Below are positions 1 to 64,000 of a stretch of 64,000 nucleotides of DNA, in pieces. The notes below the pieces were generated by a model. The model was not told the origin of the DNA and ran no database searches. It saw only the letters and a program-made list of their open reading frames with translations. The stretch spans positions 62,001 to 126,000 of the forward strand of contig NZ_CALNVW010000021.1 in the NCBI RefSeq assembly GCF_940670765.1. The letters run 5' to 3'. The position numbers were made by a program, and so were the translations under genes. The first letter of the stretch is position 1, and each line of letters starts with the position of its first letter. Source of the DNA: Streptomyces sp. A 4/2. GTDB lineage: Bacteria; Actinomycetota; Actinomycetes; Streptomycetales; Streptomycetaceae.

Positions 1-85
1 CGCCTGGTGAGAGGAGCTTGCTCGTGTCGAGTGCTCCCCACCATCCAGCGTTCCGCGCTGTCCCGCTGAGACCTGTGGGCTACCC

Positions 86-105
86 GTGAGTTGTGGACAA
101 CTCAC
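86..105. promoter_or_regulatory. Perfect 9-bp inverted repeat containing a DnaA-box sequence
   Basis: GTGAGTTGT and ACAACTCAC flank a 2-bp GG centre. Positions 92-100 (TGTGGACAA) are the exact reverse complement of the DnaA box TTGTCCACA. No T-tract follows, so it does not look like an intrinsic terminator. It is a single box without neighbours, so it may be an isolated DnaA site or an operator for a gene left of the window. Confidence 0.5.
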
Positions 106-125
106 TCACCCCTGAGCACACCCAG

Positions 126-228
126 CCCCCTGAAACAGCCCCCTGGAGCAGCCCCCTGAAGCAACCTCCTGGAGCAGTCCCCTGGAGCAGTCCCCTGGAG
201 CAGCCGCTGAAGCAGCCCGCTAAGGCAG
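126..228. repeat. 13-bp tandem repeat, about eight copies
   Basis: Units close to CCCCCTGGAGCAG repeat from 126 to 228 with one 12-bp copy (204-215). Units differ by 1-5 bases. The last copy overlaps the stop codon (220-222) of the phosphorylase gene, so the array covers the start of its 3' untranslated region. Confidence 0.85.
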
Positions 229-1062
229 CTCGATCCCCGTATCGACCCCGTCCAGCGCGTGCGAGCACAGGCACTCCCGCGCGTTCTCCGCAGGCAGCCC
301 GGCCACCGCGTCGAAGAGCACCGTACGCAGCCGGTCCACATTGGCGGCGAAGACCTTCAGCACCTCGTCGTGGGAGACCCCCTCGCCCGCCTCGGCGCCC
401 GCGTCCAGGTCCGTCACCAGCGTCATCGACGCGTAGCAGAGCCCCAGTTCACGGGCGAGAACCGCCTCGGGGTGCCCGGTCATGCCGACCACCGACCAGC
501 CCATCGCCGCATGCCACCGCGACTCGGCCCTGGTCGAGAAGCGCGGTCCCTCGATGACGACCAGCGTCCCGCCGTCCACCGGCTCCCAGTCCCGGCCACG
601 CGCCGCCGCGAGGGCGGCCCTGCGCCCCGCGGGGCAGTAGGGGTCGGCCAGCGAGACGTGCACCACGTTCGGCCTGCTCCCGTCCGGCAGGGCGTGACCG
701 TCGTAGTACGTCTGCGTACGCGCCTTCGTACGGTCCACCATCTGGTCGGGAACGAGCAGCGTGCCCGGTCCGAACTCCGGCCGCAGCCCGCCCACCGCAC
801 ACGGGCCGAGCACCTGCCGTACGCCCACGGACCGCAGCGCCCAGAGGTTCGCGCGGTAGTTGATGAGGTGCGGCGGCAGATGGTGGCCGCGTCCGTGCCG
901 GGGAAGGAAGGCGACCCGCCGCCCGGCGATCTCGCCGAGGAAGAGGGAGTCGCTGGGCTTCCCGTACGGGGTGTCCACCTCGACCTCGGTCACGTCCTCC
1001 AGGAAGGAGTAGAACCCCGAGCCGCCGATGACACCGATCTCTGCATTCGCCGCGTTCGCCAT
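220..1062 (-). CDS. mtnP: S-methyl-5'-thioadenosine phosphorylase
   Basis: Cleaves methylthioadenosine with phosphate to adenine and 5-methylthioribose-1-phosphate in cytosolic methionine salvage. The protein has 280 residues, a normal length for the PNP/MTAP family. It has the N-terminal phosphate loop IGVIGGSGFY (residues 9-18), the PRHGRGHHLPPH motif (54-65) and a GMTGHPEAVLAREL block in the last third that is typical of MTA phosphorylases. The ATG at 1062 is preferred; an in-frame GTG three codons upstream is possible and neither has a strong Shine-Dalgarno. It lies about 150 bp downstream of fmdB on the same strand and may be cotranscribed with it. A purine nucleoside phosphorylase of the same fold is the main alternative. 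Confidence 0.9.
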   Translation of the reverse strand: MANAANAEIGVIGGSGFYSFLEDVTEVEVDTPYGKPSDSLFLGEIAGRRVAFLPRHGRGHHLPPHLINYRANLWALRSVGVRQVLGPCAVGGLRPEFGPGTLLVPDQMVDRTKARTQTYYDGHALPDGSRPNVVHVSLADPYCPAGRRAALAAARGRDWEPVDGGTLVVIEGPRFSTRAESRWHAAMGWSVVGMTGHPEAVLARELGLCYASMTLVTDLDAGAEAGEGVSHDEVLKVFAANVDRLRTVLFDAVAGLPAENARECLCSHALDGVDTGIELP

Positions 1063-1149
1063 GCCGGTCACACTATCCGGGGCACCGGAAACGCCTAAGG
1101 CCCCACCGTCGGTGACGGCAGGGTCCTAGGGAAAGAAGTACTGGCGAGA

Positions 1150-1188
1150 GCAGTACGGGCAGTACGGGCAGTACGAGGAGCAGTACGG
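1150..1188. repeat. Short 9-bp tandem repeat (GCAGTACGG)
   Basis: Three head-to-tail units and a fourth after a 3-bp gap lie in the spacer between fmdB and mtnP. The same GTACGG-rich motif recurs at the start of ispE (about 60525-60565). Confidence 0.65.
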
Positions 1189-1211
1189 GGACGGCACTTC
1201 CCGGACAGGTC

Positions 1212-1592
1212 CTAGGCGGCCGAGCTGCCGCTCGAAGAGCTGCTCGACGCGGAAGAGGACGACGAAGCCGAGGACGACGCCGACGACGCGGAAGCCGACG
1301 ACGAGTCGGACGACTTGGCAGCGCCCGCCTTCGAATCGGAACCCGAGGAGCCCGAGGACCCCGACGAGGACGACCCGGCAGGCTTCGCGGAAGCCGCCGT
1401 GCTGCTCGACGAGGCTCCGCGGCTGTCATTCCGGTAGAAGCCCGAGCCCTTGAAGACGATGCCCACCGCCGAGAACACCTTCTTCAGGCGTCCTTCGCAG
1501 TTCGGGCACACGGTGAGGGAGTCATCGGTGAACTTCTGCACCGCCTCAAGGCCCTCGCCGCACTCGGTGCACTGGTACTGATAGGTCGGCAC
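1212..1592 (-). CDS. FmdB-family zinc-ribbon protein with serine-rich tail
   Basis: A small protein of 126 residues. Residues 1-55 form the FmdB/CxxC_CXXC zinc ribbon, with Cys8-x2-Cys11 and Cys29-x2-Cys32. Residues 60-126 are almost only Ser, Ala and Gly. The family is named for a putative regulator of formamidase genes; its molecular role is not established. The GTG start at 1592 has an AGGAGGAG Shine-Dalgarno five bases upstream. A CIRCE-like inverted repeat overlaps the upstream edge of that Shine-Dalgarno, which suggests control by HrcA. The low-complexity tail probably arose by repeat expansion and may vary in length between strains. Confidence 0.88.
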   Translation of the reverse strand: MPTYQYQCTECGEGLEAVQKFTDDSLTVCPNCEGRLKKVFSAVGIVFKGSGFYRNDSRGASSSSTAASAKPAGSSSSGSSGSSGSDSKAGAAKSSDSSSASASSASSSASSSSSASSSSSSGSSAA

Positions 1593-1601
1593 TTGCTCCT
1601 C

Positions 1602-1628
1602 CTGGCACTCTCACTCAGTGAGTGCTAA
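1602..1628 (-). promoter_or_regulatory. CIRCE-like HrcA operator upstream of fmdB
   Basis: On the minus strand TTAGCACTC is followed by 9 bases and GAGTGCCAG. The CIRCE consensus is TTAGCACTC-N9-GAGTGCTAA, so the left half matches 9/9 and the right half 7/9 with the exact N9 spacing. It lies between a TATAGA -10-like box and the start codon, the usual position of CIRCE. The spacer also contains a nested CACTCA/TGAGTG palindrome. Confidence 0.8.
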
Positions 1629-1634
1629 CGACGT

Positions 1635-1640
1635 TCTATA
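1635..1640 (-). promoter_or_regulatory. Candidate -10 box (TATAGA) for fmdB
   Basis: TATAGA on the minus strand lies 7 bases upstream of the CIRCE-like element. No convincing -35 is visible at 16-18 bp; that region overlaps the end of the MFS gene. Confidence 0.45.
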
Positions 1641-1658
1641 GTGACGCATTCCGCTGGA

Positions 1659-2996
1659 TCAGTCCACCGAGACCGGCACGCGGTGACCGATCCCACGCTC
1701 CGTCCCGCTCGTCCGTCGTGCTTCCGACGTTCCCGCGGACCCGGCTCCCGCCTCCGCGAACGCCGTGCCCGACACCGGCTCCGCGCCCTTCGGGGTGAGC
1801 CGGGAACGCAGTGCCAGCAGTGTGATCAGGGCCAGCACCGTGCCGCCCATCGGCACCAGGAATCCGGTGCTCGCGTTGTACGCGTCGGCCAGCTGCCCGG
1901 CCACCGAGACCGCCGCGGCCTGTCCCAGCGCCACCGATCCGGTCAGCCAGGTGAAGGCCTCGGTCCTGGCCGTGGCCGGCACCAGCTTCTCCACCAGCGT
2001 GTATCCGCTGATCAGGGCGGGCGCGATGCAGAGTCCCACCAGCAGTCCGAGCCCGGCGATCAGCGGCGCCGTGTGCATCGCCCAGAGCCCGGACGCGGTC
2101 AGCGCCAGCGCCGTGTAGGCGATCAGCAAGCGGTTCTTCGGACCGGTCTTCCAGGCGATGGCCCCACAGGCGATCCCCGCGAGCATGTTGCCCGCGGCGA
2201 AGATCCCGTACAGCAGACCGTTCATCCCGGGTCGGCCGATCTCCTCGGTGAACGCGGTGAGCGATACCTGCATTCCGCCGAAGACCGCCCCGATCCCCAG
2301 GAAGGCGATGGCCAGCGCCCGCACACCCGGTACGGACAGGGCGGAGGCGTGCTTCACGCGCGGCTGGCCCGCGACCCGGGCGCCGACGGCGGGCTGGGTG
2401 CGGCGCTGCGCCGCGAAGACCAGACCGCCGACCAGGGTCAGTGCGGCCTCGGTGATCAGACCGGCCGCCGGGTGGATCCCGGTACACAGCGCGGTGGTCA
2501 GCACCGGACCTATGACGAAGGTGAACTCGTCCGTCACCGATTCGAAGGCCGCGGCGGTCGACATGAGGGGGGACCCCTCCAGCTTCACCGCCCAGCGGGA
2601 CCGGACCATCGGGCCGATCTGCGGAATGGACGCACCGGTCGGCACCGCGGCGAGGAACAGCGCCCACAGGGGCGCGCCCGCCAGGGCCAGCACCACCAGG
2701 GCGCTCACCGACACCGCGTGGACGATCACGCCGGGGAACAGCACGGCGCGCTGCCCGAACCGGTCCGCGAGCTTGCCGCTCTGCGGTGCGAACAGCGCCA
2801 TGGAGACACCGCTCACCGCGGCGACCACACCGGCGCTGCCGTACGACCCCGTCGTGTGGTCCACCAGCAGCACGATGCCGATGGTCAGCATGGCGAAGGG
2901 CTGCCGCGCGGCGAAGCCGGGCAGCAGGAACGTCCAGGCGCCCGGCGTACGCAACAACTGCCCGTATCCCGGACGGGCCTCGGAGACCGTGGACAC
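1659..2996 (-). CDS. MFS transporter (drug-efflux type)
   Basis: A 12-helix major facilitator protein of about 445 residues in the cytoplasmic membrane; substrate unknown. Hydrophobic segments cover almost the whole length, and the first-loop motif appears as GKLADRFGQR. The C-terminus is a hydrophilic Gly/Ser/Glu-rich tail. The GTG at 2996 is preferred because minus-strand AGAAAGGCAAGG precedes it. The in-frame ATG at 3047 would add 17 basic residues and lacks a Shine-Dalgarno. It reads in the same direction as the antiporter gene upstream but is separated from it by about 240 bp. Confidence 0.82.
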   Translation of the reverse strand: MSTVSEARPGYGQLLRTPGAWTFLLPGFAARQPFAMLTIGIVLLVDHTTGSYGSAGVVAAVSGVSMALFAPQSGKLADRFGQRAVLFPGVIVHAVSVSALVVLALAGAPLWALFLAAVPTGASIPQIGPMVRSRWAVKLEGSPLMSTAAAFESVTDEFTFVIGPVLTTALCTGIHPAAGLITEAALTLVGGLVFAAQRRTQPAVGARVAGQPRVKHASALSVPGVRALAIAFLGIGAVFGGMQVSLTAFTEEIGRPGMNGLLYGIFAAGNMLAGIACGAIAWKTGPKNRLLIAYTALALTASGLWAMHTAPLIAGLGLLVGLCIAPALISGYTLVEKLVPATARTEAFTWLTGSVALGQAAAVSVAGQLADAYNASTGFLVPMGGTVLALITLLALRSRLTPKGAEPVSGTAFAEAGAGSAGTSEARRTSGTERGIGHRVPVSVD

Positions 2997-3208
2997 CACG
3001 GCCTTGCCTTTCTGCCGCCTGGTGGCGCTCCCCTGCGGGTACGGCATGCGGGAGGCAATGCGTACGGGAGCTGCCGAGAGCTGTCCTCTTGCGCGGAACT
3101 GCGGTAGATGCCGGGCCGCCTCGGCGGGCAGAACGCATGTCACAGAGAAGCTGGACAACTGCGCGGGACCACGACGAGGGTGCCACGACCGCCATACGGT
3201 CGCGCCAG

Positions 3209-3225
3209 CTCTGCATCAGGCAGAG
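3209..3225 (-). terminator. Small hairpin downstream of the antiporter gene
   Basis: CTCTGC-ATCAG-GCAGAG, a 6-bp stem, lies 9 bases past the antiporter stop codon. It is a weak terminator candidate without a T-run. Confidence 0.35.
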
Positions 3226-3233
3226 TTGGTCGA

Positions 3234-4745
3234 TCAAGTCAATCGGTTCATGGTACCGCTGTTCGCCAGCCAACCGGCCAGCTTGCCGCCCTGGCCGATC
3301 GCCCGCAGCCGTGCCTCGGCCGCGTCCCGTACCGGGTCCGTCGCCACCACCAGCAGCTCGTCCCCCCGGCGCAGCACGGTCGACGGCAGCGGGACGAAGC
3401 TCGTGCCGTCCCGTACGACCAGAGTCACCGCGGCGCCCGCGGGCAGCCGCAGCTCGCCGACCTCCACGCCGTGCATCTTGGACTTCGCCGGGATCGCCAC
3501 CGAGAGCAGATGGCCGCGCAGCCGTTCCAGCGGCGCCGACTCGATGCCCAGGTCGGAGGCGGTCTCCGCGTCGTCGCCGAGGTTCAGCTTGCGGGCCAGC
3601 CAGGGCAGGGTCGGCCCCTGTACCAGGGTGTAGACGACCACCAGCACGAAGACGATGTTGAAGACCCGTGAGCTGCCGTCGATGCCGGACACCATCGGGA
3701 TGGTGGCCAGGATGATGGGGACGGCGCCGCGCAGCCCGGCCCAGGACATCAGCGTCTGTTCCTGCCAGGGCACCCGGAACGGGGCGAGGCTCAGCAGTAC
3801 GGAGACCGGCCGCGCCACCATCGTCAGCACCAGGCCCACGATCACCGCGGGCCAGAAGTCGCTGCCCAGTTCGTGCGGGCTCACCAGCAGACCCAGCAGG
3901 ACGAACATGCCGATCTGGGCGATCCAGCCGAGCCCCTCGGCGAAGCCCCGGGTGGCGGGCCAGTGCGGCAGTTTGGCGTTGCCGAGCAGCATCGCGGCGA
4001 GGTAGACGGCGAGGAATCCACTGCCGTGCGCCAGCGCGCCGCCCGCGTACGCCGTGATCGCGATGGCCATCACCGCGATCGGGTAGAGGCCGGACGCGGG
4101 CAGCGCCACATGCCGCAGCCCCCACGCACCGAGCCAGCCCACCGCGAGTCCGATGGACGCGCCGATCGCCAGTTCCAGCGCGATCTCGCCCACCAGCACG
4201 TACCAGTGCTCCACGGGGCCGACCGTCGAGAAGGCGACCACCAGGATCACCACAGGGGCGTCGTTGAACCCGGACTCGGCCTCCAGCACTCCGGTGATCC
4301 GGGAGGGCAGCGGGACCTTGCGCAGGACGGAGAAGACCGCGGCGGCATCCGTCGAGGACACCACGGCGCCGATGATCAGTGCCTGGCGCCAGTCGAGTCC
4401 GACCAGGTAGTGCGCACCGGCGGCGGTGATCCCCACGCTCACCGCGACACCGAGTGTCGACAGCACGACCGCCATCGGCAGGACCGGCTTGATCTCTTTC
4501 CACTTGGTGCCCAGGCCGCCCTCGGTGAGGATCACGACCAGCGCGGCGTAGCCGATCACCTGCGTCAGTTCGGCGTTGTCGAACTTGACGTTGAAGATGC
4601 CGTCCTGGCCTATCGCCATCCCGATGCCGAGGTACAGCAGCAGGCTGGGGAGACCGCTGCGCGACGAGATGCGCACGGCGGCCACGGCGATCAGCAGAAC
4701 GAGCGAGCAGATCAGCAGGAGCTCGTTGAGATGGTGGACAGTCAG
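3234..4745 (-). CDS. Potassium/proton antiporter, CPA1/NhaP2 type with TrkA-C domain
   Basis: Exchanges K+ (or Na+) for protons across the membrane. About 503 residues: a 12-13 helix Na_H_Exchanger domain (about 1-400) with the ESGFNDAP block carrying the conserved acidic ion-binding residues, then a cytosolic TrkA-C/RCK-C ligand-binding domain (about 410-485). The frame opens with the first transmembrane helix only if translation starts at a CTG at 4745 (LTVHHLNELLLICSLVLL), which has GGGAAGGA about 8 bases upstream. A start at the first GTG (4685) would delete half of helix 1. RCK-C domains usually sense nucleotides such as c-di-AMP; that is not shown here. Confidence 0.85.
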   Translation of the reverse strand: MTVHHLNELLLICSLVLLIAVAAVRISSRSGLPSLLLYLGIGMAIGQDGIFNVKFDNAELTQVIGYAALVVILTEGGLGTKWKEIKPVLPMAVVLSTLGVAVSVGITAAGAHYLVGLDWRQALIIGAVVSSTDAAAVFSVLRKVPLPSRITGVLEAESGFNDAPVVILVVAFSTVGPVEHWYVLVGEIALELAIGASIGLAVGWLGAWGLRHVALPASGLYPIAVMAIAITAYAGGALAHGSGFLAVYLAAMLLGNAKLPHWPATRGFAEGLGWIAQIGMFVLLGLLVSPHELGSDFWPAVIVGLVLTMVARPVSVLLSLAPFRVPWQEQTLMSWAGLRGAVPIILATIPMVSGIDGSSRVFNIVFVLVVVYTLVQGPTLPWLARKLNLGDDAETASDLGIESAPLERLRGHLLSVAIPAKSKMHGVEVGELRLPAGAAVTLVVRDGTSFVPLPSTVLRRGDELLVVATDPVRDAAEARLRAIGQGGKLAGWLANSGTMNRLT

Positions 4746-4960
4746 TGGCCGTTCCTTCCCTCGTACGCCTGCAGGTACTTCGTTACCCTACCTAATCCTT
4801 GACGTTTCCTTGACGCTTCGCGTGGTTGTGCGAACCCGGCTGTGGGCCTGGCTGTGAAGCCGTTGGCGAACCCGGTGGGGATACCGCGTCCTGACCGCGG
4901 CGGCGCTGCGCCTATGGTTGCTCCAGCACTCAGGACCACCCTGCCCCTCGAAGGACAGCG

Positions 4961-7705
4961 ATGCCCGCCGCCACCATCTCCGCCGCCCCTTCCGGCACGA
5001 AGTCCCGCAAGAAGAAAGGGCGTCGCGCCCGCCTGCTCGTGATCGTCCTGGTCCTGGCGCTCGTTGCGGGTGTCGGATACGGGACGTACTGGGGCGTAAG
5101 CACCGTGCGGGCGTCCCTCCCGCAGACCACCGGGGAGATAAAGCTGCCCGGTCTCTCCGGGAACGTCGACGTGCAGCGCGACAACTACGGCGTCCCGCAG
5201 ATCTACGCGGACACCGACGACGACCTCTTCCGCGCGCAGGGCTTCGTACAGGCCCAGGACCGCTTCTGGGAGATGGACGTACGCCGTCACATGACCTCGG
5301 GCCGTCTCTCCGAGATGTTCGGCTCCGGACAGGTCAAGACCGACTCCTTCCTGCGGACGCTCGGCTGGCGCCGCGTCGCGCAGAAGGAGTACGACACCAA
5401 GCTGTCGGCGAAGACCAAGGAGTACCTGCAGGCGTACGCGGCAGGGGTCAACGAGTACCTGAAGGGCAAGGACGGCAAGCAGATCTCCGTCGAGTACGCC
5501 GCCCTCGGACTCACCAACGACTACACGCCCGAGAAGTGGACGCCCGTCGACTCGGTGGCCTGGCTCAAGGCCATGGCCTGGGACCTGCGCGGCAACATGC
5601 AGGACGAGATCGACCGTTCGCTGATGACCTCGCGGCTCGACACCCAGCAGATCGACGACCTGTACCCGGCGTACCCGTACAGCAGGAACAAGCCGATCGT
5701 GCAGCAGGGCGGGATCGACCCGGTCACCGGGAAGTTCGACCCGAACGCGAACCCGGCCGGTTCCGTCGACGGGACGAACACCGCGGGTGACGCGGTCCAG
5801 GGCATGCAGTCGCAGCTCTCCTCGCTCTCGGACACCCTGGACGAGATCCCGGCGCTGCTCGGCCCGAGCGGCAGCGGCATCGGCTCCAACTCCTGGGTGG
5901 TCTCCGGCAAGTACACGACCACCGGCGAGCCGCTGCTCGCCAACGACCCGCACCTGGCGCCGCAACTGCCCTCGCTCTGGTACCAGATGGGCCTGCACTG
6001 CCGGACCGTCTCCAGCAAGTGCGGCTACGACGTCGCGGGCTACACCTTCTCCGGCATGCCGGGCGTGATCATCGGCCACAACCAGGACGTGGCCTGGGGC
6101 TTCACCAACCTCGGCGCCGACGTGACCGACCTCTACCTGGAGAAGGTCAGCAGCACCGGCTATCTCTACGACGGCCAGGAGAAGCCCTTCACCACCCGCG
6201 ACGAGACCATCAAGGTCGCGGGCGGCAGGTCGCGGCAGATCACCGTCCGCGAGACGAACAACGGCCCGCTGGTCTCGGACCGGGACACCGAACTGGCGAA
6301 GGTCGGCCAGAAGGCCCCGGTCGCCTCGGCGGCCCCGGACCGCGGCAACGGCTACGCGGTCGCCCTCAAGTGGACCGCGCTGCAGCCCGGCAACTCCATG
6401 GACGCGGTCTTCGAGCTCGACAAGGCCAAGGACTGGACGACCTTCCGCGCGGCGGCCAAGGACTTCGAGGTCCCCTCGCAGAACCTGATCTACGCCGACA
6501 CCAAGGGCCACATCGGCTACCAGGCGCCGGGCACCATCCCGATCCGCGCCAAGGGGTTCGACGGCACGATGCCCGCCCCGGGCTGGGACTCCAAGTACGC
6601 CTGGAAGGGCAGCATCGCCTTCGACAAGCTGCCGTACGAGTACGACCCGAAGAGCGGCTACATCGTCACCGCCAACCAGGCCGTGATCGACGCGAAGAAG
6701 TACCCCTACCTGCTGACCGAGGACTGGGGGTACGGCGCCCGCAGCCGGCGGATCACCGATCTCATCGAGTCGAAGATCAAGGACGGCGGGAAGATCTCGA
6801 CCGAGGACATGCAGAAGATGCAGCTCGACAACAGCAGCGAGATCGCCAAGCTGCTGACGCCGCTGCTGCTGAAGCTGAACGTCAAGGACCCGGATGTCCG
6901 CCAGGCGCAGAAGCTCCTCGAAGGCTGGGACTACACCCAGGAGCCGGACTCGGCGGCAGCCGCGTACTTCAACTCGGTCTGGCGCAACATCCTCAAGCTC
7001 GCCTTCGGCAACAAGCTGCCCAAGGAGCTGCGGGCCGAGGGCGACTGCCTCAACGTGCCGCCCGCCGACAGCTCCTCGGGCCCGGCCGACGAGCAGAAGA
7101 AGCTGGTGCGGGAGTGCGGCCAGCGCTCCGCCGACTCGGCCCAGCCGGACGGCGGCGACCGGTGGTACGAGGTCGTGCGCAACCTGCTGAACAAGCCGGA
7201 CAGCGACTGGTGGAAGACGCCGCAGACCCGGCTGGACGCCGCCACGCACAACCGTGACGAGCTGTTCGGGCGCGCCATGAAGGACGCCCGCTGGGAGCTG
7301 ACGGCCAAGCTCGGCAAGGACATGGACACCTGGAACTGGGGCCGGCTGCACCAGCTGACCCTGAAGAACCAGACCCTCGGCACCGACGGCCCCGGCGTCC
7401 TCAAGTGGATGCTCAACCGCGGCCCGTGGAACCTGGGCGGCGGCGAGGCGGCCGTCGACGCCACCGGCTGGAACGCGGCGGGCGGTTACGGCGTCGTGTG
7501 GGTCCCGTCGATGCGGATGGTCGTGAACCTCAAGGATCTCGACAAGTCGCAGTGGATCAACCTGACCGGGGCGTCGGGGCACGCGTACAGCGCGCACTAC
7601 ACCGATCAGACGGACATGTGGGCCAACGGCGACCTGCTCACGTGGTCGTTCAGCAAGAGCGCCGTCGACCACGGCACGGTCGACCACCTGGTGCTGAAGC
7701 CGTGA
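4961..7705 (+). CDS. Penicillin acylase family protein (Ntn hydrolase)
   Basis: A membrane-anchored or exported amidase of the penicillin/cephalosporin/AHL acylase family. 914 residues: a basic N-terminus and one hydrophobic helix (about 24-45), an alpha-chain region (about 50-290), a linker, and a beta chain that would start at Ser309 in GIG-SNSWVVSG. In this family the precursor cleaves itself before that serine, which becomes the N-terminal nucleophile. YGVPQIYA and AQDRFWEMD in the alpha region and LLANDPHL after the nucleophile are further signatures. The substrate may be a beta-lactam side chain, acyl-homoserine lactone or lipopeptide; the sequence does not decide. It converges on the 5-formyl-THF cycloligase gene with only 3 bp between stops. 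Confidence 0.88.
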   Translation: MPAATISAAPSGTKSRKKKGRRARLLVIVLVLALVAGVGYGTYWGVSTVRASLPQTTGEIKLPGLSGNVDVQRDNYGVPQIYADTDDDLFRAQGFVQAQDRFWEMDVRRHMTSGRLSEMFGSGQVKTDSFLRTLGWRRVAQKEYDTKLSAKTKEYLQAYAAGVNEYLKGKDGKQISVEYAALGLTNDYTPEKWTPVDSVAWLKAMAWDLRGNMQDEIDRSLMTSRLDTQQIDDLYPAYPYSRNKPIVQQGGIDPVTGKFDPNANPAGSVDGTNTAGDAVQGMQSQLSSLSDTLDEIPALLGPSGSGIGSNSWVVSGKYTTTGEPLLANDPHLAPQLPSLWYQMGLHCRTVSSKCGYDVAGYTFSGMPGVIIGHNQDVAWGFTNLGADVTDLYLEKVSSTGYLYDGQEKPFTTRDETIKVAGGRSRQITVRETNNGPLVSDRDTELAKVGQKAPVASAAPDRGNGYAVALKWTALQPGNSMDAVFELDKAKDWTTFRAAAKDFEVPSQNLIYADTKGHIGYQAPGTIPIRAKGFDGTMPAPGWDSKYAWKGSIAFDKLPYEYDPKSGYIVTANQAVIDAKKYPYLLTEDWGYGARSRRITDLIESKIKDGGKISTEDMQKMQLDNSSEIAKLLTPLLLKLNVKDPDVRQAQKLLEGWDYTQEPDSAAAAYFNSVWRNILKLAFGNKLPKELRAEGDCLNVPPADSSSGPADEQKKLVRECGQRSADSAQPDGGDRWYEVVRNLLNKPDSDWWKTPQTRLDAATHNRDELFGRAMKDARWELTAKLGKDMDTWNWGRLHQLTLKNQTLGTDGPGVLKWMLNRGPWNLGGGEAAVDATGWNAAGGYGVVWVPSMRMVVNLKDLDKSQWINLTGASGHAYSAHYTDQTDMWANGDLLTWSFSKSAVDHGTVDHLVLKP

Positions 7706-7708
7706 CGC

Positions 7709-8302
7709 TCACCCGGTGAAGTGCTGGACGCCTCCGGGCGTCACCACCGCGTGAACGGGGTGGTCGTGCGGTTCCTCCGGGACCCGGGCGACCACCTCGT
7801 TCGCGTAGAGGAGCACCACCAGGGCGGGGGCGGCGCCCTCGCGCGCGAGCCGGGCGAGCACCCGGTCGTAACTGCCGCCGCCGCGTCCCAGCCGCATCCC
7901 CCGCCCGTCGACGGCCAGTCCGGGCAGCAGCACGGTGTCGGCGTCGAGCACCGCGCGTACGCCGAGCCGCGCGCCGCCCGGTTCGAGAAGCCCGCGCCCG
8001 GCGCGTTCCAGTGCGCCCGCGCCCTCGTACGTACCCCAGTCGAGGTCGTTGTCGGGGAGCAGCACCGGGAGCAGCACCCGGACCCCCCGCGCGCGGAGCG
8101 CGTCCAGCAGGACGCGGGTGCCGGGCTCCTTCCCCACCGAGACGTACGCGGCGACCGTCCCGGCCCGCGCCAGCTCGGGAAGGGTGAGGGCCCGCTCGGC
8201 GAGAACCGCGGCGGCCGATTCTGCGTCGTTACTGGTCAAGAGCGCTCTTGCGGCGAGCAGTTGGCGGCGCAGGGTTGCTTTGTCCGGTTTTTCGGTGATC
8301 AT
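7709..8302 (-). CDS. 5-formyltetrahydrofolate cyclo-ligase
   Basis: Converts 5-formyl-THF to 5,10-methenyl-THF with ATP in one-carbon metabolism. The protein has 197 residues from ATG 8302. The family motif GRGMRLGRGGGSYDRVLAR (ATP/folate site) is present, as is an N-terminal KATLRRQLLAAR helix. Some copies carry Tyr where this has Arg-Gly-Gly-Gly-Ser, which is a tolerated variation. It is divergent from galU across 93 bp, so the two probably share a promoter region. Confidence 0.9.
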   Translation of the reverse strand: MITEKPDKATLRRQLLAARALLTSNDAESAAAVLAERALTLPELARAGTVAAYVSVGKEPGTRVLLDALRARGVRVLLPVLLPDNDLDWGTYEGAGALERAGRGLLEPGGARLGVRAVLDADTVLLPGLAVDGRGMRLGRGGGSYDRVLARLAREGAAPALVVLLYANEVVARVPEEPHDHPVHAVVTPGGVQHFTG

Positions 8303-8326
8303 GGGAAGCGCGCAATCCTCTCGTAA

Positions 8327-8340
8327 CCTCAAATATGAGG
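8327..8340. promoter_or_regulatory. Palindrome in the galU/5-FCL divergent promoter
   Basis: CCTCA-AATA-TGAGG is a perfect 5-bp inverted repeat in an AT-rich stretch between two divergent genes. It may be an operator, or one arm may contribute to a -10 region. No known box matches. Confidence 0.35.
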
Positions 8341-8395
8341 ATCTATTAACCGGAGCATCATCTTCCGCCCCGAGTCACCGGATATGGTGCTTCCC

Positions 8396-9298
8396 ATGAC
8401 TCAGTCGCGCCCCAGGATCAGCAAGGCTGTCATTCCGGCAGCAGGCCTCGGCACCCGGTTCCTGCCGGCCACCAAGGCCACTCCGAAAGAGATGCTGCCT
8501 GTCGTCGACAAGCCGGCCATCCAGTACGTCGTCGAGGAAGCGGTCGCGGCCGGACTCTCCGACGTACTCATGATCACCGGCCGCAACAAGCGCCCGCTGG
8601 AAGATCACTTCGACCGCAACTACGAGCTGGAGTCCGCGCTCACCCGCAAGGGCGACGCCGAGAAGCTCGCCCGGGTGCAGGAGTCCAGCGACCTGGCGAC
8701 CATGCACTACGTCCGCCAGGGCGACCCCAGGGGCCTGGGCCACGCGGTGCTGTGCGCCGCTCCGCACGTCGGTGACCAGCCGTTCGCCGTCCTCCTCGGC
8801 GACGACCTGATCGACCCGCGCGACCCGCTGCTCGCGCGCATGGTGGAGATCCAGGAACGGCACGGCGGCAGCGTCATCGCGCTCATGGAGGTCGAGCCGA
8901 GCCAGATCCATCTCTACGGCTGTGCGGCGGTGGAACCCGCCGGGGAGTCCGACGTGGTGAAGATCACGGACCTGGTCGAGAAGCCCGCCGTGGCCGACGC
9001 CCCGAGCAACCTGGCGATCATCGGCCGCTATGTCCTGGACCCGGCGATCTTCGAGATACTGCGCCGGACCGAGCCCGGCCGCGGCAACGAGATCCAGCTC
9101 ACGGACGCCCTCCAGCTGCTGGCCCACGACGAGAAGGTCGGCGGCCCGGTGCACGGCGTCGTCTTCAAGGGCCGCCGCTATGACACCGGCGACCGCGGCG
9201 ACTATCTGCGTGCCATTGTCAGACTCGCGTGCGAACGTGATGACCTGGGCCCCGACTTCAAGGCCTGGCTTCGCCGTTATGTCACCGAGGAGATGTAG
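8396..9298 (+). CDS. galU: UTP--glucose-1-phosphate uridylyltransferase
   Basis: Makes UDP-glucose from UTP and glucose-1-phosphate for glycans, trehalose and cell-wall precursors. The protein has 300 residues, typical of GalU. It shows the nucleotide-binding loop VIPAAGLGTRFLPATKATPKE near the N-terminus, DKPAIQYVVEEA, LLGDDLID and the VEKP motif. The ATG at 8396 is preferred over one four codons upstream. moeA/glp follows after 3 bp, so the two are cotranscribed. This gene opens the cluster that ends with sepX. Confidence 0.95.
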   Translation: MTQSRPRISKAVIPAAGLGTRFLPATKATPKEMLPVVDKPAIQYVVEEAVAAGLSDVLMITGRNKRPLEDHFDRNYELESALTRKGDAEKLARVQESSDLATMHYVRQGDPRGLGHAVLCAAPHVGDQPFAVLLGDDLIDPRDPLLARMVEIQERHGGSVIALMEVEPSQIHLYGCAAVEPAGESDVVKITDLVEKPAVADAPSNLAIIGRYVLDPAIFEILRRTEPGRGNEIQLTDALQLLAHDEKVGGPVHGVVFKGRRYDTGDRGDYLRAIVRLACERDDLGPDFKAWLRRYVTEEM

Positions 9299-9301
9299 CA
9301 C

Positions 9302-10624
9302 GTGAGCAACAGCCCGATCTGGTCGGTGGACGAGCACCTGGACGACATCCTCGGCACGGTCCGCCCACTCGAACCGATCGAGTTGCAACTGCCCGACGCC
9401 CAGGGCTGCGTCCTCGTCGAGGACGTCACGGTGGAGATCTGGCTGCCACCCTTCGACAACAGCTCGATGGACGGGTACGCGGTCCGTACGGCCGACGTGC
9501 AGGGCGCGAGCGAGGAGTTCCCCGCCGTCCTCACCGTGGTCGGGGACGTGGCGGCGGGCGCGGGTGAACTGCCCACCGTGGGACCGGGGGAGGCCGCCCG
9601 CATCATGACCGGCGCCCCGCTGCCGCCCGGCGCGGAAGCCGTCGTCCCGGTCGAGTGGACCGACGGCGGTACGGGCGGGGGCGCGGCCACCACCATGCGC
9701 GCCGCGAGCGGCGCACCCGAGGACGCGAGCGGTGAGGTCCGGGTGCACCGCCCCGCCGAGGCCGGTGCGCACATCCGCGCGCGCGGCAGCGACGTCCGCC
9801 CCGGTGACCCCGCACTCGAAGCCGGTACGGTGCTCGGCCCGCCGCAGATCGGGCTGCTCGCCGCGATCGGCCGGGGCACCGCCAAGGTCCACCCGCGTCC
9901 CCGCGTCGTCGTGATGTCGACCGGCAGCGAGCTGATCCAGCCGGGCGAGGTGCTCGCCGACGGCCAGATCTACGACTCCAACAGCTTCGCCCTGACCGCC
10001 GCCGCGCGGGACGCGGGCGCCATCTCGTACCGGGTCGGCGCGGTCGCCGACGACGCGGAGACGCTGCGCGCCGCCGTCGAGGACCAGTTGATCCGGGCCG
10101 ACCTCCTGGTCACCACCGGCGGGGTCAGCGTCGGCGCGTACGACGTCGTCAAGGAGGCGCTCTCCTCCGTCGGCACGGGGGGCGAGGACGACGTGAGCGG
10201 CGGTGTCGACTTCCGCAAGCTCGCGATGCAGCCGGGCAAACCGCAGGGCTTCGGCACGATCGGACCCGAGCACACCCCGCTGCTCGCGCTCCCCGGCAAC
10301 CCGGTCTCCAGCTATGTGTCGTTCGAGCTGTTCGTGCGCCCGGCGATCCGGGCCCTGATGGGGCTGAAGGACGTCCGCCGCCCGACGGTCCGCGCCACGC
10401 TGGAGGCCGACAAGGCGCTCACCTCACCGGCCGGACGGCGCCAGTTCCTGCGCGGCAGGTACACCCCGGCCACCGAGACCGCCCCGGCCACCGTCACCCC
10501 GGTCGGCGGGGCCGGATCCCACCTGGTCGCGGCCCTCGCGCACGCCGACTGCCTGATCGTCATCCCCGAGGACGACACCGGGGCCGAGCCCGGCGCGGAG
10601 CTCGAAGTGGTCCTCCTGGGCTGA
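9302..10624 (+). CDS. glp: Gephyrin-like molybdopterin molybdotransferase (MoeA/Glp)
   Basis: MoeA-family protein, 440 residues, GTG start at 9302. MoeA inserts molybdate into adenylated molybdopterin. Visible features are the N-terminal SSMDGYAVR segment, IMTGAPLPPGA, the MPT-binding subdomain 3 with TTGGVSVGAYD, and LPGNPVSSYVSFELF. In Corynebacterium glutamicum the homologue Glp, encoded with the membrane receptor GlpR, binds FtsZ and links to septation (published work, recalled). The GlpR/SepX gene lies about 1.9 kb downstream here, so this copy may act in division as well as, or instead of, cofactor synthesis. Confidence 0.9.
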   Translation: MSNSPIWSVDEHLDDILGTVRPLEPIELQLPDAQGCVLVEDVTVEIWLPPFDNSSMDGYAVRTADVQGASEEFPAVLTVVGDVAAGAGELPTVGPGEAARIMTGAPLPPGAEAVVPVEWTDGGTGGGAATTMRAASGAPEDASGEVRVHRPAEAGAHIRARGSDVRPGDPALEAGTVLGPPQIGLLAAIGRGTAKVHPRPRVVVMSTGSELIQPGEVLADGQIYDSNSFALTAAARDAGAISYRVGAVADDAETLRAAVEDQLIRADLLVTTGGVSVGAYDVVKEALSSVGTGGEDDVSGGVDFRKLAMQPGKPQGFGTIGPEHTPLLALPGNPVSSYVSFELFVRPAIRALMGLKDVRRPTVRATLEADKALTSPAGRRQFLRGRYTPATETAPATVTPVGGAGSHLVAALAHADCLIVIPEDDTGAEPGAELEVVLLG

Positions 10625-10684
10625 ACGCGGCGCTGTGGCGGTACCGTGTCTGACCACACAGGCCTGACCGGGAGCGCCACAGCA

Positions 10685-11185
10685 ATGAGTACGCAGCAAG
10701 GGCTCACCCACATCGACGAGGTGGGCGCGGCCCGCATGGTCGACGTCTCGGAGAAGGACGTCACCGCGCGCACCGCGACCGCGAGCGGACGGGTCCTCGT
10801 CTCGCCGCGCGTCGTCGAACTGCTGCGGGGGGAGGGCGTCCCCAAGGGCGATGCCCTCGCCACCGCCCGTATCGCGGGCATCATGGGCGCCAAACGCACC
10901 CCGGATCTGATCCCCCTCTGCCACCCGTTGGCGGTCTCCGGGGTCACCCTGGACCTGGCGGTGGCCGACGACGCGGTCGAGATCACCGCGACGGTGCGGA
11001 CCACGGACCGTACGGGTGTCGAGATGGAGGCGCTGACGGCCGTCGCGGTCGCCGGGCTCACCGTGATCGACATGGTGAAGGCGGTCGACAAGGGCGCGGT
11101 CATCACCGACGTCCGCGTCGAGGCGAAGTCCGGCGGCAAGTCCGGCGACTACCACCGGTCCACGCCGACGGGCCCCGACGCATGA
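10685..11185 (+). CDS. moaC: Cyclic pyranopterin monophosphate synthase accessory protein
   Basis: Converts the MoaA product to cyclic pyranopterin monophosphate, the first committed step of molybdenum-cofactor synthesis. 166 residues from ATG 10685. The conserved LIPLCHPL block and the GVEMEALTAVAVAGLTVIDM(V)KAVDKG region are present, with the catalytic Lys in the latter. The gene overlaps mogA by 4 bp (ATGA), which indicates translational coupling. Confidence 0.95.
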   Translation: MSTQQGLTHIDEVGAARMVDVSEKDVTARTATASGRVLVSPRVVELLRGEGVPKGDALATARIAGIMGAKRTPDLIPLCHPLAVSGVTLDLAVADDAVEITATVRTTDRTGVEMEALTAVAVAGLTVIDMVKAVDKGAVITDVRVEAKSGGKSGDYHRSTPTGPDA

Positions 11186-11712
11186 CCGCGCCGTACACCG
11201 CCCTCGTGGTGACGGCGTCGAACCGCGCCTCCGCCGGTGTCTACGCGGACCGCGGCGGCCCCCTGATCGCCGCCGCGCTCACCGAACTGGGCTTCACCGT
11301 CGAAGGTCCGCGGGTCGTCCCCGACGGGGATCCGGTCGAACAGGCCCTGCGCGACGGTGTCGAGGCCGGGTACGACGTCGTCGTCACCACCGGCGGTACG
11401 GGCATCTCGCCCACCGACCGCACCCCCGAGGCGACCCGCCGCGTCCTCGACCGCGAGATCCCCGGTATCGCGGAGGCGATCCGGGCCGAGGGGCTGGCCG
11501 GGGTCCCGACGGCCGCGCTCTCGCGCGGCGTCGCGGGGCTGGCGGGCACCACGCTGATCGTCAACCTCCCCGGCTCCACCGGAGGGGTGCGCGACGGACT
11601 GGCCGTACTGGGGCGGCTGTTGGTCCACGCCGTCGACCAGATCCGGGGCGGCGACCACCCCGGACCCAGCCCCCGGACGCAGTCCGGGAGGACCTCCGGG
11701 AGCATGAGCTGA
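11182..11712 (+). CDS. mogA: MogA/MoaB-family molybdopterin adenylyltransferase
   Basis: Adenylates molybdopterin before MoeA adds molybdate. 176 residues. The MoCF-biosynthesis fold is clear from TTGGTGISPTDRTPEA (MPT-binding loop) and LIVNLPGSTGGVRD. Its ATG overlaps the moaC stop. A C-terminal extension of about 25 hydrophilic residues (GGDHPGPSPRTQSG...) goes beyond the usual domain end. MoaB-type naming is equally acceptable. Confidence 0.9.
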   Translation: MTAPYTALVVTASNRASAGVYADRGGPLIAAALTELGFTVEGPRVVPDGDPVEQALRDGVEAGYDVVVTTGGTGISPTDRTPEATRRVLDREIPGIAEAIRAEGLAGVPTAALSRGVAGLAGTTLIVNLPGSTGGVRDGLAVLGRLLVHAVDQIRGGDHPGPSPRTQSGRTSGSMS

Positions 11713-11729
11713 ACCTCTCACCGTGGCCC

Positions 11730-12341
11730 GTGGAACTGGCGGAAGGCCCCGTCGTTCTCCGCCCCATCAAACTGCGGGACCAGAAGATCTGGCGCGAGGT
11801 CAACCGGCGCAACCGCGAGTGGCTGCGCCCCTGGGAGGCGACCGTTCCGCCGCCGGCCCCCGGCGGCCCGGTGGCCCAGCGTCCCACCTACCGCCAGATG
11901 GTCCGCCATCTGCGCGCGGAGGCCCACGCGGGCCGGATGCTGCCCTTCGTGATCGAGTACCAGGGCCGGCTGGTCGGGCAGTTGACGGTCGCCGGGATCA
12001 CCTGGGGCTCGATGTGCTCGGGCCATGTCGGGTACTGGGTCGACCGGGAGGTCGCGGGACGCGGCGTCATGCCGACCGCGGTCGCTCTCGCCGTCGACCA
12101 CTGTTTCCGGCAGGTCGGTATGCACCGCATCGAGGTCTGTATCCGTCCGGAGAACGGGCCCAGCCGCCGCGTCGTGGAGAAACTGGGATTCCGTGCGGAA
12201 GGGATGCGTCCGCGCTATCTGCACATCGACGGCGGCTGGCGGGACCATCTGGTCTTCGCGCTGACCGCGGAAGAAGTGCCTGACGGGCTGCTCAACCGGT
12301 GGCGTCGGGCCCACCCGGGAACAGCCAGGAACATCCCGTAA
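11730..12341 (+). CDS. GNAT N-acetyltransferase, RimJ/RimL type
   Basis: Transfers acetyl from acetyl-CoA to an amino group, possibly on a protein N-terminus; the target is unknown. 203 residues with a GTG start 17 bp after mogA. The acetyl-CoA region is EVAGRGVMPTAVALAVDHCF, followed by RIEVCIRPENGPSRRVVEKLGFRAEG, both standard for Acetyltransf_3. The reading frame is open for several codons upstream (LSPWPVELAEG), so a longer non-ATG start is possible. Its position between mogA and sepX suggests cotranscription with the cofactor genes. Confidence 0.85.
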   Translation: MELAEGPVVLRPIKLRDQKIWREVNRRNREWLRPWEATVPPPAPGGPVAQRPTYRQMVRHLRAEAHAGRMLPFVIEYQGRLVGQLTVAGITWGSMCSGHVGYWVDREVAGRGVMPTAVALAVDHCFRQVGMHRIEVCIRPENGPSRRVVEKLGFRAEGMRPRYLHIDGGWRDHLVFALTAEEVPDGLLNRWRRAHPGTARNIP

Positions 12342-12517
12342 ATGAAATAAGTGTTCGAAAGCGATCGCGAATGACCAGTCTTCGGATGTGAACACGCCCA
12401 CAATCGATGACTGTTGATCCGAACAATCATAAAAAAAGTTCGAGATATCAGCCGGATCGTGCGACACACCGGGCCAATTGGCAGATGGCCCCACGTGCAC
12501 CCCTCTACGGTGTGAGG
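12342..12517 (+). promoter_or_regulatory. AT-rich intergenic region before sepX
   Basis: About 176 bp, clearly richer in A/T than its surroundings (a run of seven A near 12432, and TGAAATAAGTGTTCG at its start). This suggests that sepX has its own promoter besides read-through from the Moco genes. No known operator is recognised. Confidence 0.4.
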
Positions 12518-13573
12518 GTGAGCAGTAGTGGCCTCATCTACGCAGTCATCGTCGGGGCCTGGGCCGCCTACTTGGTGCCGATGTGGCTCCGCAGGCAGGA
12601 CGAGTTGAACGAGGCTCGTCCGACGGAACGCTTCAGCACTGCCATCCGGCTCCTGTCCGGACGGGCGGGAATGGAGCGCCGGTACGCCAGGGAGCTGCAG
12701 GAACGCGCAGCCGGTGAGAGCGGTTCCGACGATGCGGACCCGGATGTCACGACGGAATCCCCGAGTTCTGTCGACGTCCGGTCCTTCGCCATGTCCCCGA
12801 CGGATCCGCCCACGGCCCGCCAGGAGCGGACCGCCCCGCCGGCGCGCCCGGCGCGGCCCGCTGCCGGTCCTTCCGCCGAGCGAGCCCGCCGCACGAAGGC
12901 ACTCGCGCGCCGCAGACGCACCACCGTGCTGCTCTTCCTCGCGTTCACCCTCGGCGCGATCGTGGCCGCGGTCGGCGGCCTCGGTTTCCTGTGGGCGCCG
13001 GCCGCCCCCGCGCTGCTGCTGAGTACGTACATCGTCTACCTGCGCACGCAGGAGCGGCGGCGCTTCGCCTTCACGATGGACCGGCGCCGGGCCGAGGTGG
13101 CGGCTCAGCGGCTGCGGGAGACCCGGTCGCGCCGTCCGGGCGCGGGCGCCGTCGAACAGGACGCCCCCGCCGACGACCGCCGGCACCCGGAACCCGAACC
13201 CGCACCCGCGGTCTCCGCGCAGGAGGCCGGCCGCCGCGCCCTGGTCGAGCAGACGGACCACGCGGAGTGGGTCGACCAGCAGCGCGAGCGCGGCCGGGTG
13301 CAGGGGGACAGCTGGGAGCCGGTGCCGGTCCCGCTGCCGACGTACGTCACGGCCCCGGTCGCTCCCCGCGCGCCCGGCAGCATCGACCTCGGCGCCCCGG
13401 ACACCTGGAGCTCGGCCCGCTCGTCCAGCGTCGCCGAACCGGCCTCCGACGAGCCTCCGGCGCCCGCCCCGCGCGACCGGGGAGCGGCGGCCCGCCGCTC
13501 CCGCGAGCGCGGGCGTACGCCGCTCTTCGACCAGTACGAGGAAGAGGACCGGCCGCGTGCGGCCAACGAGTGA
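12518..13573 (+). CDS. sepX: Divisome membrane protein SepX/GlpR
   Basis: Actinobacterial cell-division protein, about 351 residues from GTG 12518. One N-terminal transmembrane helix (GLIYAVIVGAWAAYLVPMW, residues 5-23) is followed by WLRRQDELNEARPTERFS, a basic disordered linker, a hydrophobic pair (about 135-178), then a long acidic Pro/Arg-rich cytosolic tail ending EEEDRPRAANE. SepX is needed for hyphal cross-walls and sporulation septa in S. venezuelae, and its corynebacterial counterpart GlpR is the membrane receptor of the MoeA-like Glp (recalled literature). The glp-type moeA lies upstream in the same gene cluster. The identification rests on architecture, N-terminal sequence and context. 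Confidence 0.82.
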   Translation: MSSSGLIYAVIVGAWAAYLVPMWLRRQDELNEARPTERFSTAIRLLSGRAGMERRYARELQERAAGESGSDDADPDVTTESPSSVDVRSFAMSPTDPPTARQERTAPPARPARPAAGPSAERARRTKALARRRRTTVLLFLAFTLGAIVAAVGGLGFLWAPAAPALLLSTYIVYLRTQERRRFAFTMDRRRAEVAAQRLRETRSRRPGAGAVEQDAPADDRRHPEPEPAPAVSAQEAGRRALVEQTDHAEWVDQQRERGRVQGDSWEPVPVPLPTYVTAPVAPRAPGSIDLGAPDTWSSARSSSVAEPASDEPPAPAPRDRGAAARRSRERGRTPLFDQYEEEDRPRAANE

Positions 13574-13648
13574 CCGGGCATCCGTGACCAGCGGGGGAGC
13601 GGATTTCCGAGCACCCCGATCGAGGTGCTAAAGTTTCACTCGTTGCAA

Positions 13649-13722
13649 GGGCCTGTGGCGCAGTCTGGTAGCGCACCTCGTTCGCATCGAGGGGGTCTGG
13701 GGTTCAAATCCCCACAGGTCCA
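13649..13722 (+). tRNA. tRNA-Ala (anticodon CGC)
   Basis: 74 nt. The acceptor stem GGGCCTG pairs with CAGGTCC and includes the G3:U70 wobble that identifies alanine tRNA. The D arm is GCGC...GCGC, and the anticodon arm is CCTCG-TTCGCAT-CGAGG with CGC at positions 34-36. The T arm is CTGGGGTTCAAATCCCCA-like. The CCA end is not encoded. TAAAGT at 13628-13633 may be its -10 box. Confidence 0.96.
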
Positions 13723-13762
13723 CCGCAATGACTGTTCTTGAGTCCGCTCAGGAATGGTTGAC

Positions 13763-13799
13763 GAAATCCCGTCCGATCGCTTCGATCGGACGGGATTTC
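13763..13799 (+). terminator. Strong intrinsic terminator after tRNA-Ala
   Basis: A perfect 17-bp stem (GAAATCCCGTCCGATCG) with a 3-nt CTT loop, followed by GCGTTTTCC. It lies 40 bp downstream of the tRNA and upstream of the dehydratase gene, so the two are probably separate transcripts. Confidence 0.85.
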
Positions 13800-13928
13800 G
13801 CGTTTTCCGAAGCGGTTTCGCGAAGGGTTCGTGACGCGTTCCACGATGCGTTCCCCCGACGTGTTCCCGATGCGATCCCGATGAGTTTCCTCGAGCCGAC
13901 AGTCGGCCCCGCCGTTCAGGAGGTCCCC

Positions 13929-14882
13929 GTGAGCATCACGTACACCGACGTCACCGCCGCCCGCGCCCGCATCGAGGGGCACACGCGGCGGGTGGCGCTC
14001 TCCCCGTCGGAGCGTGGCGCGGAGGAGTTCGGCGGTGCGGAAGGGTGTTTCGCCTACGAGTTCGTGCAGCACACCGGGTCCTTCAAGGCCCGGGGTGCGG
14101 CCAACTTCGTCGCCGCGCACGCCCAGGCCGGTACCTTGCCGGAGGCGGGCATCGTCATCGCCAGCGGGGGGAACGCCGGACTGGCGTGTGCCTGGGCGGC
14201 GGCGCGGCACTCCACTCCGGCCACCGTCTTCGTGCCCGAGACCGCTCCCGCGGTCAAGGTGGCCCGGCTGCGGGCCCTCGGTGCACGGATCCGGCAGGTC
14301 GGCAGTGAGTACGCCGAAGCGCTGGAGGCCTCCCGGAAGTACGCGGCCGAGACCGGCGCGCTGGAGAGTCACGCCTACGACCATCCGCTGATCGCCGCCG
14401 GGGCCGGCACGCTCCTGGAGGAGATCCGGGACGCGCGCCCCGACGTGGAGACCGTCGTGGTCGCGGTCGGTGGCGGCGGCCTCTTCGCCGGTGTCACCGT
14501 CGCGGCCCACGAGCACGGGATCCGGGTCGTCGCCGTCGAGCCGGAGGGGAGCCGCGCCCTGCACGCGGGCCTGGCTGCCGGTGCGCCGGTCGACGTGCCG
14601 GTGCAGTCGGTGGCCGCGGACTCACTGGGCGCCCGCCGGGTCACCCCGATGGCGCTGGAGTGGGCGGAGCGCGCCGGAGCGGTCTCCGTGCTCGTCCCCG
14701 ACGAGGCGATCACCGCGACCCGCGCTGCCCTGTGGGACCGGCGCAGGCTCGCTGTGGAACATGCCGCGGCCACCGCCCTCACCGCGCTGAGCACCGGGGC
14801 GTACGTCCCGGCCGCGGGGGAGAAGGTCTGTGTCGTGCTGTGCGGGGCCAACACCGGGCTGGGTGATTTCCCAGCCTCGTGA
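13929..14882 (+). CDS. PLP-dependent threonine/serine dehydratase-like protein
   Basis: A fold-type II PLP enzyme of 317 residues, probably removing ammonia from threonine or serine. Lys53 in HTGSFKARGA is the Schiff-base lysine. ASGGNAGLACAWAA is the phosphate-side loop and VAVGGGGLFAGV the glycine loop that holds the PLP phosphate. It lacks the C-terminal ACT regulatory domain of biosynthetic IlvA, which points to a catabolic or serine/threonine-dehydratase role. GTG at 13929 is chosen because AGGAGG (13918-13923) lies just before it; the frame stays open upstream to the terminator hairpin. Threonine synthase-like activity is less likely. Confidence 0.85.
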   Translation: MSITYTDVTAARARIEGHTRRVALSPSERGAEEFGGAEGCFAYEFVQHTGSFKARGAANFVAAHAQAGTLPEAGIVIASGGNAGLACAWAAARHSTPATVFVPETAPAVKVARLRALGARIRQVGSEYAEALEASRKYAAETGALESHAYDHPLIAAGAGTLLEEIRDARPDVETVVVAVGGGGLFAGVTVAAHEHGIRVVAVEPEGSRALHAGLAAGAPVDVPVQSVAADSLGARRVTPMALEWAERAGAVSVLVPDEAITATRAALWDRRRLAVEHAAATALTALSTGAYVPAAGEKVCVVLCGANTGLGDFPAS

Positions 14883-14971
14883 CGGGGGTGGACGGGGCCG
14901 GAGCGGGCCCCGTTACGCTGGCCGCGATCCTGGTACGTGTTCCGAGATTCACCATCCGGAGGAGCGATCCC

Positions 14972-15757
14972 GTGACGGCCGCCAGCGACAAGCCCCTGAT
15001 CGACACCAGCCGACCCCACCCGGCGCGCGTCTACGACTGGCTCCTGGGTGGCAAGGACAACTACCCGGTCGACCAGCAGGTGGGCGAGAATCTGCCGCCG
15101 GAGGCGCGGGGCATCGCGGGGCGGAACCGGGCCTTCATGCAGCGGGCCGCGGCCTGGCTCGCGCGCAGCGGGGTGGATCAGTTCCTGGACATCGGCACCG
15201 GCATCCCGACCGCGCCCAATCTGCACCAGATCGTCCAGGCGATCACGCCCGCGGCCCGGGTCGTCTACGCGGACAACGACCCGATCGTGCTGCGGCACGC
15301 GGAGGCCCTGCTGGTCAGCAGCCCCGAGGGGGCCACCGACTACATCCACGCGGATGTGCGCGAACCGGAGCTGATCCTCGAACGCGCGCGTCAGCTGCTG
15401 GACTTCGACCGGCCCGTCGCCCTGTCGCTCATCGCGCTCATGCACTTCCTGCCGGACGACCAGGACCCGTACGGCATCACCCGCACCCTGGTGGACGCCC
15501 TGCCGTCCGGCAGCTATCTGGTCTTCTCGCACGGCACGGCCGATCAGCACCCGGAGCTGGAGGCCGAGACGGAGACCGCGTACAAGAGCGGCTCCATCGC
15601 GCTGCGGATGCGTACGCGCGCCGAGGTCGAGCCGTTCTTCGCGGGGCTGGAGCTGGTCGAACCGGGGCTGGTGCCCGCCGTGGAGTGGCACCGGGACGGG
15701 CCCGCGCCGAAGAAGGAGCGGAGCGGGTTCTACGTGGGGGTCGGCCGGGTGCGCTGA
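14972..15757 (+). CDS. SAM-dependent methyltransferase (Methyltransf_19/DUF574)
   Basis: 261 residues, GTG at 14972 with GGAGGAG seven bases upstream. The N-terminal signature is IDTSRPHPARVYDWLLGGKDN, followed by the Rossmann SAM motif FLDIGTGIPTAPN, YADNDPIVL and the ALSLIALMHF segment. The family is abundant in streptomycetes, and most members have no known substrate. It lies 90 bp after the dehydratase gene on the same strand. Confidence 0.88.
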   Translation: MTAASDKPLIDTSRPHPARVYDWLLGGKDNYPVDQQVGENLPPEARGIAGRNRAFMQRAAAWLARSGVDQFLDIGTGIPTAPNLHQIVQAITPAARVVYADNDPIVLRHAEALLVSSPEGATDYIHADVREPELILERARQLLDFDRPVALSLIALMHFLPDDQDPYGITRTLVDALPSGSYLVFSHGTADQHPELEAETETAYKSGSIALRMRTRAEVEPFFAGLELVEPGLVPAVEWHRDGPAPKKERSGFYVGVGRVR

Positions 15758-15779
15758 GCGGGCACCGGCCGCGGCCGTC

Positions 15780-16364
15780 TCAGCTGTCGGTGAGAGTGCG
15801 GCCGTCGGTGGGAGTGAGGCCGTCGGCGAGGGCGGGGCTGTCGGCGGGGACGGATTCGTGGACCGGGGCGGGGCTGTCGGCGGGGGCGAGCTGCTTCTCG
15901 AAGCAGCGGCTGGTCTCGTACTCCCGGTAGTGGCCGAACTTCTCGCACAGCGTGTACCCGCTCGACAGGTACAGCGCTATCGCTTCCGGCTGCTTGTCAC
16001 CGGTCTCCAGCACCATCCGGATCCGTCCGGCCGCGCGGGCGCTCTCCTCCAGGGCGGTGAGGATCCGCCGGGCCAGGCCGAGGCCGCGTGCCTCGGGGAT
16101 CACGTACATCCGCTTGAGCTCGGCGTCGCCCGGCCGGTACCCGTGGTCGCCCGCCGTGTCCTGGTTGCGCCAGCCGCCGGTGGCCACCGGCTGGTCGTGT
16201 GCGTCGTACGCGAGGAGGTAGAGCCCGGACGGCGGGTCGAACATCGTGGCGTCGAGCGGGGTGACGTCCCCTCCGTCGCCGTAGCGCTCGTCGTATTCGA
16301 GCTGGACCCGGTCGTTGAGCTTGACGGCGTCGGGGTGGTCGTAACGGATCGGGCGGATATTCAT
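15780..16364 (-). CDS. GNAT N-acetyltransferase with repetitive tail
   Basis: 194 residues from ATG 16364. The acetyl-CoA-binding motif is MYVIPEARGLGLARRILTALEESAR, with LSSGYTLCEKFGHY near the end of the fold. The last 35 residues repeat PADSPA/LADGLTPTDG-like blocks, from a degenerate DNA repeat (about 15785-15885), and are likely disordered. It is divergent from the exonuclease III gene with 65 bp between starts. Substrate unknown. Confidence 0.85.
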   Translation of the reverse strand: MNIRPIRYDHPDAVKLNDRVQLEYDERYGDGGDVTPLDATMFDPPSGLYLLAYDAHDQPVATGGWRNQDTAGDHGYRPGDAELKRMYVIPEARGLGLARRILTALEESARAAGRIRMVLETGDKQPEAIALYLSSGYTLCEKFGHYREYETSRCFEKQLAPADSPAPVHESVPADSPALADGLTPTDGRTLTDS

Positions 16365-16429
16365 GCGGACCATCGTACTTCTATGCGGGCGGATGCAGGG
16401 CTGTCGTGGGCTGTCGGTAAGGTGCCTTG

Positions 16430-17227
16430 ATGCTCACTGTGACAACCGTAAACGTGAACGGACTGCGCGCCGCCGCCAAGAAGGGCTTCGTGGAGTGGCT
16501 GGCGCAGACCTCCGCCGATGTGATCTGCCTCCAGGAGGTACGGGCCGAGCCCCAGCAGCTGACCGACGAGGTCCGCGAGCCGGCGGGCTGGTTCACCGTG
16601 CACGCCCCCGCCGCAGCCAAGGGGCGCGCCGGTGTCTCGCTGTACGCCCGGCGTGAGCCGGAGCGGGTGCAGATCGGTTTCGGGAGCGAGGAGTTCGACG
16701 GGAGCGGGCGGTACGCGGAGATCGACCTGCCCGGTGTCACGGTCGCCAGCCTGTATCTGCCCTCCGGCGAGGTCGGTACGGAACGGCAGGACGAGAAGAT
16801 CCGGTTCATGGCGGAGTTCCTGCCGTACCTCCAGGGGCTGAAGGAGCGGGCCGCCGCGGACGGCCGCGAGGTCGTGGTGTGCGGTGACTGGAACATCGCC
16901 CACCAGGAGGCTGACCTCAAGAACTGGAAGGGCAACAAGAAGAACTCCGGCTTCCTCCCCGAGGAGCGGGAGTGGCTGACCCGGGTCTTCGACGAGGCGG
17001 CGTACGTCGATGTGGTGCGGGCGATGCACCCGGACGTCGAGGGCCCGTACTCGTGGTGGTCCTACCGCGGGCGCGCTTTCGACAACGACTCGGGCTGGCG
17101 CATCGACTACCAGGTCGCGACCCCCGGACTCGCCGCGCGTGCGGTGAAGTCCTGGGTGGAGCGGGCGGCCACGCACGAGGAGCGGTGGAGCGACCACGCG
17201 CCGGTGACGACGGTCTACGAGTCCTGA
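16430..17227 (+). CDS. xth: Exodeoxyribonuclease III
   Basis: DNA-repair AP endonuclease/3'-5' exonuclease of the ExoIII family, 265 residues, ATG 16430. Visible catalytic blocks: NVNGLRAAAKKG, LQEVRAEP (metal-binding Glu), GDWNIAHQEADLKNWKGN (catalytic Asp and Asn), and WRIDYQVATPGL ... ERWSDHAPV (catalytic Asp-His). The length and all motifs are intact. Its stop lies directly beside that of the convergent MerR gene. Confidence 0.93.
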   Translation: MLTVTTVNVNGLRAAAKKGFVEWLAQTSADVICLQEVRAEPQQLTDEVREPAGWFTVHAPAAAKGRAGVSLYARREPERVQIGFGSEEFDGSGRYAEIDLPGVTVASLYLPSGEVGTERQDEKIRFMAEFLPYLQGLKERAAADGREVVVCGDWNIAHQEADLKNWKGNKKNSGFLPEEREWLTRVFDEAAYVDVVRAMHPDVEGPYSWWSYRGRAFDNDSGWRIDYQVATPGLAARAVKSWVERAATHEERWSDHAPVTTVYES

Positions 17228-17228
17228 G

Positions 17229-17945
17229 TCACCGTGCGGGCAGCGGGCGGTCCCGGTCGAGCCCGTCCTTCTCCGCCCGGACCCGCCGGTCCAGGGACAT
17301 CGACAGCTCCGCGTCCACCACGCTCTTCGCCAGCGGGCGCACCCGCTCCATCGCCCCGGCGAACTCCTCGTCGGGCAGCTGATCGCGGACCAGCTCGGCG
17401 AAGAGTTCGGTGAGGGCCTCCGTGTGCCGGCGGACCTCGTGGCCCGCCGTGAGGACCGCGGCGAGCGGGACGCCCTCGCCGACCAGGGCCGCCGACACGT
17501 CCAGCAGCCGGCGGCTGACGTGGATGATCTCGTCGCCGTCCGTCGCGAGATAGCCCAGGCGCAGCGCCGTGGCCAGGTTCTCCGCGGTGACCTCGCCCTC
17601 GAAGTAGTCCGCCAGCTGTTCCGGGGTGAGGCGGACCGGTTCCTCCTCGGTCCAGGCGGGGGCCTCGGTGGCGGCCAGGCCCAGGAGCTGGGCCACGTCC
17701 CGGCCGCTCTCGAACGCGGTGGCCAGGTCCGCGATGCCGCTGAGCGTGTGGCCGCGCTCCAGCAGGGCCGAAATCGTACGCAGCCGGGCCAGGTGGTGGT
17801 CGTCGTACCAGGCGATCCGGCCCTCGCGGCGCGGTGGCGGGATCAGCTTGCGCTCGCGGTAGAAGCGCAGCGTGCGCACCGTGATGCCGGCCATCTCGGC
17901 CAGCTCCTCCATGCGGTACTCGCGCCCCGTTGTTTCCTCTGCCAC
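17229..17945 (-). CDS. MerR-family transcriptional regulator
   Basis: 238 residues, GTG start at 17945. The N-terminal winged helix-turn-helix is YRMEELAEMAGITVRTLRFYRERKLIPPPRREGRIAWYDDHH (residues 10-51), with the MerR arginine-rich wing. The C-terminal region is helical, larger than in metal sensors, and has no obvious Cys metal site, so it probably binds an organic ligand. It is divergent from the monooxygenase-hydrolase-SDR operon, whose upstream region carries a perfect palindrome, and is its likely regulator. Confidence 0.88.
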   Translation of the reverse strand: MAEETTGREYRMEELAEMAGITVRTLRFYRERKLIPPPRREGRIAWYDDHHLARLRTISALLERGHTLSGIADLATAFESGRDVAQLLGLAATEAPAWTEEEPVRLTPEQLADYFEGEVTAENLATALRLGYLATDGDEIIHVSRRLLDVSAALVGEGVPLAAVLTAGHEVRRHTEALTELFAELVRDQLPDEEFAGAMERVRPLAKSVVDAELSMSLDRRVRAEKDGLDRDRPLPAR

Positions 17946-18030
17946 GCGGGCAGCCTATGCCGTGGGGGCGGGAACTTTCCGGCGCTTGCCCCCTACCCAT
18001 GAGTACGGAGCTGCTCTACTCTCCGAACTG

Positions 18031-18048
18031 TGCCAGTGATTACTGGCA
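18031..18048 (+). promoter_or_regulatory. Perfect palindrome upstream of the monooxygenase operon
   Basis: TGCCAGT-GATT-ACTGGCA, 7-bp arms, lies 30 bp before the start codon and within the MerR/FMO divergent spacer. It is a candidate operator. MerR family sites usually lie between -35 and -10, which cannot be placed with confidence here. A TetR- or GntR-type regulator encoded elsewhere is possible. Confidence 0.5.
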
Positions 18049-18077
18049 GGGTTCGGGGCACTGCGGGAGGCGGCAGC

Positions 18078-19664
18078 ATGACCCAGCACGAGCATGTACG
18101 CGTGGCGGTGATCGGATCCGGATTCGGTGGCCTGGGCGCCGCCGTCCGGCTGCGCCGCGAGGGGGTGACCGACTTCGTCGTCCTGGAGCGGGCCGCTTCG
18201 GTCGGCGGGACCTGGCGTGACAACAGCTATCCGGGGTGCGCCTGCGACGTACCGTCCCACCTGTACTCGTTCTCCTTCGCCCCCAACCCGGACTGGCCGC
18301 GCACCTTCTCCGGGCAGCCGCACATCAGGGCGTACCTGGAGAAGGTCGCCGACACCTTCGGGCTGCGCCCGCACATCCGGCTGAACCACGAAGTGCGGCT
18401 GATGCGCTGGGACGGCGACGAACTGCGCTGGGAGATCGAGACCGCGCAGGGGACCCTGACCGCCGACGTGGTCGTCTCGGCGACCGGACCGCTCTCGGAC
18501 CCGAAGGTCCCGGACATACCCGGTCTCGCCGGATTCGACGGCAAGGTGTTCCACTCCGCGCAGTGGGACCACGGCTACGACCTCCGCGGCAAGCGCGTCG
18601 CGATGATCGGGACCGGGGCGTCCGCGATCCAGATCGTGCCCGCGATCCAGCCCCAGGCCGGGCGGCTGACGCTCTTCCAGCGCACTCCGCCGTGGGTCAT
18701 GCCGCGCATGGACCGGGCGATATCCGGTGCCGAGCGGTGGCTGCACGGGAAGCTGCCCTTCACCGGGGCCGCGCGTCGCCGACTGCTGTGGGGCATCCGG
18801 GAGTTGCAGGTCAGCGCGTTCACCAAGCACCCCAATGAGCTCGGGCTCATCGAGTCCCTGGGCAAGGCCAATATCGCCCGGTCCGTCAAGGACCCGGCAC
18901 TGCGCAACAAGCTCACGCCGTCGTACCGGATCGGCTGCAAGCGCATCCTGCTGTCCAGCGCCTACTACCCGGCGCTCGCGCAGCCCAACGTGGACGTCGT
19001 GGCCTCCGGCCTCGAGGAGGTCCGGGGCAATACCCTGATCGCCTCCGACGGAACCGAGACCGAGGTGGACGTCATCATCTTCGGCACCGGTTTCCATGTG
19101 ACGGACATGCCGATCGCCGAGCGGGTGGTGGGCGCCGACGGCATCACCCTCGCCGAGGCGTGGAAGGACGGCATGGAGTCGCTGCGCGGGGCGACCGCGG
19201 CCGGGTTCCCCAACTGGATGACGATCATCGGGCCGAACACCGGCCTCGGCAACTCGTCGATGATCCTGATGATCGAGTCCCAGCTGAGCTATCTCGCCGA
19301 CTACATGCGGCAGTTGAACGTCCTCGGCGGGCGCGTCGCGCTGAACCCGCGGGTCTCCGCGGTGAGCGCCTGGAACACCCGGGTGCAGGAGCGGATGAAG
19401 CGCACCGTCTGGAACACCGGCGGCTGCACCAGCTGGTACCTCGACGCCAACGGCCGCAACACCACGATCTGGCCGGGCACCACGAGCGAGTTCCGCCGGG
19501 CCACGCGGGCGGTGGACCTGGGCGAGTACGACGTCGTACGGGCGGGTGCGGGTGCGGGTACCGGCGCGGGTGCCGTTGCGGTGGGCGGGGCGGCTGCCGG
19601 TGCCGAGGCCAGTGCCGGGACCGTACCGGCCGCGCGCCGGGTCACGGACAAGGAGGCGGTGTGA
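18078..19664 (+). CDS. Flavin-containing (Baeyer-Villiger type) monooxygenase
   Basis: FAD/NADPH monooxygenase of 528 residues. The N-terminal FAD Rossmann motif is VIGSGFGGLGAAV (residues 10-22), followed by VGGTWRDNSYPGCACDVPSHLYSFSF, typical of Baeyer-Villiger enzymes, and a second dinucleotide motif MIGTGASAIQIVP. The C-terminus is a low-complexity Ala/Gly stretch of about 40 residues coded by a GGGTGC-type repeat. GGGAGG precedes ATG 18078. It overlaps the hydrolase start by 4 bp. The set BVMO + ester hydrolase + SDR could turn a ketone to an ester and then to acid and alcohol; substrate unknown. Confidence 0.88.
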   Translation: MTQHEHVRVAVIGSGFGGLGAAVRLRREGVTDFVVLERAASVGGTWRDNSYPGCACDVPSHLYSFSFAPNPDWPRTFSGQPHIRAYLEKVADTFGLRPHIRLNHEVRLMRWDGDELRWEIETAQGTLTADVVVSATGPLSDPKVPDIPGLAGFDGKVFHSAQWDHGYDLRGKRVAMIGTGASAIQIVPAIQPQAGRLTLFQRTPPWVMPRMDRAISGAERWLHGKLPFTGAARRRLLWGIRELQVSAFTKHPNELGLIESLGKANIARSVKDPALRNKLTPSYRIGCKRILLSSAYYPALAQPNVDVVASGLEEVRGNTLIASDGTETEVDVIIFGTGFHVTDMPIAERVVGADGITLAEAWKDGMESLRGATAAGFPNWMTIIGPNTGLGNSSMILMIESQLSYLADYMRQLNVLGGRVALNPRVSAVSAWNTRVQERMKRTVWNTGGCTSWYLDANGRNTTIWPGTTSEFRRATRAVDLGEYDVVRAGAGAGTGAGAVAVGGAAAGAEASAGTVPAARRVTDKEAV

Positions 19665-20548
19665 GCGGCGTGCGTGAACTGACCGCCGTCTCCGCCGACG
19701 GTGCGCGGATCCATGTCGAGGTGTACGGGCCCGAAGGCGCCCCCACCGTGCTGCTCTCGCACGGCTGGACGTGCTCGACCCGTTTCTGGGACGCGCAGAT
19801 CAGGGACCTCTCGGCGGAGTTCCGGGTGGTGGTGTACGACCAGCGCGGGCACGGGCGTACGCCCGGCGCGGACCCGCGCGGCTACTGCACGGACGAGCTG
19901 GCCGACGATCTGGAGGCGGTGCTCGCCGCCACGCTCGTGCCTGGTGAACGGGCCGTGCTGGCCGGGCACTCCATGGGCGGGATGACGATGATGGCCGCCT
20001 CCCGCCGCCCCGGATTCCGGGAGCACGCGGCGGCGGTGCTGCTCTGCAACACGGGCAGTTCGGACCTGGTGGCCGAGTCGACCGTGCTGCCGCTGCGGAA
20101 GGGACGGCTGCGGACCCGGCTGACCCGTGGCGTGCTCGGGGCGCGCGCTCCGCTCGGTCCGGTCACGCCCCTGTCGAAGCGGATCCTCAAGTACGCCACG
20201 ATGGGCGCGGGTTCGGCCCCCGATCGGGTGGCCGCGTGCGCGCGGATCGTGCACGACTGCCCCCGGACGACGCGGGTGGGCTGGTCGCACGTGCTCGCCG
20301 GGCTTGATCTCGACGCGGACGTGAGGGAGTTGACCGTACCCACCGCGGTGATCGCCGGGGCGTCGGACCGGCTGACCCCTGTTGTGCACGCGCGGGCGCT
20401 GGCCGCCGCGCTGCCGCACTGCCTCGGCCTCACCGAGCTGGTGGGCGTGGGGCACATGTCGCCGATAGAGGCGCCCGAAGCGGTCGGGGGGCGACTGCGT
20501 GAGCTGGTCGAGGCGTACGTACGAGTGGAGAAGGAGGAGGCCGCATGA
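19661..20548 (+). CDS. Alpha/beta hydrolase
   Basis: 295 residues, GTG 19661 overlapping the monooxygenase stop, with AGGAGG upstream. The fold is clear: VLLSHGWTCSTRFWD oxyanion segment, nucleophile elbow LAGHSMGGMTM (Ser in GHSMG), a late Asp in AGASDRLTP, and His in VGVGHMSPIEAP, giving a complete Ser-Asp-His triad. It is probably the esterase that opens the Baeyer-Villiger ester made by the upstream enzyme. It overlaps the next gene by 4 bp. Confidence 0.9.
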   Translation: MSGVRELTAVSADGARIHVEVYGPEGAPTVLLSHGWTCSTRFWDAQIRDLSAEFRVVVYDQRGHGRTPGADPRGYCTDELADDLEAVLAATLVPGERAVLAGHSMGGMTMMAASRRPGFREHAAAVLLCNTGSSDLVAESTVLPLRKGRLRTRLTRGVLGARAPLGPVTPLSKRILKYATMGAGSAPDRVAACARIVHDCPRTTRVGWSHVLAGLDLDADVRELTVPTAVIAGASDRLTPVVHARALAAALPHCLGLTELVGVGHMSPIEAPEAVGGRLRELVEAYVRVEKEEAA

Positions 20549-21426
20549 GCAGGAACAGCCTGGAGGGCCAGGTCGCGGTCGTCACGGGGGCCGCGCGGGG
20601 GGTCGGTGAACTGCTGGCCCGCAAGCTCTCGGCACGCGGCGCGAAGGTGGCGCTCGTCGGCCTGGAGCCGGACGAGCTGAAGGCCGTGTCGGAGCGGCTG
20701 CACACCGAGAGCGCGCACTGGCACGCGGACGTCACCGACCACGAGGCGATGGCGCGCGTCGCGCAGGAGGTCAAGGCGCACTTCGGCAAGGTCGACATCG
20801 TCGTCGCCAACGCGGGGGTGGCGTCCGGGGGACCGTTCGTGGACTCCGACCCCGAGGCGTGGCGGCGGGTCATCGAGGTCAACCTGGTGGGCGGCGCGGT
20901 GACCGGGCGGGCGTTCCTGCCGGTCCTGATGGAGAGCCGCGGCTACTTTCTTCAGATCGCCTCGCTCGCCGCGATCACGCCGGCCCCGATGATGTCCGCG
21001 TACTGCGCTTCCAAGTCCGGCGTCGAGGCCTTCGCCCACTGCCTGCGGGCCGAAGTCGGTTACAAGGGCGTGCGGGTGGGCGTCGGCTATCTGTCCTGGA
21101 CGGACACGGACATGGTCCGCGGCGCCGACGAGGACGACGTGATGCGGGAGTTGCGGCAGCGGCTGCCGTGGCCCGCGAACCGTACGTACCCGCTGGGCCC
21201 GGCCGTCGACCGGATCGTGGCCGGTATCGAGCGGCGGTCCTCCCACGTGTACGCGCAGTGGTGGCTGCGCGGGATGCAGTCCGTACGGGGATACCTCCCC
21301 TCGCTGATCGGTACGGTCGGCCAGCGCGAGATGCGGCGCTTCGAGCCGCGGCTGGCGGGGGTCGGACGGGGGCTCGTCGGTGCGGGCGGGGCGGCGGACG
21401 AGAAGGCGCGTACGGAGAGTTACTGA
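20545..21426 (+). CDS. Short-chain dehydrogenase/reductase
   Basis: 293 residues of classical SDR type: cofactor motif VTGAARGVGELLA near residue 13, NAG at about 91, catalytic Ser-Tyr-x3-Lys as IASLAAI ... YCASK. The C-terminal 70 residues (QWWLRGMQSVRGYLPS...) extend beyond the core and may bind membrane or substrate. It is the third gene of the tightly coupled monooxygenase operon and could oxidise the alcohol to the ketone substrate. The set resembles the mymA-lipR-sadH arrangement of mycobacteria, as far as I recall. Confidence 0.9.
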   Translation: MSRNSLEGQVAVVTGAARGVGELLARKLSARGAKVALVGLEPDELKAVSERLHTESAHWHADVTDHEAMARVAQEVKAHFGKVDIVVANAGVASGGPFVDSDPEAWRRVIEVNLVGGAVTGRAFLPVLMESRGYFLQIASLAAITPAPMMSAYCASKSGVEAFAHCLRAEVGYKGVRVGVGYLSWTDTDMVRGADEDDVMRELRQRLPWPANRTYPLGPAVDRIVAGIERRSSHVYAQWWLRGMQSVRGYLPSLIGTVGQREMRRFEPRLAGVGRGLVGAGGAADEKARTESY

Positions 21427-21534
21427 TCGAAATGCGTTGAATGTCCGTGCGTGTCAGTCTGGTCGAGGCCGAGAGGCCCCAGGGGGCCGAGGCGCCCCCT
21501 ACCCCCGTCAGACTTCACATGGGAGTGAAACCAC

Positions 21535-21729
21535 ATGGGCATGAAGGACCAGTTCCAGGACAAGGCGCAGGAGCTTTCCGAGCGGGCCAAGAAGCAGATG
21601 GCCGGTGCGAAGGACGAGGCATCGGAGCGGTCTTCGCAGGGCCGGGACGCGGCGGACCAGGCGCGGGAGCGGGGCCAGGAGTCGGGGGGCCGGGCGGCCG
21701 ACCGGGCTCGGGACGAGTTCGACTCCTGA
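21535..21729 (+). CDS. CsbD-like small hydrophilic stress protein
   Basis: 64 residues, almost entirely charged or small: MGMKDQFQDKAQELSERAKK then repeated DEASERS/RDAADQARERGQ. It has no hydrophobic core and is predicted helical or disordered. Such short CsbD/LEA-like proteins are stress-induced in Gram-positive bacteria. GGGAG lies 9 bases before the ATG. It is monocistronic, with a terminator at 21745. Confidence 0.7.
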   Translation: MGMKDQFQDKAQELSERAKKQMAGAKDEASERSSQGRDAADQARERGQESGGRAADRARDEFDS

Positions 21730-21744
21730 ACTTGAGTCGGTGAG

Positions 21745-21781
21745 GGCGCGTCTTCCCTTCGGGGGAGGCGCGTTCTTTCTT
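21745..21781 (+). terminator. Intrinsic terminator after the CsbD-like gene
   Basis: The stem GGCGCGTCTTCCC/GGGGGAGGCGCG with a TTC loop is followed by TTCTTTCTTT. It lies 16 bp past the stop codon. Confidence 0.8.
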
Positions 21782-21851
21782 TGGGTGGGTGTGGGTGTGG
21801 GGTGCGGGTGCGCGTTCGGGGGCACGGGGGCGCTGCCCCCGGACCCCCGGT

Positions 21852-22020
21852 CCTCAATCGCCGGACGGGCTTGAGTGGGTCCTCGATCGCCGGACGGGCT
21901 TGAGTGGGTCCTCGATCGCCGGACGGGCTTGAGTGGGTCCTCAATCGCCGGACGGGCTTGATTTTGGCCGCTGTTCGTTGGACGGGCTTGGTTTTTGCCG
22001 GTGTTCGTCGGGCGGGCTCG
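21852..22020. repeat. Tandem array of a 29-bp GC-rich dispersed repeat
   Basis: Units start at 21852, 21881, 21910 and 21939 (core TCRATCGCCGGACGGGCT), then two degenerate copies reach 22020. The same core occurs in reverse orientation at 39003-39275. The array fills the spacer between the CsbD-like gene and the convergent tricorn gene. No gene is present here. Confidence 0.9.
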
Positions 22021-22033
22021 ATGGGTGGGATGT

Positions 22034-25000
22034 CTACCGGGGCGGCAGTTCCGGGCGCCTCTTGTCCGGGACCGCGGTGTAGTCCGGTGGGGCCGCCGCC
22101 GGGTGGGCGGCCAGGAGGTCGAGTGCCGTCCATACCGCGTCGTCCAGCTGTGCGTGGCGTCCCTCTGCCCAGTCCAGCGGGGTGCGCAGGGCCTCGATGT
22201 CCGGTTCCACGCCGTGGTTCTCGACCGACCAGCCGTACGCGTCGAACCAGGCCGCGTTCATCGGCACCGTGATCACCGTGCCGTCGCCGAGCTGGTGGCG
22301 GCCGGTCATGCCGACCACGCCGCCCCAGGTGCGCTGGCCCACCACCGGGCCCAGGTTCAGCAGGCGGAAGGCCGCCGTGATCATGTCGCCGTCCGAGGAG
22401 GTGGCCTCGTCGGCCAGGGCGACCACCGGGCCGCGCGGTGCGTTCGAGGCGTACGAGACCGGCTGGGCGTCGCGGGTGAGGTCCCAGCCGAGGATCCTGC
22501 GGGTGAGCTTCTCGACCACCAGCTCGCTGATGTGTCCGCCCGCGTTGCCGCGTACGTCCACGATCAGTGCGGGCCGGGAGACCTCCAGGCGCAGGTCCCG
22601 GTTGAACTGTGCCCAGCCCGAGCCGCCCATGTCGGGGATGTGCAGGTAGCCGCACCGGCCGTCGCTCAACTCCCGTACCACCGCGCGCCGTTTGGCCACC
22701 CAGTCCTGGTAGCGCAGCGGGCGTTCGTCGATCAGCGGGACCACCGCGACCCGGCGGGAGCGGCCCTCGCTGCCGGGCGGGCGGAAGGTCAGTTCGACCG
22801 TGGTGCCGCCCGCGGCGGCCAGCAGCGGGTAGGGGCCGGCCACCGGGTCCACCGGGCGGCCGTCCACATGGGTGAGCGCGGAGCCCTCGCGGATCCCCGT
22901 ACCGGCCAGCGGGGAGCGGGCCTTGGAGTCGGAGGAGTCGCCCGGCAGGATCCGCTGGACCAGCCAGGCGCCGTCCCGGCACACCAGGTTCGCGCCGAGC
23001 AGGCCCATCGCGCGCTGGTAGTGCGGGGGGCCTTCGTTGCGGCGGGCGGGGGTGACGTACGCGTGCGAGGTGCCCAGTTCGCCCAGCACCTCGCGCAGCA
23101 GGTCCGCGAACTCGTCGGGGGACGCGACCCGTTCGACGAGCGGGCGGTACTGCGCCAGGATCTCCGGCCAGTCGATGCCGCACATGTCCGGCTCCCAGAA
23201 GTAGGAGCGGATGATGCGGCCCGCCTCGTCGTACGCCTGGCGCCACTCCGCCGGCGGGTCCACCTCGTGCAGGATGCGGCGCAGGTCCAGATAGACCGTG
23301 GTGTCGTTGTCGCCGGGCTCGGTGGCGGGGACGGCCCGCAGGTCGCCCTCGTCCACCACGACCAGGCGGCTGCCGTCGCCGCTGATCGCGAACCAGTCGA
23401 GATGGCCGACCAGTTCGGCCTTGCGGGCCTTGGCGATGTCGAAGTGTTCGAGCGTGGGGCGCCCCGAGGTGTCGGCCGGGTTGGCGAACGTCTCGCCGAG
23501 GGCGCCCGAGATCGGCCAGCGCAGCCAGACGAGGCCGCCTCCGCTGACCGGGCAGAGCGCCGAGTACTTGGACGCGGGCACCGGGAACGGGGTGACCCGG
23601 TTCTCCAGGCCCTCGATCTCCACCAGCATCCTGATGCCGTCCCCCACGTCCCCCACGTCCTCGACCGGGTCGAGGCCGCCCGCCGCCGGGCGGCCGTCGG
23701 GGGACAGCGCGAAGGGCGAGGGGGTCGTGGAGGAGAGCGGCACCAGATACGGGCGGCAGCCCAGCGGGAAGGACAGGTCCCCGGTGTGGACGTCGTACAC
23801 CGGGTCGAAGCCCCGCCAGGACAGGAACGCGAGGTAGCGGCCGTCGCTGGTGAAGACCGGGTTCTCGTCCTCGAAGCGGCCGTTGGTGACATCGACGACC
23901 GTGGGGGCCATCGGCCCGGCGATCTTCGCCATCTTGATCTGCCGCAGGGAGCGTCCGATGCCCGGGTGGGACCAGGTCAGCCAGGTGCCGTCGGGGGAGA
24001 AGGCGAGGTCGCGGACCGGGCCGTTCAGGGAGCGGATGAGTTCGGTGACCTCGCCGGGCGGCGCGGGCACGCCGACGCCGGGCTGCGGCTCCGTCCCGTC
24101 GGCAGCCGCGGAGCCGGCAGTCGCGGAGTCGCCAGTCGCAGAGCCGGGAGCGGCGGTGTCGGCAGCCGCGTCGTCGTCCGGCACGGTGAGCAGCAGCAGC
24201 CGCCCGTCGTGCGAGGCGATCGCCAGCCGTTCGCCCTCCGGGTCCGAGACCAGCTCCTGGACCCGGCCGAGCCCGCCCGACGCGAGCCTTCTGGGCGGCA
24301 GGTCGCCGCTGGCGCGTGGCATGTACGCGAGCTCGATCGCGTCCTCGCCCTCCGCGTCGGTGACGTAGACGACCTGGCCCGCGCTGCCGAGCATCTCGGG
24401 GAGGCGGACCCGTACCCCCGGGGTGTCGGCGAGGGTGCGGGCCGGGCCGTCGCGGTGGGTGAGCCAGTACAGGCTGCCGCGTACGACGACGGCGCTCGCC
24501 CGGCCCGTCTCGTCGACGGACAGCCCATCGACGTTGCTCGACGCCGGGATCTGGTAGCTGCGGCGGCCCGTGCGCGGTCCGCCGGTCCGGACGTCCAGCT
24601 TGCGCGGCACCGCTCCGGGAGACAGGTCGTCGGCCAGCCAGAGGTCGCCCGCGCACTGGTAGACCACCCGGTGGCCGTCGGTGGACGCGTTCCTGGCGTA
24701 CGAGGTGGCGTGGTCGGTGTGGCGGCGCAGGTCCGTGCCGTCCGGCAGGCAGGAGTAGAGGTTGCCGATGCCCTCGTGGTCGGAGAGGAACGCGACCCGG
24801 CCGTCCACCAGCATCGGGCAGGCCAGATGCCCCCCGATGTCGGCGAGCAGCCGCTCCCCGTGCAGCCAGAGGCGGCCCGTCGCACCACCCCGGTAGCGCT
24901 TCCAGACGGCCGGTTCGTGCGGTGGCTTCCCGGTGAGCAGGAGCGTGCGGCGCTCACCGCCGATGTCGCCGATCGCGATGTCGTGGACCGGGCCCCAGGG

Positions 25001-25420
25001 CAGTTTCGAGCCGGGGGAGCCGTCCGTGCCGACGGTGTAGGCCCAGCTGAAGTACGAGAACGGCTGGCTGTTCGAGGTCACGGCCAGGATGTCGCCCTCG
25101 GGGGTCCAGCCGCAGACCCGGGTGTCGAGCGAGCCCCAGTAGGTCAGCCGCCGGGACGGGCCGCCCTCTACCGGGGCCAGATGGATCTCCGGGTCGAGGC
25201 TGCGCCAGCTCGTGTACGCGAGGTGTCTGCCGTCCGGGGAGAAACGCGGCTGGCCGACCCTGGTCCGGTCGACGGTGATCCGCCGGGCCCGGTCGGGACG
25301 CACGCCTTCCGCGACGAGCGGGGCGACCCAGAGGTCGTCCTCGGTCGCGAAGCACAGCAGATCGCCGTGGAGGTGCGGGAAGCGGAGGTACGCGGCATCG
25401 CCTGCATCGACTTGGCTCAC
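22034..25420 (-). CDS. Tricorn-type protease, S41 family
   Basis: 1128 residues, a cytosolic self-compartmentalising peptidase that trims oligopeptides left by other proteases. N-terminal beta-propeller repeats (about 1-400, with FSPDGRHLAYTSW) are followed by a second propeller (about 440-690), a PDZ-like domain (about 800-890) and the C-terminal S41 core. Catalytic residues fit the family: His in LGTSHAYV, nucleophile Ser in ADEATSSDGDM, and WSVENHGVEPDI near the end. A low-complexity Ala/Ser/Thr/Gly linker (about residues 415-450) is coded by a degenerate repeat near 24110-24175. GTG start at 25420. Confidence 0.92.
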   Translation of the reverse strand: MSQVDAGDAAYLRFPHLHGDLLCFATEDDLWVAPLVAEGVRPDRARRITVDRTRVGQPRFSPDGRHLAYTSWRSLDPEIHLAPVEGGPSRRLTYWGSLDTRVCGWTPEGDILAVTSNSQPFSYFSWAYTVGTDGSPGSKLPWGPVHDIAIGDIGGERRTLLLTGKPPHEPAVWKRYRGGATGRLWLHGERLLADIGGHLACPMLVDGRVAFLSDHEGIGNLYSCLPDGTDLRRHTDHATSYARNASTDGHRVVYQCAGDLWLADDLSPGAVPRKLDVRTGGPRTGRRSYQIPASSNVDGLSVDETGRASAVVVRGSLYWLTHRDGPARTLADTPGVRVRLPEMLGSAGQVVYVTDAEGEDAIELAYMPRASGDLPPRRLASGGLGRVQELVSDPEGERLAIASHDGRLLLLTVPDDDAAADTAAPGSATGDSATAGSAAADGTEPQPGVGVPAPPGEVTELIRSLNGPVRDLAFSPDGTWLTWSHPGIGRSLRQIKMAKIAGPMAPTVVDVTNGRFEDENPVFTSDGRYLAFLSWRGFDPVYDVHTGDLSFPLGCRPYLVPLSSTTPSPFALSPDGRPAAGGLDPVEDVGDVGDGIRMLVEIEGLENRVTPFPVPASKYSALCPVSGGGLVWLRWPISGALGETFANPADTSGRPTLEHFDIAKARKAELVGHLDWFAISGDGSRLVVVDEGDLRAVPATEPGDNDTTVYLDLRRILHEVDPPAEWRQAYDEAGRIIRSYFWEPDMCGIDWPEILAQYRPLVERVASPDEFADLLREVLGELGTSHAYVTPARRNEGPPHYQRAMGLLGANLVCRDGAWLVQRILPGDSSDSKARSPLAGTGIREGSALTHVDGRPVDPVAGPYPLLAAAGGTTVELTFRPPGSEGRSRRVAVVPLIDERPLRYQDWVAKRRAVVRELSDGRCGYLHIPDMGGSGWAQFNRDLRLEVSRPALIVDVRGNAGGHISELVVEKLTRRILGWDLTRDAQPVSYASNAPRGPVVALADEATSSDGDMITAAFRLLNLGPVVGQRTWGGVVGMTGRHQLGDGTVITVPMNAAWFDAYGWSVENHGVEPDIEALRTPLDWAEGRHAQLDDAVWTALDLLAAHPAAAPPDYTAVPDKRRPELPPR

Positions 25421-25537
25421 TCCTCAATGCTTTCCACGCGGAGGGGGCCCGGCAACTTGTGGCGGCATCCGATTGCGGGTGACCGGATGGCGGACGACAG
25501 TGCGGCGGTTCGACGACAGGCCCGTGCCACGACAGCA

Positions 25538-25574
25538 CTTCGCGCGCCGACCTGGGAACGGTCGGCGCGCGAAG
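25538..25574 (-). terminator. Strong intrinsic terminator after the MFS fusion gene
   Basis: A perfect 15-bp stem (CTTCGCGCGCCGACC) with a 7-nt loop lies 14 bp past the stop codon of the gene at 25589. It isolates that operon from the tricorn gene. Confidence 0.82.
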
Positions 25575-25588
25575 CGGGGTGGGAACTG

Positions 25589-28180
25589 TCAGTTGGCCGG
25601 CTCGTGGCCGAGGGCCACATCGAAGTCGGCGTGGTCGGCGCCGTTGATCCGCAGCGGTGTGGCGACCGGTGCGTAACCGCTGGCGATCACCGTGTACTCG
25701 CCCTGGTCGAGATCGGTGAACCCGAAGGTGCCGTCCGATCCGGTGGTGGCCGTGTGGATCACGTTGCCGGCGACGTCGATCAGGGTGACGTTGGCGTCCT
25801 CCAGCGGCCGGCCGCCGGGGGTGCGCACGGTGCCGCTGACCCGGGCTCCGGGCGAGAGCGGCACCTCGTACCAGTTCGAGGCGCCACTGGCGACCTCGAC
25901 GGGCACGGCGGACGGACGGAACCCGTCCGAGCTGACCGCCAGGGTGTAGCTGCCCGGGACGAGTTCGCGCAGCTCGAAGCCGCCGTCGGCACCGGCCTTG
26001 CCGGAAGCGACGACCTCGCCGCGCAGATCGGTGGCCACGACCAGCGCGCCGGGCAGTGCGGCGCCGCCCACCGCGTTCCGGATCACGCCGGAGAGCGTCG
26101 CCGCCCCGCTGAGCAGCAGGTCGAAGCGGAGCGGTTCGTTGCCCACGGCCACGGTGGCCGCCTGCGGCTGCCGGGCCCCCGCCGAGCCGATCAGGATGTA
26201 GGTCCCGCTGCCGGGCGTACCGAGGGAGTAGCTGCCGTCGTCACCGCTCGACGTGCGGCTGAGCTGTCGGCCGCCGACGTCGATGAGGGTGACCACGGCC
26301 TGCGGCACCGTGTCGCCGTCGCTGTCGCGGACCTGGCCGTGCACGGCGGGGCCGGGAAGGCCGGGCCCGTCCGCGGGGAGCGTGTCGGCGCGGCGGTGGT
26401 GACCGTGGCCCGTTCCGGCGGCCTCGGCGAGGGCCGTCGGTGCGGCCTCGTGCGTGGGCTCGGCGGCCACCGCGGTTTCGGCGCCGGTGCCCGCGCTCTC
26501 GGCGTCCTCCGCCGCGCGGGCCTCAAGACCGGAGACCTGGCGCAGCGGCACCTCCTTGATGAACAGCACCAGCAGGAAGGCCAGCACGATGACGCCCGCA
26601 CCCAGCAGGAAGACCACGTGCATGGAGTCGGCGAAGCCCTGCTTGAAGGGTTCGGCGAGGCGCGGGTCCAGCTTCTGGATGAACGAGGAGTCGCTGAGGA
26701 CGCTCGCACCGCCGCCCGCACCCGGGTTCTTCAGCATGTCGAGCACCGGCTTGTTGGCCGGGTTCGACAGGACGGCCGGGTCGTGCAGCGCGGCCTGGAA
26801 CTGCGGGGTGTGCGCGGCGGACTGGAACGCCGAGGAGATCTTGCCGCCGACATTGCTGAAGAGCACCGACAGGAAGATCGCGGTACCGGCGGTGGCACCC
26901 ATCTGCCGGAAGAAGGTGGACGACGCGGTCGCCACACCCATGTCCTTCGGCGGTACGGCGTTCTGCACCGCGAGCACCAGGGTCTGCATGCAGCAACCGA
27001 GGCCGAGGCCGAAGACCAGCATGTAGATCATGGTCTGCCACAGCGGGGTGTCCCACTGCACGCGGAAGTGGAACAGCAGCATCGCCGCGACCATCAGCAC
27101 GGTGCCGATGACCGGGAAGATCTTGTACCGGCCGGTCTTCGACGTGACCTGGCCTGCCGCGATCGAGCTGATGATCATGCCCAGCATCAACGGCAGCATT
27201 TCCAGGCCGGACTTGGTGGGGCTGGCGCCCTTCACGATCTGGAGGTACTGCGGGATCATCAGCATCCCGCCGAACATGCCCATGCCGATGAGCACGCCGA
27301 GCAGGCTGGTCTTGCTGAACGTCCCGTTGCGGAACAGCCGCATCGGGATCAGTGCGTCGTCCCCCATCCAGCGTTCCACGAAGACCCAGGCGATGATGCC
27401 GACGACGCCGATCCCGTAACAGGCGAGCGACCGCGTCGAACCCCAGCCCCAGTCCCGGCCCTGCTCCGCGACGAGCAGCAGCGGCACCACGCCGACGGCG
27501 ATGGTGAGAGCGCCCCACCAGTCGATCCGGCGGTTGCGGCGTACGTGGGGGATGTTCAGCACCTTCGCGACGACGAACAGCGCGAAGATCCCGATCGGGA
27601 CGTTGACCAGGAAGACCCAGCGCCAGCCCGTGATGCCCAGGATGGAGTGCTGACCGGCCAGGAAGCCGCCGATCAGCGGGCCGGCCACGCTGGAGGTGGC
27701 GAAGGTGGCGAGCATGTAGCCCTGATAGCGGGCCCGTTCGCGCGGGGGCACGATGTCACCGATGATCGCCAGCGCGAGCGACATCAGACCACCCGCGCCG
27801 ATGCCCTGGAAGGCGCGGAAGGCGGCCAGCTCGTTCATCGAGGTGGAGAAGGTGCACAGCGCCGAACCGACGATGAAGATGGTGATCGCGGCGAGGAAGT
27901 AGGGCTTGCGGCCGTGGAGGTCGGACAGCTTGCCGTACAGCGGTGTGGTGATCGTCGAGGTGATCAGATAGGCGGTGGTCGCCCAGGCCTGCTGGCTCAG
28001 CCCGTGCAGGTCGTCCGCGATCGTTCTGATCGAGGTGCTGACGATCGTCTGGTCCAGAGCGGCCAGGAACATGCCCAGCATCAGACCGCTCAGGATGGTG
28101 AGAATCTGCCGGTGGGTGAGCCCGCCCGCCGTGGGTATCGCTTTGGTCCCCTCGGCCGTGGGGGGTGCGGTGCTACTCAT
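25589..28180 (-). CDS. MFS efflux pump fused to three carboxypeptidase-regulatory-like domains
   Basis: 863 residues. Residues about 20-560 form a 14-helix DHA2/EmrB-QacA drug:H+ antiporter (LDQTIVSTSIRTIADDL in helix 1, GKLSDLHGRKPYF loop motif, GWRWVFLVNVPIGI). A linker follows, then three beta-sandwich repeats (about 625-710, 710-785, 785-860), each with the G-x-V-x3-G...A-x-V-x-L-x-D...T-x3-G-x-Y/F pattern of CarboxypepD_reg/Cna-B-like domains. Their role on a transporter is unknown; they may lie outside the membrane. ATG 28180 has GGGAGAAA upstream and overlaps the MarR gene by 8 bp, so MarR regulates its own operon. Substrate unknown. Confidence 0.9.
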   Translation of the reverse strand: MSSTAPPTAEGTKAIPTAGGLTHRQILTILSGLMLGMFLAALDQTIVSTSIRTIADDLHGLSQQAWATTAYLITSTITTPLYGKLSDLHGRKPYFLAAITIFIVGSALCTFSTSMNELAAFRAFQGIGAGGLMSLALAIIGDIVPPRERARYQGYMLATFATSSVAGPLIGGFLAGQHSILGITGWRWVFLVNVPIGIFALFVVAKVLNIPHVRRNRRIDWWGALTIAVGVVPLLLVAEQGRDWGWGSTRSLACYGIGVVGIIAWVFVERWMGDDALIPMRLFRNGTFSKTSLLGVLIGMGMFGGMLMIPQYLQIVKGASPTKSGLEMLPLMLGMIISSIAAGQVTSKTGRYKIFPVIGTVLMVAAMLLFHFRVQWDTPLWQTMIYMLVFGLGLGCCMQTLVLAVQNAVPPKDMGVATASSTFFRQMGATAGTAIFLSVLFSNVGGKISSAFQSAAHTPQFQAALHDPAVLSNPANKPVLDMLKNPGAGGGASVLSDSSFIQKLDPRLAEPFKQGFADSMHVVFLLGAGVIVLAFLLVLFIKEVPLRQVSGLEARAAEDAESAGTGAETAVAAEPTHEAAPTALAEAAGTGHGHHRRADTLPADGPGLPGPAVHGQVRDSDGDTVPQAVVTLIDVGGRQLSRTSSGDDGSYSLGTPGSGTYILIGSAGARQPQAATVAVGNEPLRFDLLLSGAATLSGVIRNAVGGAALPGALVVATDLRGEVVASGKAGADGGFELRELVPGSYTLAVSSDGFRPSAVPVEVASGASNWYEVPLSPGARVSGTVRTPGGRPLEDANVTLIDVAGNVIHTATTGSDGTFGFTDLDQGEYTVIASGYAPVATPLRINGADHADFDVALGHEPAN

Positions 28181-28733
28181 TCGTGCTTTCTCCCTGCTGT
28201 GCAGCGCTGTCCGAATGCCGTCCGGCCGCGCGCTGCAAAGGTTGATGTTTCACCAAGTCATCGGTCAGGCGGGCCAGCAGCCGCATCAGCTGGTAGCGGT
28301 CCTCACCGGGCCAGGCCTGCAGGAACTTGGTGAGTTCGGTGTCTCGTTGACTGCGGTACTGCTCGAACCTCTCGCGTCCTGCCCCGGTCGCGGACAGCAG
28401 CGAACCCCGCCGGTCCTCCGCATCGGGGTGGCGCTCCACCAGGCCGCGCTCCACCAGGGAGCGCACCTGTCTGCTGACGGTCGACAGATCGAGGTACGCG
28501 GCGGCGGCCAGATCGGTCGCCCGCTGGGGGCCGTCGGTCACCAGCCGGGCGAGCAGCACCCGGTCCGCGGCGCCCGCCTCGGTCTTGGCGCGCTGTTTCC
28601 ACGCCGCGATCAGCCGGGTCATCCGGACCAGCTCCGTGCCCAGCGCGGCGGCGGCCTCCTCGGCACTTGCCGTGCCTTCGGCCGGAACCTGCCGCGTCGC
28701 GGACTCGCTGCTCTCGGTCGTACCGCAGTCCAT
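28173..28733 (-). CDS. MarR-family transcriptional regulator
   Basis: 186 residues with a winged helix-turn-helix core at about 60-125 (ATDLAAAAYLDLSTVSRQVRSLVERGLVERHPDAEDRRG, the DxR wing of MarR proteins). The N-terminal 30 residues are disordered. It is cotranscribed with and overlaps the MFS gene, so it probably represses the pump and itself, with release by a ligand. Repeated TTGCT(C/T)GTAC sites lie just upstream (28747-28810). Confidence 0.92.
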   Translation of the reverse strand: MDCGTTESSESATRQVPAEGTASAEEAAAALGTELVRMTRLIAAWKQRAKTEAGAADRVLLARLVTDGPQRATDLAAAAYLDLSTVSRQVRSLVERGLVERHPDAEDRRGSLLSATGAGRERFEQYRSQRDTELTKFLQAWPGEDRYQLMRLLARLTDDLVKHQPLQRAAGRHSDSAAQQGESTNE

Positions 28734-28746
28734 CGCATTCCAAGTC

Positions 28747-28810
28747 GTTGCTCGTACACAGGTAGTTGCTTGTACTCAGCAAGTCAGCGTAATGCGTGCC
28801 CCAAGCAACT
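28747..28810 (-). promoter_or_regulatory. Candidate MarR operator cluster
   Basis: Direct repeats GTTGCTCGTACACA (28747-28760) and GTTGCTTGTACTCA (28766-28779) are 19 bp apart. AGTTGCTTG (28764-28772) is matched by its inverse CAAGCAACT (28802-28810). The cluster lies 14-77 bp upstream of the marR start, so it likely covers the promoter. Confidence 0.6.
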
Positions 28811-28894
28811 TTCGCCGGTTCGGCTCGACGCGGTGCAAAAACAGTTCAAAATGCTCGCTCTTATGTCGAGCTGACAACCGTGACGGACCCCACA

Positions 28895-28916
28895 AGCGAA
28901 ACGTTGCCGTTTCGCT
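28895..28916 (+). promoter_or_regulatory. Candidate TetR operator, main site
   Basis: AGCGAAAC-GTTGCC-GTTTCGCT, a perfect 8-bp inverted repeat with a 6-bp centre. A second palindrome, CGAAA-TCG-TTTCG, follows at 28943-28955, nearer the ATG. Both share the GAAA/TTTC core, as expected of sites for one dimeric regulator. Confidence 0.65.
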
Positions 28917-28983
28917 GAGGCGGGGCGTACCGTCGAGCTGTACGAAATCGTTTCGCTCCACCGGACCGGACAGGAGGTCGGGA

Positions 28984-29574
28984 ATGGCCGGCAGACTCAC
29001 ACCTGAGCGTGAGGGTGAGCTGTACGAGGCCGTGCTCGACCTGTTGCGCGAAGTCGGCTACGACGCCCTGACCATGGATGCCGTCGCGCTTCGCACCCGG
29101 TCCAGCAAGGCCACCCTCTACCGTCAGTGGGGGAGCAAGCCGGAGCTGATCGTCCGGGCACTGCGGCACAACAAGCCTGTCGGGGCCGACGAGATCGACA
29201 CCGGCTCGCTGCGCGGTGACTTCCACGCCATGGTGGCCCGCGAGGACGACTGCGAGATGGAGAAGAACTCCGCACTGATGCGGGGCCTGATGCATGCCGT
29301 CCATGAGAATCCCGATCTTTTCCAGGCGCTCCGCGAGCTGCTGATCGAGCCCGAGATGACGGGCCTCGAACGGTTGCTGCGGCGGGCCGTGGAGCGCGGC
29401 GAGGTCAGTGCCGACAACCCCGCGCTGAATCTTGTTCCGCACATGCTGGTCGGCGCGGTCGTCGCCCGGCAGCTGATCGAGGAAAGGCCTGCCGACCAGG
29501 CCTTCCTCACCCGTTATCTGGACGCCGTGGTTCTCCCCGCTCTCGGCATCCAGCCCTGCGAACACACCGCCTGA
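28984..29574 (+). CDS. TetR-family transcriptional regulator
   Basis: 196 residues, ATG 28984 with AGGAGG six bases upstream. The N-terminal helix-turn-helix is GYDALTMDAVALRTRSSKATLYRQWGSKPELI (about 25-56), and the TetR_C-type helical ligand domain follows. It lies 95 bp upstream of the MMPL exporter on the same strand. The palindromes upstream suggest that it represses itself and the exporter. Confidence 0.92.
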   Translation: MAGRLTPEREGELYEAVLDLLREVGYDALTMDAVALRTRSSKATLYRQWGSKPELIVRALRHNKPVGADEIDTGSLRGDFHAMVAREDDCEMEKNSALMRGLMHAVHENPDLFQALRELLIEPEMTGLERLLRRAVERGEVSADNPALNLVPHMLVGAVVARQLIEERPADQAFLTRYLDAVVLPALGIQPCEHTA

Positions 29575-29668
29575 CCCGAGCCCTACCCCTCTCCACCTGA
29601 CACGCCGCTCTCGTCGTCGGGCTGGTTCCTCATGCCCTTTCGCACCGACCTGACCGGGAGAAGCCCTC

Positions 29669-31870
29669 GTGGCCACGTACCTCTACAAACTCGGACGGTT
29701 CGCCTTCCGGCGCCGCCGTTATGTCGCCCTGGTGTGGGTGGCCCTGCTGGCGCTCGCCGGATTCGGCGCCGCCAGTGCCTCCACCGCGACCTCCAGTTCC
29801 TTCTCGATACCGGGTACGGAGGCCCAGAAGGCCTTCGACCTGCTGGAGCAGCGCTTCCCCGGAGGCGGCGCCGACGGCGCCACCGCACGGGTCGTCTTCA
29901 AGGCGCCGTCCGGCGAGAAGATGACGTCCGCGGCCAACAAGGCCGAGGTCAAGAAGGTCTCGTCCGAGCTGCGGGCCGGCTCCGACCAGATCATGACCGT
30001 GCACGACCCGTTCGCCGAGAACGCCGTCTCCAAGGACGGCAGCACGGTGTACGTGCAGGTCGCCTACAAGGTCAACTCCATGGAGCTGACCGACAAGACC
30101 AAGGACTCGCTCCAGCACACCGGGGAGAAGGCGCAGCACGACGGCTACACGGTGGAGATCGGTGGTGACGCGCTCCAGGCCATGCCGGAGACCGGCTCCG
30201 GCGAGATCATCGGGGTGGTGCTCGCCGCGATCGTGCTGGTGGTCACCTTCGGCTCGCTGATAGCCGCCGGACTGCCGCTGCTGACCGCGATCATCGGTGT
30301 CGGCGTCGGCGTCTCCACGATCACCGCGCTGGCCAACGTGCTGGACCTGGGCAACACCACGTCGATGCTGGCGATGATGATCGGCCTCGCGGTCGGCATC
30401 GACTACGCCCTCTTCATCGTCTCGCGCTTCCGGGCGGAACTCGCCGAGGGCCGCAAGCCGGAGGAGGCAGCCGGACGGGCGGTCGGCACAGCCGGGTCCG
30501 CGGTCGTCTTCGCGGGGCTCACCGTGGTCATCGCCCTGGTCGGCCTGGCCGTCGTGAACATTCCGATGCTCTCCAAGATGGGCTTCGCCGCCGCCGGTAC
30601 GGTCGTGATCGCGGTCCTCATCGCGCTCACCCTCATCCCCGCGCTGCTCGGCTTCGTCGGGAAGCGTGTGATCGGCCGCAAGGCCCGTAAGAACCCGCCG
30701 GTCAAGGGCGCCGAGGTCAAGGCCAACGGCGGTACCCGCTGGGCCCGCTTCGTGCTGCGCCGTCCGGTGATGGTGCTGCTCGTCGGGGTGATCGGCCTGG
30801 GTGCCGTCGCCGTACCGGCCGCCTCGCTGGAGATGGGCCTGCCGGACGACGGCTCCCAGCCCACCAGCACCACGCAGCGCAAGGCGTACGACCTGCTCTC
30901 GGACGGTTTCGGGCCCGGCTTCAACGGCCCGCTGCAGATGGTCACCGACGTCAAGGGGGTGGCCGACGGCAAGGCCGCGGTCGACCAGGTGCACCGCAAG
31001 GTCGCCGCGCTCGACGGCGTCGTGTCGGCCTCGCAGCCGGTCTACAACAAGGCGCACGACACCGCGATGATCACCGTCGTCCCGAAGGACCGGCCCTCCT
31101 CCGTGAAGACGGAGGACCTGGTCCACTCCATCCGGGACGTGGGCGCGCAGGTCAAGTCGGACACCGGGGCGACGGTGCTCGTCACCGGTGCGACAGCGAT
31201 GAACATCGACTTCTCGCAGAAGATGAACGACGCCCTGGTGCCGTACCTGGCGCTCGTCGTCGGGCTGGCCTTCCTGCTGCTGATGTTGGTCTTCCGCTCG
31301 GTCCTGGTCCCGCTGAAGGCGGCGCTCGGCTTCCTGCTCTCGGTGGTCGCCGCACTCGGCGCGGTCGTCGCGGTCTTCCAGTGGGGCTGGCTCGGCTCGC
31401 TCCTCGGGGTCCAGCAGACCGGCCCGATCATGTCGATGATGCCGATCTTCATGGTCGGTGTGGTCTTCGGTCTCGCGATGGACTACGAGGTCTTCCTGGT
31501 CACCCGCATGCGGGAGGCGTACGTCCACGGGGAGAGCCCCGGCCAGGCCGTCGTCACCGGCTTCAAGCACGGTGCGCGTGTGGTCAGCGCCGCCGCCGTC
31601 ATCATGATCGCGGTCTTCTCCGGCTTCATCGGAGCCAGCGACTCGATGATCAAGATGATCGGCTTCGGTCTCGCCATCGCGGTCTTCTTCGACGCCTTCG
31701 TCGTACGGATGGCGATCGTGCCCGCCGTCCTGGCGCTGCTCGGCAAGCGGGCGTGGTGGCTGCCGCGCTGGCTGGACCGCGCCCTGCCGAACGTGGACGT
31801 CGAGGGCGAGGGCCTGAACAAGCACACCGACGCGGACGAGGGCGAGCAGCGGGAGCTGGTCAGCGCCTGA
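29669..31870 (+). CDS. MMPL-family transporter
   Basis: RND/MMPL membrane exporter, 733 residues, GTG start. Two similar halves each have one helix, a large extracytoplasmic loop, then 5-6 helices (helices at about 15-37 and 180-330 in the first; about 365-390 and 520-700 in the second). The GLAVGIDYALFIVSRFR and GLAMDYEVFLVTRMRE motifs carry the conserved proton-relay Asp-Tyr. Substrates in this family are lipids or antibiotics. Its stop overlaps the convergent ssgE end by 11 bp. The hydrophilic C-terminus is short, unlike long mycobacterial MmpL proteins. Confidence 0.9.
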   Translation: MATYLYKLGRFAFRRRRYVALVWVALLALAGFGAASASTATSSSFSIPGTEAQKAFDLLEQRFPGGGADGATARVVFKAPSGEKMTSAANKAEVKKVSSELRAGSDQIMTVHDPFAENAVSKDGSTVYVQVAYKVNSMELTDKTKDSLQHTGEKAQHDGYTVEIGGDALQAMPETGSGEIIGVVLAAIVLVVTFGSLIAAGLPLLTAIIGVGVGVSTITALANVLDLGNTTSMLAMMIGLAVGIDYALFIVSRFRAELAEGRKPEEAAGRAVGTAGSAVVFAGLTVVIALVGLAVVNIPMLSKMGFAAAGTVVIAVLIALTLIPALLGFVGKRVIGRKARKNPPVKGAEVKANGGTRWARFVLRRPVMVLLVGVIGLGAVAVPAASLEMGLPDDGSQPTSTTQRKAYDLLSDGFGPGFNGPLQMVTDVKGVADGKAAVDQVHRKVAALDGVVSASQPVYNKAHDTAMITVVPKDRPSSVKTEDLVHSIRDVGAQVKSDTGATVLVTGATAMNIDFSQKMNDALVPYLALVVGLAFLLLMLVFRSVLVPLKAALGFLLSVVAALGAVVAVFQWGWLGSLLGVQQTGPIMSMMPIFMVGVVFGLAMDYEVFLVTRMREAYVHGESPGQAVVTGFKHGARVVSAAAVIMIAVFSGFIGASDSMIKMIGFGLAIAVFFDAFVVRMAIVPAVLALLGKRAWWLPRWLDRALPNVDVEGEGLNKHTDADEGEQRELVSA

Positions 31871-32258
31871 CGCTCGGACGTGCCGGACGCTCCGGCCGCA
31901 GAGGCTCCTCGTGCCGTACGGCGCGGGGGGCCTCCGCGTATGTCCCGCGCAGGAAGCGCATCAGCGGTGTGTTGTCGAACTGCACCACGGCGACCCCGTC
32001 GGCGGAGTGGAACTCCACCACCACCTGGGCCCGCCCGCACGGCCAGATCCCGATGTCGCCGGAGCGCTGGGGGCTGCGCAGTCCGGCTTCGAGGAGTTCC
32101 CGCGCGAAGACCCACTCGGTGCCGCCGGGGAAGAAGAACCGGACGATCCCGGGGGCGGCCTCGGCGTCGTACCGGAGCGCGACGTGCACCACCGTCCACT
32201 CGCCGGGGACATCCGTCACGACATGGCCACGTACGGGCACATCAAGGGCGGGGGACAT
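31860..32258 (-). CDS. ssgE: SsgA-family sporulation/cell-division regulator (SsgE-like)
   Basis: 132 residues from ATG 32258, with GAGGAG seven bases upstream. The SsgA-like protein fold is recognised by VALRYDAEAAPGIVRFFFPGGTEWVFARELLEAGLRSPQRSGDIGIWPC and FLRGTYAEAP. SALPs direct septum placement and spore wall formation in streptomycetes. I call SsgE from context (pmt and PBP region) and not by alignment; SsgD or another SALP is possible. The upstream region (32259-32340) is AT-rich and probably carries the promoter. Confidence 0.75.
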   Translation of the reverse strand: MSPALDVPVRGHVVTDVPGEWTVVHVALRYDAEAAPGIVRFFFPGGTEWVFARELLEAGLRSPQRSGDIGIWPCGRAQVVVEFHSADGVAVVQFDNTPLMRFLRGTYAEAPRAVRHEEPLRPERPARPSVRR

Positions 32259-32389
32259 CGCCAGCTCCTCACTCGGGGTACTCAGCACCGCTTTACGTCT
32301 ATTTGTAATCTAATGTCCCATATATTCATCGAGGCTGCCCTGATCAGGGCGTGAAGGGGCAGGGGGGCGCACCTGGGAGGCAGGCGCTC

Positions 32390-32406
32390 TTGCGAACCAT
32401 TCGCAA
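32390..32406 (+). promoter_or_regulatory. Nur-box-like palindrome at the cbiMN promoter
   Basis: TTGCGA-ACCAT-TCGCAA, 6-5-6, fits the Nur consensus tTGCaa-N5-ttGCAA as I recall it. A TATCAT -10-like box follows at 32415-32420, so the palindrome would overlap the -35. Fur-family Nur represses nickel uptake when nickel is plentiful. Confidence 0.65.
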
Positions 32407-32469
32407 CAAGGCTCTATCATCGAACGGTTCACCACCGCCGGTGCACCACCACGAGGAGAGAGTCGCCAC

Positions 32470-33525
32470 ATGCATGTCCCCGACGGATTCATCAACGCCC
32501 CCGTCTCGGCGGTGACCGGTGTGATCGCCGCGGGAGCCGTGGCCGTCAGCCTCCGGGGTGCCCGCCGGGAGCTGGACGAACGCACCGCGCCGCTCGCCGG
32601 TCTCGTCGCCGCGTTCATCTTCTCCGTGCAGATGCTGAACTTCCCCGTCGCCGCCGGGACCAGCGGACACCTGCTGGGCGGGGCGCTGGCCGCGATCCTG
32701 GTCGGCCCCTACACGGGTGTGCTCTGTGTGTCCGTCGTCCTGCTGATGCAGGGCATCCTCTTCGCCGACGGCGGCCTCACCGCGCTCGGGGTGAACATCA
32801 CCGACATGGCGATCGTGACGACCGTCGTCGCGTACGCCGTCTTCCGCGGCCTGGTGAAGGTGCTGCCCCGCCGCCGCAGCTCGGTGACCGCCGCCTCCTT
32901 CGTCGCCGCGCTGCTCTCGGTGCCGTGCGCCGCGCTCGCCTTCACCGCGATGTACGCACTCGGCGGGACCACCGACGTCCCCCTCGGCAAGGTGCTCACC
33001 GCGATGGTCGGCGTGCACGTCCTCATCGGCATCGGCGAGGCCGCGATCACCGCGCTCACCGTGGGCGCGGTCATCGCCGTACGCCCCGACCTGGTCTACG
33101 GCGCCCGCGGGCTGACCGCGCCGCTCAAGCTCCGGGTCGGCGGCGAACTGGTCGACGCGCCCGCCGCGGCCCCGGTCGCCGCCCGCTCGCCCCGCAAGGT
33201 CTCCAACCGCAAGGTCTGGGGCATCGGCCTGGTCACCGCCCTGGTGCTGGCCGGGTTCGTCTCCTTCTATGCGTCCTCCAGCCCCGACGGCCTGGAGAAG
33301 GTCGCCCACGACAAGGGCATCGACACCAAGACCAAGCCGCACCACACCGAGGACTCCCCGCTCGCCGGGTACGGCGTCAAGGACATCTCCGACGCCCGGA
33401 TCTCCGGCGGCCTCGCCGGTCTGATCGGTGTCGGCACCACGATCGTGGTGGGCAGCGGCGTCTTCTGGGCGGTCCGCCGCCGCCGTACGGAGACCGCGGC
33501 CGGACCGCACGCGGAAGCCGTCTGA
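32470..33525 (+). CDS. cbiM: Fused CbiM-CbiN metal transporter subunit
   Basis: ECF-type metal-binding and membrane component, 351 residues. It begins MHVPDGFIN, whose N-terminal Met-His ligand binds cobalt or nickel in CbiM/NikM. Six to seven helices (about 10-220) form the CbiM core. After a basic linker (~230) a second part has two helices and an extracellular loop (KVAHDKGIDTKTKPHHTEDSPLAGYGVK), which is the CbiN/NikN module fused in frame. No cobalamin riboswitch is visible upstream, while a Nur-like box is, so nickel is favoured over cobalt. First gene of cbiMN-cbiQ-cbiO. Confidence 0.88.
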   Translation: MHVPDGFINAPVSAVTGVIAAGAVAVSLRGARRELDERTAPLAGLVAAFIFSVQMLNFPVAAGTSGHLLGGALAAILVGPYTGVLCVSVVLLMQGILFADGGLTALGVNITDMAIVTTVVAYAVFRGLVKVLPRRRSSVTAASFVAALLSVPCAALAFTAMYALGGTTDVPLGKVLTAMVGVHVLIGIGEAAITALTVGAVIAVRPDLVYGARGLTAPLKLRVGGELVDAPAAAPVAARSPRKVSNRKVWGIGLVTALVLAGFVSFYASSSPDGLEKVAHDKGIDTKTKPHHTEDSPLAGYGVKDISDARISGGLAGLIGVGTTIVVGSGVFWAVRRRRTETAAGPHAEAV

Positions 33526-33526
33526 C

Positions 33527-34288
33527 ATGGGCGCGGGACACGCACACAAGCTCTACCGGGCCGGGCACTCGCCGGTCCACGCCCTGCCACCGCACTGCAA
33601 ACTCGCCGCCGTCTTCGCCTTCGTGATCGTGGTGGTCTCCACCCCGCGCGAGGCGATGTGGGCGTTCGCGCTGTACGCCGTGCTGCTCGGGGCGGTCACC
33701 GCCGTGGCCCGCATCCCCGCCGCGTTCCTGCTCAAGCGGCTGCTGATCGAGGTCCCGTTCGTGGCGTTCGCGGTGCTCATGCCGTTCGTCGTCCCCGGTG
33801 AACAGATCCACGTCCTGGGCATGTCGCTGGGCGTGAACGGCCTCTGGGGCGCCTGGAACGTCCTCGCCAAGGGCACCCTCGGCGTCGCCGCCTCGGTACT
33901 CCTCGCCTCGACGACCGAACTGCGCTCCCTGCTGCTCGGCCTCCAGCGGCTCAAGCTGCCGCCGATGCTCGTCCAGATCGCGTCCTTCATGATCCGCTAC
34001 GGAGACGTCATCACCGACGAGATGCGGCGGATGTCGATCGCCCGCCGCTCCCGCGGGTTCGAGGCGCGCGGCGTACGCCAGTGGGGCGTCCTGGGGAAGT
34101 CCGCCGGGGCCCTCTTCATCCGCTCCTACGAACGGGGCGAGCGCGTGCACCTGGCCATGGTCAGCCGCGGCTACACCGGCACCATGCCGGTCATCGACGA
34201 AGTGACGGCCTCGGGCGCGCAGTGGCGGTCCGCCGCGGCACTCCCCGTCGCGGCGCTCTGCATCTGTCTGCTGGGATGGACCTTGTGA
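33527..34288 (+). CDS. cbiQ: Energy-coupling factor transmembrane protein CbiQ
   Basis: 253 residues, ATG directly after the cbiMN stop. This is the T component that couples the ATPase to CbiMN. Hydrophobic segments span about 30-130 and 235-253. The cytosolic coupling region holds the ECF motifs ARRSRGFEARG and MVSRGYTGTMP (Ala-Arg-Gly type helices that contact CbiO). The order MN-Q-O is that of CbiMNQO/NikMNQO operons. The stop overlaps the cbiO start as TGATG. Confidence 0.9.
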   Translation: MGAGHAHKLYRAGHSPVHALPPHCKLAAVFAFVIVVVSTPREAMWAFALYAVLLGAVTAVARIPAAFLLKRLLIEVPFVAFAVLMPFVVPGEQIHVLGMSLGVNGLWGAWNVLAKGTLGVAASVLLASTTELRSLLLGLQRLKLPPMLVQIASFMIRYGDVITDEMRRMSIARRSRGFEARGVRQWGVLGKSAGALFIRSYERGERVHLAMVSRGYTGTMPVIDEVTASGAQWRSAAALPVAALCICLLGWTL

Positions 34289-35058
34289 TGGACCCTGTGA
34301 CTACCGCTCCCGCATCCCCCGCACCCTCCCTCGACGTCTCCGGTCTCGCGTACGCCTACCCCGACGGCCACCAGGCCCTCTTCGGTGTGGACCTGACCGT
34401 CCGGCGCGGTGAACGGGTCGCCCTGCTCGGCCCCAACGGCGCGGGCAAGACCACCCTCGTCCTGCACCTCAACGGCATCCTGACCGGCGGCGCGGGCTCG
34501 GTCACGGTGGCCGGCCTGCCGGTCGCCAAGGAGAACCTCGCGGAGATCCGCCGCCGGGTCGGCATCGTCTTCCAGGACCCGGACGACCAGCTGTTCATGC
34601 CGACGGTCCGGGAGGACGTGGCGTTCGGCCCGGCGGCGTCCGGACTGCGCGGCCCGGAACTGGAGGCGCGGGTCGTCGCCGCGCTCACCCGGGTGGGCAT
34701 GGAGTCGTACGCGGACCGGCCCCCGCACCACCTCTCGTACGGGCAGCGGCGCCGCGTCGCCGTCGCGACGGTCCTGGCGATGGAGCCCGAGATCCTGGTC
34801 CTGGACGAACCCTCGTCCAACCTGGACCCGGCGTCCCGCCGCGAACTGGCGGACATCCTGCGGGCGTTGGACGTGACCGTACTGATGGTCACGCACGACC
34901 TGCCGTACGCGGCGGAGCTCTGCCCCCGGTCCGTGGTCCTCAGCGGCGGGGTCATCGTGGGCGACGGCGCGACGGCGGACCTGCTCGCGGACGAGGAACT
35001 GATGGGCGCGCACCGCCTCGAACTGCCGTTCGGCTTCAACCCGCGGGCGGTCGTCTGA
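34288..35058 (+). CDS. cbiO: Energy-coupling factor ATP-binding protein CbiO
   Basis: 256 residues. ABC ATPase with Walker A GPNGAGKTT, Q-loop FQDPDDQLF, signature LSYGQRRRVAVA, Walker B ILVLDEPSSNLD and H-loop VTHD. LSYGQ instead of LSGGQ is common in ECF ATPases. ATG 34288 is chosen for its TGATG overlap with cbiQ; an upstream ATG at 34276 is in frame. The C-terminal GFNPRAVV tail follows the domain. Powers uptake through CbiMNQ. A bidirectional hairpin lies just downstream. Confidence 0.9.
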   Translation: MDPVTTAPASPAPSLDVSGLAYAYPDGHQALFGVDLTVRRGERVALLGPNGAGKTTLVLHLNGILTGGAGSVTVAGLPVAKENLAEIRRRVGIVFQDPDDQLFMPTVREDVAFGPAASGLRGPELEARVVAALTRVGMESYADRPPHHLSYGQRRRVAVATVLAMEPEILVLDEPSSNLDPASRRELADILRALDVTVLMVTHDLPYAAELCPRSVVLSGGVIVGDGATADLLADEELMGAHRLELPFGFNPRAVV

Positions 35059-35078
35059 CCGTCCGCCGCGGCCCGGTG

Positions 35079-35136
35079 TTCCGTACGGGGACGGGCGGCC
35101 GTCCGACCGGGCGCCCGCCCGTGACTCCGTACGGAA
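35079..35136. terminator. Bidirectional hairpin between cbiO and the M20 gene
   Basis: Perfect TTCCGTACGG/CCGTACGGAA outer arms, with an inner GGGCG/CGCCC pair, lie between convergent stop codons. No T-run, but the position suits a shared terminator. Confidence 0.6.
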
Positions 35137-35152
35137 ACGGGTGGAGCCGGGG

Positions 35153-36352
35153 TCAGGCGCGGCCCCGAGCCCGTTCGGCGACCCCGTCGAGGAGGCGGCG
35201 CCGCTGCCCCTCGGACGTCGCGGCCTCGACACCGGCCAGCGCCAGCGCGGTCGCACCGTCGAGCACCGCCCGGTCGGCGCCCGGACTCTTCCCGTAACCG
35301 GTGAACTCGGGGGTGTGCTGCTTGGCGCCGCCGGTCTCGTAGCCGATGGTGGGGTGGATCGTCGGCAGCTCCCGCGAGACGTTGCCCATGTCCGTCGACG
35401 CCAGGGTCTCCCCGTGCCGTGACTCCACCGTGCGGCCCAGCCCGCGGGCCGCGCGGACGTAGGCCTCCGTCAGGAACGGGTCCTGGCGCAGATCGGCGAA
35501 GTCCCGTCCGTGCACGCCCAGTTCGAGCTCCGCCCCGGTGGCGAGGGCCCCGGCCTGGAAGCAGGCCCGCACCCGCTGCCGCACCTGGTCCAGCTGCTCC
35601 AGTGTCGGGGCGCGGACCTCGTAACGGGCCCTGGTCCGGGCGGGGATGACGTTCACGGCCTGGCCGCCCTCGGTGACGATCCCGTGCACCACGGAGCCGG
35701 GCGGCAACTGCTGCCGCAGCAGCCCGACCGCGGTGTGGGCGAGGGTCATGGCGTCCAGCGCGTTGACACCTTCCCAGGGGGCGACCGCCGCGTGCGCGGG
35801 CGCCCCGCGGTAGGTGATGTCCCAGGCGCCGATGGCGAGTGACGAGGAGCCGACGGAGTCGTACGGCGCGGCGTGCACCATCATCGCCGCGGCCACGTCG
35901 TCGAAGACCCCGGCCTCCAGCAGCAGCACCTTGCCGCCGATGTCCTCCTCGGCGGGGGTGCCGATCAGCTTGACGGTCAGGCCGAGCCGGTCCGCGACGG
36001 CGGCCAGCCCGACGGCCGCGCCGACCGATGCCGCGCCGTTGACGTTGTGCCCGCAGGCGTGACCGATGCCGGGCAGCGCGTCGTACTCGGCGCAGAACGC
36101 CAGCACCAGATCGCCCGACCCCCGGGTGGCGACCAGCGCGGTGTCCAGGCCGCCGGCCCCGCGCGCGACCGCGAACCCCGCCGCCTCCAGCAGGTCCGCT
36201 GTCTTCGCGGCCGAGCGGTGTTCGGCCAGGGCCGTCTCGGGCTCGTCGTGCAGGCTGTGGCTCAGCGCCAGCAGCCGGTCGCCCCAGGACCGTACGGCCG
36301 CGGCCACCGCCTGCCGTACGTCGCCGGACCCGCTGCCGTGTTCGCCCGTCAT
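35153..36352 (-). CDS. M20-family amidohydrolase/peptidase
   Basis: 399 residues from ATG 36352. Dinuclear metal hydrolase with a lid domain. CAEYDALPGIGHACGHN carries metal ligands Asp and His, and GTPAEEDIGGK the catalytic Glu pair. SRHGETLASTDMGNVSRELPTIHP and the C-terminal YETGGAKQHTPEF match the aminoacylase/AbgB type. It probably cleaves N-acyl or aminobenzoyl amino acids. It overlaps the upstream MFS gene by 4 bp, so the pair may import and hydrolyse, or detoxify, the same compound. Confidence 0.88.
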   Translation of the reverse strand: MTGEHGSGSGDVRQAVAAAVRSWGDRLLALSHSLHDEPETALAEHRSAAKTADLLEAAGFAVARGAGGLDTALVATRGSGDLVLAFCAEYDALPGIGHACGHNVNGAASVGAAVGLAAVADRLGLTVKLIGTPAEEDIGGKVLLLEAGVFDDVAAAMMVHAAPYDSVGSSSLAIGAWDITYRGAPAHAAVAPWEGVNALDAMTLAHTAVGLLRQQLPPGSVVHGIVTEGGQAVNVIPARTRARYEVRAPTLEQLDQVRQRVRACFQAGALATGAELELGVHGRDFADLRQDPFLTEAYVRAARGLGRTVESRHGETLASTDMGNVSRELPTIHPTIGYETGGAKQHTPEFTGYGKSPGADRAVLDGATALALAGVEAATSEGQRRRLLDGVAERARGRA

Positions 36353-37851
36353 GCGAGCCCACCTTCCTGAGATACGTGACCGGGCTGAGGTCCGGGCCGG
36401 GATCCGGGCCGGGATCCGGGCCGGGATCCGGAGTGCTGTACGGGCTCGGTGCCCGCGGCCCCCGGACTGCGGTAGCGCAGCGCCGCCGCCCCGCCCAGCA
36501 GCGCGACCACGGCGCACGCGCCCCAGGCCCACCGGAAACCGGACACCTCGATGTGTGTGGTGCCGTGCACCTCGTGCGCCGCGAAGAACGCGCCGATCAC
36601 CGCGGCGCCGATGGCCGCGCCGAGCGACAGGGCCAGCTCGTTGATGCCGACCGCGAGCGCGGTCTCGTGCTCCTCGACGGCCTCCGCCGACAGGGTCCGG
36701 CTGATCGACTCGAAGACTCCGGTCGCCAGCCCCACCACGACCGCGGCGGTCAGGTACTCGGCGAGGGTGTCGTGGAAGAAGATCATCGAGAGGAAGCCCA
36801 GCGCGGCGAGCAAACAGCCCGAGGCGAGCACGGCGCGGTCACCGGTCCACCGGGCCAGCCGCGGACTGAGCGTGGAGCCCACGAAACCGGCCAGCACCAT
36901 GCCCAGGGAGACGGCGGCGATCGTCTGCGAGCCCATCCCCATGCCGTAGCCCGTCTCCGCCGGCGAAGCGCCGAGGAAGAGGGCGTTGGCGCCGAGGAAA
37001 CCGATGGTGCCGAAGGCGGCGCAGAAGGTGTACCCGCTCACCACCGCCAGCCGGGGGTTGCCCAGCATCCGTACGCTCACCAGCGGATGCGCGGACCGGT
37101 ACTCGACCGCCGCCCACGCCGCGAGCACCGCGACGGCCGCCACCGCGAGACCCAGGGTCAGCGGCGAGGACCATCCCCACACGCTGCCCTGCGCCAGCAC
37201 CAGGACGAGCGCGACCAGCCCGGCGGTCAGCAGCGCCGCCGCCCCGAAGTGGAAGCGCCCGCCGCGCGGTACGGCGCTGTCGGGCAGCAGCAGCCCCGCC
37301 ACCACCGCGAGGACCGCGACCGGAACGGCCGTCCACAGCCCCTTCGCCGCCTGCTGTTCGCTGAGCACGCCCGCCACCAGGCCGCCCACCCCGATCGAGA
37401 TCAGCAGCACCCCGACGAGCAGCGAGATCCCGGTGCGGTTCCGCTCGGGCGCCCGGGACCGCAGGATGCCCACCAGCAGCGGGAAGAAGCCGACCAGCGC
37501 GCCCTGGAGCACCACCCCGACGGCCAGCGTCACCGCCGACGGCCACGCGGCCATCAGCAGCGAACCGCCCGCCACCATCGCCAGCGCCACCCGCAGCAGC
37601 TTGCGGTGCCCGTACAGATCGCCCAGCCGCGACAGCAGCGGCGTCATCACCGCGAAGGCCAGCTGGGACAGCAGATAGATGTTGTTCTGGCCGACGCTGC
37701 CGATGTGCAGACGGAGACCGAGGCCGGGCAGCAGGGGCGTCAGATAGCCCTGCACGATCCCGCTGAACAGCACGACGACCGCCATCGCGGCGAGCATCCC
37801 GGGACCGGAGCTCACCGCCCCCGGCCGGAATTGCGATATGCGAGTGGACAC
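36349..37851 (-). CDS. MFS transporter with repetitive C-terminus
   Basis: About 500 residues, GTG start, DHA2-like with 12-14 helices. It carries a QNNIYLLSQLAFAVMTPLLSRLGDLYGHRKLL loop motif. The last about 25 residues, GSRPGSRPGSRPGPQPG, come from a 12-bp tandem repeat (36390-36432). It is divergent from the Lrp/AsnC gene, 106 bp away, and cotranscribed with the M20 gene. Substrate unknown. Confidence 0.88.
   Translation of the reverse strand: MSTRISQFRPGAVSSGPGMLAAMAVVVLFSGIVQGYLTPLLPGLGLRLHIGSVGQNNIYLLSQLAFAVMTPLLSRLGDLYGHRKLLRVALAMVAGGSLLMAAWPSAVTLAVGVVLQGALVGFFPLLVGILRSRAPERNRTGISLLVGVLLISIGVGGLVAGVLSEQQAAKGLWTAVPVAVLAVVAGLLLPDSAVPRGGRFHFGAAALLTAGLVALVLVLAQGSVWGWSSPLTLGLAVAAVAVLAAWAAVEYRSAHPLVSVRMLGNPRLAVVSGYTFCAAFGTIGFLGANALFLGASPAETGYGMGMGSQTIAAVSLGMVLAGFVGSTLSPRLARWTGDRAVLASGCLLAALGFLSMIFFHDTLAEYLTAAVVVGLATGVFESISRTLSAEAVEEHETALAVGINELALSLGAAIGAAVIGAFFAAHEVHGTTHIEVSGFRWAWGACAVVALLGGAAALRYRSPGAAGTEPVQHSGSRPGSRPGSRPGPQPGHVSQEGGLA
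36390..36432. repeat. 12-bp tandem repeat in the MFS 3' end
   Basis: GGGCCGGGATCC repeats about 3.5 times and codes for Gly-Ser-Arg-Pro units at the C-terminus. Confidence 0.8.
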
Positions 37852-37880
37852 AGCCCCACCTCATCCGATGGCCGGAACCG

Positions 37881-37897
37881 ACAGTGATGGCTACTGT
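37881..37897. promoter_or_regulatory. Palindrome between the MFS and Lrp/AsnC genes
   Basis: ACAGT-GATGGCT-ACTGT, 5-bp arms around a 7-bp centre, lies in the 106-bp divergent spacer. It is a candidate site for the adjacent regulator. Confidence 0.4.
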
Positions 37898-37957
37898 GCG
37901 GGTGGAGGTACGAGTGAGCCCGAATATCGTTGGATTCGTACGTACGGGGCAGGCCTG

Positions 37958-38977
37958 ATGCAAGAAACGGTCACCCCGAGCGAGCTGGACCTCGCCCTGG
38001 TGAATGCCCTCCAGCTGCGGCCCCGGGCAGCCTGGACCGAGCTGGCACCCCTGCTCGGTGTGGCGGCGAGCACCCTCGCGCGGCGCTGGGACCGGCTGAC
38101 CGGGGCCGGGCTCGCCTGGGTGTGCGCGGCGCCGGGGCGGGAGTTCTCCCGCGGCCGGGCCACCGCCTTCGTACTCCTCCGCTGCCGCCCCGGCGCACGC
38201 TCCCGGCTGGCGGACCGGCTCAGCAAGTTCCCCGAGACCGCCACCGTCGAGGTGACCGGATCCGGCAGCGCCGATCTGCTGCTGGACGTGCTCGCCCCCG
38301 ATCTGCCCTCGCTCAGCCGCTTCCTGACCGGGACGCTGGACCAACTGCCCGGCGTCACCTCGGTCAGCTCCCTCTTCGCCACGTCGCTGTACGTCGAGGG
38401 GAGCCGCTGGCGGCTGCGCTCCCTGGACCAGAGTCAGCTGACCGCGCTCGGCAACTCCGCCTCCACGGCGCCGGAATCGGTGCATACGCGCGAACTCGAC
38501 CTGGTCGACCACGCCCTGCTCGACGAACTCGTCCGCGACGGGCGGGTCGGCCTGGCCGAGCTCGGCCAACGCACCGGCACCAGCCCGGCCACCGTCCGCC
38601 GCCGGCTGCGCCGTCTGACGGACTCCGGCATCCTCACCTTCCGCTGCGACGTCGCCGCCCCGCTCGCCGGGCACCCGGTCCCGGTCTCCCTCCTCGCCCA
38701 GGTCCCCGCCCGCGACATCGGCACCGTGCACCGCACCCTGGCCGCCACTCCCGAGTGCCGCCTGGTGGCGGGCGTCACCGGGCCCGCCAACATCTTCGCC
38801 ACGCTCTGGGTCCACGACATCGGCGACATCCAACGCCGCGAAACGGCCCTCTGCGCCCGCGTCCCCACACTCACCGTCACCGATCGCATCGTCGGCCTGC
38901 ACACGGTGAAACGCATGGGCCACCTCCTCGACCACGAGGGCCGCCGCACCGGGGTGATACCCATCTCCCCCTGGTAA
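37958..38977 (+). CDS. Tandem Lrp/AsnC-family regulator
   Basis: 339 residues, about twice the length of a standard Lrp protein. It contains two Lrp-like units: helix-turn-helix LAPLLGVAASTLARRWDRLTGAGL (about residues 28-52) and again LAELGQRTGTSPATVRRRLRRLTDSGIL (about 199-226), each followed by a RAM-type beta-alpha sandwich. The fused form could bind DNA as one chain. The gene is divergent from the MFS-M20 operon and probably regulates it. Confidence 0.85.
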   Translation: MQETVTPSELDLALVNALQLRPRAAWTELAPLLGVAASTLARRWDRLTGAGLAWVCAAPGREFSRGRATAFVLLRCRPGARSRLADRLSKFPETATVEVTGSGSADLLLDVLAPDLPSLSRFLTGTLDQLPGVTSVSSLFATSLYVEGSRWRLRSLDQSQLTALGNSASTAPESVHTRELDLVDHALLDELVRDGRVGLAELGQRTGTSPATVRRRLRRLTDSGILTFRCDVAAPLAGHPVPVSLLAQVPARDIGTVHRTLAATPECRLVAGVTGPANIFATLWVHDIGDIQRRETALCARVPTLTVTDRIVGLHTVKRMGHLLDHEGRRTGVIPISPW

Positions 38978-39002
38978 CGGACCCCTTGAGCCCGCGCCGG
39001 GC

Positions 39003-39275
39003 ACCCGCGCACTGCCGACGCCCGCGTATTCGGCGGGTCCGGTGTTCGAGGACGACCTGACGTGGCAGACACCCGCGCACTGCCGACGCCCGGGTATTCA
39101 GCCGGCCCGGCATTCGAGAACGACCTCACGTCGCAGACCCCGCGCACTGCCGACGCCCGCGTATTCAGCCCGTCCGGCGTTTGAGGACAAGCCCACGCAC
39201 CCAACACCCGCACAAATCCAGCCCGTCCGGCGATTGAGGACACACCCCAGCCGGTCCGGCGCTTGAGGACACCCC
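39003..39275. repeat. 68-bp tandem repeat plus core copies of the dispersed repeat
   Basis: Three copies start at 39003, 39071 and 39138 and share CCCGCGCACTGCCGACGCCC, ending in the core CCGTCCGGCGTTTGAGGAC. Two further core copies lie at about 39220 and 39251. The core is the reverse complement of the 21852 array. The 373-bp spacer 38978-39350 otherwise holds no recognisable gene. Confidence 0.88.
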
Positions 39276-39350
39276 AGCAGCCCCCCCACCCCGCACCCCG
39301 CCCCCCTCAACCCCACCCCCCGGCAACCCCCGCCGGAGCCGCCCCCCACC

Positions 39351-40559
39351 ATGGACCTGTACGCCGACCGGGCGTGCGGGGAGACGTGGGAGCACGACGT
39401 GGTGGACGTCCAGGGCACAGTGGCGGACGGATTCGAAGCGGTCCGGGACGCGTTCGTACGTAACTTCGACCAGCGCGCGGAACGCGGCGCCGCCGTCACC
39501 GTCTACCGCGACGGCCACAAGGTCGTCGACCTCTGGGCCGGTACGAAGGACTTCGACGGCCCCGAACCCTGGGCCCTCGACACCGCGCAGATCGTCCGGT
39601 CCGCCACCAAGGGCGTCACCGCCGCCGTCCCCCTCCTCCTGCACCAGCGCGGACAGCTCGACCTCGACGCGCCCGTCTCCACGTACTGGCCCGAGTTCAA
39701 GTCGGGCGGCAAGGAACGCGCCCTCGTACGCCACTTCCTCGCGCACCGCACCGGAGTCCCGTTCCTCGACCGGCCGCTCACTCCGGAGCAGGCCATCGAC
39801 GGGGTCTCCGGCCCGCGCGCCGTCGCCGCGCAGCAGGCCGCCTGGGAGCCCGGCACCGATCACGGCTACCACGCGCAGACCTACAGCTGGCTGCTGAGCG
39901 AACTGGTCAAGCGGGTCACCGGCCGCACCATCGGCCGCTGGATCGCCGAGGAGATCGCCCGCCCCCTCGACATCGACTTCTGGGTGGGCCTGCCCGTCGA
40001 GGAGGCGCACCGCGTCGGACGGATCGGCAGTGTCGACACCGTCCCGGTGGGCGGCGGGCTGAAGTTGCGGCCCAAGCGTTCCGTGAGCGAGGCCTACCGC
40101 GACCCCGAGTCGTTCACCAGCCGCGCGTTCGGGGCCATCGCCCCCTTCCCCGACGAGAACGCCCCCGACTACCGCGCCGCCGAACTCCCCGCGTCCGCAG
40201 GCATTTCCACCGCCCGCGCCCTCGCCCGGGTGTACGCGGCGATGATCGGACACGTCGACAACGGCAACCGGCTCTTCGCCCCGGCCACCCTCGCCCTGGC
40301 CCGCACCGAGGAGTCCTCGGGGCCCGACCGCGTCCTCGTCGTCAACACCCGCTTCGGCCTCGGCTTCATGCTGCACGGCCCCTCGGCCCCGCTGCTCGGC
40401 CCCGGCTCGTTCGGCCACCCCGGCCGTGGCGGCTCGCTCGGTTTCGCCGACCCGGAGTCCGGGATCGCCCTCGGGTACGTCACCAACTCCCTCCAGAAGG
40501 GCGTGACGGCCGATCCCCGCGCCCAGGCTCTGGTCAGGGCGGTCCGTTCGGCGACATGA
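39351..40559 (+). CDS. Serine hydrolase, beta-lactamase/esterase fold
   Basis: 402 residues of the class C beta-lactamase/DD-peptidase/EstB group. The SxxK motif is Ser84-Ala-Thr-Lys87 in IVRSATKGVTA. YHAQTYSWLLSELVKRVTGR carries the Tyr motif, and HPGRGGSLGFADPESG near the end is the HxG-like third motif. It has no signal peptide, so it is probably a cytosolic esterase and not a secreted lactamase. An SDR gene follows after 7 bp on the same strand. Confidence 0.88.
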   Translation: MDLYADRACGETWEHDVVDVQGTVADGFEAVRDAFVRNFDQRAERGAAVTVYRDGHKVVDLWAGTKDFDGPEPWALDTAQIVRSATKGVTAAVPLLLHQRGQLDLDAPVSTYWPEFKSGGKERALVRHFLAHRTGVPFLDRPLTPEQAIDGVSGPRAVAAQQAAWEPGTDHGYHAQTYSWLLSELVKRVTGRTIGRWIAEEIARPLDIDFWVGLPVEEAHRVGRIGSVDTVPVGGGLKLRPKRSVSEAYRDPESFTSRAFGAIAPFPDENAPDYRAAELPASAGISTARALARVYAAMIGHVDNGNRLFAPATLALARTEESSGPDRVLVVNTRFGLGFMLHGPSAPLLGPGSFGHPGRGGSLGFADPESGIALGYVTNSLQKGVTADPRAQALVRAVRSAT

Positions 40560-40566
40560 TCGCCCC

Positions 40567-41346
40567 ATGGATGGAATGAGGCGGTTCGAGGGTTACTCAG
40601 TCCTGATCACCGGCGCGGGCAGGGGAATCGGCGCGGCCACCGCCCGCCGGTTCACCGAGGAAGGCGCCCGCGTCCTGGTCACCGACCTGGACGGCGCACG
40701 CGCCGCGAAGACAGCCGCCGAACTGCCCGGCGCGCTGCCGTTCACCTGCGACGTCACGGACCGGGCGGCGGTCGAGGCGGCGGTGGCGTACGCGGTCGAG
40801 CAGTTCGGCGCACTCGACGTCCTGGTCAACAACGCGTACGCCTGCTCGCCGGACGCCCCGCTCTTCGAGGACGAGGACGACGAGTCCTGGCACCGCGACC
40901 TCGACGCGACCCTGTCCGGAGCCTTCCGGGCCTCCCGGGCCGCGCTTCCGCACCTAGCGGCGGCGGGCGGCCGGGGCGCGATCGTCAGCGTCGGCTCGGT
41001 CAACGGCGAACAGGACTTCGGCAACCACGCCTACAGCGCGGCCAAGGCGGGCCTCGCCAGCCTGACCCGCACCCTGGCGGGCCGGGCCGCGCCCAGAGGA
41101 GTACGGGTCAATCTGGTCGCCCCCGGGACGGTCGCCACGGACGCCTGGACGCTGCGCCGCCCCGGGGTCGGTTTCGAACGGGCCGCGGAGCACTACCCGT
41201 TGGGCCGGGTCGGCCTGCCCGACGACATCGCGGCGGCCATCACCTTCCTCGCCTCCCGCGACGCGTCCTGGATCACCGGGATCACGCTCCCGGTCGACGG
41301 CGGCCTGCTCAGCGGAAACATGGGGCTGCGCGGCGCGCTGCAGTAA
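40567..41346 (+). CDS. Short-chain dehydrogenase/reductase
   Basis: 259 residues, ATG 40567. Classical SDR with TGAGRGIGAA cofactor loop (about residues 15-24), NNAY at about 90 in place of NNAG, and catalytic Ser...Tyr-x3-Lys as SVGSVN ... YSAAKAG. The ending ITGITLPVDGGLLSGN is typical. Substrate unknown. Cotranscribed with the esterase; neither partner defines a pathway. Confidence 0.9.
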   Translation: MDGMRRFEGYSVLITGAGRGIGAATARRFTEEGARVLVTDLDGARAAKTAAELPGALPFTCDVTDRAAVEAAVAYAVEQFGALDVLVNNAYACSPDAPLFEDEDDESWHRDLDATLSGAFRASRAALPHLAAAGGRGAIVSVGSVNGEQDFGNHAYSAAKAGLASLTRTLAGRAAPRGVRVNLVAPGTVATDAWTLRRPGVGFERAAEHYPLGRVGLPDDIAAAITFLASRDASWITGITLPVDGGLLSGNMGLRGALQ

Positions 41347-41407
41347 CTGCGCCGTTCCGCACGAACAGTGCGCTCCCGGGCGGCAGTTGTCCTCGGTGCG
41401 CGCGGGC

Positions 41408-42763
41408 TCAGGCCGGCGCGGCCGTGGCTGCCGGAGCCGCGGCCTTCACCGGTGGCGGGCTGATCCGCGCCACGACGACATGGCAGACGACAACGGCGAC
41501 GATCACCAGGGGCATGACGGTCACCCCGCTCTTCCCCAGGAGCAGCGTCGCGAGCAGCACGGCCGTCATCGGCAGCCTGAGCAGCGCCACCGCCAGCGCG
41601 CCCATCCCCATCGCGGCACCCGTCACGAACGGCAGCCCCGGCAGATGGGACAGCGCGATCCCACCGGCGGCCCCGATGTACAGCGCCGGGAAGACCGGCC
41701 CGCCCCGGAACGCCGACAGGGACACCCCGTAGGCGAGTCCCTTGCAGGCGATCAGCAGCGTCAGCACCCCAGCGGAGTACGCGCCGCTGTGCAGGAGGAG
41801 TCCCGGCAGCGCGCTCTCCCCGGAGAACAGCACGTCGGACGCGTCCTTCCCGCTGCCCTCCGCGTAGGCGATGGCCAGCCCCGCCACGACCAGACCGCAG
41901 ACCGGGGTCCACACCAGGCGGCGGCGGTTCACTCCCGGCTGGAGGAAGAGCCCCAGGCGGCGGATGCCCGTACCGACGAAGCCCGCCGCGACGCCGATCA
42001 GCAGCGCGTAGCCGAACTGGGCGAGGTCGGGGCGGTCGGCCGGAGGAAGGTTCGGGATGATGAGCGTGCCCTTGCCGACGCCCGCCCACGTACCGAGGCC
42101 GGTGAACACCAGGGAGCCGATGCCCGAGGCCAGCAGTCCCGGAACGAGCACGATCCCCAGCATCGGCCCGCCAAGACCGGAGACCTCCATCAGCAGGAAG
42201 GCGCCGATCAACGGCGAGCCCAGCAAGGCACTGATGGCCGCGAAGCTGCCCGCCGCCGCCACGAGGGCCTGGGAGGAAGCGTCGGCTTCCGGCTTGATCA
42301 GCCGGAAGCCGTACAGTGCGATCCCGCCGCCCAGCGCGATCAGCGGGGCCTCTGGACCGACCACGGCGCCGAGGGTGAGGGAGGCGAGAGCCGCGAGCAG
42401 GACGCCGGGGAGCTCGGCGGCGGAGACCGTACCCTGGGCCTTGAACCCTTCGGCGGGCTGGTGGCCGCCGTTGCCCGGCAGATACTGAACCGTCGCCGCG
42501 ACCAGCAGGCCGGCGAGGGCCAGCAGCGGCAGGGGCCACCAGAACGGAGCACCGTCGAAGCCGAGCGCCTTGGGCAGCGAGGTGTAGACGGCCTTCTCGA
42601 TCTCTTCGACGGCTTGCAGGAAGCCGTACGCCCCGGCCGAGATCACCACCCCGAACAGCGCGGTCAGGGCAAGGAGCATGAGGTAGCCCCGGCTCCGCAG
42701 CGGACCGAACGGGTCCGCGCGCAGGGCGGCTTGAGGGTCTCCCACCGGCGCGTCCGCTGGCAT
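41408..42763 (-). CDS. ClC-family chloride channel/transporter
   Basis: 451 residues, ATG 42763 with GAGGAGA six bases upstream. About 11 hydrophobic segments. GPEAPLIALGGG is the ClC GxExP segment with its gating Glu, and SAFRGGPVFPALYIGAAGG matches the GxFxP segment. The GSGIP anion-binding motif is not seen in its usual form; GNGGHQPAEG may stand in its place. There are no CBS domains. A proton-coupled exchanger or a channel are both possible. Confidence 0.87.
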   Translation of the reverse strand: MPADAPVGDPQAALRADPFGPLRSRGYLMLLALTALFGVVISAGAYGFLQAVEEIEKAVYTSLPKALGFDGAPFWWPLPLLALAGLLVAATVQYLPGNGGHQPAEGFKAQGTVSAAELPGVLLAALASLTLGAVVGPEAPLIALGGGIALYGFRLIKPEADASSQALVAAAGSFAAISALLGSPLIGAFLLMEVSGLGGPMLGIVLVPGLLASGIGSLVFTGLGTWAGVGKGTLIIPNLPPADRPDLAQFGYALLIGVAAGFVGTGIRRLGLFLQPGVNRRRLVWTPVCGLVVAGLAIAYAEGSGKDASDVLFSGESALPGLLLHSGAYSAGVLTLLIACKGLAYGVSLSAFRGGPVFPALYIGAAGGIALSHLPGLPFVTGAAMGMGALAVALLRLPMTAVLLATLLLGKSGVTVMPLVIVAVVVCHVVVARISPPPVKAAAPAATAAPA

Positions 42764-42871
42764 CACTGTCTCCTCGGGGCTGTGGGCACTGCTGCCTGCC
42801 CGATCATGGCAGTAATGCGCCAATTTCTGAGTATTTGACCAGTGCGGATCCGGAAGAAGAGGGAGCACAAC

Positions 42872-43659
42872 ATGACGTCGGAGCCTGAGCCGGAGCGGTT
42901 CATCGTCCTCACCGGAGGGCCCGGATCAGGGAAGAGCACCCTGCTCGACTTCCTGGAGACCCAGGGCCACGCCCGGTCCCAGGAGGCGGGGCGCGGGATC
43001 ATCCAGGACCAGGTCGCCATCGACGGGCGCGCGCTGCCCTGGACCGACCCGGCGCTCTTCGCCGAACTCATGCTCTGCTGGGAACTGCGCTCGTACCGCA
43101 TCGCGGCAGCGCGGCCGGAACGGGTCTTCTTCGACCGGGGGGTGCCCGACATCGTGGGCTACCTGAGGCTGGAGGGACTGCCGGTACCGGACCACGTCCA
43201 CGCCGCCGCGAAGAGCTTCCGGTACCACCGTCGCGTGTTCCTCGCCCCTCCCTGGCCGGAGATCTACGCCCAGGACAGCGAGCGCAGACAGTCCTTCGCC
43301 GAGGCGGAGCGCACCCAGGGCCTTTCGTTTGGTTCACGCCGGGCTCGCGGGGTCTGGCACTTCCCCAAGGTCTCGGCTTCGCTCGACCAGGGGAGACCCC
43401 ATTGCTCGCCGCGTTGTCGTCGGTCACCATGGCTCCTTCCCCAAGGCCTTGAGGGCCAGGGGAGACCCCATCTGCCTCCCTCCTCCGCCTTGCGATCGCA
43501 CGCACCAGACCCCGCTCCCTGATCCGGCCTGATCCAAACGAAAGACCCTACGCGTCGATGGCCGCCACCTACACCGACTACGGCTACGAACTCGTACGGC
43601 TGCCCCTCGCACCGGTCGAAGAACGCGCCCGGTTCGTCGAAAGTACGTTGCTCGGGTAA
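42872..43659 (+). pseudogene. P-loop (AAA_28) ATPase gene split by a MITE
   Basis: The protein starts at ATG 42872 (GAGGGAG upstream) with the Walker A loop TGGPGSGKST. It runs 148 codons to Thr in AEAERT at 43315. From 43549 the same frame continues (TAC GCG TCG ATG GCC...) for 36 codons to TAA at 43657-43659, with TYTDYGYELVRLPLAPVEERARF as expected for the family. The 233 bp between (43316-43548) break the frame. As it stands translation would end near 43522 after a nonsense tail. Deleting the insert gives an intact protein of about 184 residues. Function probably an ATP/GTP-dependent phosphatase or kinase, unassigned. Confidence 0.85.
43318..43548. mobile_element. 231-bp MITE with terminal inverted repeats
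   Basis: The ends GGGCCTTTCGTTTGG (43318-43332) and CCAAACGAAAGACCC (43534-43548) are inverted repeats with one mismatch. A second inverted pair, GCGGGGTCTGG (43347-43357) and CCAGACCCCGC (43505-43515), lies inside. Two direct copies of a 36-43-bp segment (43360-43402 and 43436-43471) fill the middle. No transposase ORF. The flanks are CA (left) and TA (right); a TA target duplication with one mutation, as made by IS630/Tc1-type enzymes, is plausible. It interrupts an AAA ATPase gene. Confidence 0.85.
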
Positions 43660-43682
43660 CCGCAGGGGTTGAGACTGCCGTC

Positions 43683-44282
43683 ATGCCTTCCCTGGTCGCT
43701 CCCGCGATACCCACCGGTTCTCTTGCCGCAACCAGCCAGCCTGTTCTGCCAGTTGCGAGGGACGTGCTGCTGCGTCCCTGGCAGCTCACCGACGCGGAGG
43801 CGGTACGGGAGGCGTACCAGGACCCGGAGATTCAGCGCTGGCACGCGCGGTCGATGGACTCCGTGGACGAGGCGCGCGAGTGGATCGCGAACTGCCGGCG
43901 CGGCTGGCAGGACGAGACGGGTCTGCACTGGGCAGTGGCCGACGCCGGAAGTGACGTGCTGTTGGGGCGGATCTCGCTGAGGGACCTGGTTCTGGTGGAC
44001 GGTCAGGCCGAGGTCGCCTACTGGATGGCCCCGGCGGGCCGCGGCCGGGGCGCCTGTACCGCCGCGGTCGTGGAGCTCTCCCGCTGGGCGCTGGAGGAGG
44101 GCGGCTTCCACCGGCTCCAGCTCGACCATTCGACCACCAACGAGGCGTCCTGCCGGGTCGCGATCAAGGCGGGGTTCGCGGCGGAGGGCACACGGCGCGG
44201 GGCGGTCCTGCACACGGACGGCCACCACGACATGCATCTGCACGCGCGGATCCGGGGGGACGGGCTGGCTGCGGGGGCGTAG
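43683..44282 (+). CDS. GNAT N-acetyltransferase, RimJ/RimL type
   Basis: 199 residues. Core from about residue 27 (VLLRPWQLTDAEAVREAYQDPEIQRWHA) with APAGRGRGACTAAVVELSRWAL as the acetyl-CoA site and RVAIKAGFAAEGTRRGA near the end. ATG 43683 gives a 26-residue loose leader; a later start near the domain is possible because no good Shine-Dalgarno precedes this one. It lies just after the broken ATPase. Substrate unknown. Confidence 0.85.
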   Translation: MPSLVAPAIPTGSLAATSQPVLPVARDVLLRPWQLTDAEAVREAYQDPEIQRWHARSMDSVDEAREWIANCRRGWQDETGLHWAVADAGSDVLLGRISLRDLVLVDGQAEVAYWMAPAGRGRGACTAAVVELSRWALEEGGFHRLQLDHSTTNEASCRVAIKAGFAAEGTRRGAVLHTDGHHDMHLHARIRGDGLAAGA

Positions 44283-44363
44283 GCCGGATGCCTCTGTGGT
44301 CGGCGTCCTGTCGGCCACGCGGTCCGCAGGGCATTGTCAGTGGCGGATGCGACGATCGTTCGC

Positions 44364-46382
44364 ATGACTGAAGCAGCCTTCAACTGGCCTTCCTTCCTCC
44401 AGCGTTGGAGCGACGAGTGGGCGGATTCCTGGGCGCCCGATGAAGCCCTCGACGAGGCGGACGAGGAGGCCAGGCGCGCCCGCTGGCTCGGCTTCGCGCC
44501 CGCGTCAGCCGAGCGGATCGCCGCGCTGGAGGAGCGTCTCGGCTGCCCGCTCCCACCGTCGTACCGCTCGTTCCTTGAGGTCAGCGACGGATGGCGGAAC
44601 GCAGGCGGTTTCGTCTACGTGCTCGCCGGAACCGAGAGCCACGGCTGGCAGGAGGACGAAGTCGGCATCGGGGAGATGTACCGGGAGGAGCTGGACGAGG
44701 ACTCCACCGAGGAGGAGATCCGGCTCGTCGAGGACATGTGGGACCGCACGCTATCCCTGGACGTCGAGTCCGATGCCACCTACGTGATGCTGAACCCCGG
44801 GGACGTGGGCGCCGACGGTGAGTGGGCGGTCTACTGCTACCGCACCTGGGCCGGTGAGATGCCGGAACGGTACGCATCCTTCAGGGAGTTCATGGCGGAG
44901 ATGTACCGGGAGTTCCACCACCTGCGGGCCGGTGACCCCGGCAGCGCCACGGAGTTCGTCAACGCCACGACCCGGGAGCTGGACGCTGTGGTCGAGCAGG
45001 CACGGTGCGACGCCCTGGCGGGGGAGTACCGGCGGGCCGAGGACGCTCTGGCCGAGGCGGTGGAGTACGGCAGGCCCCGCGCGGCGGCGCTGCGGGACCA
45101 GATCCGGTGGCTGCTGGGGGACAGCTACCTCGCCGGTTTCGACGGACTGACGGATGACCCGGTGTACGCACTGGAGATGCTGTCCGTGCTGGCGGTCGGG
45201 CATGTGGAGCGAAGCCATGACGACGCGGTGTGGGCGTACACCGTGCGGCCCGCTCCCGACGATCTCCATGAAGCGGCCGACGAGATACGGCGGCAGGTCG
45301 GAGCGGGGACCTTCCGCTACGTCACGTCCGGCCCGTTCGGGGACGCACTGGACGAGGCACGGGAGCTGGCGCGCTGGGGCGAAGCGGACGCCGCCTGGCG
45401 GACGGTGCTGGCTGCGCTGCCGCAGTGGCGACCGCTGGGCCCCTGCCACCTGGCACCGATCGGCCTGCTGGCCGACGCTCTCCTCGGCCCGCTGCTCACC
45501 CCGGAGCGTGGCCGCGAACTGCTCGCCGCCCCTCGGGGCGAGGCGGCAGGCGGTGAGGTGGCGGCCCCTGTCGACCTGGAGCCCGGGGGCCTCGACTGGC
45601 TGGCGGCCCCCGGACCGCACCGGACCAGCCGCGAGGCATACCGCTTCATCCTGGTGGAATCGGCGCATCCGGCCGAACTGCCGGACCGTGTGGGCGCCGA
45701 AGGAAGTTCCGGGCTGAACACACCGATGACGGCGTGCGAAACACAGACGACGCTGCTGAACCGCGGGGAGACCTCGTCGTACGACGACAAGGCACTGGCC
45801 TCGGTCGGGCGTGCCGGATCCGGCTGGAGCTTCGCCTTCGACGGGCAGCCGAGCCCCTTCGACGAGCAGCGCTTCGTCTCCCCTGCCGCAGCCGCCTCCG
45901 GGCCCTCCGGCTCCGGCTCGCGAGCGATGGTGGTCTGGAGCGATCCCGGCCTGCCTCACCATGGGTCCCCGGCCCTTTTCCACTTCTCCCTCGCGGAGAA
46001 CGGCGAGGAGCGGTACGACTTCACGGTCCACGGTTCGACGATCCGGCGCAGCGGCGAGATACCTCCGGCGCTGGACCCGGATCGACTCTTCGGCAACGCC
46101 GCCGCGGACACGTCAGCCGATCCGGATGCCGATCCGGATGCCGACTCGAATGCCGACCGGGATGCCGATCCGGCTGCCGCGCGGGCGGAACAGCGCGCGC
46201 TGGAGGCGATCGCCACGGAGTTCGGCGTCTCACTCCCGCGCTTCGCGCTGACACACGGGCGCCTGCACACGTTCCAGACATGTTCCTGGACGCGCCCACC
46301 GGGGCCGGGCGAGACGTACATGACGGTGACGCTCGGGCAAGTCGACGAGACCATCGCGCGCATGACCGATCTTCAAAGCTGA
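44364..46382 (+). CDS. SMI1/KNR4-domain protein, 672 residues
   Basis: The N-terminus carries an SMI1/KNR4 (SUKH) domain at about 40-180: AERIAALEERLGCPLPPSYRSFLEVSDGWRNAGGF. SUKH proteins in bacteria are often immunity proteins to polymorphic toxins, and this gene is far larger than a typical 150-residue one. The rest (about 200-672) is helical then beta-rich, with no family I recognise. A repeated DPDADPDADSNADRDADP stretch near residue 590 comes from a 12-bp DNA repeat. No toxin gene is adjacent. The ATG at 44364 is preferred. Confidence 0.8.
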   Translation: MTEAAFNWPSFLQRWSDEWADSWAPDEALDEADEEARRARWLGFAPASAERIAALEERLGCPLPPSYRSFLEVSDGWRNAGGFVYVLAGTESHGWQEDEVGIGEMYREELDEDSTEEEIRLVEDMWDRTLSLDVESDATYVMLNPGDVGADGEWAVYCYRTWAGEMPERYASFREFMAEMYREFHHLRAGDPGSATEFVNATTRELDAVVEQARCDALAGEYRRAEDALAEAVEYGRPRAAALRDQIRWLLGDSYLAGFDGLTDDPVYALEMLSVLAVGHVERSHDDAVWAYTVRPAPDDLHEAADEIRRQVGAGTFRYVTSGPFGDALDEARELARWGEADAAWRTVLAALPQWRPLGPCHLAPIGLLADALLGPLLTPERGRELLAAPRGEAAGGEVAAPVDLEPGGLDWLAAPGPHRTSREAYRFILVESAHPAELPDRVGAEGSSGLNTPMTACETQTTLLNRGETSSYDDKALASVGRAGSGWSFAFDGQPSPFDEQRFVSPAAAASGPSGSGSRAMVVWSDPGLPHHGSPALFHFSLAENGEERYDFTVHGSTIRRSGEIPPALDPDRLFGNAAADTSADPDADPDADSNADRDADPAAARAEQRALEAIATEFGVSLPRFALTHGRLHTFQTCSWTRPPGPGETYMTVTLGQVDETIARMTDLQS

Positions 46383-46472
46383 GCGACGTGAGGGGTGTTC
46401 GCGGGTTCGGCAGGTGATGACTCAGCGAATACGCAGGCGCTGATGGCCGTCGAACAACAGTAGCCTCTGGCC

Positions 46473-47099
46473 ATGGCTATGCGACCTGACGAGTTCTACG
46501 CCCACGCACGTACCGCTGCGGATGGTGAGCAACGGCTCCCGCTGGCCCGCATGACGGGGTGGGACATCAGTCCGTTCGAGCCGGACGGCCTGCGCGTCGC
46601 GCCGCTGCGCCCGCCGGTTCTGCCCGAACCGGCGCGGCACGGCGAGGACCCCTCGGACTGCGACGCGTGCCGCAGCCGGGACGAAGGGATCTGGCTCGAC
46701 GACCGTTGGCGGCTCACCCGGATCGCGGGAGCCGGCGTGCCGCTGGTGCTGATGCTGCATCCACGCGATCACTTCGACCTGGCGGACCTGCCCGACGAAC
46801 TGGCCGCCGAACTGGGCGTGCTCACGACCCACATCGCCCGCCACGTGCAAGCACTGCCGCACATCTCGCGGGCCCACGTCTACCGCATCGGAGACGGCGG
46901 CGCCCATCTGCACATCTGGTTCTTCGCCCGCCCCGAGGGCCAAGCCCAGCTGTACGGATCGTGGATGGTCATCTGGGACGACCTGCTGCCGGAGTACCCG
47001 GCGGACGTGGCCGAGGCGGACGCAGAGATCGTGGCAGACGCGCTGGTCGCCTCCTACGGAGGCCATCGGCCGGATGTCGGCGAACTGCCGCGCACCTGA
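46473..47099 (+). CDS. HIT-like protein
   Basis: 208 residues. A histidine-triad-type fold is suggested by LMLHPRDHFDLADLPDELAAELG and GDGGAHLHIWFFARP, in which HLHIW replaces the canonical HxHxH. A Cys pair (SDCDACRSRD) in the N-terminal half may bind zinc. Diadenosine-polyphosphate hydrolase or galactose-1-P uridylyltransferase-like roles are possible; the missing third His makes the activity uncertain. The Shine-Dalgarno is weak. A strong hairpin follows. Confidence 0.6.
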   Translation: MAMRPDEFYAHARTAADGEQRLPLARMTGWDISPFEPDGLRVAPLRPPVLPEPARHGEDPSDCDACRSRDEGIWLDDRWRLTRIAGAGVPLVLMLHPRDHFDLADLPDELAAELGVLTTHIARHVQALPHISRAHVYRIGDGGAHLHIWFFARPEGQAQLYGSWMVIWDDLLPEYPADVAEADAEIVADALVASYGGHRPDVGELPRT

Positions 47100-47114
47100 T
47101 CTGCCGGAGCGCGA

Positions 47115-47157
47115 CCCCGGGCCCGCACCCTTGGCCAAGCAGGGTGCGGTCCCGGGG
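47115..47157. terminator. Strong bidirectional terminator
   Basis: 17-bp arms CCCCGGGCCCGCACCCT/AGGGTGCGGTCCCGGGG with a single mismatch and a 9-nt loop, between two convergent genes. Confidence 0.8.
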
Positions 47158-47211
47158 CGTTCCCCCCTCCCCGGCGCTGGGATCAGCCGTCGGTCCAGCC
47201 GGTCCAGGCCG

Positions 47212-47811
47212 TCAGCCGACGCTGAACTGCCCGGTGAACGCGGCGTTCCTGACTCCTCCGAAGGGCGCCCCGGCGGTGCACTTGCCCGCTCCGCCGAAGA
47301 GTGCGGTGGTGAACTCGCCGCTGAAGCTCTGCTCCTGGAACGGGCCTTGGCGGACGTGGCCGCTGACCGAGGACGTGTTGAGGATGGTGTGGTCGATCCT
47401 GAGGTCCACCTGGCTGGAGAGCTTCGTGCCGTCGTCCAGGGTCCACTCGATGATTCCCGATCCGCTGCCTGTACCGAATCCGCCGGCGACACAGCTGATG
47501 ATCACGTCCCTGAACCCGGCGGAGATCTTCGCCTCCCGGATGCCGACGCCACTGTTGTCCACGCACCCGGAGTTCTTCCCCTCGTAGGCGATCTGTTGGG
47601 GCAGAGGGAAGAGCTGGACACCAGGAGAGAAGTGGGTCTCTCCGGCAGCCGTGCACGACACGGAGATGTGGGGATCCGCCTGGGCCGTGGCCGGGGCACT
47701 GAGACGTGCGCTGCCCGTAAACCGGTTCTGAGCGGCGCAAATGACTACTGATGAGGTGTGGTGGCGGAAGGAACCAACTGCTGTCGCGCCCGGCTCGCAA
47801 CCCGAGAGCAC
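47212..47811 (-). CDS. Secreted small protein, N-terminus apparently damaged
   Basis: Up to 199 residues. The C-terminal 155 residues (from ADPHISVSCTAAGETHFSPG) resemble secreted streptomycete proteins with two or three disulfide-like Cys and Gly/Ser-rich beta structure. A normal export signal is missing: the 45 residues before it (MLSGCEPGATAVGSFRHH...SARLSAPATAQA) have no hydrophobic stretch, though the last part looks like a signal-peptide cleavage region. A 5' deletion or frameshift may have removed the start. Function unknown. The start codon is uncertain. Confidence 0.55.
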   Translation of the reverse strand: MLSGCEPGATAVGSFRHHTSSVVICAAQNRFTGSARLSAPATAQADPHISVSCTAAGETHFSPGVQLFPLPQQIAYEGKNSGCVDNSGVGIREAKISAGFRDVIISCVAGGFGTGSGSGIIEWTLDDGTKLSSQVDLRIDHTILNTSSVSGHVRQGPFQEQSFSGEFTTALFGGAGKCTAGAPFGGVRNAAFTGQFSVG

Positions 47812-47854
47812 CGCACGCTCCGTAACCGCCGGAGCCGCCCCTGAGGGCTGTGTG

Positions 47855-48667
47855 TCAGCTCGGGAGGGCTTGGGGTGCCGTCTCGACCGTGCGGCGCTTG
47901 ATCAGCAACACGATGATCAGGGCGACCTGAAGGAGCACGACGAGGGCAATGCCCAGGGATACCTGGGGCTTGTCGCCCACGAGGTTGGAGAGCAGGCTGG
48001 TGTCCCAGAGCCCGTGGACGAGCATCGGTAGCAGGATGATGCCGCCGACGCGCAGGCACAGGTAGAAGAAGTAGCCCGAGGTGGAGACGACGAGGGCCTG
48101 AATGATGGCCTGTGATCCCTCGCCGAAGGCGTTGCTGATGTGCACGGCGCCGAAGACGAGCGAGGAATAGAGGGCGACCTTGCCCTCGGTGAGTCCGGCC
48201 CGGCGGAAGACGTGGACGCCGATGCCCCGGAACATGAGTTCCTCGCCGACGCCGACGAACAGGCCGAGCAGTAGCAGGCAGGCCACGAGGGAGACGCTCT
48301 GGTCGGCGAGGTGCCCGTAGTTCAGGCCGATCAGGGCAACGGTGATCATCGAGATCGGTACCCAGCGCACCCAGCGCCGCACGGGGACGCGGTAGTGCAG
48401 GATCTCGCGCCACCAGCCGAGCCACGTGACGACGGCGGCGGCGAACACGATGGACGCCCCGATCGGGATCAGTGCGTTGCGCACCAGTGATTCGGTGGTC
48501 GGGAACTGACTGTCGGAGTAGCTGGTGTCCACGCCGATCAGCCGGCCCAGGCCCTGGATGATGCCCGCGTACGCGATGACCACCACCAAGAACCATGGCC
48601 ATGGCAGTCTGCGTCCGGGCCGGCTGTCCGGTATTGCTTCCGCACTGTCGTGCACTGTGTCGCCCAT
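47855..48667 (-). CDS. CPBP-family intramembrane metalloprotease
   Basis: About 270 residues. Seven to eight hydrophobic segments. The Abi/CAAX-protease motifs are GVGEELMFRGIG (EExxxR) and LVFGAVHISNAFGEG (FxxxH), with HGLWD further on. These residues bind zinc within the membrane. ATG 48667 is chosen; a GTG at 48691 is in frame and cannot be excluded. The physiological substrate is unknown. Confidence 0.85.
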   Translation of the reverse strand: MGDTVHDSAEAIPDSRPGRRLPWPWFLVVVIAYAGIIQGLGRLIGVDTSYSDSQFPTTESLVRNALIPIGASIVFAAAVVTWLGWWREILHYRVPVRRWVRWVPISMITVALIGLNYGHLADQSVSLVACLLLLGLFVGVGEELMFRGIGVHVFRRAGLTEGKVALYSSLVFGAVHISNAFGEGSQAIIQALVVSTSGYFFYLCLRVGGIILLPMLVHGLWDTSLLSNLVGDKPQVSLGIALVVLLQVALIIVLLIKRRTVETAPQALPS

Positions 48668-48893
48668 TCGTCGGGCGGCGGGGATCTCCACCCCATGGGG
48701 GCGCAGGCCTACGTCGCCGCAGCTCTCCCCCTAGAGTCTCATGCGAAATCAAACGTATGTCGTGGATGATCGCTTGGCCGACAAGATCAGTGAATGTCTG
48801 TATTCTTCGGCGCCCCTCCGACAGGATCCGGCGGTGCGCCGAGCAGGCGGACGGCCCCGGTCGGGTTCGGTACCGGGGCCGGTCTCGCGGGTG

Positions 48894-49118
48894 TCAGGCG
48901 GAGAGCCGGCCGCTCTTCACGGCGGCGACGAAGGAGGCCCAGCCGGTGGCGGGGAAGAGCAGCGCCGGGCCGTGGGGGTTCTTGGAGTCGCGTACGGGGA
49001 CAGCGGCGTATCCGTCTGCCACTTCGAGGCAGTCGTCATTGCCGGGGCCGCTGAAGCTGGACTTGCGCCACTCGCGTATGAACGCCGGGTCGGGAACGAT
49101 GCGCGCGTTACTGTTCAC
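48894..49118 (-). CDS. DUF397-domain protein
   Basis: 74 residues. Signature WRKSSFSGPGNDDCLEVAD and VPVRDSKNPHGPALLFPATGWASFV, typical of DUF397 proteins encoded beside XRE regulators of the WhiJ/AbaA type in streptomycetes. It overlaps the XRE gene by 11 bp. It may modulate that regulator. Confidence 0.92.
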   Translation of the reverse strand: MNSNARIVPDPAFIREWRKSSFSGPGNDDCLEVADGYAAVPVRDSKNPHGPALLFPATGWASFVAAVKSGRLSA

Positions 49119-49929
49119 GTTCGTACTCCTTCGCTACGGCCCTGATCAGGGCCAGTGATTCCTTGTGTGGCAGCGCGTCGCCCAGAGCCAGATCGTAGGC
49201 GAGGTGACAGTGGTTCACCATGGCCGGATCGTCGAAGACATGCCCCGTCCCAACGCCCTCTACGTAGGCGATGGATGGAGCTTCGTCGAAGCTCATCAGA
49301 TACAGCATCCCTGCCAGTAGAGCGTGCGCCCCGACGCCAAATGGCAGGACGTGCAGGCGGATTCGTTGCGCTTCCGCTAGGTCGGCGACCTTGTGCAACT
49401 GTTCGGCCATGACCTGTGGGCCACCGATCTTCCGCCGCAGTGCCGCTTCGTCCAGCAACACCCAAAATACGGTATCGGTCGATTCCGTAATGATCGGCGC
49501 ACGTTGCATGCGGCTGACGACGTGCTCGTCAACAGGTGCCGTCGGGTCGAGCGCGGTGTGCGCGCTGAGTACCTCCCGTGCATACGCGGCCGTCTGGAGA
49601 AGGCCAGGGATCAGCGAGGCACCGTAGTGCCGCATCTCCCTGGCCTGTTGCTCGAACTCCGCCACCCGGGCGAAGTGGCTGGCGTACTTCGGATCCAGAT
49701 CCCGCAGCCAGCGCGCGAAGAACCCGTCCGTCCTCAGTACCCGGTCCAGCCGCTGCGCATCGTCCGGGTTGGGCAGGCGGCGCCCCGCCTCGAAGTGGCT
49801 GATCAGCGTCGGGGAGCAGACCACCCCCTCGCTCACCGCCTCCTGGGTCAGACCCGCCGCCATGCGCCGGATCCTCAGCTCCTCGCCGTACTTCTGCCGG
49901 ATCGAGCGTGGTTGGGGTGCTGCTGCCAT
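49108..49929 (-). CDS. XRE-family regulator with DUF5753 domain (WhiJ/Scr1 type)
   Basis: 273 residues from ATG 49929, with GAGGGAG upstream. N-terminal helix-turn-helix IRRMAAGLTQEAVSEGVVCSPTLISHFEAGRRLPN (residues about 20-54), then DUF5753 (about 95-270) with FEQQAREMRHYGASLIPGLLQTAAYAREVL. Such genes with DUF397 and an anti-sigma-like ATPase, as here, form WhiJ-like sets that affect development and antibiotic production. The ATPase gene is divergent, 143 bp away. Confidence 0.92.
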   Translation of the reverse strand: MAAAPQPRSIRQKYGEELRIRRMAAGLTQEAVSEGVVCSPTLISHFEAGRRLPNPDDAQRLDRVLRTDGFFARWLRDLDPKYASHFARVAEFEQQAREMRHYGASLIPGLLQTAAYAREVLSAHTALDPTAPVDEHVVSRMQRAPIITESTDTVFWVLLDEAALRRKIGGPQVMAEQLHKVADLAEAQRIRLHVLPFGVGAHALLAGMLYLMSFDEAPSIAYVEGVGTGHVFDDPAMVNHCHLAYDLALGDALPHKESLALIRAVAKEYEREQ

Positions 49930-50072
49930 GAGACCAACTCCCTCACTTGAATTGCCCGTTGTCAGGGCGAAACCCCTAGAAGCGTAGCGACGCAAGACAC
50001 ACGCTGTGAGTTATTCGTCACAGTGCGAGACGTTCGCACCGGACCCCGGCAGATCTTCTGAGGAGCTTCGCG

Positions 50073-50504
50073 ATGGCACTGAGTTCGGAATCGGACAGCG
50101 CGGTGGTGCGCCGCTGGAGCAGGCGTCCGGGCTGCGTGGGGCAGGCGCGGGCGGATCTCCGTACGGCGCTGGCCGGTTGGGGGCTGTCGTACCTGACCGA
50201 CGCGGCCGTACTGATCCTCTCGGAGCTGCTGACCAACGCCGGGCGGCATGCCGTCGTCTCGCCCGGCCGGGAGATCGAGACCCGGTTCCTGGTCGGCGGG
50301 GGTGTGCTCCGTATCGAGGTGCACGACGCGTCGTCCGTGCCGCCACGGATGCCGGTCCCGGACCTGGAGGCGCCGGGCGGGCGGGGGTTGTTGCTCGTGG
50401 CCGCGCTGGCCGACGACTGGGGGTTCGGTGCGCGGCTCGGGCCCGGCAAGGTCGTCTGGGCGGAACTGGCGCTGGGTGGCGGCGGTGCTCGACGTGGTAC
50501 GTGA
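50073..50504 (+). CDS. HATPase_c ATP-binding protein (RsbW-like)
   Basis: 143 residues. Bergerat-fold histidine-kinase-like ATPase: VLILSELLTNAGRHAV (N-box with ELLTNA), VHDASS and GGRGLLLVAALADDWG (G-boxes). There is no kinase phosphoacceptor domain, so it is like anti-sigma-factor kinases or the WhiJ-associated ATPases. Divergent from the XRE gene. It overlaps the next small ORF by 20 bp. Confidence 0.88.
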   Translation: MALSSESDSAVVRRWSRRPGCVGQARADLRTALAGWGLSYLTDAAVLILSELLTNAGRHAVVSPGREIETRFLVGGGVLRIEVHDASSVPPRMPVPDLEAPGGRGLLLVAALADDWGFGARLGPGKVVWAELALGGGGARRGT

Positions 50505-50775
50505 GGTGTGCGCCGTGCTGGTGCTGCGCGGTGACCTCGTACGGATCCGGGGGTGCTGGCACGAGGTGCGGGGTTCGCGGCTCGACCGGTTCGTCACCGG
50601 GGGAGCGGTCGTGGTGCTGACGCTCGCGGACCGGCGGCCGGTGCGGATGCCGGTGTTCCTGCGGGTGACGGTGATTCGGGATCCGGCGCCCCGGGATCCG
50701 GCGCCCCGGGCTCCGGTGGCGACTCACCTTCCGGATGGCGATCCGGTCGCCCGATATGCTGTTGAATCTCCTTAA
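50485..50775 (+). CDS. Hypothetical small protein
   Basis: 96 residues from GTG 50485. MLDVVREVCAVLVLRGDLVRIRGCWHEVRG ... then a hydrophobic beta-like segment and a Pro/Asp-rich tail coded by an ATCCGGCGCCCCGGG repeat (about 50685-50720). No recognised family. The overlap with the ATPase and the coherent frame support a real gene, but it is weakly supported. Confidence 0.5.
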   Translation: MLDVVREVCAVLVLRGDLVRIRGCWHEVRGSRLDRFVTGGAVVVLTLADRRPVRMPVFLRVTVIRDPAPRDPAPRAPVATHLPDGDPVARYAVESP

Positions 50776-50834
50776 ATGCGGCCTGGAAATACGGCAGGCA
50801 TCGCGTCGTTGTCTCGGCTCCGGGAAGGTGCGTC

Positions 50835-51353
50835 TTGCCCAGTAGGCCCGTGGTTCACAGGGCGCCCGGCATCCGTGGCGAGTCCATGCAGCGGCTGCTG
50901 TTCGGCGGTGTGTACGGCGCCGTGCTCGCCAGCGCGCTCGCGGCGGCGCTGGACCACGACAGCGGCCTCCCGGACCCCGGTTACGACGCGGTGTGGGTGC
51001 TGGTCGCGGGGCTCGCGTCGGCTGCGGCGCACGGCTACGCCCACGCCATCTCCCACCGGACGGCTGACGGAACACCGGTCACCGTGCACGTCGTACGGTC
51101 CGTGCTGGAGGAATGGCCGCTGGTGGCCGCGGTGCTGCCCACTGTGGCGGTGCTGTCCGCCTCGTACGCGGGGTGGTGGAGCGAGGACACCGCGCTCGAA
51201 GTGGCCCTGGCCCTCAACACGGCGGCCCTGTTCGGCTGGGGGCTCTGGGCCGCGCGTGTGACGGGTCAGGGCTGGGCGTCGTCGTGCCGGGTGGGCGGCG
51301 CGGACATGCTGCTCGGGCTGTTCATCGTGGCGGCGAACGTACTGAGCAAGTGA
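50835..51353 (+). CDS. Integral membrane protein, unknown function
   Basis: 172 residues from a TTG at 50835 with GGGAAGG upstream, or 155 from ATG 50886. Four hydrophobic segments (about residues 23-40, 50-66, 93-110, 120-140) and a short one near the C-terminus. It has no known domain. Confidence 0.6.
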   Translation: MPSRPVVHRAPGIRGESMQRLLFGGVYGAVLASALAAALDHDSGLPDPGYDAVWVLVAGLASAAAHGYAHAISHRTADGTPVTVHVVRSVLEEWPLVAAVLPTVAVLSASYAGWWSEDTALEVALALNTAALFGWGLWAARVTGQGWASSCRVGGADMLLGLFIVAANVLSK

Positions 51354-51447
51354 CGCAGGCGCAGCCGACCGGAGCCGGCCCTGGTGCTGTTTCCGGTCGT
51401 CCGGTGGAGGTTTGCCTCCGGCTACTGCGAGTTGTACGCCTGGATAC

Positions 51448-51579
51448 TCACGGCCGGGGCCTCGGGGCTCTGTGGCCGTACTCATCCACCACATCAGACA
51501 GCCCACACGCGGACAGCAAGGTCACGCCTAGAGCAACCGCCACGATGGCGGCACCAAGTCTTCGTCGTCCGAACCCCAT
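51448..51579 (-). CDS. Very small putative lipoprotein
   Basis: 43 residues: a basic start, a hydrophobic stretch and the lipobox LLSAC, then a tail of about 19 residues. GGGGAGGGG lies six bases before the ATG at 51579. It could be a real small lipoprotein or the 5' remnant of a longer gene. The rest of the 51354-51729 spacer shows nothing. Confidence 0.55.
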   Translation of the reverse strand: MGFGRRRLGAAIVAVALGVTLLSACGLSDVVDEYGHRAPRPRP

Positions 51580-51729
51580 GATGTGCCCCTCCCCTTGTCT
51601 GATGACTGTCGGCCAGACGCTGTCCGAGCGCGATCCCGGTCTGTTCTTCAACTCCGGTCCGCTGCCCGGTGCTTGCCGACGGATGAAATTGAGGTGCGTG
51701 CCGTCGGCGCGCTGGCCAGACTCGCGGGC

Positions 51730-52140
51730 ATGACCGAGAAGATCACCCGTATCAACCCCGACCAGTTGCATCACACGCCCGGCTACCACCACGTCACCGT
51801 CGTCGAGGCCGGCCGCACGGCCCACCTTGCGGGGCAGTGCCCGCTTGACAGGAACGGTGACCTCGTCGGTCCCGGCTCCTTCGAGGAGCAGACCGACCAG
51901 GTTGTGGCGAACGCGTCCGTCGCCCTCGCAGCCGTGAGCGCTCAGCCGCACCATGTGGTGCGGTCGGTGATCTACGTGCGGAGCGACGACAGAGACGTTC
52001 TGGGAGCCACGTGGGACCGGCTCACCAACTCCGCCATCGGCGCGGCGTTCACCACCGCCAGCACCTTGCTGGGCGTCACCCAGCTGGGCTTCTCCGGACA
52101 ACTCGTCGAGCTGGATCTCACCGTGGCGCTGCCCGACTGA
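51730..52140 (+). CDS. RidA-family protein
   Basis: 136 residues, ATG 51730. YjgF/YER057c/UK114 fold that removes reactive enamine/imine intermediates. Recognised by AHLAGQCPLDRNGDLVGPGSFEEQTDQVVANASVALAAV, VVRSVIYVRS and VELDLTVALPD. The residue usually Arg near position 105 is not in its common context, so full deaminase activity is not assured. Confidence 0.85.
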   Translation: MTEKITRINPDQLHHTPGYHHVTVVEAGRTAHLAGQCPLDRNGDLVGPGSFEEQTDQVVANASVALAAVSAQPHHVVRSVIYVRSDDRDVLGATWDRLTNSAIGAAFTTASTLLGVTQLGFSGQLVELDLTVALPD

Positions 52141-52154
52141 GTCCGCCCCGCCGA

Positions 52155-52171
52155 CAGGCCTCGCCGGCCTG
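52155..52171. terminator. Small bidirectional hairpin
   Basis: CAGGCC-TCGCC-GGCCTG lies between the convergent RidA and DMT stop codons. Confidence 0.5.
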
Positions 52172-52172
52172 G

Positions 52173-53018
52173 CTAAGCCGTATGCAGCATCAAGCCGATG
52201 CCGACCACCATCAGCCCCGCCGCCGCGATCCGCGGCAGCCCGAACTTCTCCTTGAAGAAGATCGCACCGATCGCCGCGCCCACGATGATCGACGACTCGC
52301 GCAGCGCCGCGATCGGGGCGAGCGGGGCGCGGGTCTGGGCCCACAGGACCAGGCCGTACGCGACGACCGACATCGCGCCGCCGATCAGGCCCTTCGTGGC
52401 GTACGGCCTGAGCTGCGCGACGAGTTGGCCGCGTCGGCGGTACGCCGCGTACGCCGGGATGGCGATGCCCTCCAGGACCATCAGCCAGGCGATGTAGCCC
52501 AGCGAGGAGCCGGAGTCGCGGACGCCGACGCCGTCGACCGTGGTGTACGAGGCGATGGCCAGGCCCGTCGCCAGTGCGGCGATGATCGCGGGCCAGTGCG
52601 GGCGGGAGCCCTTCAGGCCCCATACGGCGACGCCGACCAGCCCGGTGCAGGCGACGGCCACGCCCGCCAACTGCCAGCCGTTCGGGATCTCATGGACGAA
52701 GATCGCGGCCAGCACGGTCACCACGAGGGGCGCCGTGCCGCGGGCGATCGGGTACATCTGGCCGAAGTCGCCGAGGGTGAACGAGCGCATCAGCAGCAGC
52801 ATGTACGTGACGTGCAGCGACGCCGATATGAGCAGGTACGGCCAGGCGGCGGCAGCCGGGAAGGGGACGAACGGCGCGGCCAGCAGGCCGATCAGCAGTC
52901 CGCCGCCGGAGATCAGCGTGAAGGAGACCAGCTGATCCTTGATGTGGTGGGCGATGGCGTTCCAGCTCGCGTGTGTGATCGCCGCGAGGACGACCGCGAG
53001 GATGACGACCGGTGTCAC
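52173..53018 (-). CDS. DMT (EamA) family transporter
   Basis: 281 residues, GTG 53018. Ten hydrophobic helices in two EamA halves (about 1-130 and 145-281), with GSFTLGDFGQMYPIARGTAPLVV-like and PIAALRESSIIVGAAIGAIFFKE repeat signatures. Probably exports an amino acid or metabolite; substrate unknown. Confidence 0.88.
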   Translation of the reverse strand: MTPVVILAVVLAAITHASWNAIAHHIKDQLVSFTLISGGGLLIGLLAAPFVPFPAAAAWPYLLISASLHVTYMLLLMRSFTLGDFGQMYPIARGTAPLVVTVLAAIFVHEIPNGWQLAGVAVACTGLVGVAVWGLKGSRPHWPAIIAALATGLAIASYTTVDGVGVRDSGSSLGYIAWLMVLEGIAIPAYAAYRRRGQLVAQLRPYATKGLIGGAMSVVAYGLVLWAQTRAPLAPIAALRESSIIVGAAIGAIFFKEKFGLPRIAAAGLMVVGIGLMLHTA

Positions 53019-53200
53019 GCGGTCGGCTCCCGTGCATCGGTGAGCGTGAACCGAGGATGGGCGGCAGGTTCAGGAGTGGTCATGACCTGCACGCTAGCGT
53101 TTGCTGTACGGGCCACGCGAACGTGTTACGCGGGCGGTTCAGGACAGGCCTGCGCCCCGGCCGCCGGGATCGCGACCGTGTGACGATCCGGGCAGCCGGT

Positions 53201-53280
53201 ACCGCCGTGTTTACGGCTCGGCCGCCCGAACCCGCCGCGTTTACGGCCCGGCCGCCCGAACCGCCGCGTTACGACCCGGC
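53201..53280. repeat. 29-30-bp tandem repeat, about 2.7 copies
   Basis: CCGCCG(T/C)GTTTACGGC units begin at about 53201, 53230 and 53260. The last partial copy runs into the PBP stop codon (53269-53271). Confidence 0.75.
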
Positions 53281-54939
53281 TGCCAGTACCGCCGCCACCA
53301 CCGGGCCCGCCGCGTCCCCGCCGTGTCCGCCGGACTGGACGACCGCCGCCGCAGCCAGGTCGTTGCTGAACCCGGTGAACCAACTGTTGGACTTCCCCTG
53401 GGCGTCGACCTCCGCCGAACCGGTCTTGGCGCCCTTGTAACCCCCGACACCGGACATGGCCACGGTGCCCGTGCCGTACGGAGCGGTCGCCGTCGTGTGC
53501 ATCATGTCGCGCAGCTGCTGCGCCGTGTTGTACGGCAGCGGCTGGGCGGTCGCGACGGCCCCGTCGAGCATCGACCTGGGCACGATGACCGGCTGGTGGA
53601 AGCTGCCGCTGCGGGCGGTTGCGGTGACGGCCGCCATGTTGAGCGGGTTCATCTGGACCAGGCCCTGGCCGATCATCGCCGCCGCCGTGTTGGGGCCGGT
53701 CGTCTCCGGGACGCTGCCGTCGGCCGACGCGATGCCGACGTTCCAGACCTCACCGATGCCGAAGTACTTCTTGGCCGTCGACGGCAGCGCGGTGTCCGCG
53801 ACGTGGAGGTCCGAGAGCTTGCTGAGCGGCTTGATGAAGGCGGTGTTGCAGGAGCGCGCGAAGCTCGTCTCCAGAGTGCCGCCGGCGATCGAGAAGTTGT
53901 CCAGGTTGTGGAAGGTCTGGCTGTGCCAGATGGCCTCCGACGGGCAGAGGACGGGGCTCTTCTCGGAGGCCACACCGTTGTTGATGAGCATCGCGGCCGT
54001 CATGATCTTCATCGTGGAACCGGGGGCGAGCTTGCCCTGCATGGCCGCGTTGAAGGAGTCGGCCCGGTGGTTGGCGACGGCGCGTATCTCGCCGGTGCTC
54101 GCCTTGACCGCCACCACCGAGGACTCGTCGAACTTCTTCACCGCCGTCTCGGCCGCCGCCTGCGTCCGCGCGTCGAGCGTGGTGTGCAGCAGACCGGGGG
54201 TGCCCTTGGCGAGGACCACCAGCGTCTTGGCGGGGGCCGTGTCGGCCGACGTGCCGTCCGAGGACTTCTCGATGTACGTCTCGATGCCGGGCTTGCCGCC
54301 CGCCTTGCTGCCGTACCGCTCCCGCATGGCGTCCAGGATCGGGCCGAGCGAAGGGTACTTCTCCTTCGTCAGCTCGATGTTGTTCCGGTCGACGGCCTTG
54401 ACCGGGGCGGCTTTCGCCTCACCGGTCGTGAGCGTGTCGCCCTTCTTGAGCTGCGGGTGGATGACGGACGCGTCCCAGTCGACCAGCGCCCGGCCGGTCG
54501 TCAGCCCCCGTACGACCGTGAGTGACGAGGAGTACGACCAGGGCTTGGTCTTCCCCTCGAACGACAGGGTGGCCTCGACGGTGAACGGCACCTTCGCGCC
54601 CGTCGGCGCACCGGGCGTCAGCGTCACCTTGGTGACGTGCGCGTCCTCGCGGTAACCGGCCAGCAGGGGCTGCGAGTCCCCGGCGTTGTTGGTGAGCTGC
54701 GAGGCCTTCTCGGCGTCGCCGTCGGACCAGGCGGTGAGGAAGTCCTTCGCCGTCGAGCTGATCTCGTCGTCGGTCGGCGGGCCGGTGCGTACCGGCGCCG
54801 CCTGGGTCGTACTGCTCGTGCCGCTGCCCCCGCCGGAACTGTTCAGCCCGGTCCAGATGTTGTACGCGCCGTAGCCGACCCCACTGGCCACGACCGCCAG
54901 TACCCCGCTGACCATTCCTATCTTTGCCCCGTTGCGCAT
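53269..54939 (-). CDS. Penicillin-binding transpeptidase with MecA-N/NTF2-like domain
   Basis: 556 residues, ATG 54939. One N-terminal anchor helix (about 8-28), an NTF2-like N-terminal domain (about 55-170), a PBP dimerisation-like region, then the transpeptidase domain with Ser308-Thr-Met-Lys311 (SxxK), RSCNTAF (SxN) and Lys505-Thr-Gly (KTG). Class B PBP that cross-links peptidoglycan outside the membrane. The NTF2-like domain is shared with MecA-type and sporulation PBPs. The next gene upstream is pmt. A palindrome precedes the start. Confidence 0.9.
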   Translation of the reverse strand: MRNGAKIGMVSGVLAVVASGVGYGAYNIWTGLNSSGGGSGTSSTTQAAPVRTGPPTDDEISSTAKDFLTAWSDGDAEKASQLTNNAGDSQPLLAGYREDAHVTKVTLTPGAPTGAKVPFTVEATLSFEGKTKPWSYSSSLTVVRGLTTGRALVDWDASVIHPQLKKGDTLTTGEAKAAPVKAVDRNNIELTKEKYPSLGPILDAMRERYGSKAGGKPGIETYIEKSSDGTSADTAPAKTLVVLAKGTPGLLHTTLDARTQAAAETAVKKFDESSVVAVKASTGEIRAVANHRADSFNAAMQGKLAPGSTMKIMTAAMLINNGVASEKSPVLCPSEAIWHSQTFHNLDNFSIAGGTLETSFARSCNTAFIKPLSKLSDLHVADTALPSTAKKYFGIGEVWNVGIASADGSVPETTGPNTAAAMIGQGLVQMNPLNMAAVTATARSGSFHQPVIVPRSMLDGAVATAQPLPYNTAQQLRDMMHTTATAPYGTGTVAMSGVGGYKGAKTGSAEVDAQGKSNSWFTGFSNDLAAAAVVQSGGHGGDAAGPVVAAVLAAGS

Positions 54940-54965
54940 CGCTGCGTTCCCTCCCCAGGAATCTC

Positions 54966-54981
54966 CTTGAACACGTTCAAG
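54966..54981 (-). promoter_or_regulatory. Palindrome upstream of the PBP gene
   Basis: CTTGAAC-AC-GTTCAAG, a perfect 7-bp inverted repeat, lies 27 bp upstream of the ATG. It is a candidate operator. It is not a LexA box, which has four bases between GAAC and GTTC. Confidence 0.5.
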
Positions 54982-55018
54982 AGAGTTACGCCGAGCAGCG
55001 TACGGGACAGCGGTGACA

Positions 55019-55045
55019 CCCGGCCGGGGTCGTTACCCGACCGGG
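55019..55045 (-). terminator. Terminator hairpin after pmt
   Basis: CCCGGCCGGG-GTCGTTA-CCCGACCGGG, 10-bp stem with one G-T pair, lies 33-59 bp past the pmt stop and separates pmt from the PBP gene. Confidence 0.6.
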
Positions 55046-55077
55046 ACCTGCGGCGGACGGGGCGTCCGAAACCGTTC

Positions 55078-56847
55078 CTAGATCCAGGTGTTCAGCCACA
55101 TCCGGTTGTTCCACTGGCTCAGCGGAATCGCGTCCCCGGTGAACAGCGGCCAGAAATAAATGAAGTTCCACACGATCAGCAGCACCAGCACGCCCGCGCC
55201 GATCGCCCCCACCGCTCTGCGCCGCTCACTGGACCCGCGCGGCCCCAGCATCGCGCCGATCATCATGGCGACGGCCAGGCAGAGGAACGGCACGAAGACG
55301 ACCGCGTAGAAGAAGAAGATCGTCCGCTGCTGGTACATGAACCAGGGCAGGTACCCGGCCGCGATCCCGCACGCGATGGCCCCGGCCCGCCAGTCCCGGC
55401 GGAAGATCCAGCGCCACAGGATGTACAGCACCGCGAAGCACGCCGCCCACCACAGCAGCGGGGTGCCCATCGCCAGGACCTCGCGGGCGCAGCTCTCGGT
55501 GCCCTTCGGGCAGCCGTCGACGCCCGGCTTGGGGGACTCGTAGAAGTACGAGACGGGGCGGCCCATCACGAGCCAGCTCCAGGGGTTCGACTGGTACTGG
55601 TGCCCCTCGGTCAGATTCACGTGGAAGCTGTAGACCTCGGCCTCGTAGTGCCAGAAGCTCCGCAGCGACGCCGGGACCCAGCTCATGTCGAACTGCGGCA
55701 GGTGGACCGTGCCCAGCACCGGGAGCTTGACGTGGTCGGGGGAGAGCCCGGCGCGGTGGGCGGCCCAGTCGCGGAAGTAGCCGCCCTTGGTCACGAACCA
55801 GCCGGTCCAGGACAGCATGTACGTCACCACGGCGACCGGCACCGTCGATACGAAGGCCGGGAGCACGTCGTGGCGGAGCACGGCCCGGTACGGGCGGACG
55901 GCGCCCGCCGTGCGGCGCGCGCCCACGTCCCAGAGCACGGCCATCACGGCGAAGAAGACCAGGACGTAGAGCCCGTTCCACTTGGTCGCCGACGCCAGGC
56001 CCAGCATCACGCCGGCCGCGATCCGCCAGGGGCGCCAGCCGAGCCGCAGGCTCCCGGCGACCGCGTTGTCGGGGCGCGGCCCGCCCTCCTCGCCGACCGG
56101 CAGGGCATCGGCGAGCCGGGCTCTGGCTCTGTCCCGGTCGATCAGCAGACAGCCGAAGGCCGCGACCACGAAGAACATGACGATGAGGTCGAGCAGCGAG
56201 GTGCGGCTCATCACGAAGTGCAGCCCGTCGACGCCGAGCAGCAGCCCGGCCAGGCACCCCAGGAACGTCGAGCGCAGCAGCCGCCTGCCGATCCGGCAGA
56301 TCATCAGCACCGAGAGGGTGCCGAGCAGGGCGGTCATGAAGCGCCAGCCGAACGGCGTGAACCCGAAGAAGTGCTCACCGAGGCCGATGACCCACTTACC
56401 GATCGGCGGGTGCACCACATAGCCGGGGTCGGTGGGCACCGAGACGCGCGAGGGGTTGGCGAGGATCGCGTTGTTGATGTTGTCCGGCCAGTGGCCCTCG
56501 TACCCCTGGTGGATCAGCGCCCAGGCGTCCTTCGCGTAATACGTCTCATCGAATATCACCGCATGCGGGCTGCCCAGGTTCCAGAACCGCAGGATCCCGG
56601 CGACCAGCGTGACCAGCAGCGGACCGCCCCACGCCGACCAGCGCAGCAGCCGCTCGGCGAAGGCCGGGGAGATGCCCAGCACGGTGAACGCCTGGGGGCC
56701 CGGTGCGGCGTACGGAGGCACCAGCCGTTCGCGCAGACCGGTCCCGCGCGGGGCCGCGTAGCCGAACCGGCGCAGCCGGTGTCCCCAGCTGGGCGGCTGA
56801 TTCCCGGCGTCGTGGCCCTTCGGGGGGTGAGGCGCTGTACTCGTCAC
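55078..56847 (-). CDS. pmt: Protein O-mannosyltransferase
   Basis: 589 residues, GTG 56847. Multispanning GT39-type enzyme that adds mannose from polyprenyl-phosphate-mannose to Thr/Ser of exported proteins. The first loop carries FDETYYAKDAW with the catalytic Asp-Glu. HPPIGKWVIGLGEHFFGFTPFGWRF and VDGLHFVMSRTSLLDLIVMFF are PMT signatures, followed by about 10 helices. In S. coelicolor Pmt is needed for phage phiC31 infection and for glycoproteins in envelope function (recalled). It shares a 61-bp divergent spacer with rsmI. Confidence 0.92.
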   Translation of the reverse strand: MTSTAPHPPKGHDAGNQPPSWGHRLRRFGYAAPRGTGLRERLVPPYAAPGPQAFTVLGISPAFAERLLRWSAWGGPLLVTLVAGILRFWNLGSPHAVIFDETYYAKDAWALIHQGYEGHWPDNINNAILANPSRVSVPTDPGYVVHPPIGKWVIGLGEHFFGFTPFGWRFMTALLGTLSVLMICRIGRRLLRSTFLGCLAGLLLGVDGLHFVMSRTSLLDLIVMFFVVAAFGCLLIDRDRARARLADALPVGEEGGPRPDNAVAGSLRLGWRPWRIAAGVMLGLASATKWNGLYVLVFFAVMAVLWDVGARRTAGAVRPYRAVLRHDVLPAFVSTVPVAVVTYMLSWTGWFVTKGGYFRDWAAHRAGLSPDHVKLPVLGTVHLPQFDMSWVPASLRSFWHYEAEVYSFHVNLTEGHQYQSNPWSWLVMGRPVSYFYESPKPGVDGCPKGTESCAREVLAMGTPLLWWAACFAVLYILWRWIFRRDWRAGAIACGIAAGYLPWFMYQQRTIFFFYAVVFVPFLCLAVAMMIGAMLGPRGSSERRRAVGAIGAGVLVLLIVWNFIYFWPLFTGDAIPLSQWNNRMWLNTWI

Positions 56848-56908
56848 CGCGCCATCGTAGGGAACCCGACTGTGTGAGTGGTGTGCACGGGGCTGGGAGA
56901 ATGGAGTC

Positions 56909-57799
56909 GTGACAGGAACGCTGGTACTCGCAGGCACCCCCATCGGTGACGTCTCGGACGCGCCGCCCCGGCTGGCCAGGGAGCTGGAGACGGCCGATGT
57001 CGTCGCCGCCGAGGACACCAGGCGGCTTCGCAGACTGACCCAGGCTCTCGGGGTGCACACCACGGGGCGTGTCGTGTCGTACTTCGAGGGCAACGAGACC
57101 GCCCGTACGCCGGAGCTGGTCGAAGCGCTGGTGGGCGGTGCGCGGGTGCTGCTGGTGACGGACGCGGGCATGCCGTCCGTCTCCGACCCCGGGTACCGGC
57201 TGGTCGCCGCGTGCGTGGAGCAGGACATCAAGGTGACGGCCGTCCCCGGCCCGTCGGCCGTCCTCACCGCGCTGGCACTCTCCGGGCTGCCCGTGGACCG
57301 CTTCTGCTTCGAGGGCTTCCTGCCGCGCAAGGCGGGCGAGCGGCTGGGCAGGCTCCGGGAGAACGCCGCCGAGCGCCGGACGATGGTCTACTTCGAGGCC
57401 CCGCACCGGCTCGACGACACCCTCGCCGCCATGGCCGAGGTCTTCGGGGACGGGCGCAGGGCGGCCGTCTGCCGGGAGCTGACCAAGACGTACGAGGAAG
57501 TGAAGCGCGGGCCGCTGAAGGAGCTCGCCGAGTGGGCCGCCGAGGGCGTACGGGGCGAGATCACCGTCGTCGTCGAGGGCGCGGGCGACACCGGGGAGCA
57601 GGACCTGGACCCCGCTGAGCTGGTGCGCAGGGTGCAGGTGCGCGAGGAGGCGGGGGAGCGGCGCAAGGAGGCCATCGCCGCGGTCGCCGCCGAGGCGGGA
57701 CTGCCCAAGCGGGAGGTCTTCGACGCGGTGGTCGCCGCGAAGAACGCGGCCAAGGACACCGCGAAGAACGCCGCCAAGGACGCCTCGAAGGATGCTTAG
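56909..57799 (+). CDS. rsmI: 16S rRNA (cytidine1402-2'-O)-methyltransferase
   Basis: 296 residues, GTG 56909. RsmI-type tetrapyrrole-methylase fold: LAGTPIGDVSDAPPRLARELETADVVAAEDTRRLRRL, VTDAGMPSVSDPGYRLV, and VPGPSAVLTALALSGLPVDRFCFEGFLP. 2'-O-methylates C1402 of 16S rRNA in the decoding centre. The C-terminus ends in a Lys/Ala repeat (KNAAKDTAKNAAKDASKDA) coded by a DNA tandem repeat at about 57735-57795, which is not part of the usual domain. Confidence 0.92.
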   Translation: MTGTLVLAGTPIGDVSDAPPRLARELETADVVAAEDTRRLRRLTQALGVHTTGRVVSYFEGNETARTPELVEALVGGARVLLVTDAGMPSVSDPGYRLVAACVEQDIKVTAVPGPSAVLTALALSGLPVDRFCFEGFLPRKAGERLGRLRENAAERRTMVYFEAPHRLDDTLAAMAEVFGDGRRAAVCRELTKTYEEVKRGPLKELAEWAAEGVRGEITVVVEGAGDTGEQDLDPAELVRRVQVREEAGERRKEAIAAVAAEAGLPKREVFDAVVAAKNAAKDTAKNAAKDASKDA

Positions 57800-57995
57800 A
57801 AGGACGCCGCTCGCGCGGGGACGCCGGGGGGCCGTGCCGTACCCCCGGAGGAGAATGCCACCGGAAGGTAAAGGACGCGCGTGAATGGCAAAGGCCGCAA
57901 CGTGATCACGGGGCCTTTGCCCACGAGCAGGCCAAATCCGCTCCAATAGTCGGCTGCCCCTGGTGCATTCCGGGAGGTGGAGGCGTCCACTGGAA

Positions 57996-58015
57996 GTGGG
58001 ACGAAATCGTTCCAC
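57996..58015 (+). promoter_or_regulatory. Palindrome before the zinc-ribbon gene
   Basis: GTGGGACGA-AA-TCGTTCCAC, 9-bp arms with one mismatch, ends 33 bp before the ATG. A candidate operator or a hairpin in the leader. The rest of the 250-bp spacer shows no other recognised site. Confidence 0.5.
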
Positions 58016-58048
58016 GGAAGGCTTGTCCGCAGGGCAAGAGGAGCTGGC

Positions 58049-58462
58049 ATGAGTGAGATCACTGAAACCACCGCTCACGAGGCGTATGCGTTCGCGTGCA
58101 TGCGGTGTGGCCACGGCTGGGAACAGGCGTACGAGATAGAGCATCACGTCGATGCTTCCGGTCAGGCATTTGTTGTGTACAAGGCCGATGGCGAACGGGT
58201 TCCGTCGCCGCTGTCCAACCCGAGCTGCATGAACTGTGGCGGGCACGTCATCAGGATCATGCGGTCGGGGCGCGTCTCCTCCGTGCAGAACCTGCTGTAC
58301 CACCCCGAGCGGGTGACCACCGCACCCGCGACCACTCCCGCGTCGGCGCTCACGACCGCCGCCGCCCCCGAGCCGCTTCCCGCCCCGGTCGGCGGGGCGT
58401 CGCCGGCGCCGCACCACCACTGGCATCTCTCGGATCTGCTGCACCCGTTCCACCGGAAGTAG
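58049..58462 (+). CDS. Zinc-ribbon protein, unknown function
   Basis: 137 residues, ATG 58049 with AAGAGGAG upstream. Two CxxC pairs, CMRCGHGW (residues about 17-24) and CMNCGG (about 60-65), form a likely zinc ribbon separated by an acidic/aromatic segment. The C-terminal half is an Ala/Pro/Thr linker ending in HHHWHLSDLLHPFHRK, a His-rich end. It may bind nucleic acid or metal; no known family is recognised. Confidence 0.72.
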   Translation: MSEITETTAHEAYAFACMRCGHGWEQAYEIEHHVDASGQAFVVYKADGERVPSPLSNPSCMNCGGHVIRIMRSGRVSSVQNLLYHPERVTTAPATTPASALTTAAAPEPLPAPVGGASPAPHHHWHLSDLLHPFHRK

Positions 58463-58464
58463 CC

Positions 58465-58540
58465 CGACGGCCACCGGGAGCAGCAGCCCGTCGGCCACCG
58501 GGAGCAGCCCGCCGGCCACCGGAAGCAGTCCACCGGGCGG
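58465..58540. repeat. About 20-bp tandem repeat
   Basis: CGGCCACCGGGAGCAG-type units, three clear copies and a partial one, fill the gap between the zinc-ribbon and TatD genes. Confidence 0.75.
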
Positions 58541-58561
58541 GTGACCGTAGGATCGGGCGCC

Positions 58562-59455
58562 ATGAGCCCGAAAGCCCCCAACGACACACCGCCGCCGCTG
58601 CCCGAACCGCTGAAGGTGCCGGTCGCGGACTCGCACACCCACCTGGACATGCAGGCCACCACCGTCGACGAGGCCCTGGAACGGGCCGCGTCGGTGGGGG
58701 TGACCGCGGTCGTCCAGGTGGGCTGCGACCTGACGGGCTCCCGCTGGGCGGCCGAGACGGCGCGGGCGTACGAGAACGTGCACGCGGCGGTCGCGCTGCA
58801 CCCCAACGAAGCACCCCGCATCGTGCTGGGCGATCCGGAGGGCGGAGCGCGGCAGGGGGTCCGCGCCCCGGGCGGCGAGGCGGCCCTCGACGAGGCGCTC
58901 GGCGAGATCGAGCGACTGGCGGCCCTCCCGTACGTGCGGGCCGTCGGCGAGACGGGCCTCGACCACTACCGCACCGGACCCGAGGGCATTACGGCCCAGG
59001 AACGGTCCTTCCGGGCGCATATCGAGATCGCCAAAAGGCACGGCAAGGCGCTGGTCATTCACGACCGCGAGGCCCATGCGGATGTGCTCCGCATTCTCGA
59101 AGAAGAAGGCGCACCCGAACGCACCGTATTCCATTGCTATTCCGGCGATGCCGCAATGGCGGAAATCTGCGCGGCAAAGGGCTATTTCATGTCCTTCGCG
59201 GGGAACATGACGTTCAAGAACGCCCAGCCGCTGCGTGACGCCCTCGCTGTCGCACCGCTGGAACTCGTTCTCGTCGAAACGGACGCGCCTTTCCTCACCC
59301 CGGCTCCGTACCGTGGGCGGCCCAATGCGCCTTATCTGATTCCGGTCACGGTAAGGGCGATGGCCCAGGTGAAAAGCGTCAGCGAGGACGCCCTGGCCAC
59401 GGCGATCATGGCGAATACGGTCCGGGCGTTCGGGCTGGGCGGCGAAACCGGCTGA
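58562..59455 (+). CDS. TatD-family metal-dependent DNase
   Basis: 297 residues, ATG 58562. TIM-barrel hydrolase: VADSHTHLDMQ (His-x-His metal ligands), HPNEAP, AVGETGLDHYRT (Glu), VIHDREAH (His) and VFHCYSG, ending in LVETDAPFLTPAPYRGRPNAPYL with the last Asp ligand. It has a 3'-5' exonuclease/DNase role in repair or DNA breakdown. It is followed by rsmA and ispE. Confidence 0.92.
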   Translation: MSPKAPNDTPPPLPEPLKVPVADSHTHLDMQATTVDEALERAASVGVTAVVQVGCDLTGSRWAAETARAYENVHAAVALHPNEAPRIVLGDPEGGARQGVRAPGGEAALDEALGEIERLAALPYVRAVGETGLDHYRTGPEGITAQERSFRAHIEIAKRHGKALVIHDREAHADVLRILEEEGAPERTVFHCYSGDAAMAEICAAKGYFMSFAGNMTFKNAQPLRDALAVAPLELVLVETDAPFLTPAPYRGRPNAPYLIPVTVRAMAQVKSVSEDALATAIMANTVRAFGLGGETG

Positions 59456-59610
59456 GGCGGAGTCGGGGGCGAGCCGGGGGCGCGTCAGGGGCGATACGGA
59501 GGCGATACGGGGGCGCACCGGGGCCGCCGGACCGGTCCGATGCGCCTACGAGCCTGGCGTCCGGCCCCGGGGGCGAGCCCGGAGCCGTACCGCGGCCGTA
59601 GGCTTTACGG

Positions 59611-60489
59611 GTGAGCAGCACTGAACCCGACGCCCCCGAAGCCTCCGACGCCCTTCTGGGCCCCGCCGACATCCGTGAGCTGGCGACCGCACTCGGCGTA
59701 CGCCCGACCAAGCAGCGCGGGCAGAACTTCGTCATCGACGCCAACACGGTGCGCAGGATCGTACGGACGGCCGAGGTGACCCGGGACGACGTGGTCGTCG
59801 AGGTCGGCCCCGGCCTCGGATCGCTGACCCTGGCCCTCCTCGAAGCGGCGGACCGGCTGGTGGCCGTCGAGATCGACGACGTGCTGGCGGGCGCGCTGCC
59901 CGCGACGATCGAGGCCAGGCTGCCCGCCCGCGCCGACCGCTTCACGCTGGTCCACGCGGACGCGATGCAGGTCCAGGAGCTGCCGGGCCCGCCGCCCACC
60001 GCGCTGGTGGCGAACCTTCCGTACAACGTGGCGGTCCCGGTCCTGCTCACCATGCTGGCCCGCTTCCCCACGATCGAGCGCACGCTGGTGATGGTCCAGG
60101 CGGAGGTCGCGGACCGGCTCGCGGCGGAACCGGGCAACAAGGTGTACGGCGTGCCGTCCGTGAAGGCCAACTGGTACGCGCACGTCAAGCGGGCGGGCTC
60201 CATCGGCCGCAACGTCTTCTGGCCCGCACCGAATGTCGACTCGGGCCTCGTCTCCCTGGTCCGGCGCACCGAACCGATCCCGACGACGGCCACCAAGGAA
60301 GAGGTCTTCGCGGTGGTCGACGCGGCGTTCGCACAGCGCCGCAAGACGCTGCGGGCCGCGCTGGCGGGCTGGGCGGGGTCGGCGGCGGCGGCCGAGGCGG
60401 CGCTGGTGGCGGCCGGGATCTCGCCGCAGGCACGCGGCGAGTCGCTCACCGTGGAGGAGTTCGCACGGATCGCGGAGGGCAAGGCGTGA
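59611..60489 (+). CDS. rsmA: 16S rRNA (adenine1518/1519-N6)-dimethyltransferase
   Basis: KsgA, 292 residues, GTG 59611. Dimethylates two adenines in the 3' helix of 16S rRNA during 30S maturation. Motifs: [16 protein letters not shown] loop [17 protein letters not shown], and the catalytic [14 protein letters not shown] (NLPY). Intact and of normal length. It overlaps ispE by 4 bp (GTGA). Confidence 0.95.
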
Positions 60490-61511
60490 GCGTCCCGGAC
60501 GGTAGGCGTGTCCCGTCGACGTCGGGTACAGGCGGTACGAGTACGGACAGTACGGGCGGTACGGGGGCTCCCGCGGGCGTGACCGTCCGCGTCCCCGCCA
60601 AGGTCAATGTCCAGCTCGCGGTCGGCGGCGCACGCCCCGACGGCTTCCACGACCTGGCCAACGTCTTCCTCGCGGTGTCGCTGTACGACGAGGTCACCGT
60701 GACCCCCGCCGACTCCCTCCGCGTCACCTGCACGGGACCCGGCGCGGACCAGGTCCCCCTGGACCGGACGAACCTGGCGGCGCGGGCCGCCGAACTGCTC
60801 GCCGCGCGCCACGGGATCACCCCCGACGTACACCTCCACATCGACAAGGACATCCCCGTCGCGGGTGGCATGGCGGGCGGCAGCGCGGACGGTGCGGGCG
60901 CCCTGCTGGCCTGCGACGCGCTCTGGTCCACCGGCGCCTCGCGCGAAGAACTCCTGGACATCTGCGCCGAGTTGGGCAGCGACGTGCCCTTCAGTCTGGT
61001 CGGCGGTGCGGCGCTGGGCACCGGCCGCGGAGAGCTGCTGACGCCGCTGACGGTCGGCGGCACGTTCCACTGGGTGTTCGCGATGGCCGACGGCGGCCTC
61101 TCCACCCCGACGGTCTTCCGCGAGTTCGACCGCCTCACCCCCGACGCCGCCCCGCCGGAAGCCGCACCGGCCCTGCTGGCGGCGCTGCGCACGGGCGACA
61201 CGACGGCGCTGGCGGGAGCCCTCTCGAACGACCTCCAGGCGGCGGCGGTCTCCCTGCGGCCCGCGCTCGCCGACACCCTCGCCGCCGGTACCGCGGCGGG
61301 CGCCCTGGCGGGACTGGTCTCCGGCTCCGGCCCCACGACTGCCTTCCTGGCCAAGGACGCGGAGTCGGCGGAACGGATCGCCTCCGAGCTGCGGGCCTCC
61401 GGGACCTGCCGGGCCGCCCGGGTGGCATCCTCGGCGGCGCCCGGGGCGACGGTGGTCGGCCGCCCCGCCAGGCGTCCCGGGCCCGGCAACGATCGGCCGG
61501 CCAGGTCCTAG
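60486..61511 (+). CDS. ispE: 4-(cytidine 5'-diphospho)-2-C-methyl-D-erythritol kinase
   Basis: 341 residues, GTG 60486. GHMP kinase of the MEP isoprenoid pathway. Motifs [24 protein letters not shown], the phosphate loop [18 protein letters not shown], and [15 protein letters not shown] near the end. The first 30 residues ([21 protein letters not shown]) are a low-complexity extension coded by a GTACGG-type DNA repeat before the domain. Cotranscribed with rsmA. Confidence 0.95.
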
Positions 61512-61590
61512 GCCGGAGGAGGTGCGGCAAGGAGGCCCCGTCGCCGCGCCGTACCCTGGAGGCCGATCCATCCCCTTCCCAGGAGCGTCA

Positions 61591-63399
<1,809 letters not shown>

Positions 63400-63433
63400 C
63401 CGTACGGCGGGACTCGCGTAACGGCGGTATCAC

Positions 63434-63471
63434 GGGCCGGTTCTCCCTTGGGAACAGGGGTGGACCGGCCC
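63434..63471 (+). terminator. Terminator hairpin after the ABC-F gene
   Basis: GGGCCGGT/ACCGGCCC outer 8-bp arms around a second small stem-loop (TTCTCCC..GGGAA), 35 bp after the stop. Confidence 0.65.
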
Positions 63472-63629
63472 TGCTTGTCATGAACTCCGGGTGATAGAAA
63501 GAACTCCCGCTCGACTGACGTTGATCTGTGGGATCCACACCCGATTCGCTCCTTTCCGGCGCCGCTGGCTGCCGGAATTGCGGGGGAGGCCGGTCGGGCA
63601 GCGGACCCCGCGTGAAGAGGTGTGTGCTG

Positions 63630-64000
63630 ATGACTCAGCCGCCTGACCAGCAGCCGCCGCAGGGCGGTTTCGGCGCTCCGCAGAATCCGCCCGGTGAAGG
63701 TCCGGGCGGTTTCGGCGCCCCGCCGCCGCCCGCTCAGCCGCCGCAGATGCCGCCACCGCCGCAGGCCCCGCCGGGTCCGCCGCCCGCGCAGGGTCCGCCG
63801 CAGAGCGGACCGCCGAGCGCGCCCCAGGGGCCGCCGCCCCAGCCGCAGCCCGGTTACGGCTACCCCCAGCAGGCGCCGCAGCCCGGCCCGTACGGTCAGC
63901 CCCAGCAGGCGCCGGGACCGTACGGACAGCCGCAGGCCGGTCCCTACGGCCAGCCGCAGCAGGGCCCGTACGCGCAGCAGCCGCCGCAGGGACCCTACGG
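63630..64000 (+). CDS. Pro/Gln-rich protein, N-terminal part (runs past the window end)
   Basis: An open frame from ATG 63630 with AAGAGG upstream continues to the last base. The 123 visible residues are almost only Pro, Gln, Gly and Tyr: MTQPPDQQPPQGGFGAPQN, later repeated YGQPQQAPG/GPYGQPQ units. Such disordered leaders precede a membrane or PQQ-like propeller domain in many streptomycete proteins; the remaining part is needed to decide. No function is assigned. The spacer 63472-63629 probably carries its promoter. Confidence 0.7.
   Translation, partial: MTQPPDQQPPQGGFGAPQNPPGEGPGGFGAPPPPAQPPQMPPPPQAPPGPPPAQGPPQSGPPSAPQGPPPQPQPGYGYPQQAPQPGPYGQPQQAPGPYGQPQAGPYGQPQQGPYAQQPPQGPY

Follow-up and report, generated by a model that had tools for sequence, protein, structure and literature searches.

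The window, that is, the whole 64-kb stretch of Streptomyces DNA analysed here, holds a gene for an AAA_28 P-loop ATPase that is interrupted by a MITE of 231 bp (43318–43548) without a recognisable gene of its own. The 5′ part of the gene (42872–43315, plus strand, 148 codons) has homologs of 53–76% identity in other species, and residues 11–149 of the interrupted frame correspond to Pfam AAA_28 (E 5e-37). Its 3′ part (43549–43659, plus strand, 36 codons and a stop), delimited by the joined translation and the alignment with homologs, is out of frame with the 5′ part. The frame open at present is a hybrid of 216 codons and a stop (42872–43522, plus strand), in which the ATPase head runs into an element-derived tail. 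The Pfam match is confined to the ATPase part of this hybrid, and neither it nor the second long frame over the element, on the minus strand at 43068–43505, shows any Pfam family besides the ATPase head.

The element has the traits of a MITE: it is short, lacks a transposase of its own, is bordered by inverted arms, is associated with a TA duplication and an empty site, and has dispersed copies. Its arms, of 26 nt each and 88% complementary, lie at 43317–43342 (plus strand) and 43524–43549 (minus strand), each as aligned with one flanking base included. Positions 43316–43550 read CA-GGGCC...GACCC-TA, where the left copy of the duplicated target TA (43316–43317) is now CA and the right copy (43549–43550) is retained; the target is recognised by an empty site, C-TA-C, at locus L234 of another species, and by other copies of the element family, which have TA within CTAG. 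Two inward-facing copies of the end motif TTTCGTTTGGNTCA are present in the window, and none in 100 shuffled versions. A preliminary description of this DNA had proposed that a 231-bp MITE with inverted ends splits an AAA-type ATPase gene and depends on a transposase from elsewhere; the arms and the AAA_28 match bear out the first point, and the lack of an own gene the second.

The interior of the element is occupied by a structured core, matched by the covariance model R1 at 43393–43517 with the sense strand on the minus strand (43.8 bits, E 9.8e-07; whole-genome E 6.5e-05). One arm of this core carries a small hairpin insert, CTTCCCCAAG..AGGGGAGACCCC (43360–43400, plus strand), which is absent from loci L002, L003, and L008–L012. 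A second, shorter insert of the same kind (43436–43469, plus strand) enlarges the apical loop of the core, and is present in L002 and L003 and absent from L008–L012. The inner inverted repeats of the preliminary description were found as two direct repeats, which are part of these two hairpin inserts in the conserved core and not of the MITE arms. The CTTCCCCAAG..AGGGGAGACCCC motif was found at three places in other Streptomyces loci, which total 882 kb, and nowhere in the reversed control, and inserts resembling those of the window are found in two core elements of the same genome that have other ends (L004 and L005). In other species, the core elements at L075 (1496–1718) and L061 (1496–1743) hold different small hairpins in the core arms or loop (TGGGGGTACCCCC..GGGGGAG and CTCCCCCACTCTCGG..GGGGGGACCCCCA), as if the core tolerated hairpin inserts.

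Removal of 233 bp, comprising the 231-bp element and the 2-bp duplication, restores a protein of 184 residues that aligns across the junction with its homologs, as the preliminary description had anticipated. The ATPase gene was detected in nine of 392 Streptomyces genomes at E ≤ 1e-30, the own genome and that of a conspecific strain (G382) included. The site is uninterrupted in all seven other-species homologs whose alignment crosses the insertion point (the alignment of an eighth, at L048, reaches residue 130 only), and the 233 bp are coding sequence in no homolog examined. At L234, the empty site reads GAGCGCACC|TACGCGTCGATGGC, letter by letter the rejoined flanks of the window gene, and therefore C-TA-C is most likely the original target in the ATPase gene. 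The insertion had also been described as recent. This holds at the scale of the genus, where it is young, but not within the species: the conspecific strain carries the element and its junctions without a single difference in 246 bp (10 differences over 2815 aligned bp), the left TA being already CA, so that "recent" can only be meant in relative terms.

The ends of this element recur in pairs across Streptomyces, and the end CCTNTCGTTTGGATCANG, to which the left arm belongs, was found in 62 of the 246 genomes of the genus searched. Scanning named genomes for ends flanked by CTAGGG gave at least 119 stretches, which, combined with loci from earlier searches, yielded 95 distinct paired-end elements: 20 of 40–79 bp, one of 101 bp, 72 of 143–246 bp, and two long ones (891 and 897 bp). 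IS5-type transposase frames are present in both of the latter, broken into several pieces in L142. In L213 (5834–6730), the transposase is encoded by two consecutive frames with matches to NCBIfam NF033580 (the first over and the second below the cut-off), as well as to Pfam DUF4096 and DDE_Tnp_1. One end of L213 is identical in 19 of 19 nt to other MITEs of the family (such as L198), and agrees with each end of the window copy in 18 of 19 nt. The IS5-family elements with TTTCGTTTGGATCA ends exemplified by L213 thus share with the window MITE the terminal repeat, the TA-in-CTAG target, and the Streptomyces host, but differ from it in their length of ~899 bp, in their two-frame transposase, and in that no core was found in them. 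Insertion into TA or CTAG targets and a transposase encoded in two frames are features of the IS5 group concerned, in agreement with the present elements. In another Streptomyces genome (G028), 26 matches to the end pattern were observed, many of them at contig ends (L064, L067, L070, and L073, among others); at L064, an element of ~105 bp is cut by the contig end and its interior is, by eye, not the core.

Relatives of the L213-type transposase are present in 128 of 392 genomes of the genus (E ≤ 1e-40, best 10 candidates per genome), and absent at the same threshold and depth from the own genome and its conspecific. At E ≤ 1e-10, the own genome shows five partial matches of at most 57%. An autonomous parent within this genome was considered and rejected, as the surroundings of the best transposase relatives (C44 and C19) lack such an end, the nearest approach having 4 mismatches in 14. 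Across the 246 genomes, the presence of the end and that of the transposase are not associated (transposase in 20 of 62 genomes with the end and in 59 of 184 without it). Among 30 transposase loci, 19 have paired ends (18 at a length of 898–900 bp and one at 871 bp), and no pair was found in the other 11. The paired ends are mostly of the GGCNGTTTCGTTTGGATCA type with TA junctions, some of them degenerate, and compared with the usual IS end (GGCAGTTTCG..), the MITE end GGGYCTTTCG.. has other bases at positions 3–5 or 6. In the 25 best alignments between MITEs and IS, it is the ends that match, together with weak matches of 55–70 nt at 71–75% identity. Model R1 found no core inside an IS in 66 transposase loci, its single match adjoining an IS on the outside, and an origin of the element by internal deletion of an L213-type IS was consequently discarded. 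At L261 (1355–1510), a TTTCGTTTGGATCA-type IS5 element lies directly at a CTAG beside a degenerate core element with other ends. The preliminary description had called for a copy count and a parent transposon: the ends proved to be multi-copy in the genus and an IS5-family element with nearly the same end exists, but the full-length element matched only itself in its own genome, where at least 44 matches, itself included and the rest partial, were obtained (both among the best 40 of 62 candidates scored).

The preliminary description did not mention that the interior is a class-wide structured core common to elements with unrelated ends. With up to two mismatches allowed, the motif TCGCAAGGCGGAG is present in 70 of the 72 elements of 143–246 bp. 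At E ≤ 0.01, model R1 detects at least 18 copies of the core in the own genome and at least 19 in the conspecific, and a blastn search with one core located it in at least 92 of 150 Streptomyces genomes (best five candidates per genome). In the class Actinomycetes, R1 matches reach at least 96 of 394 genomes and at least 24 of 137 genera at E ≤ 0.001, with strict filters on the best 10 candidates per genome. Spread by phages was considered and rejected, as the phage collection gave no blastn match to the window element, and a single match to a strict exact pattern of the core was found among viral contigs. Part of the window element is matched by 55 plasmid records, all of them from Streptomyces. 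Four core elements of the own genome (L317, L319, L321, and L323, at ~1467–1634) have equal or nearly equal model scores, L317 and L319 sharing the ends CTAAGGGCTGTCCCGTAATTCCTGG, and are possibly a recent burst.

Within the own genome, the core is found between different ends: GGGCCTTTCGTTTGGATCA, AGACCGACCGGCAATTGGGGGG, CTAAGGGCTGTCCCGTAATTCC, ACGACCTCACCCGCGATGG, GGCCGTGTTTTGAAAGT, and GGACCTGTCCAGCCGATC, the last two being those of L004 and L005, whose core is degenerate (34.2 and 24.9 bits). Inverted repeats flanking the core reach a score of at least 13 in 31 of 37 loci and of at least 8 in 35, the other two being again L004 and L005, with the 99th percentile of shuffled controls at 10 in a similar test; by eye, they fall into roughly ten sequence types. 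Ends resembling GGACYTGTCC..GATC are those of a full IS5-family element in another genome (L080). Given this element and the variety of ends in the own genome, one and the same core lies between IS5-type ends of different kinds. Outside Streptomyces, 13 of 20 loci from ten genera have flanking inverted repeats above the shuffled 99th percentile, of several types, and the remaining seven, one of them cut by a contig end, are without such repeats. At L008–L012 (~1410–1585), the outer inverted repeats match within each copy and differ between copies; thus, the ends co-vary too.

The core comprises 98 nt and folds into a long hairpin whose helices co-vary and whose internal loop, formed by GCAAGGCGGAGGA and ACGANAACGC facing each other, is conserved, both strands of the loop being nearly invariant in 42 Streptomyces copies and 20 others. 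In alignment A1, formed by 64 of the 100 core elements collected (other length classes and some others having been left aside), RNAalifold predicts one long hairpin that includes the ends, with at least one double change in 39 of 52 pairs. In alignment A2, consisting of 42 of the 43 cores remaining after thinning at 95% identity (L051, with a different apex, was left out), 96.9% of the cells of the 28 pairs are paired, compared to 80.9% after shuffling; as the structure was taken from overlapping sequences, such percentages lean toward the fold, and the double-change counts are the better evidence. These amount to 16 pairs and 188 cells in A2, against 12.4 and 62.8 in shuffled and at most 10 and 61 in slid controls. 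In alignment A3, made of the 20 non-Streptomyces loci and the window copy and fitted to the covariance model, the pairs with double changes number 21 of 28 (14.6 after shuffling and at most 15 after sliding) and the cells 120 (31.5 and at most 32, respectively); none of these counts takes the kinship of the rows into account. Cells with G.U outnumber those with A.C by 179 to 12 in A2 and by 70 to 2 in A3, and the sense strand folds better than its complement in 42 of 42 (A2) and 21 of 21 (A3) sequences with RNA parameters, and in 41 of 42 (A2) with DNA parameters. The excess of G.U and the better folding of the sense strand suggest a constraint on a single strand, whether in the form of RNA or of single-stranded DNA; the A2 structure is itself biased toward this argument, since the program counts G.U as a pair. 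Rfam returned no match at E ≤ 1 for the window stretch and five other loci. A coding function, considered for some copies with GGAGGA before an ATG, was rejected, since the apical stem to which this ATG belongs is variable (CATG, CGAC, CAAC, or CAGG).

With regard to the target, both junctions are CTAG in 59 of the 95 paired-end elements, a count that is not a rate, most loci having been selected for one such junction. A 2-bp duplication of TA is preferred over one of the four bases CTAG, as judged from the junction sequences, because the window site would have been CTAC when empty and its left junction is CCAG, and because deviations affect the outer bases more than the inner ones (7 versus 1, by eye, where both TAs are intact). 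In 47 of 66 elements with exact borders, the junction lies within 3 bp of a predicted stop codon, compared to 28 of 120 other CTAG sites in the end-scan loci exactly at one (odds ratio 8.1, p 4e-10), the tolerance being looser for the elements than for the controls. Stop codons were those of genes predicted by our own simple gene finder, and the 66 are the A-type members of the 100 core elements, the other 34 having inexact borders. The TAG is regenerated when an element inserts at a TAG stop, and the gene stays intact; the window copy, which lies within a coding sequence, departs from this pattern.

The sense strand of the core points toward the contig middle, where the origin is assumed to lie, in 71 of the 98 matches listed on 31 long Streptomyces contigs (p 1e-5), counts that are not independent, as insertions are shared between species. 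By genome, 21 point toward the middle, 8 away from it, and 2 are even (p 0.02), with G125 and G079 opposite. This sample left out short contigs (including G653:C1 and G004:C1, which represent about a third of their genomes or less), G152:C2, G400:C1, and all other genera. GC skew switches near the middle in G382 and G234, where it is noisy, and shows no clear switch in G081. A genuine orientation bias would mean that the lagging-strand template carries the better-folding strand less often, which is what a loss of hairpins there would lead to, and the coreless elements of 40–79 bp could be products of such loss.

The best explanation of the whole is that 43318–43548 is a MITE of a widespread group with a constant core and changing IS5-type ends, a reading in which we have good confidence. 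Judging from the ends, an IS5-family transposase would have recognised them and moved the MITE. The sequence and the empty sites show its insertion into the AAA_28 gene, at a C-TA-C site, with a duplication of the TA and a frame shift through which the gene runs on into a foreign tail. The core would be the persistent unit, kept going by acquiring the ends of whichever IS5-type transposon is active, and the ends may be replaced by recombination between elements or by capture. The weakest step of this proposal is that the folded strand, as RNA or as a single DNA strand, probably acts in the propagation of the element itself, a role favoured because position and copy number look parasitic and the core shows no sense bias relative to genes. 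The broader proposition—a class-wide structured parasite of actinobacteria, whose strand-specific core of 98 nt is selected and whose ends, from many transposon families, are replaceable, with the fold working as RNA or single-stranded DNA in propagation—is evenly balanced between being right and wrong.

The core could instead be a structured RNA of benefit to the host, for example a small RNA or a 3′ element of an mRNA, that hitch-hikes in MITEs, as its strand-specific fold, its conserved internal loop, and the frequent position of the elements at stop codons (the 47 of 66 mentioned above) would suit. However, this preference can also follow from CTAG targets combined with purifying selection, and the sense strand is unbiased relative to the abutting gene (23 versus 20, and four with both), which speaks against a simple role as a cis-acting 3′ UTR. 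Moreover, copy number is erratic, with up to 298 of 394 genomes of the class without a match at E ≤ 0.001, and a core with its sense strand toward the centre would, if transcribed, be head-on with replication. A host RNA is thus considered rather unlikely.

MITEs normally have ends constrained by the transposase and an interior that is free to vary, and quasi-palindrome correction can yield matched changes in both arms of a hairpin. An ordinary IS5-derived MITE, with a functionless interior spread among elements by recombination between MITEs and with arms matched by such correction, would account for the mixed pieces and nested hairpin inserts that occur, as well as for the 20 coreless elements of 40–79 bp that still have paired ends. 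Nevertheless, correction should also erase an asymmetric internal loop, and GCAAGGCGGAGGA and ACGANAACGC are nearly invariant; likewise, a double-stranded process would not be expected to give a G.U to A.C imbalance of 179 to 12, and the core spans at least 24 of 137 genera. We regard this origin as unlikely.

As for the interrupted gene, the hybrid frame might encode a novel, functional ATPase that has recruited its tail from the MITE, given that its 216 codons are open, most of the AAA_28 profile is kept, and the frame is preserved in two strains. This is distinctly unlikely: the hybrid is devoid of the C-terminal segment that the homologs conserve, and selection cannot be demonstrated with two nearly identical genomes. 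An artefact of sequencing or assembly, conceivable in a draft of 144 contigs for an element that belongs to a repeat family, has a negligible chance, being already contradicted by the conspecific assembly of three contigs, which has the same element and junctions.

Taken alone, the insertion is an ordinary MITE case. Among known systems, REP and REPIN palindromes mobilised by RAYT transposases are, like the present element, short structured repeats spread in trans, although they have no IS5-type terminal repeats and depend on HUH instead of DDE chemistry. QMITE2 of Coxiella is presented, in the review PMC10969869, as a short, non-coding bacterial MITE with paired ends, a target duplication, and an interior that folds into a stem. 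All these features are shared by the window MITE, which differs from QMITE2, as portrayed there, in that one interior is common to many ends and its fold co-varies across a class. A survey of genomes that included Streptomyces avermitilis reported 250 mobile or repeat sequence candidates (MRSC; PMC11109978). One of them, MRSC-65-2, resembles the core in being multi-copy, in having a long stem supported by covariation, and in its orientation not being fixed, and differs from it in the UYCCGG repeat with which it is described. The other candidates of that survey may already include the core. No description of the element or the core was found among the open-licence PMC papers listed, judged by title and beginning of the abstract, and strings of the element led to no such paper that, by title, deals with Streptomyces or with repeats.

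The window copy cleanly illustrates how a gene can be interrupted at an IS5-type target within its coding DNA. The group of MITEs with a constant core, to which it probably belongs, reverses the usual picture of these elements: here, conservation across a class, in sequence, strand, and fold alike, is a property of the interior, and it is the ends that differ. If the proposed explanation is true, it would provide a common structured repeat family for actinobacterial genomes, together with a testable case of end swapping, and would lead one to ask how a transposon benefits from a hairpin that is both conserved and strand-specific.
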